This document shows positions 1-22,989 of a stretch of 22,989 nt of DNA, in pieces. The notes beneath the pieces were generated by a model that was given only the letters and a program-made list of their open reading frames with translations, did no database searches and was not told the DNA's origin. This stretch comes from a virus. Every line of letters begins with the position of its first letter. Position 1 is the first letter of the stretch. The position numbers were made by a program, and so were the translations under genes. The stretch spans positions 1 to 22,989 of IMG/VR virus record IMGVR_UViG_3300038696_000309. One strand, written 5' to 3'.

Positions 1-2
1 AT

Positions 3-329
3 CGCAAGCAGACGACCCTCTGGCACATCTCCGGAAAGGATCAGGATGCCACAACGGTGCACGGCACCCAGAAGCCGGTCGAGTGCATGCGCCGCCCGAT
101 CCTGAACAATTCCAGCCCCGGGCAGGCGGTGTTCGAACCGTTCATGGGATCCGGCACCACGCTGATCGCCGCGGAAACCACAGGGCGGGTTTGCTTCGGG
201 ATCGAATTGAACCCGGCCTATGTCGATGTGGCCATCGATCGCTGGCAGCAATTCACCGGGGCCAATGCCGTGCTGGCTGAAACTGGTGAATCCTTCGCCG
301 ACTTGAAGGCGAAAAGGCTGGCGGCATGA
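3..329 (+). CDS. DNA methyltransferase, C-terminal part (5' end outside window)
   Basis: The reading frame is open from the left edge and ends at the TGA at 327-329, so only about the last 108 residues are seen. The motif FEPFMGSGTT (about residues 43-52 of the visible part) is the S-adenosylmethionine-binding motif (FxGxG) of amino-type (N4-cytosine/N6-adenine) methyltransferases. It is followed by GIELNPAYVDVAIDRW, the usual motif shortly after it. Upstream, HGTQKPVE matches the stretch that precedes this motif in phage-type 'DNA modification methylase' proteins. The catalytic (D/N)PP(Y/F) motif is not in the window; if the motif order is the common one it lies upstream. The likely role is methylating phage or host DNA as a solitary modification enzyme, since no restriction partner is visible. 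A GTG at 57 also opens this frame, but it would cut off conserved sequence and is not the start. The family is clear; the base specificity is unknown. Confidence 0.87.
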   Translation, partial: RKQTTLWHISGKDQDATTVHGTQKPVECMRRPILNNSSPGQAVFEPFMGSGTTLIAAETTGRVCFGIELNPAYVDVAIDRWQQFTGANAVLAETGESFADLKAKRLAA

Positions 330-462
330 ACGCGCCAAAACTGCCGGTTCGGATTGAGCATTAGCCGCTTGCCCGGCGGAAACCACCACATCGGCTTTAT
401 GGTGATGTCAAAATTTGGGCGTAATCCTCGGATATCGGTTTTGCAGCAGACATAAAACGGTG

Positions 463-1146
463 ATGGATATGGCTCAGCCTGTGGCAGTGCTTGTAGATGG
501 GGACAATATCAGCGGGAAACACGCTGCAGCCATTCTGGATATTGCCGCGAAGCACGGCGATCTTTCAGTTGTGCGCGCGTATCTGGATGCAAAGCTTGCA
601 TCAGACTGGCATGCCTCGATTGGCTATCGTCTCGTTCATGCAGGCTCAGGAAAGAACGCTGCAGACATTCTTCTGGCCCTTGATGCGATGGAGCTGATCC
701 TCTCACGGGGGACGCAATGCTTCATCATTGCCACATCCGACGGTGATTTCACCCATCTTGCTCTCAGATTGCGCGAACACGGTGCAAAAGTCATCGGTAT
801 AGGCGAGGCAAAGGCACCGCAGTCCTTTCGAGCCACCTGTTCGAACTTTGTTCAGGTTGGAACGCAGAAGGCTCTCAAGCTCGTGCCCCAGACACAGGCG
901 GGAGTCAGCGAAATGGATCAAAATATCCGGGCCATGATAGCTGCACACAGCAAGAAAGGTGCCCGTATGCGTATCACCGAACTCGCCTCCAAAATGCATG
1001 TTCAACATGGCATCCGGATCAGCACCTTTCCCGACAAGACTTGGCGCAGTTATCTTCTGGCAAGACCTGCGCTGTTCGACCTCGACCCCCGCGGGTCAGA
1101 GGCGACGGTTCGGTTTCGACCAGAGGGCTTTTCACAAGTCGCCTGA
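463..1146 (+). CDS. NYN-domain (PIN-like) protein with probable C-terminal OST-HTH/LOTUS-like domain
   Basis: This is a 227-residue protein if it starts at ATG 463; ATG 469 is an equally possible start and gives 225 residues. Neither has a clear Shine-Dalgarno sequence, and the TTG at 415 would add residues that do not look conserved. Counting from 469, VDGDN (D10, D12), the GKNAAD segment (D66) and TSDGDF (D91, D93) form the acidic cluster of NYN domains (LabA/DUF88, a PIN-like ribonuclease fold that binds a metal ion). The C-terminal ~75 residues, with a basic helix, RITELASKM, and an alternation ending ALFDLDPRG..ATVRF, resemble the OST-HTH (LOTUS) RNA-binding module that often follows NYN domains. 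A role as an RNA nuclease or RNA-binding protein is inferred from the family. Its codon use is more AT-rich than the structural genes, and it looks like cargo. No partner gene is apparent. Confidence 0.75.
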   Translation: MDMAQPVAVLVDGDNISGKHAAAILDIAAKHGDLSVVRAYLDAKLASDWHASIGYRLVHAGSGKNAADILLALDAMELILSRGTQCFIIATSDGDFTHLALRLREHGAKVIGIGEAKAPQSFRATCSNFVQVGTQKALKLVPQTQAGVSEMDQNIRAMIAAHSKKGARMRITELASKMHVQHGIRISTFPDKTWRSYLLARPALFDLDPRGSEATVRFRPEGFSQVA

Positions 1147-1235
1147 AACTCTGGCAACGCGACGCCATCAGGTCACAGTCGCAATGCCCCGGCGCGCCAT
1201 GTATCGACAAAAGGCACTTCGTCGCGATTATGGCT

Positions 1236-1769
1236 TTACGCGATCCTGTAAACTGACCCCCGGCCTGCTTCCTTCGCAGAGCTTACCGCCAACCCTAGCT
1301 TCTTCTTAAGCGCGCCCGAGATCGCGCCCCTCGCAGTGTGAGATTGCCAGTCGGTGGCCGCGTCAACCTCGGCAATAGTAGCGCCCTCTGGTCGCTGCAG
1401 CATCGCGATCAGCATCGCTTGCTTAGTCCCTGCGCGCGGTGTCGGCTGCTTGGGTGCGGGCGCTTCGGCCGCATGATCACGAATGGCGGCCATTGTCTTC
1501 GCGACCACAGGCTCGAACCCGATGGCCAGCAGGCCGGTATCGGTGACCATCAGCGTGGTCCCATGACCGTCGCCGGTCTCGCGCCAGAGCGGTTCGCCGC
1601 GCCGCAGGTTGGCGTCGACTTATTGGAGCCAGCCGTGCTGGATCATCTTGGTGACGACCATCTTCGCCGCCGCACCGGCCAGGCCCTTGGGCAGCGGCAA
1701 GGCGATGTTGTCGGCGCGCTGGGCACCAACGCTGAGGATGATGGATTGAGTTTCGGTGAGTTTTGTCAT
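1236..1769 (-). pseudogene. DUF3489 family protein gene, broken by an in-frame TAA at codon 50
   Basis: Read on the minus strand from ATG at 1769, the frame gives MTKLTETQSIILSVGAQR and so on up to WLQ, then TAA (complement of 1620-1622). It continues in the same frame as VDANLRRGEPLWRETGDG through to a stop at 1236-1238. In DUF3489 proteins as I know them, the sequence around the break reads through, normally with a Glu codon, so a single GAA to TAA change explains it. A good ribosome-binding site (GGAG) precedes the ATG at 1769. The C-terminal half (helical, ending GRGSVYRIA) is the DUF3489 domain proper and is intact; an ATG at 1550 could restart it as a 104-residue fragment. The molecular function of the family is unknown; it is frequent in alphaproteobacterial chromosomes and prophages. 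A sequencing error or a functional fragment cannot be excluded. Confidence 0.8.
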
Positions 1770-1869
1770 CGCGGGCTCCGATGTTCGGGCGCTCGGTATG
1801 CCGCCCTTCTACGCGGCCAAACCCCGCCATCGTTGAATTGGGGAGGGGCCGGTACGGAGCGTGCCCTTT

Positions 1870-2097
1870 TTAGTTAGCGTGTTCGCCCTCGCCAAAGGCG
1901 CTGTCGGTGATCTGGCTCAACAGGCTGGCGTAGTGGTTCAGGGTGCCGACATCGCCCCAGTTTATCTCGTCGGGATGTGCCTCAAAATGGTCGTCGCTCA
2001 GGGCCTTCAGCCGCTCCAGCATCGCGTCGATCTGGAACTTGGCGGTCATGAAGGCTTCGAGGGCTTTTTCGTTCGAGGCGGCGCGGCGGATGGTCAT
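1870..2097 (-). CDS. small hypothetical protein
   Basis: This is a 75-residue minus-strand protein. The start was chosen at the ATG at 2097 because CCGGAG lies about 8 nt upstream; an in-frame ATG at 2124 would add nine residues that overlap that ribosome-binding site. The sequence is hydrophilic and apparently helical (KALEAFMTAKFQIDAML, then a short acidic stretch and NHYASLLSQITDSAFGEG). It has no signal peptide and no membrane segment. I do not recognise a named family. It diverges from the terminase operon across a 117-bp gap that contains several inverted repeats. Short helical proteins at this place in a prophage are often regulatory or packaging-related, but nothing in the sequence shows that here. 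Confidence 0.6.
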   Translation of the reverse strand: MTIRRAASNEKALEAFMTAKFQIDAMLERLKALSDDHFEAHPDEINWGDVGTLNHYASLLSQITDSAFGEGEHAN

Positions 2098-2214
2098 GGC
2101 GGGGTCTCCGGAGGTGAGTTGCATCGTTCTTCTGCAATCAGATTCGCTCTGACGCGGAGTTTAATCAACTGAATAACAAGCAATATCATTGCTTTAATCA
2201 AAACGGACACTGCC
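2098..2214. promoter_or_regulatory. AT-rich divergent intergenic region with inverted and direct repeats
   Basis: This region lies between the small minus-strand gene and the first terminase gene, and its right half is clearly more AT-rich than the surroundings. It holds a 7-bp inverted repeat AAGCAAT-atc-ATTGCTT (2178-2194), a 5-bp inverted repeat TCAGA-ttcgc-TCTGA (2138-2152), TTGCA/TGCAA arms (2119-2123, 2133-2137), and a 9-nt direct repeat TTTAATCAA at 2160-2168 and 2193-2201 that brackets the main palindrome. TATCAT at 2184-2189 could serve as a -10 box for the rightward operon, although no good -35 box lies at the right distance. A role as operator and promoter for the structural operon is inferred from position and repeats. 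Confidence 0.42.
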
Positions 2215-2751
2215 ATGGAAGGAATGAGCGAGCGCGAGTATTCCGTCCATTCTGGCATCTCGCGCGGGGCGATCCAGAAAGCGCGCCGAGCCAGTCGGCT
2301 AGTGGTTTACAGCGATGGGTCGATCAATGCCGCTGCGTCTGATGTGCGCCGGGCTGAGATGACCGACCCCGACCAGCAGCGCCGCAGCACTGGCGGCGAT
2401 AGTGGGTTTTCCGGGCCTGCCGACAGCTCGTCCTATCTGAAAGCCCGCACTGCGCTGACGGTCTACCAAGCGCAGGAACGCCAACTGGCAATCCAGAAGA
2501 AGAAGGGCACGCTGGTCGATCGCGCCCGGGCGGAAACGCTTGTGTTTCGTTTGGCGCGGCAAGAGCGCGACACTTGGGTCACATGGCCATCTCGTGTCGC
2601 GGCTCTGATGGCGGCCGAAGTGGCCACGGAGGTAGAAAAGCAATCCGGCAAACCGGTGATCATCGAGGCCGCGATCCTGCAGAGGGTGCTGGAAACCCAT
2701 GTCAGAGCGCAACTCGAAGCCCTCGCCGATCTCCGGGTCAGCCTCGGATAG
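2215..2751 (+). CDS. phage terminase small subunit, Nu1-like
   Basis: This is a 178-residue protein at the head of the packaging operon, directly before a gpA-type large terminase. The N-terminus (EREYSVHSGISRGAIQKARR, about residues 5-24) looks like a winged-helix/HTH DNA-binding segment, followed by a short SDGSINAA strand as in Nu1/excisionase-like proteins. The middle (about residues 75-105, YQAQERQLAIQKKKGTLVDR) and the next stretch (FRLARQERDTWVTWPSRVA) match the helical part of lambda Nu1-type subunits. It would bind packaging sites on phage DNA and recruit the large subunit. Starts at 2215 and 2224 are both possible; 2224 has a purine-rich GGAAGG only about 1 nt upstream, so 2215 is kept. 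The 3' end overlaps the large terminase gene by 53 nt. Confidence 0.78.
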   Translation: MEGMSEREYSVHSGISRGAIQKARRASRLVVYSDGSINAAASDVRRAEMTDPDQQRRSTGGDSGFSGPADSSSYLKARTALTVYQAQERQLAIQKKKGTLVDRARAETLVFRLARQERDTWVTWPSRVAALMAAEVATEVEKQSGKPVIIEAAILQRVLETHVRAQLEALADLRVSLG

Positions 2752-4753
2752 TGACAACACGGCCACCGGCGATCTGACCGCAGACCTCGATCTTGGGTTT
2801 GACGGGGCCGAGGATATACTGCGGGCCTGGCGTCGCGGGATGCGGCCTGATCCAGACCTCACTGTGTCGGAATGGGCAGATGCGCACCGCAAACTGTCTT
2901 CTCGGGCCAGCGCTGAACCCGGACAATACCGCACCGCGCGCACACCGTACCTGCGCGAAATCATGGATGCGCTCTCGCCCCGCCACCCGGCGCAGCGCAT
3001 CAGCTTCATGAAAGCAGCACAGGTCGGCGCGACCGAGGCGGGAAACAACTGGATCGGCTTCGTGATCCACCACGCGCCAGGGCCGATGTTGGCGGTGCTG
3101 CCGACAGTGGAGATGGCTAAGCGCACCTCGCGCGGACGTCTGGACCCATTGATCGCCGAAAGCCCGGCCCTGCGCGAACGGGTGAACCCAGCCCGGTCGC
3201 GCGACGCGGGCAACTCAATGCTGTCGAAGGAATTCCCCGGCGGCATTCTGGTGTTGACCGGCGCGAACTCGGCGACCGGCCTGCGCTCCATGCCCGCGCG
3301 CTACATCTTTCTCGACGAGGTCGACGCCTATCCGGCCTCAGCCGACGAGGAAGGCGATCCGGTCACCTTGGCCGAGGCGCGCACCACCACCTTCTCGCAT
3401 CGGCGCAAGGTGTTCATGGTCTCGACGCCCACGATTCGGGGGTTGAGCCGGATCGAACGCGAGTTCGAGGCATCGGACCAGCGCCGCTATTTCGTGCCCT
3501 GCCCGCATTGCGGGGCGATGCAATGGCTGCAGTTTGAGAGGCTGCGCTGGGACAAAGGTCGGCCCGACACCGCGGCCTATCATTGCGAGGGTTGCGAGAA
3601 ACCCATCGCCGAGCACCACAAGACGCAGATGCTGGAGCGCGGGGAATGGCGGGCGACTGCCGTGTCAGCTGATCCGCACTCCATCGGCTTCCACCTCTCG
3701 GCGCTCTATTCGCCGCTGGGCTGGAAGAGTTGGCAGCAGATCGCGCGCGACTGGTTGGCGGCCCAAGGCTCAGAGGAGATGCTGCGCGCTGCGCGCAACA
3801 CCTTGCTGGGCGAGACATGGGTCGAAAGTGGCGACGCGCCGGAATGGCAGCGGCTGGCGGAGCGGCGCGAGGCCTACGCAGGCGCGCAGATTCCGGTGGG
3901 CGGGTTGTTCCTGACCGCTGGCGTGGATGTGCAGAAGGACCGGATCGAGATCGATGTCTGGGCCTGGGGCAGGGGACTGGAATCCTGGCTGGTCGATCAC
4001 ATCGTGCTCTCTGGTGGACCGGACGATCCGGCCTGCTGGGACAAGCTGACCTCGCTGCTCGGTCGGACGTGGGCCTGCGCCAATGGCGCGGTGATGGTGA
4101 TCGGCAAGCTGGCGATCGACACCGGATATGAAGCCCCGGCGGTTTACGCATGGGCCCGCAAACAAGGGTTTGACCAAGTCTCCCCGATCAAGGGCCTCGA
4201 AGGCTTCAACCGCGCCACGCCGGTATCGGGGCCGACCTTTGTCGATGCGACCATCGGCGGCAAACGTCTGCGCCGTGGAGCCCGGCTGTGGTCCGTGGCC
4301 ACCGCCACCTTCAAGACCGAAACCTATCGCTTTCTGCGGTTGGAACGCCCCAGCGATGAAGATCGTGCGCTGGGCGTGCTGGATGCCCCTGGCACCGTGC
4401 ATATGCCCGACTGGATCGACACTGAATGGCTCAAGCAGCTGGTGGCGGAACAACTGGTTACCGTGCGCAACAAGCGCGGCTATGCCAACCCCGAATGGCA
4501 AAAGATGCGCGAGCGCAACGAGGCACTGGACTGCCGCGTCTATTCCCGGGCAGCGGCTTGGATCCTTGGGGCGGATCGCTGGGACGAGGCGACATGGCGG
4601 CGGCTTGAAGAACAGGCCGGAGTTGAAACCCGCCCAGCACCTAAGCTGGCGACACCGACCGAACAGACAGCACCCGCTGCGCCCAAGGCTGGAACACCAA
4701 CCATGCCACGGCGCAAACGCCGGGCTTACACACCGAACTTCATGAGGGACTGA
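2699..4753 (+). CDS. phage terminase large subunit, gpA family
   Basis: This 684-residue ATPase/nuclease cuts concatemeric phage DNA and pumps it into the procapsid. The ATPase domain shows KAAQVGATE (residues 105-113) in the Walker A position, the loose form typical of the gpA family, and YIFLDEVDAYP (202-212, D206/E207) as Walker B. A zinc-ribbon-like pair CPHC (268-271) and CEGC (296-299) follows, common in GpA proteins. The nuclease part starts at GVDVQKDRIEID (D410), with the conserved TGYEAPAVYAWARKQGF stretch later. The C-terminus is basic (PRRKRR), perhaps for contact with the portal or DNA. The length fits the family (about 640-700 residues). The ATG at 2699 gives a 53-nt overlap with the small subunit, but no other start lies near enough to keep the conserved N-terminus. 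Confidence 0.97.
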   Translation: MSERNSKPSPISGSASDSDNTATGDLTADLDLGFDGAEDILRAWRRGMRPDPDLTVSEWADAHRKLSSRASAEPGQYRTARTPYLREIMDALSPRHPAQRISFMKAAQVGATEAGNNWIGFVIHHAPGPMLAVLPTVEMAKRTSRGRLDPLIAESPALRERVNPARSRDAGNSMLSKEFPGGILVLTGANSATGLRSMPARYIFLDEVDAYPASADEEGDPVTLAEARTTTFSHRRKVFMVSTPTIRGLSRIEREFEASDQRRYFVPCPHCGAMQWLQFERLRWDKGRPDTAAYHCEGCEKPIAEHHKTQMLERGEWRATAVSADPHSIGFHLSALYSPLGWKSWQQIARDWLAAQGSEEMLRAARNTLLGETWVESGDAPEWQRLAERREAYAGAQIPVGGLFLTAGVDVQKDRIEIDVWAWGRGLESWLVDHIVLSGGPDDPACWDKLTSLLGRTWACANGAVMVIGKLAIDTGYEAPAVYAWARKQGFDQVSPIKGLEGFNRATPVSGPTFVDATIGGKRLRRGARLWSVATATFKTETYRFLRLERPSDEDRALGVLDAPGTVHMPDWIDTEWLKQLVAEQLVTVRNKRGYANPEWQKMRERNEALDCRVYSRAAAWILGADRWDEATWRRLEEQAGVETRPAPKLATPTEQTAPAAPKAGTPTMPRRKRRAYTPNFMRD

Positions 4754-4754
4754 G

Positions 4755-4970
4755 ATGGATCTGGAACGGATGCGCGCCTTATTGGCAGCACTGCAGGAGG
4801 CGCGCTACGCGGGCGTCCGCTCGGTCAGCTATGATGGCAAGACGATCACCTACGGCTCGGATGCGGAACTGGCAAATGCCATCAACGATCTGGAAACCCG
4901 GATCGCCAGCGCCACTACCGGCACCCCGCGTCGCAGGCGCTGGGGCACCGTGGCCTCGAAGGGTCTGTAA
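4755..4970 (+). CDS. head-tail joining protein, gpW-like
   Basis: This is a 71-residue protein between the large terminase and portal genes, the same position and size as lambda gpW (68 residues). It begins with a helix (LERMRALLAALQEARYAG), then a beta-hairpin (VRSVSYDGKTITYGS), a second helix (DAELANAINDLETRIA) and a basic tail (PRRRRWG). This alpha-beta-beta-alpha order is that of the gpW fold. gpW-type proteins bind the portal after packaging and form the site where the tail attaches. The gene starts 1 nt after the terminase stop and ends 3 nt before the portal ATG, which indicates translational coupling. Confidence 0.82.
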   Translation: MDLERMRALLAALQEARYAGVRSVSYDGKTITYGSDAELANAINDLETRIASATTGTPRRRRWGTVASKGL

Positions 4971-4973
4971 TCC

Positions 4974-6470
4974 ATGGCATTTGAGGCCTTCCGACAGCGG
5001 ATCGGGTCGATCATCGGCGGGTTTGACGCAGCGCAGGCCCACCGGCGGCTGCGCGGGTTCCGCGCCAGCCGCGCGCATGTGAACACGCTGATCGCGGCCT
5101 CTGGCGACACGATCACCGCCCGCGCCCGCTGGCTGGTTCGGAACAACGGTTATGCGGCCAATGCCGTGGAGAGCTTCGCCAGCAATGTGGTCGGTGATGG
5201 CATCAAGCCGTCCAGTTCCATCAGGGATGCAGCGCTGAAGGAACAGCTGCAGGCACTCTGGCTCGCCTGGACAGACGATGCCGACGCCGAAGGCCTGACC
5301 GACTTCTACGGGTTGCAGCGCCGGGCGGCGCGCGAGGTGTTCCTGTCGGGCGAGGTCTTCATCCGCATCCGGCCGCGTCGCGCGGAAGATGGCCTGACCG
5401 TTCCCCTGCAACTGCAGATGCTGCCCGCTGAAATGCTGCCGCTCGACATGAACCGTACGCTGCCCGGCGCAGGGTTGATCCGGCAGGGCATCGAGTTCGA
5501 CGGGATCGGCCGCCGCGTTGCCTATCACTTCCTGCGCCGCCATCCCCGTGATTTGACCGATCCCGGCCTCGCGGGCGAAACCGTCCGTGTACCCGCCGCG
5601 GATGTGATCCATGTGCTGGACCCGGTCGAGGCCGGGCAGTTGCGCGGCGTGTCGCGGTTCGCCGCCGCCATCGTGAAACTGTTCACCCTAGACCTCTATG
5701 ATGACGCCGAGCTGGAACGAAAGAAAATCGCGGCGATGTTCGCGATGTTCATCACCTCACCCGCCCCCGAAAGCCCGCTGGAACCAACAGAGGAGGATCT
5801 GGAAGTTGAGCCCGGCCAGGTGGTACGGCTGGATCCCGGCGAGGACGTCTCGACGCCTGCCACACCGGACTCGGGTGGCACCTATGAGCTGTTCCAATAC
5901 CGGACCTTGTTGCAAATCGCAGCCGCGCTGGGCATCCCCTACGGATATCTGACGGGGGATACGGCGAAGGGCAACTTCTCCAACACCCGGATATCGCTGA
6001 TCGAATTCCGCCGTCGCATCTCTGCCTGGCAGCATGGCGTGTTGGTGTTCCAGCTCTGCCGCGCCGTTTGGGTGCGCTGGATGGATGTGGCCGTGCTGTC
6101 AGGCGCGCTGGACCTACCCGGTTACGATAGCCAGCGGCGGCAATATCAGGCCTGCGCCTGGCTGCCGACCAAGTGGGACTGGATCGATCCGATGAAGGAC
6201 GCCTCGGCAGAGATCCTGCAGATCGAGGCGGGTCTGAAATCGCGCACCCAAGCCCTGTCTGAGCGGGGATACGACGCTGAACAGGTCGACCGCGAGATTG
6301 CCGCCGAGCGTAAACGCGAATTGGCACTTGGCCTCGACTTCCGCCGCCCGGGATCGCCCGCAAAGGGTCCAGGCGAAGGGAGGGCGAAAGACGCGGATCA
6401 GGACAGCGGCAAAGACGACGAAGCCGACGAAACCGGTGATGAGAAATCTGATCCGAAGGAGGGCGCATGA
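4974..6470 (+). CDS. phage portal protein, lambda (gpB) family
   Basis: This 498-residue protein would form the ring at the packaging vertex through which DNA enters and to which the head-tail joiner binds. The N-terminal stretch (SGDTITARARWLVRNNGYA, then ESFASNVVGDGIKP) and the central LDPVEAGQLRGVSRFA and PYGYLTGDTAKGNFSN motifs are hallmarks of the lambda-type portal family. The C-terminus (from about residue 430) is charged and low in complexity (Glu/Lys/Asp/Gly-rich), as is common in the flexible tail of these portals. An AAGGG ribosome-binding site lies shortly before the ATG. The stop codon overlaps the next start as ATGA, so the portal and protease are translationally coupled. Confidence 0.97.
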   Translation: MAFEAFRQRIGSIIGGFDAAQAHRRLRGFRASRAHVNTLIAASGDTITARARWLVRNNGYAANAVESFASNVVGDGIKPSSSIRDAALKEQLQALWLAWTDDADAEGLTDFYGLQRRAAREVFLSGEVFIRIRPRRAEDGLTVPLQLQMLPAEMLPLDMNRTLPGAGLIRQGIEFDGIGRRVAYHFLRRHPRDLTDPGLAGETVRVPAADVIHVLDPVEAGQLRGVSRFAAAIVKLFTLDLYDDAELERKKIAAMFAMFITSPAPESPLEPTEEDLEVEPGQVVRLDPGEDVSTPATPDSGGTYELFQYRTLLQIAAALGIPYGYLTGDTAKGNFSNTRISLIEFRRRISAWQHGVLVFQLCRAVWVRWMDVAVLSGALDLPGYDSQRRQYQACAWLPTKWDWIDPMKDASAEILQIEAGLKSRTQALSERGYDAEQVDREIAAERKRELALGLDFRRPGSPAKGPGEGRAKDADQDSGKDDEADETGDEKSDPKEGA

Positions 6471-7810
6471 TGCACCACGCGAAAATCGCCCAGCGCGCCT
6501 TCAACACCCCATTGATGGTCGATCCCGCCAAAGCGCTGGCCTTCCTGTCCGGTCTGGGCCCACGCATTACCGGGCAAGAAATCACCTTTCAAGGTGTCGA
6601 TCTGCCCTCTGGGGATGTCGAACACGCTGCCGTCGCTGCCCGGCCCTCGCTGTTCGGTGATGACCTCGCCCAGCGCCATCAGCGCAACGGTAACCAACCC
6701 TTTGCCATCATCGACGGCATTGCCGTGATCGAAATCGCCGGAACGCTGGTGCATCGCGGCGCTTGGATCGGGCAATCCTCCGGCCTGACCTCATACGAAG
6801 GCATTGCGGCGCAACTGCAGGCGGCCCTGACCGACCCAGCCGTGCGCGGCATTGCCCTCGACATGGACAGCTTTGGGGGCGAGGTCGCCGGTGCCTTCGA
6901 TCTGGCAGACCGCATCCGGGCCGCCCGGGCGCAAAAGCCGGTGCAGGCCTTTGTCGCCGAACATGCGCTGTCTGCTGGCTATGTCCTGGCCTCCCAAGCC
7001 GACCGGATCATTTTGCCGCGCACCGGGGCGGTCGGAAGCATTGGTGTCGTGGCGCTCCACACCGACATGAGTGGGGCCCTCGACCAGAAGGGCATCGCCC
7101 TCACGCTGATCCATGCGGGCGTGCACAAGATCGACGCGAATCCTTATCAGCCGTTGCCCGAAGTCGTTCACGACCAGATGCAGCGCGAGCTGGAGGTGGT
7201 GCGCTTCCTCTTCGTGGAAACCGTCGCCGCAGGGCGCGGGGATCGGCTGACCCATGCAGCCGCGCTTGCTACAGAAGCCGCCGTGTTCCGCGGCGGGGAT
7301 GCAATTGCGGCGGGTCTCGCCGACGAACTGGCCGATCCTGTCACTGCCTTCCGCGCTTTCGCCGCCGCTCCCTACGGCACCACATCCTCCAGCAGAAAGG
7401 GTCCACAGATGACCACCGAACCCACCGACACTCCGAACCTGGCGCCGATTGCCGCCACTGATCCCGGGATGACCGCGGCAGCAGTCGTACCGACGACGCC
7501 CTCGTCGCCCCCCGCAGCCGCAATGCCGACGCCCGACACAACGACAATGACCGCCGACGCTGTGCGCGCCGAAGCGGCCGAGGTGGCGCAGGTCTGTGCG
7601 CAGGCCGCTCGGCTCGGGGTAACCATCGATGCGGCTGATGCCGTCACAAAAGGCCTCAAACCCGAAGCCCTGCGCGCCCGCGTCCTCGCAGACCTGGCCG
7701 CCCGTAGTGATGCAGCTGCGATTATCGCAACCGCCCCGGCCGCTGCGGCCGCGAAGGACAGCCCGATCATCGCTGCCGCAAAGAAGGCCGCGACCGACGC
7801 CAAGCGCTGA
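6467..7810 (+). CDS. S49 family head maturation protease with C-terminal scaffold-like region (lambda gpC type)
   Basis: This 447-residue protein starts at ATG 6467 (a second ATG follows at 6470), 9 nt after AAGGAGG, and overlaps the portal stop. Residues about 75-300 form the ClpP/SppA-like fold: DSFGGEVAGAFDLAD, then the nucleophile in HALSAGY (S169), and HKIDANPYQP carrying K221 where the Ser-Lys dyad lysine is expected. It would cleave scaffold, portal or capsid components during procapsid maturation. From about residue 310 the sequence becomes Ala/Pro/Thr-rich and then strongly helical, ending in KKAATDAKR. This two-part build (protease plus scaffold in one frame) is that of lambda gpC/Nu3. 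An internal start for the second part is described separately. Confidence 0.95.
   Translation: MMHHAKIAQRAFNTPLMVDPAKALAFLSGLGPRITGQEITFQGVDLPSGDVEHAAVAARPSLFGDDLAQRHQRNGNQPFAIIDGIAVIEIAGTLVHRGAWIGQSSGLTSYEGIAAQLQAALTDPAVRGIALDMDSFGGEVAGAFDLADRIRAARAQKPVQAFVAEHALSAGYVLASQADRIILPRTGAVGSIGVVALHTDMSGALDQKGIALTLIHAGVHKIDANPYQPLPEVVHDQMQRELEVVRFLFVETVAAGRGDRLTHAAALATEAAVFRGGDAIAAGLADELADPVTAFRAFAAAPYGTTSSSRKGPQMTTEPTDTPNLAPIAATDPGMTAAAVVPTTPSSPPAAAMPTPDTTTMTADAVRAEAAEVAQVCAQAARLGVTIDAADAVTKGLKPEALRARVLADLAARSDAAAIIATAPAAAAAKDSPIIAAAKKAATDAKR
7409..7810 (+). CDS. candidate nested scaffold protein from an internal start (Nu3-like)
   Basis: An ATG at 7409 lies in the protease frame (codon 315) and is preceded, 8 nt upstream, by AAAGGG, a reasonable ribosome-binding site. 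Translation from it would give a 133-residue protein: a Pro/Thr/Ala-rich N-terminus (MTTEPTDTPNLAPIA) followed by a helical region (AVRAEAAEVAQVCAQAARLG) and a Lys-rich end. In lambda the scaffold Nu3 is made in the same way, from an in-frame start inside gene C. No other scaffold gene is present between portal and capsid, which supports the idea. The start itself is an inference from the Shine-Dalgarno match, its position at the domain boundary and the lambda parallel. Confidence 0.5.
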   Translation: MTTEPTDTPNLAPIAATDPGMTAAAVVPTTPSSPPAAAMPTPDTTTMTADAVRAEAAEVAQVCAQAARLGVTIDAADAVTKGLKPEALRARVLADLAARSDAAAIIATAPAAAAAKDSPIIAAAKKAATDAKR

Positions 7811-7847
7811 ACCAGCGCCCAAACCTCTAACGCATGGAGACTAACCA

Positions 7848-8228
7848 ATGCCCGTCCTGACGGAACAGCCCAGCATGGGCGATGTCCTCAAATATGAGGT
7901 CAACCCTAACTACACTCGCGAGGTGATCACGCTGCTGATCGGCACCTCCTATCCGGCAGGCGCCGTCCTTGGCCGCATCACCGCCAGCGGCAAATACAGC
8001 CTCTCGCCTGCTACCGGTGCTGACGGATCCCAGACTGCCGTCGCTGTCCTGCTTTACCCGGTGAACACCACGCTGGCGGATGCGGTCGGCATTGTCGTGA
8101 CGCGCGGCCCCGCCATCGTGTCACGTGCAGGGCTCGCCTACGAGGCGACCGTCAACGACACCACCAAGATCAACGCCAAGATCACCCAGCTGGCCGCCGT
8201 GGGCATTATCGCCCGCGACGGCGTCTGA
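7848..8228 (+). CDS. head decoration protein, lambda gpD family
   Basis: This 126-residue protein sits directly upstream of the major capsid gene, as gpD does in lambda (110 residues). The core (EVITLLIGTSYPAGAVLGRIT, then SGKYSLSPATGADGSQTAVAVL) and the following AGLAYE..VND segments match the gpD-type family. Trimers of this protein cap the three-fold sites of the expanded head and stabilise it against internal DNA pressure. An ATGGAG sequence about 8 nt upstream of the ATG supplies the ribosome-binding site (GGAG). It belongs to the same rightward operon and is separated from the protease stop by 37 nt. Confidence 0.95.
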   Translation: MPVLTEQPSMGDVLKYEVNPNYTREVITLLIGTSYPAGAVLGRITASGKYSLSPATGADGSQTAVAVLLYPVNTTLADAVGIVVTRGPAIVSRAGLAYEATVNDTTKINAKITQLAAVGIIARDGV

Positions 8229-8253
8229 TCCCCCATTTACTCCGGAGCACCCC

Positions 8254-9276
8254 ATGACCCTCGTTCGCAATCCCTTTGACGCTGGCGGCTATTCGCTGGC
8301 CGAGATGACGCAGGCCATCAACATCCTGCCCAACCTCTACACCCGCCTCGGCCAGATCGGGCTCTTCCGTTTCGAGGGCGTCACCCAGCGATCGGTGATC
8401 ATCGAGCAATATGAGGGTGTCCTGAACCTGCTGCCCTCTGTGCCCCTTGGTGGCCCCGCCACCGTCGGCACACGCGAAGGGCGCTCGATGCGCAGCTTCG
8501 CTCTCCCGTGGATCCCGCATGATGATGTCATCCTGCCGGGCGACATTCAGGGCCAGCCCGCGCTGGGCGTCTTCGATGGTGCCGACCCGCTGGTCGAGGT
8601 GATGAACCGCAAGCTGCAGCTGATGCGCCGCAAGCATGCCCAGACCCGCGAATACATGGAGATGAATGCCCTACGCGGCATCGTGAAGGACGGCGCGGGT
8701 ACCACGCTCTACAACTACTTCACCGAATTCGGGCTGGCGCAAATCTCGGTAGACTTCCTGCTCGGCACCGCGGGCACCAATGTGCAGGGCAAAGTTCGTG
8801 AGGTCTTGCGCGCCATCGAGGACAACCTGTTGGGCGAGGCCATGTCTTCGGTCCATGCGCTGGTCAGTCGGGAATTCTTCGACAAGCTGATCGTGCATCC
8901 CAAGACCGAGGAAGCCTACAAGTTCTACGCGGCAACTGGTGCCCAGCCGCTGCGCGAGGATATGCGCCGCAACTTCCCCTTCGCGGGCATCGTGTTCGAG
9001 GAATATTCGGGCACCGTCACGCTTTCCACCAAGGCCAGCGAACGCCTTGTCCCTGCCAGCGAAGGGATCGCCTTTCCCCTCGGCACCATGGACACCTTCA
9101 CCACCTATGGCGGTCCGGCCAACCTGCTTGAGGCGGCCAACACCATGGGCCTGCCGCTCTACGCCCGCCAGCATCTCGACGAGAAAGGCCGCTGGATCGA
9201 CCTAATGACCGAAGCCTCGATCCTGCCGGTCAACAAGCGGCCACGCATCGCGATCCGCTTGCAGACCTCGAACTGA
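8254..9276 (+). CDS. major capsid protein, lambda gpE family
   Basis: This 340-residue protein is the same length class as lambda gpE (341). The ATG at 8254 is preceded by CCGGAG; the frame is open further upstream to an ATG at 8125, but that part overlaps the decoration gene in another frame and is not coding. Recognisable family stretches are the N-terminal MTQAINILPNLYTRLGQIG, the RSMRSFALPWIPHDD block (about residues 74-90), QTREYMEMNALRGIVKDG, and the C-terminal FTTYGGPANLLEAANT..GLPLYAR. It would form the icosahedral shell together with the decoration protein. The family assignment is secure. Confidence 0.97.
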   Translation: MTLVRNPFDAGGYSLAEMTQAINILPNLYTRLGQIGLFRFEGVTQRSVIIEQYEGVLNLLPSVPLGGPATVGTREGRSMRSFALPWIPHDDVILPGDIQGQPALGVFDGADPLVEVMNRKLQLMRRKHAQTREYMEMNALRGIVKDGAGTTLYNYFTEFGLAQISVDFLLGTAGTNVQGKVREVLRAIEDNLLGEAMSSVHALVSREFFDKLIVHPKTEEAYKFYAATGAQPLREDMRRNFPFAGIVFEEYSGTVTLSTKASERLVPASEGIAFPLGTMDTFTTYGGPANLLEAANTMGLPLYARQHLDEKGRWIDLMTEASILPVNKRPRIAIRLQTSN

Positions 9277-9286
9277 CAGGTCCACC

Positions 9287-9601
9287 ATGAACGTTTTCGC
9301 GGCCGCCATGGACCGGATCTATGCCAACCCGTCCATGGCGGTGGTCGCGCTCTGGATCTCTGCCACCACGTCAGAGGAGACGCCCATCCGCGTTATTCGC
9401 CGTGCCCCGGACCGGATCAGCGAGTTCGGCGCGGGCCGTTTTGTCAGCGATACAATGATGGTGGACGTCCGCGTTGTAGACCTGCCCGATCCCCGCTCCA
9501 GCGATCTGATCGTGATCGGCACCGACAGCTTTACCATTCAGGGCGAGCCCACGCGCGACCGTGAACGGCTTGTCTGGTCGCTGGATCTGCGGCCGACATG
9601 A
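9287..9601 (+). CDS. probable head-tail joining protein (gpFII-like position)
   Basis: This is a 104-residue protein between the major capsid gene and a DUF6441-type gene, the place that FI/FII genes hold in lambda (FII is 117 residues). The sequence is mostly beta (VVALWISATT, PIRVIRRAPDR, MMVDVRVVDLPD, DLIVIGTDSFTIQGEP), which fits the small beta-barrel joiner that completes the head so that the tail can dock. The assignment rests on size, fold impression and gene order rather than a strong motif. The stop overlaps the next start as ATGA. A ribosome-binding site is present (ACAGGTCC, with AGG about 8 nt before the ATG). Confidence 0.62.
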   Translation: MNVFAAAMDRIYANPSMAVVALWISATTSEETPIRVIRRAPDRISEFGAGRFVSDTMMVDVRVVDLPDPRSSDLIVIGTDSFTIQGEPTRDRERLVWSLDLRPT

Positions 9602-10227
9602 GGCTGCGGGTCGCGTTCAATCCCGACATCGCCGCCCTGATGCAGGCCGAAATCGCAGCCGGGGAAAAGGCGGTGTCGGCAGCTATGCGAGAGGCGGGCG
9701 GCAGCTTGAAGTCGGCCTGGCGCACCCAGATCACCGGCGCGGGGCTGGGCACAAGGCTGGGCAACAGCATCCGTCTGGCAACTTTTCCAAGGACCAGCAA
9801 CAGCCTGAACGCGGCGGCGCTGGTCTGGTCCAAAGCTCCGGTGATTATTGGCGCGCATGATACCGGCCCCCTGATCCGGTCCAAGGACGGGTTCTGGCTG
9901 GCGATCCCGACCGCTGCTGCTGGCAAGAGCACCAGGGGCGGCCGGATCACCCCCGGTGAATGGGAACGCCGCACCGGTCTGCGCCTTCGGTTCATCTACC
10001 GCCGCCGGGGGCCCAGCCTGCTGGTGGCCGAGGGGCTGCTGAATACAAAAGGCCGCGCGGTGGCGAGCAGGTCAAAGACCGGACGTGGCGTGGCGACCGT
10101 GCCGATATTCTTGTTGGTCCCGCAGGTCAAGCTGCGCAAACGGCTGGATCTGGCGCGGGATGCAGAACGGGCGGTGGACAGCGTACCGGGGCTGATCGTG
10201 GCGAACTGGGTGGAAAAATCGCGGTAG
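9598..10227 (+). CDS. phage tail completion-type protein, DUF6441-like (gpZ position)
   Basis: This 209-residue basic protein starts at an ATG overlapping the previous stop. It begins MRLRVAFNPDIAALMQAEIA, continues with a helix and SLKSAWRTQITGAGLGTRLGN, and has a central IIGAHDTGPLIRSKDGFWLAIP block, then a basic RLRFIYRRRGPSLLVAEG segment. These features match the proteins annotated as DUF6441 in Rhodobacterales prophages. The position corresponds to lambda gpZ (192 residues), which prepares the tail end for joining to the head; that role is inferred from gene order. In an uninterrupted lambda-type order the tail terminator gene would follow at once, but here a toxin-antitoxin cassette intervenes. 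Confidence 0.68.
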   Translation: MRLRVAFNPDIAALMQAEIAAGEKAVSAAMREAGGSLKSAWRTQITGAGLGTRLGNSIRLATFPRTSNSLNAAALVWSKAPVIIGAHDTGPLIRSKDGFWLAIPTAAAGKSTRGGRITPGEWERRTGLRLRFIYRRRGPSLLVAEGLLNTKGRAVASRSKTGRGVATVPIFLLVPQVKLRKRLDLARDAERAVDSVPGLIVANWVEKSR

Positions 10228-10242
10228 GTGGTGATTTTGGCT

Positions 10243-10271
10243 TTGAGACCCAAACCGAGATTGGCAATAAC
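10243..10271 (+). promoter_or_regulatory. candidate promoter of the toxin-antitoxin cassette
   Basis: TTGAGA (10243-10248, five of six matches to the -35 consensus) is followed after 17 nt by AATAAC (10266-10271, four of six matches to TATAAT). It sits in the 104-nt gap between the DUF6441-like gene and the antitoxin start, where base composition shifts towards AT. A cassette promoter would allow expression in the lysogen while late structural genes are silent. The match is moderate and could be chance. Confidence 0.3.
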
Positions 10272-10331
10272 CGCCGATCTACTCGACCATTTTTGTTGCT
10301 TCCAGCGTCAGCGTGATTACAACCAGTCATC

Positions 10332-11033
10332 ATGAACCATCAGAAACCCATGCACGAGTACGTTGGGGTCGGCCTCTATTCATTGGCCGATGCCGCACAG
10401 CTCCTGAAGGCACCTCCACGGAGTATCCGGCGGTGGATGGATGGCTATGACTACAAGCAAAAAGAGAATATTCACCATGTTGCCCCACTCTGGGTCCCCG
10501 ACATTCCAAAAATTGACGACCAGATTGAGCTGAGCTTCCGAGACCTGATTGAACTTCGGTTTGTCAGGGCATTCTTGGAAAAGGGTATTGGGCTAAAGGC
10601 GGTACGAAACTGCCTCGAATACGCTCGGCAATGCATGCACACAGACCGGCCATTTTCGTCTGGTCGTTTCCGGACCGATGGGCGGACGATATTCCTTGAG
10701 AGTCTTGAAGCTGCTGCTGAACCCAAGCTGCTCGATCTCAAAGAAAAACAGTATGTCTTCAAACAAGTCGTGGAGCAGAGTTTCAAGGACTTAGATCTGG
10801 AGGGCGACATCGTTACCAGATGGCGTCCTTACCGTGGAAAAGACAGTATTGTTGTCGATCCTTTGCGGTCATTTGGCCAGCCTCTCGCTTCTAAGTCAGG
10901 CGTACCAACAATCGTTCTGGCAGAGGCAGTGAAGGCCGAAGGCTCATTGGCCCGAGTTGCGGCGATGTATGAAGTCGAAAAATCTGTCGTTCAGGACGCT
11001 CTGAAATTTCACCAGGAGCTTATAGCCGCTTGA
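10332..11033 (+). CDS. antitoxin, HTH plus DUF433 domain (VapB45-like)
   Basis: This is a 233-residue protein. The N-terminal part (GLYSLADAAQLLKAPPRSIRRWMDGY, about residues 13-39) reads as a MerR-like helix-turn-helix. A middle region follows with SFRDLIELRFVRAFLEKGIGLKAVR, and the C-terminus (GVPTIVLAEAVKAEGSLARVAAMYEVEKSVVQDALKFH) is a DUF433-type domain. This layout is that of VapB45-like antitoxins, which bind their operator DNA and neutralise a PIN-like toxin encoded next to them. The toxin gene starts inside this stop codon. Compared with both flanks, the gene is visibly poorer in GC and uses more A/T-ending codons, a sign of separate origin. No clear Shine-Dalgarno sequence precedes ATG 10332 or the in-frame ATG 10350, so the exact start is uncertain. 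Confidence 0.82.
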   Translation: MNHQKPMHEYVGVGLYSLADAAQLLKAPPRSIRRWMDGYDYKQKENIHHVAPLWVPDIPKIDDQIELSFRDLIELRFVRAFLEKGIGLKAVRNCLEYARQCMHTDRPFSSGRFRTDGRTIFLESLEAAAEPKLLDLKEKQYVFKQVVEQSFKDLDLEGDIVTRWRPYRGKDSIVVDPLRSFGQPLASKSGVPTIVLAEAVKAEGSLARVAAMYEVEKSVVQDALKFHQELIAA

Positions 11034-11422
11034 AGGTGATGGTTGATGAAAATCTGCCCCCAGCTATGGCGAAGGCACTTGCAGCACTATTCGCCGGAAA
11101 ACACGAAATCATTCACTTGAGGCAGAAATTTGGAGCCTCGGTCACGGATACAGAGTGGATCGGAGCACTAAACTTAGAGGGTCACTGGGTCATTATTTCC
11201 GGTGATCGGCGGATATCGAAGAACAAGGCCGAGCAACAAGCCTTCAAAAGCTCGAGGCTGGTAGGATTCTTCCTCGCGCCGGGCCTTCAGAAGGCAAAAC
11301 TGACGAAGCAGATGGAACGCTTGATGGCCCTTTGGGAAACCATCGAAAAACAAGCTGAACTGGTCGGGGGCGGAGCAATGTTCGAGATCCCGATGAAGAG
11401 CAGTAAGCTCAATCAGATCTGA
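11030..11422 (+). CDS. toxin, DUF5615/PIN_10-type PIN-like ribonuclease (VapC45-like)
   Basis: This is a 130-residue protein if it starts at TTG 11030, which overlaps the antitoxin stop as TTGA; ATG 11039 would give 127 residues. AGGAG at 11014-11018 precedes the TTG by 11 nt, and the resulting MKVMVDENLPP beginning is the usual start of this family. Expected acidic residues are present: D6 and E7 in VDEN, D40 in SVTDTEWIG, and D59 in SGDRRISKN. Proteins of this class are metal-dependent PIN-fold RNases, toxic unless bound by the partner antitoxin; the RNA target here is unknown. All core motifs look intact, so the module is probably functional. It shares the lower GC of the antitoxin gene. 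No terminator is seen after it. Confidence 0.85.
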   Translation: MKVMVDENLPPAMAKALAALFAGKHEIIHLRQKFGASVTDTEWIGALNLEGHWVIISGDRRISKNKAEQQAFKSSRLVGFFLAPGLQKAKLTKQMERLMALWETIEKQAELVGGGAMFEIPMKSSKLNQI

Positions 11423-11483
11423 GCATTTAGTCGTTCTGCTTGGACAAAACGTCTCTTTCAATTTTTGGTGTCAGAACCGCTCG

Positions 11484-11508
11484 ACAAGAGTGAGGACGAC
11501 ACTCGTGT
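11484..11508 (+). other. stem-loop between toxin gene and tail terminator gene
   Basis: GAGTG (11488-11492) and CACTC (11500-11504) form a 5-bp stem with a 7-nt loop. It is extended by ACA/TGT (11484-11486, 11506-11508) beyond a single A-G mismatch. No T-run follows, so it is not a classical Rho-independent terminator. It lies just before the GGAAG ribosome-binding site (11509-11513) of the tail terminator gene and could influence its translation or stabilise processed mRNA. Confidence 0.35.
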
Positions 11509-11520
11509 GGAAGATAGAAA

Positions 11521-11943
11521 ATGGCAACCGCCCGTGAAACTATCCTCACTGCGCTGCACGCGCGGCTGCAAACTCTTGCCGCCACGGTCTTACGCGATGA
11601 AGTCCTGCCAGAACGCATCCCGCCAAATGGGCTGATCATTCTGCGCGATGGCCAGCCCGGCGAGCCGGAGGTCACGCTATCGCCGCTGCGCTATCACTAT
11701 GAGCACCGCGCGGAGTTGGAGGTTGTCCTCCAGGTGGGCACCGGAAGGGCAACGGCCTTTGACACCCTGATCGCCGTCATCGGCACCGCGCTTGAGGCCG
11801 ACCGCACGCTGGGCGGCCTTTGCGATTGGGTCGAACCCGAAGCCCCAGCCTCGGTCGATCTGCCGGTCGAGGGCGCGGCGGCGCTCAAGGCGGCTGTGAT
11901 CACCGTCGTGTTGCACTACACCACCACCGGCCCTCTGGCCTGA
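11521..11943 (+). CDS. probable tail terminator / minor tail protein (gpU position)
   Basis: This 140-residue protein lies directly before the tail tube gene, as gpU (131 residues) does in lambda. It begins with a helix (TARETILTALHARLQTLAATV), then strands (GLIILRDGQPGEPEV, YHYEHRAELEVVLQV), a helix (ATAFDTLIAVIGTALEADRTLGGL) and a final strand pair (AALKAAVITVVLHYTT). This alpha/beta order is that of gpU/DUF3168-type tail terminators, which cap the tail tube and bind the head connector. Homologues are sometimes named 'acyl-CoA transferase' in databases, but no transferase motif is visible. The ribosome-binding site GGAAG lies 7 nt before the ATG. Confidence 0.7.
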   Translation: MATARETILTALHARLQTLAATVLRDEVLPERIPPNGLIILRDGQPGEPEVTLSPLRYHYEHRAELEVVLQVGTGRATAFDTLIAVIGTALEADRTLGGLCDWVEPEAPASVDLPVEGAAALKAAVITVVLHYTTTGPLA

Positions 11944-11967
11944 CACCCCAACATCTAGGAGAACGAC

Positions 11968-12906
11968 ATGGCACGTGCGCAAGGCGCGCGGGCGCAGATG
12001 GCGCTTGCGTATGAGACAGTTTACGGCACCCCGCCCGCCAGCGGCTATCGGTTGATGCCCTTCGCTCGGGCGACGCTCGGGGCGGAACAGCCGCTGCTGG
12101 AGTCCGAACTTCTGGGTTATGGTCGCGATCCCCTGGCTCCGATCAAGGATGCGGTGACGGCCGACGGCGAGGTGGTGATCCCCATTGATGTCGATGCCTT
12201 CGGTTTTTGGCTGAAGGCAGCGTTTGGCCAGCCGAACACGTCGGGCACCACGCCCAAGACCCACACGTTTCAGTCGGGCAACTGGACGCTGCCCAGCATG
12301 TCGATCGAGACAGCCATGCCCGAGGTACCACGGTACGCCATGTATTCGGGCTGTGTGCTGGATCAACTGTCCTGGCAGATGCAGCGCTCGGGTCTGCTCA
12401 CCGCCACCGCCCGTCTTATCGCCCAAGGCGAAACCATCGCCGCCACGACTGCCGCTGGAACACCAACCGCGCTAGTGCTTCAGCGCTTCGGCCACTTCAA
12501 CGGAACTGTGAAGCGGAACGGCACGGCTTTGGGCAACGTGGTCTCCGCCGAGATCACCTATTCCAACAACCTCGACCGCATCGAGACGATCCGGGGCGAT
12601 GGCCGCATCGATGGCGCCGACCCGACAATGGCGGCACTCACCGGCCGGATCGAGGTGCGGTTTTCCGACACGACGCTGGTGACGCAAGCCATCGATGGCA
12701 CGCCCTGCGAGCTGGAGTTCAATTACAGCCTCGGGGCCAACGCCAGTTTTACCTTCACCGCCCATGCGGTCTATCTGCCACGCCCCCGGATCGAGATTGC
12801 GGGACCCCAAGGCGTGCAGGCCAGCTTTGACTGGCAAGCCGCCAAAAGCACTAGCCCAGCTCGCATGTGCACCGCCGTCCTTATCAACACACTCACAGGA
12901 TACTGA
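11968..12906 (+). CDS. major tail tube protein
   Basis: This is a 312-residue protein with a strong ribosome-binding site (AGGAG, 6 nt before the ATG). The N-terminus (RAQGARAQMALAYETVYGTPP) and the following ESELLGYGRDPLAP and DGEVVIPIDVDAFGFWLKAAFG segments match the tube proteins of siphophages of this kind. The rest is beta-rich with several Thr/Gly-rich strands. Hexamers of this protein would stack into the long tail tube. The position between tail terminator and tail chaperone genes agrees. A siphovirus-type tail is implied, since no sheath protein gene follows. Confidence 0.87.
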   Translation: MARAQGARAQMALAYETVYGTPPASGYRLMPFARATLGAEQPLLESELLGYGRDPLAPIKDAVTADGEVVIPIDVDAFGFWLKAAFGQPNTSGTTPKTHTFQSGNWTLPSMSIETAMPEVPRYAMYSGCVLDQLSWQMQRSGLLTATARLIAQGETIAATTAAGTPTALVLQRFGHFNGTVKRNGTALGNVVSAEITYSNNLDRIETIRGDGRIDGADPTMAALTGRIEVRFSDTTLVTQAIDGTPCELEFNYSLGANASFTFTAHAVYLPRPRIEIAGPQGVQASFDWQAAKSTSPARMCTAVLINTLTGY

Positions 12907-12908
12907 TC

Positions 12909-13346
12909 ATGATCCGACTTAACCTGACTGCCGCACCTGAATGGCTGGACCTCGCCCCCGGCCTGCGCCTGTTGGCGGCGCCGCTCACCACCGCGCTGAT
13001 GGTTTCGGCCCGCGCTGATCCGGCCATCGAAGCCATGCCGGAAACGGCCACGACCGAAGAACTGGCGCTCGCCATGGCGAAAGCCGTCGCCCGACGCGCC
13101 GTTCTGGATTGGGAAGGCGTTGGCGATGCAGACGGCGAAACGGTTCCTGTTACGCCCCATGGCATCGACGCTCTTCTGGAAGTCTGGCCCGTCTTTGAAG
13201 CATTCCAGACCCAGTACGTCGCGCGGGGTCTGATCCTGGACGCGGAAAAAAACGTCTCCGCGCCCTTGCCGAGTGGTCCTTCGGCGGGGGCGATCTTTAC
13301 TGCGCCGCCTGCCCGGGGCCGTGCCCGGACTGCCCCAAGAGACTGA
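12909..13346 (+). CDS. tail assembly chaperone, gpG-like (zero-frame product)
   Basis: This 145-residue protein sits between the tube and tape measure genes, the constant place of tail assembly chaperones. ATG 12909 was chosen because it lies 2 nt after the tube stop; a longer frame from ATG 12867 would overlap the tube gene. Helical stretches (TTEELALAMAKAVARRAVLDW and GIDALLEVWPVFEAFQTQYVARG) make up the body. After the slippery site, at residue 115, the last 30 residues turn into Pro/Ala/Arg-rich sequence without apparent structure, typical of a zero-frame tail. Chaperones of this type coat the tape measure protein and recruit tube subunits. They are generally absent from the finished virion. 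Confidence 0.77.
   Translation: MIRLNLTAAPEWLDLAPGLRLLAAPLTTALMVSARADPAIEAMPETATTEELALAMAKAVARRAVLDWEGVGDADGETVPVTPHGIDALLEVWPVFEAFQTQYVARGLILDAEKNVSAPLPSGPSAGAIFTAPPARGRARTAPRD
13247..13292 (+). promoter_or_regulatory. programmed -1 ribosomal frameshift signal (slippery heptamer plus stem-loop)
   Basis: In the chaperone frame the codons read GAA AAA AAC, giving the heptamer A_AAA_AAC at 13247-13253, a canonical X_XXY_YYZ site. Seven nucleotides later a 12-bp stem begins: 13261-13272 (CGCCCTTGCCGA) pairs without a gap with 13281-13292 (TCGGCGGGGGCG), including two G-U pairs, closing an 8-nt loop (13273-13280). Spacer and stem lengths fall in the usual range for -1 frameshift stimulators. Slipping back one base moves translation into the open frame that ends at 13576. 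Lambda uses a different heptamer at the same place in the G/T pair. Confidence 0.78.
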
Positions 13347-13576
13347 ACCGGCCACAAACACAGGACGGCTGGCAGATTTGGGATCTGGTCGGCCGCCTTG
13401 GTGGGCAGCTGCGGGTGATCCCGGGCGCTGTCTTGGGTTGGGACATGGGCGCGGCCTTGGCACTCGCGCAGGCGCTGGGAATCGACACCCTGATCGCCGC
13501 TGAACTGCTGCCCGAGATCGAGGCCGTGATGGTGCGCAAAGTAAACGAACAGATGGAAGGAAGCCGTGATGGCTGA
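13253..13576 (+). CDS. T-like C-terminal extension of the tail chaperone, reached by -1 frameshift
   Basis: In the -1 frame the sequence after the slippery site reads RLRALAEWSFGGGDLY, then a Cys cluster CAACPGPCPDC, then a coherent domain (DGWQIWDLVGRLGGQLRVIPG, LGWDMGAALALAQALGI, AAELLPEIEAVMVRKVNEQ). It stops with TGA at 13574-13576, inside the tape measure start region. The frame has no plausible ATG or GTG start before the conserved part, so it probably cannot be made alone. Joined to residues 1-115 of the gpG-like protein it gives a predicted fusion of 222 residues, the counterpart of lambda gpGT. The four cysteines (C-x2-C-x3-C-x2-C) could bind a metal. In lambda the T part binds the tube protein; the same role here is inferred. 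Confidence 0.77.
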   Translation, partial: RLRALAEWSFGGGDLYCAACPGPCPDCPKRLNRPQTQDGWQIWDLVGRLGGQLRVIPGAVLGWDMGAALALAQALGIDTLIAAELLPEIEAVMVRKVNEQMEGSRDG

Positions 13577-16016
13577 AAAACGCGTCTCAGTCCGCCTCGT
13601 CGCGGAAGGCGGCCGCCAAGTGCGCGCCGAGCTGGAAGGTGTGGGCGAGGCAGGCGCGCGGGGCTTCGGGCGGCTGTCGCGCGAGATGGACCTCGCCAAT
13701 GCGCGCGTTTCCGCCTTCGCCCGCCGCGCCACCCTGGCTGCCGCTGCCGCCACAGCTGCACTGGCCGCAGCCGGGGCCGCGATGATCAGGTCCGGGCTAC
13801 AGACCGTCGATGCGCAGGCCAAGCTGGCTCAGTCACTTGGCACCACAGTCGCTTCCATCCAGACGCTGGAGCGCGCGGGCGAGTTGGCCGGTGTGTCGAT
13901 GTCCGGGATCGAACAGGCGACCAAGGATCTGACACGCCGCCTCAGCCAGGCGGCTGCCGGGACCGGCCTCGCGGCAGACGCGTTGGACCGGCTCGGGTTG
14001 TCGGCCTCCGATCTGATTGCCCTGCCGCTGGACCAGCGCGTCGGTGCGATCAACGCGGCCATTGAAGCATTTGTGCCCGCCGCCCAGCGCGCCGCCGTTG
14101 CAGGACAGTTGTTCGGCGAGGAGGGCTCCATCGCCATGTCGCGCATCGACACAGCGACGCTGCGCCAAGCGACAGAGGATGTCCTTGCCTTTGGCGTCGT
14201 TGTCTCGGAGCAGGACGCCGATCAGATCGAGCGGACCAATGATGCGATCTCCCGGCTTGGGCTGATCTGGCGCGGCGTGTCGAACCAGCTGGCGGTCGCC
14301 GCAGCCCCGGCGCTGGAAGCAGTCGCAAATGCGCTGGCCGCCGTCGCCCGCACGACCGGCCCGGTCGGCATCGCGATCACGGCCACCTTCGACAACATCG
14401 GACGCCTGACCACCTACGCCGCAACCTTTGCCGCCGTGATGGCAGGGCGCTGGGTGGCCGGAATGGCTGCAGCCGCGCTCTCGGTGCGCGGGCTTGCCAC
14501 GGCCCTCGTCTTCCTGCGTGGCGCGCTCATCCGAACCGGGATCGGCGCGCTGATCGTCGGCGCGGGCGAGTTGGTCTATCAGTTCACCCGGCTTATGGCC
14601 GGTGCCGGTGGCTTTGGTAACGCGATGGGTTTGCTCTCCGACCTCGCCTCCGAGGTGTGGGGGCGTATTGGCCTCGCGCTTGATGCGGCGCTGGCCCGAA
14701 TGGCGGCGGGCTGGGAGGGAATGAAGGCCACCGCGCTGACGGCGCTCGACGGTGCCCTCACCGGCGTGTTCAGCTTTGGTGACCGGTCGGTGGCCGTGTT
14801 CCAGGGCGCGTTCGAAGCCATGAAGGCGATCTGGGGGCGGCTCCCCGGTGCCATTGGCGACTTCGCGTTTCAGGCGGCAAACGGGCTGATCAGCGGGGTT
14901 GAGTCGATGCTGAACGGTGTTGTCACCCGGATCAATGGCTTCATTACGACGCTGAACGCAGCGCTGGACCTGCTTCCTGAATGGGCCACCGGCGAAGGCG
15001 GCGTGCGGATCGGCACGCTTGATCCAGTGGCACTCGGCGGGATCGACAACCCTTTCGCGGGTGCAGCAGAGGCGGCCGGTGCTGCGGCAGCCGATGCATT
15101 CTCGGCAGCCCTCGGGCGGACTTACGTCGATACGCCTGATCTGGGACTTGCGGCGGCAGCCGACGATGCCCGCGCCCGGGCCGATGGCTACCGTGAGGCG
15201 GCAGGCATGCTTGCCGATGCGGCTGGTCGCCCATTGGCGAGTTGGCAGGCGCTGCGTGATGCAATGGCCAGCGCTGGGACCGAGGCCGAAACAGTCCTCG
15301 CGGATGCTGCCACTTCGGCAGATGCTCTCGGTCTAGAACTTGATGAGACGGCCGCCGCTGCCGGTGGTGCCGGTGCTGCCGCGCGCGCAGCCGGGGCCAC
15401 AGCCGCCGAAGGTGCGGAGCAGGCTGCAACCGGCTGGGGCGCGGTCATGGCTGCTCTTGCCGATTATGCGGCCAAGGCCCGCGACATCGGCGGCGATATC
15501 GGCCAGACGCTAGTCGGTGCGTTCGAGAGCGCAGAGAACGCCGTCGGCGACTTCGTCAATACCGGCAAGCTGGATTTTAGCGGCCTCGTCACATCGATGA
15601 TCGCTGATCTGGCCAAGCTGGCCGCGCGGCGCTTTATCCTCGGGCCGATCGCCGATGCGTTGTCGGGTGCCTTTGGCGGCGCGGGCGGATTGTTTGCGAA
15701 CATCCTGCATTCGGGCGGCACAGTTGGCGTCGCAGGTAGCAGCCGGATGGTGCCTGCCATGGCCTTTGCCGGAGCCCCGCGCATGCATTCGGGTGGCTGG
15801 GCAGGCCTCAAGCCTGACGAAGTTCCTGCGATCCTTCAACGTGGGGAGCGCGTCCTCTCCCGCCGGGAGGCCGCTGGCTATGGCCGAGGGCAAAGTGTTG
15901 CTCCGAATATCTCGGTGACGATCATGTCGCGTGACGCTGAAAGCTTCAGGCAATCCCGCACCCAAGTCGCAGCCGACATTGCCCGGGCCGTATCCCTCGG
16001 CAGGAGGGGGATGTGA
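13569..16016 (+). CDS. tail tape measure protein, lambda gpH-like
   Basis: This is an 815-residue protein from ATG 13569, chosen over GTG 13566 because GGAAGGA lies about 7 nt upstream of the ATG. It is rich in Ala and helices. Residues about 1-60 (VSVRLVAEGGRQVRAELEGVG) resemble the N-terminus of lambda-type tape measures. A hydrophobic Ala-rich segment follows at about 54-73, and a longer group of hydrophobic helices lies at about 280-340 (TYAATFAAVMAGRWVAGMAA, LRTGIGALIVGAGEL-like). The C-terminal part (FANILHSGGTVGVAGSSRMV, HSGGWAGLKPDEVPAILQRG) is the conserved end of lambda gpH-type proteins. It sets tail length and is probably released into the cell envelope during DNA injection. Confidence 0.92.
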   Translation: MAEKRVSVRLVAEGGRQVRAELEGVGEAGARGFGRLSREMDLANARVSAFARRATLAAAAATAALAAAGAAMIRSGLQTVDAQAKLAQSLGTTVASIQTLERAGELAGVSMSGIEQATKDLTRRLSQAAAGTGLAADALDRLGLSASDLIALPLDQRVGAINAAIEAFVPAAQRAAVAGQLFGEEGSIAMSRIDTATLRQATEDVLAFGVVVSEQDADQIERTNDAISRLGLIWRGVSNQLAVAAAPALEAVANALAAVARTTGPVGIAITATFDNIGRLTTYAATFAAVMAGRWVAGMAAAALSVRGLATALVFLRGALIRTGIGALIVGAGELVYQFTRLMAGAGGFGNAMGLLSDLASEVWGRIGLALDAALARMAAGWEGMKATALTALDGALTGVFSFGDRSVAVFQGAFEAMKAIWGRLPGAIGDFAFQAANGLISGVESMLNGVVTRINGFITTLNAALDLLPEWATGEGGVRIGTLDPVALGGIDNPFAGAAEAAGAAAADAFSAALGRTYVDTPDLGLAAAADDARARADGYREAAGMLADAAGRPLASWQALRDAMASAGTEAETVLADAATSADALGLELDETAAAAGGAGAAARAAGATAAEGAEQAATGWGAVMAALADYAAKARDIGGDIGQTLVGAFESAENAVGDFVNTGKLDFSGLVTSMIADLAKLAARRFILGPIADALSGAFGGAGGLFANILHSGGTVGVAGSSRMVPAMAFAGAPRMHSGGWAGLKPDEVPAILQRGERVLSRREAAGYGRGQSVAPNISVTIMSRDAESFRQSRTQVAADIARAVSLGRRGM

Positions 16017-16642
16017 TGGCGTTTCACGAGGTGCGCTTCGCGGACAACATCAGCCGCGGCGCGCGCGGCGGCCCCGAACGGCGCACGCAGGTGGTCGAAC
16101 TGGCAAGCGGCGACGAAGAGCGCAACGCCAGCTGGGCCAACTCGCGTCGCCGCTATGATGTGGCCTACGGCATCCGCCGCGCTGACGATCTGGCAGCGGT
16201 CGTCGCCTTCTTCGAGGCCCGCAACGGCCGCCTGCATGGGTTTCGTTACAAGGATTGGGCCGACTACAAGTCTTGCCTTCCCTCGCAGGCGGTCACCCCA
16301 ACCGACCAGCCCATCGGAACCGGCAATGGGGCCGTCACCACCTTCGCCCTGCTGAAACGCTATGCCTCCGGCGCCCAAAGCTGGACCCGCGCCATCGCCA
16401 AACCGGTCGCGGGCAGCGTTCGCCTCGCCCTGAACGGCGTCGAGCAGATGTCGGGCTGGAGCGCAGACACGACCACCGGCAGCGTGAGTTTTGCCACCGC
16501 CCCGGGTGCGGGTGTCACGATTACGGCTGGCTTCGAATTCGATGTGCCCGTCCGCTTCGACACCGACACGCTCGACGTGACCCTCGATATCGAGCGGCTA
16601 GGGTCGATCACCTCCATTCCCCTCCTGGAGATCCGCAGATGA
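16016..16642 (+). CDS. DUF2460 distal tail protein (GTA gp12-like)
   Basis: This is a 208-residue protein. ATG 16016 overlaps the tape measure stop (TGATG) and follows AGGAGG, so it is preferred over GTG 16013. The N-terminus (FHEVRFADNISRGARGGPERR) and the block RRADDLAAVVAFFEARNGRL-HGFRYKDWADYKS are signatures of the DUF2460 family (TIGR02217). In GTA-type particles this protein forms the distal ring that connects the tube to the baseplate hub. The last part (FDTDTLDVTLDIERLGSITSIPLLEIR) is the usual family C-terminus. It is the first of four genes that keep the order of the Rhodobacterales GTA gp12-gp15 cassette and overlap each other at start and stop codons. Confidence 0.94.
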   Translation: MAFHEVRFADNISRGARGGPERRTQVVELASGDEERNASWANSRRRYDVAYGIRRADDLAAVVAFFEARNGRLHGFRYKDWADYKSCLPSQAVTPTDQPIGTGNGAVTTFALLKRYASGAQSWTRAIAKPVAGSVRLALNGVEQMSGWSADTTTGSVSFATAPGAGVTITAGFEFDVPVRFDTDTLDVTLDIERLGSITSIPLLEIRR

Positions 16643-17523
16643 AATCTCTTTCCCCCGCGCTGCAAGCCCATCTCGACGATGGCACCACTACGCTATCCTG
16701 GTGTTGGCGGATTACGCGCAGCGACAGCGTGGCGCTGGGCTTCACCGATCATGACGGCGCCCTCAGTTTCGATGGCACGGACTTTGAGCCCGAAAGCGGG
16801 TTCGCCGCCTCGGAAATCCGCGCAGGTTCCGACCTTGCCGTCGATGCACAGGATGCGACGGGCGTGCTGACCTCAGATCGGATCACGGAAACCGACATCC
16901 TTGACGGGCGCTGGGACAACGCAGCGGTGGAACTCTGGCGGATCAACTGGGCCGACACCAACCAGCGCGTACTTTTGCGCCGGGGTGCGGTGGGGCAAAT
17001 CCGCCGTGGTCGCATGGCCTTCGTGGCCGAGGTCCGGTCGCTGGCGCATGTGTTGGGCCAGACGGTGGGGCGAACGTTTCAGGCGGGGTGTGACGCGTCT
17101 CTGGGCGACGCGCGCTGCGGGATCAATCTGGAAAACGCTATCTACAAGGGCAGCGGCGTAGTCACAGACCTGCTGCGCGACCGGGCGTTCCTGGCCTCGG
17201 GGCTGTCGGTGTTTGATGCGGGCTGGTTCACGGCTGGCACCCTGACGTGGACCAGTGGTGCAAATACAGGGCGAATCATCGAAGTGCTTAGCCACGGCCT
17301 GACCGATGCCATCGCGACCCTGACCCTGCTGGAAGCCCCTGTGCGCGCCATCGCCGAGGGCGACAGCTTCATCGCGCGGGCTGGTTGCGACAAGCGCATC
17401 GCCACGTGTGGGGCGAAGTTTGCCAACACTGCCAACTTCCGCGGCTTCCCCAACATCCCGGGTCAGGACGCAGTGCTGCGCTATGCCAGCCAAGATGGCG
17501 GCCATGAAGGAGAGGTGCTGTGA
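16639..17523 (+). CDS. DUF2163 tail hub protein (GTA gp13-like)
   Basis: This 294-residue protein starts at ATG 16639, which overlaps the previous stop as ATGA. N-terminal family motifs are HLDDGTTTLSWCWRITRSD and GFTDHDGALSFDG; the middle has GAVGQIRRGRMAFVAEVRSL. Four cysteines lie in two spaced pairs, C151/C160 (QAGCDASLGDARCG) and C250/C257 (AGCDKRIATCG), followed by the strongly conserved FRGFPNIPGQDA. In the GTA the homologous protein forms the hub of the baseplate. The cysteines are placed so that they could bind an iron-sulfur cluster or metal, which I recall for the GTA hub but cannot verify here. It matches the expected length of the TIGR02218 family. Confidence 0.94.
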   Translation: MKSLSPALQAHLDDGTTTLSWCWRITRSDSVALGFTDHDGALSFDGTDFEPESGFAASEIRAGSDLAVDAQDATGVLTSDRITETDILDGRWDNAAVELWRINWADTNQRVLLRRGAVGQIRRGRMAFVAEVRSLAHVLGQTVGRTFQAGCDASLGDARCGINLENAIYKGSGVVTDLLRDRAFLASGLSVFDAGWFTAGTLTWTSGANTGRIIEVLSHGLTDAIATLTLLEAPVRAIAEGDSFIARAGCDKRIATCGAKFANTANFRGFPNIPGQDAVLRYASQDGGHEGEVL

Positions 17524-17975
17524 CGTCATTCCAATCTGCAGCCAACCCAGACGTCGTTGTCGCTACCGCCCGCAACTGGCTCTGCACGCCGTACCACGAT
17601 CAAGCCAGCCTGCGCGGGGTCGGCTGCGACTGTCTTGGCTTGGCGCGCGGTGTCTGGCGCGACATGTTCGGGGACGAGCCTTTCCCGATCCCACCCTACA
17701 GCCGCGATTGGGGCGAGACCGGGCCTCGCGAGGTACTGGCCGAGGGGGCACGGGCGATGATGTCGGAAATCCCCATTTCCGAGGCTGGTCCCGGCGCGCT
17801 GGTCCTGTTCCGCATGGCGCCGCGCGCCATCGCCAAGCATGTCGGGTTCCTGACGGCGCCTGACCGCTTCATCCATGCCTATGAGCGGCTGGGCGTCGTC
17901 GAGGAAATCCTGACCCCGGTCTGGCGGCGGCGCATCGCCTTCGCCTTCCTGTTCCCACCCTCCGGCAGCATCTGA
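17520..17975 (+). CDS. NlpC/P60 family tail peptidase (GTA gp14-like)
   Basis: This 151-residue protein starts at GTG 17520, overlapping the hub gene stop as GTGA. ATARNWLCTPYHDQASLRGVG is followed by GCDCLGLARGVWRDMFG, which carries the catalytic cysteine C38 of the NlpC/P60 papain-like fold. The histidine is H107 in AKHVGFL. The family (TIGR02219, phage cell-wall peptidase) cuts peptide stems of peptidoglycan. Placed in the tail tip, it would open a local hole in the cell wall during DNA delivery. Length and motifs are complete, so it should be active. Confidence 0.94.
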   Translation: MTSFQSAANPDVVVATARNWLCTPYHDQASLRGVGCDCLGLARGVWRDMFGDEPFPIPPYSRDWGETGPREVLAEGARAMMSEIPISEAGPGALVLFRMAPRAIAKHVGFLTAPDRFIHAYERLGVVEEILTPVWRRRIAFAFLFPPSGSI

Positions 17976-17985
17976 AAGTCCTCAC

Positions 17986-20900
17986 ATGGCAGCTCTTGTA
18001 CTCGGCGCGGCTGGCGCCGCGGTCGGTGGTTCCATCGGCGGCACTCTCCTTGGTGTCAGCTCCGTCACAATCGGTGGATTCATCGGATCGAGCGTCGGGT
18101 CCTTGGTCGACGACTGGATCGTGTCGTCCCTCGCGCCCGCCCAGCGGATCGAGGGCGCGCGGCTGGATGGCCTGCGCATCACTTCTGCAACCGAAGGGGC
18201 TGTGATCCCGCGCCTTTTTGGCCGGATGCGGATTGGTGGAAACATCATCTGGGCCACGGATTTTCGCGAGGAGACCAACACGACCAGTCAGGGCGGCGGC
18301 AAAGGTGGCGGGCCCAAGGTCACAACGACTGCGTACGTCTACTATGCCAGCTTCGCAGTCGCACTCTGCGAAGGGGAGATCACCGGCATCGGCCGCGTCT
18401 GGGCCGATGGCAAACCGATGGACATGACCGGCGTCACCTGGCGCTGGTATCCCGGCGATGAGACCCAGACTGCTGACCCGTTCATTGCAGCCAAGATGGG
18501 GGCCGCCAACACCCCGGCCTATCGCGGCACGGCATATGTGGTTTTCGAGGAACTGGACCTCAGCGCCTTCGGCAACCGCTTGCCCCAGATCAGCTTTGAG
18601 GTGTTCCGGCCCCTGGCGGATGCTGACACTGCCGAAGGGTTGGTGAAGGCCGTGACCCTGATCCCGGCCTCGGGCGAGTTCAGCTATGCGACGTCCCCGG
18701 TCAAGAAATCTTCTGGCGCAGGCGGCGCGACCACTGCTGAAAACCTGAACGCGATTGCTGATACCGCCGACATCGTTGTGGCGCTGGACCGGCTGCAATC
18801 CATGGCCCCGGCCGTGGAATCTGTGTCGCTCGTTGTGGCATGGTTTGGTGACGACCTGCGCGCTGGGAACTGCAAGGTGCGTCCCGGTGTGGAGGTCGCC
18901 GCCAAGACCACCACGCCCTCGGCATGGTCCGTGAATGGTGTCAGCCGCGCCAATGTCTTTCTGGTCAGCCGGGATGCCGAGGACCGCCCGGTCTATGGCG
19001 GAACCCCGGCTGATTTCGCGGTGGTGCAGGCGATACGGGAAATGAAGGCACGCGGCCTGCGCGTCACCTTCTATCCGTTCATCCTGATGGATGTGCCCTC
19101 CGGCAATACCAAACCCAATCCTTACAGCGCCAATGCCGCCAGTGTCGGTCAGCCGACTTTCCCCTGGCGCGGCCGGATCACCTGTTCCCCAGCGGCGGGC
19201 TATGCAGGAACCGTCGACAAAACCGCCGCGGCGGCCACGCAAGTGTCGGCGCTGTTCGGCACCGCTACGCCCGCCAGCTTCAGTATTTCCGGCGAAACCG
19301 TTAGCTGGACCGGCTTGGCCGGGGAATGGTCCCTGCGCCGGATGATCCTGCACTATGCGCATCTGTGCAAAGCCGCCGGGGGCGTCGATGCCTTTCTGAT
19401 CGGATCGGAAATGCCGGGCCTGACCACGATCCGCTCGGGCGCCAGCAGCTATCCCGCGGTCGCCACCTTCAAATCGCTCGCCGCTGATGTGCGCACGATC
19501 TTCGGCGCGGGCACCAAGATTGGCTATGCGTCCGACTGGTCGGAATACTTCGGGCACCATCCTGCCGACGGGTCCGGCGACGTGTTCTTCCACCTCGATC
19601 CACTCTGGTCGGACGCCAACATCGATTTCATCGGCATCGACAACTATATGCCGCTGTCGGACTGGCGCGATGGCTTTGATCATGCCGATGCTGCATTGGC
19701 CCCGGCGATCTATGACCGTGCCTATCTGCAATCCAACATCACCGGTGGTGAGGGGTTTGACTGGTTCTATGCCAGCCCGGCTGACCGCGCCGCGCAGGTC
19801 CGGACGCCGATTACGGACGGCAGCGCGGGGAAACCTTGGGTCTTCCGCTATAAGGATCTGCGGACCTGGTGGTCGAACGCGCATTACAACCGCCCGGCCG
19901 GGGTCGAGAGCGGAAGCCCGACGTCATGGGTGCCGCAGTCAAAGCCAATCTGGTTCACCGAACTCGGCTGCCCGGCGATTGACCGTGGCCCCAACCAGCC
20001 GAACGTGTTCTTTGATCCAAAATCGTCGGAGAGCTTCACGCCGTATTTCTCGCGCGGTTGGCGGGATGACGCGATCCAGAGGGCCTATCTGGAAGCGACA
20101 TATCTGTACTGGGGTGCCGCAGCGAACAATCCCGTGTCCGCAGTCTATGGCAGCAGGATGGTCAGAGTGCCGGAATGCGCCGCCTGGACTTGGGATGCGC
20201 GGCCCTATCCGTTCTTTCCGGAACTAACTGACGTCTGGACGGACGGCCCGAACTGGCGGCTCGGGCATTGGTTGACCGGGCGGCTGGGCGCGGTCTCGCT
20301 GGCGGCCCTCGTCCGACACCTTTGCCTGCGCACAGGAATGCCCGAGGAACTGATCGACGTCTCCGGCCTTTGGGGTGCGGTTGAAGGCTATGTGATATCC
20401 GCACTGGAGGCCCCGAGGGCGTCGATTTCCACGCTGGCCCGGCACTTCGGCTTCGATGCCGTGGAGAGCGAAGGGCGCATCAAGTTCCTGATGCGGGGCC
20501 GCATTGCCGGTTTGACCATTACCCCAGACGGCATGGTGGCCCCGGCCTCGGCGCAGGGCGACGTGATGGAACTGACGCGCGCGCAGGAAACCGAACTGCC
20601 GCAGGCCCTGAAATGGCAGATTGCCCGCGCCGATGAGGATTACGACGCAGCACAGGTCGAAGCGCGCCGCATCACTGTCGACACCACGCGCATCGCCTCG
20701 GAGGCGTTCCCGATGGCGGTGCCACCCGAAGAAGCTGAACGGCGCTGCCGTCGCGCGCTGATGGAGGCGTGGGTTGGGCGCGAGAGTGCCGTGTTCCGCT
20801 TGCCGCCCTCGCGGCTGGCGCTGGATCCCTGCGACGTGATCGTCCTCAACCACGACGGCCGCCTGACAGAATTGCGCCTCGTATCCATCGCGGACTCGGA

Positions 20901-21957
20901 CCTGCGCAGCATCGATGCCGTGCGCCAGGACCGCGCGGTCTACGACCTGTCTCCCGGAGAGCCACGCCCAGCGTCGCTGTCGACGCCCACTGTATTCGGC
21001 ACGCCTGACGTCGTCCTGTTGGACCTGCCGCAGCTGCGTGAGGATCAACCGGCGCACCGGCCCTTGGTCGCTGCCCATGCCAAGCCATGGCCGGGCGGGA
21101 TCGCGGTCTACCGCAGCGCCGCAACCGACGGCTTTGCCCTGCTGACCAGCTTTGGCACGCGGGCGCGGTTGGGCGTGCTCGCAGCTGACTTCTATGCAGG
21201 GCCGGTCTCGAGGTTAGATCTCGGCAATGCGTTGGTCATTGATCTATATTCTGGCACCTTCGAGAGCGTCACAGACATCGCACTGCTGGGCGGGGCGAAC
21301 GCGCTGGCCATCGAGACCAGCGCTGGGGAGTGGGAAATCGTCCAGGCAGGGGCCGCCGAGTTGATTGCGCCAGGGCGCTATCGACTTACGCGGCTGCTGC
21401 GCGGGCAGCGCGGTACTGAAGATGCAGTTGCCAGCGTCGTTGCCACCGGCGCGCGGGTGGTGGTGCTCGATACAGCCCTTGTCAACTTGCCGATTTCTGA
21501 AGCCGATCTCGGTCGGCCTTGGAACTGGCGCATTGGCCCAGCCTCTCGACCAGTCAGCGACGAAACCTTTGTCGCCACCACCTTCACCCCCGAGGGCGCT
21601 GGGCTGCGGCCGTTCTCAGTGGGCCATGTCGAACAGCCTTGGCGCACCGCGCGCAATCCCGGTGATCTGACCATCCGATGGACACGGCGGTCACGATCCA
21701 TTGCCGCCGACAACTGGGGCGCGGGCAATGTGCCTTTGGCAGAAGACAGCGAAGCCTACGAGGTGGAAATCCGTGATGGCGGGGTAGTAAAACGCATACT
21801 GCCCACTGCGACGACCAGCGTCCTCTACACCGCCGCCCAGCAGACCGCCGATTGGGGCGCGCCGCTTGGACCCGGCCAATCCCTAGCCATTCGTATCTAC
21901 CAGATCTCGGCCCTGATTGGCCGAGGTGCTGGGCATTCCGTCACCCTTACTTTCTGA
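17986..21957 (+). CDS. tail tip / host specificity protein with TIM-barrel domain (GTA gp15-like)
   Basis: This very large protein (1323 residues) starts 10 nt after the peptidase gene. The first ~45 residues are a Gly/Ala-rich hydrophobic stretch (LGAAGAAVGGSIGGTLLGVS), typical of the GTA gp15 N-terminus. Residues about 420-720 form the GTA TIM-barrel-like region, with FLIGSEMPGLTTIR, DNYMPLSDWRDGFDHAD and WFTELGCPAIDRGPNQPN (E659), which looks like a glycoside-hydrolase barrel and may contact or cleave surface sugar. Residues about 770-940 hold the phage-tail_3-type part (RTGMPEELIDVSGL, VESEGRIKFLMRG). The rest is beta-rich, ending in a GQSLAIRIYQIS stretch. It corresponds to the large central fibre/'megatron' of GTA particles and probably decides which cells the phage can attach to. 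Confidence 0.95.
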   Translation: MAALVLGAAGAAVGGSIGGTLLGVSSVTIGGFIGSSVGSLVDDWIVSSLAPAQRIEGARLDGLRITSATEGAVIPRLFGRMRIGGNIIWATDFREETNTTSQGGGKGGGPKVTTTAYVYYASFAVALCEGEITGIGRVWADGKPMDMTGVTWRWYPGDETQTADPFIAAKMGAANTPAYRGTAYVVFEELDLSAFGNRLPQISFEVFRPLADADTAEGLVKAVTLIPASGEFSYATSPVKKSSGAGGATTAENLNAIADTADIVVALDRLQSMAPAVESVSLVVAWFGDDLRAGNCKVRPGVEVAAKTTTPSAWSVNGVSRANVFLVSRDAEDRPVYGGTPADFAVVQAIREMKARGLRVTFYPFILMDVPSGNTKPNPYSANAASVGQPTFPWRGRITCSPAAGYAGTVDKTAAAATQVSALFGTATPASFSISGETVSWTGLAGEWSLRRMILHYAHLCKAAGGVDAFLIGSEMPGLTTIRSGASSYPAVATFKSLAADVRTIFGAGTKIGYASDWSEYFGHHPADGSGDVFFHLDPLWSDANIDFIGIDNYMPLSDWRDGFDHADAALAPAIYDRAYLQSNITGGEGFDWFYASPADRAAQVRTPITDGSAGKPWVFRYKDLRTWWSNAHYNRPAGVESGSPTSWVPQSKPIWFTELGCPAIDRGPNQPNVFFDPKSSESFTPYFSRGWRDDAIQRAYLEATYLYWGAAANNPVSAVYGSRMVRVPECAAWTWDARPYPFFPELTDVWTDGPNWRLGHWLTGRLGAVSLAALVRHLCLRTGMPEELIDVSGLWGAVEGYVISALEAPRASISTLARHFGFDAVESEGRIKFLMRGRIAGLTITPDGMVAPASAQGDVMELTRAQETELPQALKWQIARADEDYDAAQVEARRITVDTTRIASEAFPMAVPPEEAERRCRRALMEAWVGRESAVFRLPPSRLALDPCDVIVLNHDGRLTELRLVSIADSDLRSIDAVRQDRAVYDLSPGEPRPASLSTPTVFGTPDVVLLDLPQLREDQPAHRPLVAAHAKPWPGGIAVYRSAATDGFALLTSFGTRARLGVLAADFYAGPVSRLDLGNALVIDLYSGTFESVTDIALLGGANALAIETSAGEWEIVQAGAAELIAPGRYRLTRLLRGQRGTEDAVASVVATGARVVVLDTALVNLPISEADLGRPWNWRIGPASRPVSDETFVATTFTPEGAGLRPFSVGHVEQPWRTARNPGDLTIRWTRRSRSIAADNWGAGNVPLAEDSEAYEVEIRDGGVVKRILPTATTSVLYTAAQQTADWGAPLGPGQSLAIRIYQISALIGRGAGHSVTLTF

Positions 21958-21965
21958 AGGCAATC

Positions 21966-22989
21966 ATGTCCGACATCACCACCCACCTGCTGCTGCCCTA
22001 CATCCTGGCATCGCAGGCCCAGAAGCATGTCACCCATAACGAGGCGCTGCGGCTGCTCGATGCCATGGTGCAGCTGTCAGTGCTGGACCGCACGCGCACC
22101 GCCCCACCGGCTAGCCCGACCGACGGCGATCGGCATATTGTAGCGTCTGGGGCGAGCGGCCTTTGGGCTGGCTGGGATTTGAATGTCGCCTTCTGGGTCG
22201 ACGGCGTCTGGATGCGGCTGGTCCCACGCCCGGGCTGGCTGGCTTGGATCGCGGCCGAACAGATGTTTCTAGTCTGGAATGGCAGCGCCTGGGAGCCGGT
22301 TGGCGAACCGGTGGATGTGTCAGATGCTGTTTTCAGCCTGGTGAATGACGCCGATCCGACCAAGAAGGCGGCGTTCTCGCTGTCTGAGATTGCGACGGGC
22401 ACGACCCGCACCTTCACGCTGCCGAACACCTCGTCGGAACTGGCGATCCTCGCGGGCACCCAGACCTTCAGCGGCAACAAGACCTTTTCGGGCACGCTGA
22501 CGGCCTCAGGCACGGTGACGGTTTCGGCGGCCGCGGCCAGCATCGGCACGGCGACGACGACCGCCACATACGGGATGGGAACCGGGACCACGACCACCGG
22601 CGTCACCAAGACCTTGAACATCGGCACTGGCGGCGCGAATGGATCCATGACTGTCATCAACATTGGGTCCGCCACGGCAGGCGCAGGCGGCACGACCGTG
22701 GTGAACACGCCCAATGTCACCTTCGCCAACGTCGTCACGCAGGTTGGAATGCCCCAATCCAACTTGACCGCCCAGCTTCTCGGCCTCGGCGGGGCCACGG
22801 CCGACAGCTACAACCGTCTGTCGATGAACACCCCGGCGGTGTTGATCAACAACGCGGGTGCCGGGATCGAGGCCACCGTCAACAAGGCCGCCGCCGGGAA
22901 TGACGCGGCCTTCGCCTTCAAGACCGGGTTTTCTGCGCGGGCGCTAATCGGCCTCTTGGGCAACGACGATTTCAGCTTCAAGGTCAGCC
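21966..22989 (+). CDS. DUF2793 domain tail fibre-like protein (3' end outside window)
   Basis: The frame from ATG 21966 (GAAGG about 5 nt upstream) is open to the right edge, giving 341 visible residues. The first ~110 residues (LPYILASQAQKHVTHNEALRLLDAMVQ, then SPTDGDRHIVASGASGLWAG and WVDGVWMRLVPRPGWLAWI) are the DUF2793 domain, common in proteins after the GTA-like tail tip of Rhodobacterales prophages. The later part (GTQTFSGNKTFSGTLTASGT, then Thr/Gly repeats and LNIGTGGANGSMTVINIG) is the low-complexity beta-structured stem typical of phage fibres. It is probably a receptor-binding or side fibre attached to the tail tip. The missing C-terminus may hold the receptor-binding or chaperone domain. 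Confidence 0.88.
   Translation, partial: MSDITTHLLLPYILASQAQKHVTHNEALRLLDAMVQLSVLDRTRTAPPASPTDGDRHIVASGASGLWAGWDLNVAFWVDGVWMRLVPRPGWLAWIAAEQMFLVWNGSAWEPVGEPVDVSDAVFSLVNDADPTKKAAFSLSEIATGTTRTFTLPNTSSELAILAGTQTFSGNKTFSGTLTASGTVTVSAAAASIGTATTTATYGMGTGTTTTGVTKTLNIGTGGANGSMTVINIGSATAGAGGTTVVNTPNVTFANVVTQVGMPQSNLTAQLLGLGGATADSYNRLSMNTPAVLINNAGAGIEATVNKAAAGNDAAFAFKTGFSARALIGLLGNDDFSFKVS

Follow-up and report, generated by a model that had tools for sequence, protein, structure and literature searches.

Scaffold proteins nested in frame within the gene of the capsid protease are a known kind of arrangement, with lambda C/Nu3 and the Mu-like phages as examples, and the reading of the gene analysed here as one more case is well supported. 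In phage Mu itself the protease and scaffold genes go by the names I and Z. For Mu and the Mu-like phages KS10 and PaMx73, published accounts describe a scaffold lying in frame inside the protease gene and equipped with its own Shine-Dalgarno (SD) sequence (PMC2628397, PMC4378225). Two further sources describe the MD8-like protease, scaffold and capsid as a single fusion protein whose capsid part is of the HK97 type (PMC8508860), and the HK97 capsid protein as carrying its own scaffold domain (PMC8508860, PMC10275583). Literature on nested scaffolds in Rhodobacterales, or on scaffold swapping at a nested start, was not found by a search that left most subscription journals outside its reach, so that absence from print is not shown.

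The DNA analysed here (the window, 22,989 nucleotides of the viral record IMGVR_UViG_3300038696_000309, from a phage of Rhodobacterales type) carries a lambda-type head module with a GpA terminase gene (2699-4753). A lambda B-like portal gene (4974-6470, + strand; PF05136, portal_2, E = 2e-108) overlaps the start of the gene for a full-length, gpC-like S49 capsid protease with a C-terminal putative scaffold domain (6467-7810, +; 447 aa; PF01343, E = 2e-29; phrog_53, head maturation protease, E = 7.5e-108). The head decoration protein D (7848-8228, +; PF02924, E = 9.2e-36) and the major capsid protein E (8254-9276, +; PF03864, cap_E, E = 2e-105) follow; no HK97-type capsid protein (PF05065) was found after the protease, the capsid protein of the window being of the PF03864 type. 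The head module holds no separate scaffold gene, as the earlier note on this DNA had claimed, the list of ORFs of 60 aa or more containing, between these head genes, just overlapping ORFs in other frames. Residues 7-322 of the protease align with lambda C at 42% identity, and its top Foldseek matches are SppA structures (4kwb and 3rst, E about 1e-14). In an AlphaFold2 model (37 rows, mean pLDDT 74.7) the protease part (residues 1-300; 6467-7366, +) is folded up to residue 300, its first 60 residues being less certain. A structureless linker rich in Pro, Thr and Ala comes next (residues 301-358; 7367-7540, +; pLDDT below 50 at 307-358), and then the helices predicted for the putative scaffold (residues 363-446; 7553-7804, +) at 363-382, 389-394, 399-414 and 433-446. 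A disordered stretch from residue 301 to about 360 precedes a mainly helical domain in this model, which was made for the window only.

Other genes of the window also deserve mention. Upstream of the terminase genes lies a gene for an NYN-domain protein (466-1146, +; PF01936, E = 4.5e-27). Inside the head-tail module, after a DUF6441 gene, a MerR/DUF433-like helix-turn-helix (HTH) protein with weak Pfam matches is followed by a PIN_10 protein (PF18478, E = 1.5e-29), a pair (10332-11422, +) that resembles a toxin-antitoxin system and for which PADLOC returned no match in the window.

The linker contains an in-frame ATG (7409-7411, +; codon 315 of the ORF 6467-7810), 7 nt downstream of the internal SD sequence AGAAAGGG (7394-7401, +), in which AAAGGG occupies 7396-7401. 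The earlier note had placed this ATG at proper distance behind AAAGGG and had predicted a nested product of 133 residues. Both statements are borne out: the coordinates are correct, the ORF 7409-7810 (+) comprises 133 codons and is co-terminal with the protease, and the observation itself is confirmed as real. Its further claim that the start lies exactly at the end of the protease fold needs correcting, for the fold stops near residue 300 and the ATG comes some 15 codons later, but the described passage from a Pro/Thr-rich to a helical region stands, the start being situated in the predicted disordered Pro/Thr/Ala-rich linker ahead of the helices at 363-446. Among the 8 in-frame ATGs scored in the gene, 7409 has the strongest SD pairing with either the E. 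coli or the alphaproteobacterial 16S tail, and GGAGG is absent from its SD. Taken alone, the SD of the window does not go beyond chance in synonymous shuffles (p = 0.50 with the E. coli anti-SD, 0.086 with the alphaproteobacterial tail).

It is conservation, not the motif alone, that puts the site far beyond chance. Relatives were gathered with residues 1-298 or the whole phrog_53 profile as queries, without targeting the SD motif, giving a clade of 62 loci whose protease domains share 74% identity or more; with the window counted in, they comprise 43 distinct sequences. Met315 is kept in all 43, and codons 308-311 (7388-7399, +), which overlap the SD, rank lowest in synonymous diversity among the 433 four-codon windows of the gene (0.043, the gene as a whole averaging 0.407). 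The codons for Arg310 and Lys311 never vary where the residue itself is retained. Conservation of the start and of the ribosome-binding site among close relatives, which had been put forward as a check, is thus what was found: the ATG is invariant and the SD codons are the most synonymously constrained of the gene. A first set of relatives likewise had the ATG in 67 of 67 distinct sequences, but it was biased because the peptide pattern used to collect it included KGPQMTTE, and the argument does not rest on it. Other stretches of low synonymous diversity in the same gene (0.12-0.18) are found at codons 212-241 and 292-304, in four-codon windows starting at 212, 219, 235-238, 292 and 297.

The internal SD also fits the 16S rRNA of alphaproteobacteria. 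A 16S gene was found in one of seven genomes searched, that of Roseovarius gaetbuli, the carrier of the relative L088 (L numbers denote loci), and its 3' end reads GGATCACCTCCTTTCT. Further relatives lie in Palleronia (L085) and Tabrizicola (L091). The motif AGAAAGG of the window SD is complementary to CCTTTCT in this tail, and the pairing energy of the window SD is -9.2 with the Roseovarius gaetbuli tail versus -4.5 with that of E. coli. The window's own host presumably has a 16S tail of the CCTTTCT type.

Distant homologues point to the same site. Fused loci were defined by a tail of at least 80 residues (195 loci after L191 was dropped) and represented by 42 sequences below 80% protease-domain identity or 31 below 70%. 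The strongest SD of all in-frame ATGs falls within the 75-codon linker in 35 of the 42, where 10.7 would be expected, and at another in-frame ATG outside the linker in the other 7. At the stricter threshold, where 7.3 of the 31 would be expected, the linker holds it in 28 with the E. coli tail and in 26 with the alphaproteobacterial tail, and none of 200,000 simulations reached the observed counts. This rank test and the synonymous controls are preferred to a comparison of the best ATG of the linker with other ATGs (p = 3e-26), which its selection step biases toward the linker. When synonymous codons are resampled with the protein held fixed, the combined p over the 31 representatives is 1e-3 (E. 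coli tail) or 9e-7 (alphaproteobacterial tail), with just 4 or 8 of them, respectively, individually below 0.05. Around the start the mRNA folds less stably than along the gene in general (-16.6 versus -27.2 kcal/mol over the 42 representatives), a signal that is positive in 35 of 42 against synonymous resampling (p = 1e-4) and marginal against mononucleotide shuffles (26 of 42 positive, p = 0.03). The picked starts of the 42 lie 19-52 codons past residue 288, and the nested products measure 96-165 residues in 39 representatives and 200, 312 and 456 in the other three. The unusually long parts after the picked start in L102 and L158 (312 and 456 residues) are perhaps fusions with further domains.

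Two described phages serve as controls. In phage 21 the independently picked start is exactly the annotated scaffold start, and in lambda the pick is Met309 with AGGAGG, giving a product of 131 aa that matches phrog_8399 ('head scaffolding protein') end to end. The site of the window coincides with this SD-bearing Met309 (CAGGAGGGCGAATG), in agreement with the earlier comparison to Nu3. The annotated 201-aa start of nu3 in the lambda record J02459 (L001, 1885-2490), at codon 239, is without an SD; the SD-bearing start is codon 309. In an unconstrained alignment (A1) Met occupies one column in 33 of 40 rows, and such counts over distant homologues are alignment-dependent because the window and three close rows use another column (4 of 40).

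We consider it likely, with a probability of roughly 0.88, that the window gene makes two co-terminal proteins, a protease with a scaffold tail and a free 133-residue scaffold starting at 7409. Translation from 6467 would yield an SppA-like serine protease with a C-terminal scaffold domain in few copies, and ribosomes binding directly at AGAAAGGG would initiate at ATG 7409 and supply the free scaffold in excess. The latter could form an inner core for assembly of capsid protein E, into which the scaffold domain of the long form would carry the protease, and the protease would then remove the scaffold. Sequence comparison shows the anatomy, the conservation, the selection on SD codons and start, the weak local mRNA structure, the equivalence with lambda and phage 21 and the lambda-type separate genes described below; we infer actual initiation at 7409, stoichiometry, protease recruitment, scaffold removal and the role in assembly. 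The label 'scaffold' is given because of position, architecture and helical fold. The earlier proposal of a nested scaffold is supported by the conserved start, by the equivalence with lambda and phage 21 and by the separate genes that some D/E-type relatives have at this point, with the qualification that sequence homology to lambda-type scaffolds is undetected.

Scaffold domains behind the nested start are of more than one kind. Forty aligned nested domains form a class A (the window and its Rhodobacterales relatives), a class B and a class C, the last with lambda, phage 21, Casjensviridae phages and others; a profile built from the other 38 domains recovers the left-out lambda and phage 21 at 7.9e-14 and 1.3e-21. 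An hhalign comparison joins classes A and B (E = 6.4e-6, probability 85%), with 5 of 11 and 6 of 10 members falling below the best shuffle. Built from nine members without L185, a class A profile reaches L185 at 2.5e-25 and other class B members weakly (best 2.2e-4, best shuffle 1.6e-3), so the link of A with B is modest and that with L185 firm. The locus L185 (2353-2805, +) looks like a chimera, in which a protease of the B clade carries a scaffold of class A, the type of the window (E = 2.5e-25). Between A and C no link emerged, since neither the class A profile (0 of 19 in C) nor the class C profile (0 of 10 in A) brought any member above shuffles, and the phrog search gave no match of the window scaffold domain to phrog_8399, the Nu3 family; a homology too distant for profiles could still exist. 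In 50,697 phage records the window scaffold domain has no match at E 0.1, and its class A relative L124 finds, at E 0.3, just three records, all of a single Acidithiobacillus phage. In phrog_4523 ('major head and protease protein') the segment that precedes the capsid part is matched by five of the seven class A/B members tested: the window (9.1e-5, residues 31-117 of the nested product), L124 (5.5e-7), L185 (5.2e-6), L187 (2.6e-5) and L173 (2.2e-4), with no match for L125 and L145. This match lends the scaffold role weak independent support.

The proteases follow other lines of descent than the domains behind them. In the protease tree the class A proteases of the window group with eight class C carriers and six separate-gene loci (SH-aLRT 89), and the class B carriers stand apart with L185 and three HK97-type loci (SH-aLRT 98). 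A single clade is rejected for all A and B carriers (p-AU 0.0005), for A and B plus the three HK97-type loci (0.002), for C plus the separate-gene loci (0.0007) and for A with L185 alone (0.0006), in quick trees with long rows left out, and with the second and the last of these groups named after the tree had been inspected. Scaffold and protease histories differ across the nested-start joint, because the protease trees reject the pairing groups as clades. The strongest SD nevertheless lies in the linker in every class: 9 of 10 members in A, 8 or 9 of 11 in B, and 17 or 16 of 19 in C. It seems, as far as the sequences tell, that the scaffold cassette was swapped while the nested start stayed, which suggests that the start also marks a joint for exchanged scaffold domains. 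The fuller proposal stands, in our judgement, at even odds: at least two scaffold classes, non-homologous by detection, would have been exchanged behind the same protease with SD and ATG kept, so that selection keeps the nested arrangement (free plus protease-borne scaffold) and not one particular scaffold, and the internal SD of Rhodobacterales would be tuned to the extended 16S tail of the host.

Some relatives have the two parts as separate genes. In L003 (Rhizobium phage PPF1, which L147 also represents, judging by match and length), L148-L150, L155 and L178, a separate gene encoding 154-198 residues lies 4-23 nt behind the protease stop, and a D-type gene comes next. The profile of the lambda-type nested class matches the separate genes of L155 (5.5e-10), L178 (2.1e-8), L150 (8.6e-4) and L148 (2.2e-3), with no clear match for those of L149 (0.18) and L003 (PPF1_06, 2.9); the scaffold class of the window was matched by none of them in profile comparison. 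PPF1_06 (L003, 3423-3968) is annotated as 'putative lytic murein transglycosylase', yet its place, after the protease and ahead of the decoration protein, is that of a scaffold gene. Among 24 loci with a short or broken-frame protease, 12 precede an HK97-type capsid gene (nine called through Pfam PF05065 and three through a profile built from those nine), eight have D or D plus E, and four have neither. One of the eight, L081 (3001-3309), is a close relative with an early stop inside the protease frame, either a disrupted copy or a sequencing error. The 196 fused loci, which are not independent and include some contigs twice, comprise 165 with E and D, 20 with D only, 1 with E only and 10 with neither, and within the sequence at hand none has an HK97-type capsid gene. 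From these counts, a scaffold tail or separate scaffold gene goes with D/E heads, and its absence goes with HK97-type capsid proteins. A testable rule follows: D/E-type heads carry the scaffold nested in the protease gene or right after it, and HK97-type loci with a short protease were seen with neither.

The nested reading has to be weighed against three others. Only the full-length protein might be made, its C-terminal domain scaffolding in cis and free scaffold arising by self-cleavage, as reportedly occurs with P2 gpO. Such a scheme accords with the in-frame fusion of protease and scaffold, and P2 and lambda are both described as having the two in a single gene (PMC8508860). Cleavage, however, has no need of an ATG or an SD, yet Met315 is invariant, the synonymous sites of the SD are the most constrained and 35 of 42 representatives have their strongest SD in the linker; where a stop divides the two parts in a relative, the second gene is provided with a purine-rich site and an ATG. 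We regard self-cleavage as the sole source of free scaffold as improbable. A different reading of the same conserved codons, and one with very little to be said for it, is that they serve frameshifting and not initiation: A AAG GGT (7396-7402, zero frame) fits the -1 slippery pattern X XXY YYZ, AAAGGG keeps that frame in 39 of 43 clade members, and slippage would produce a tail-less protease. The -1-frame stop is scattered, however, from 4 to 277 codons beyond the ATG in the 43 sequences, frameshifting has no need of a conserved ATG, and the heptamer is missing in relatives in which SD and ATG are kept, for example AGAAAGGATCCC in L092, AGAGAGGG in L137 and CAGGAGGG in lambda. A programmed -1 frameshift was rejected, as no conserved -1-frame product was found and the stop position is not conserved.

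The nested product may also be made and serve as something other than a scaffold, for instance another head chaperone such as one for the portal. The domain of the window is without detectable homology to lambda-type scaffolds and unmatched in the phage records, as this account would allow, but its position, size and nested start are those of lambda-type scaffolds, it is predicted to be helical, and the head module has no other candidate scaffold gene. Class A and B members match the pre-capsid segment of phrog_4523 (5.5e-7 to 2.2e-4, five of seven tested), and the capsid gene of the window is of the E type, not the HK97 type. A chaperone of this kind is unlikely, somewhat more so than self-cleavage and less so than frameshifting. 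A protease with a scaffold tail accompanied by a free scaffold from 7409 is the reading we retain. With it, the nested arrangement of lambda C/Nu3 extends to prophages of Rhodobacterales and of other Pseudomonadota. Annotation readily overlooks the nested gene: of 11 fused phage records viewed for their annotation, 8 do not list it. If the start doubles as a swap joint, as the disagreement of scaffold class with protease tree suggests, this would bear on changes of head size and of assembly partner.

Several described systems can be set beside the locus. The short proteases that precede HK97-type capsid genes belong to the S49 family of the window protease, but they are without a tail, and in HK97 the scaffold (the delta domain) is part of the capsid protein (PMC8508860, PMC10275583). 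The MD8-like fusion of protease, scaffold and capsid shares the segment of phrog_4523 just before the capsid part, to which class A and B domains match. MD8 gp5 covers positions 202-644 of that family; the link is weak because the class profiles do not match gp5 convincingly (A best 0.059 for the whole protein, with the best shuffles weaker; B and C not above shuffles). The Mu-like phages have a Mu-like head module, unlike the window, and their likeness is drawn from descriptions, not from sequence. Phage 21 has a nested scaffold for which a separate ribosome-binding site is annotated, just where the independent pick falls, but this scaffold is longer (200 aa) and lambda-type. Lambda C/Nu3 is similar in having an S49 protease homologue placed between the portal and D/E genes, an SD-preceded ATG in the linker and a product of 131 residues versus 133 in the window; it has a strong AGGAGG SD, whereas that of the window fits the extended alphaproteobacterial 16S tail, and the two scaffold domains are without detectable homology. 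The window differs from the known cases, then, in the class of its scaffold and in having an SD that suits the 16S tail of alphaproteobacteria.
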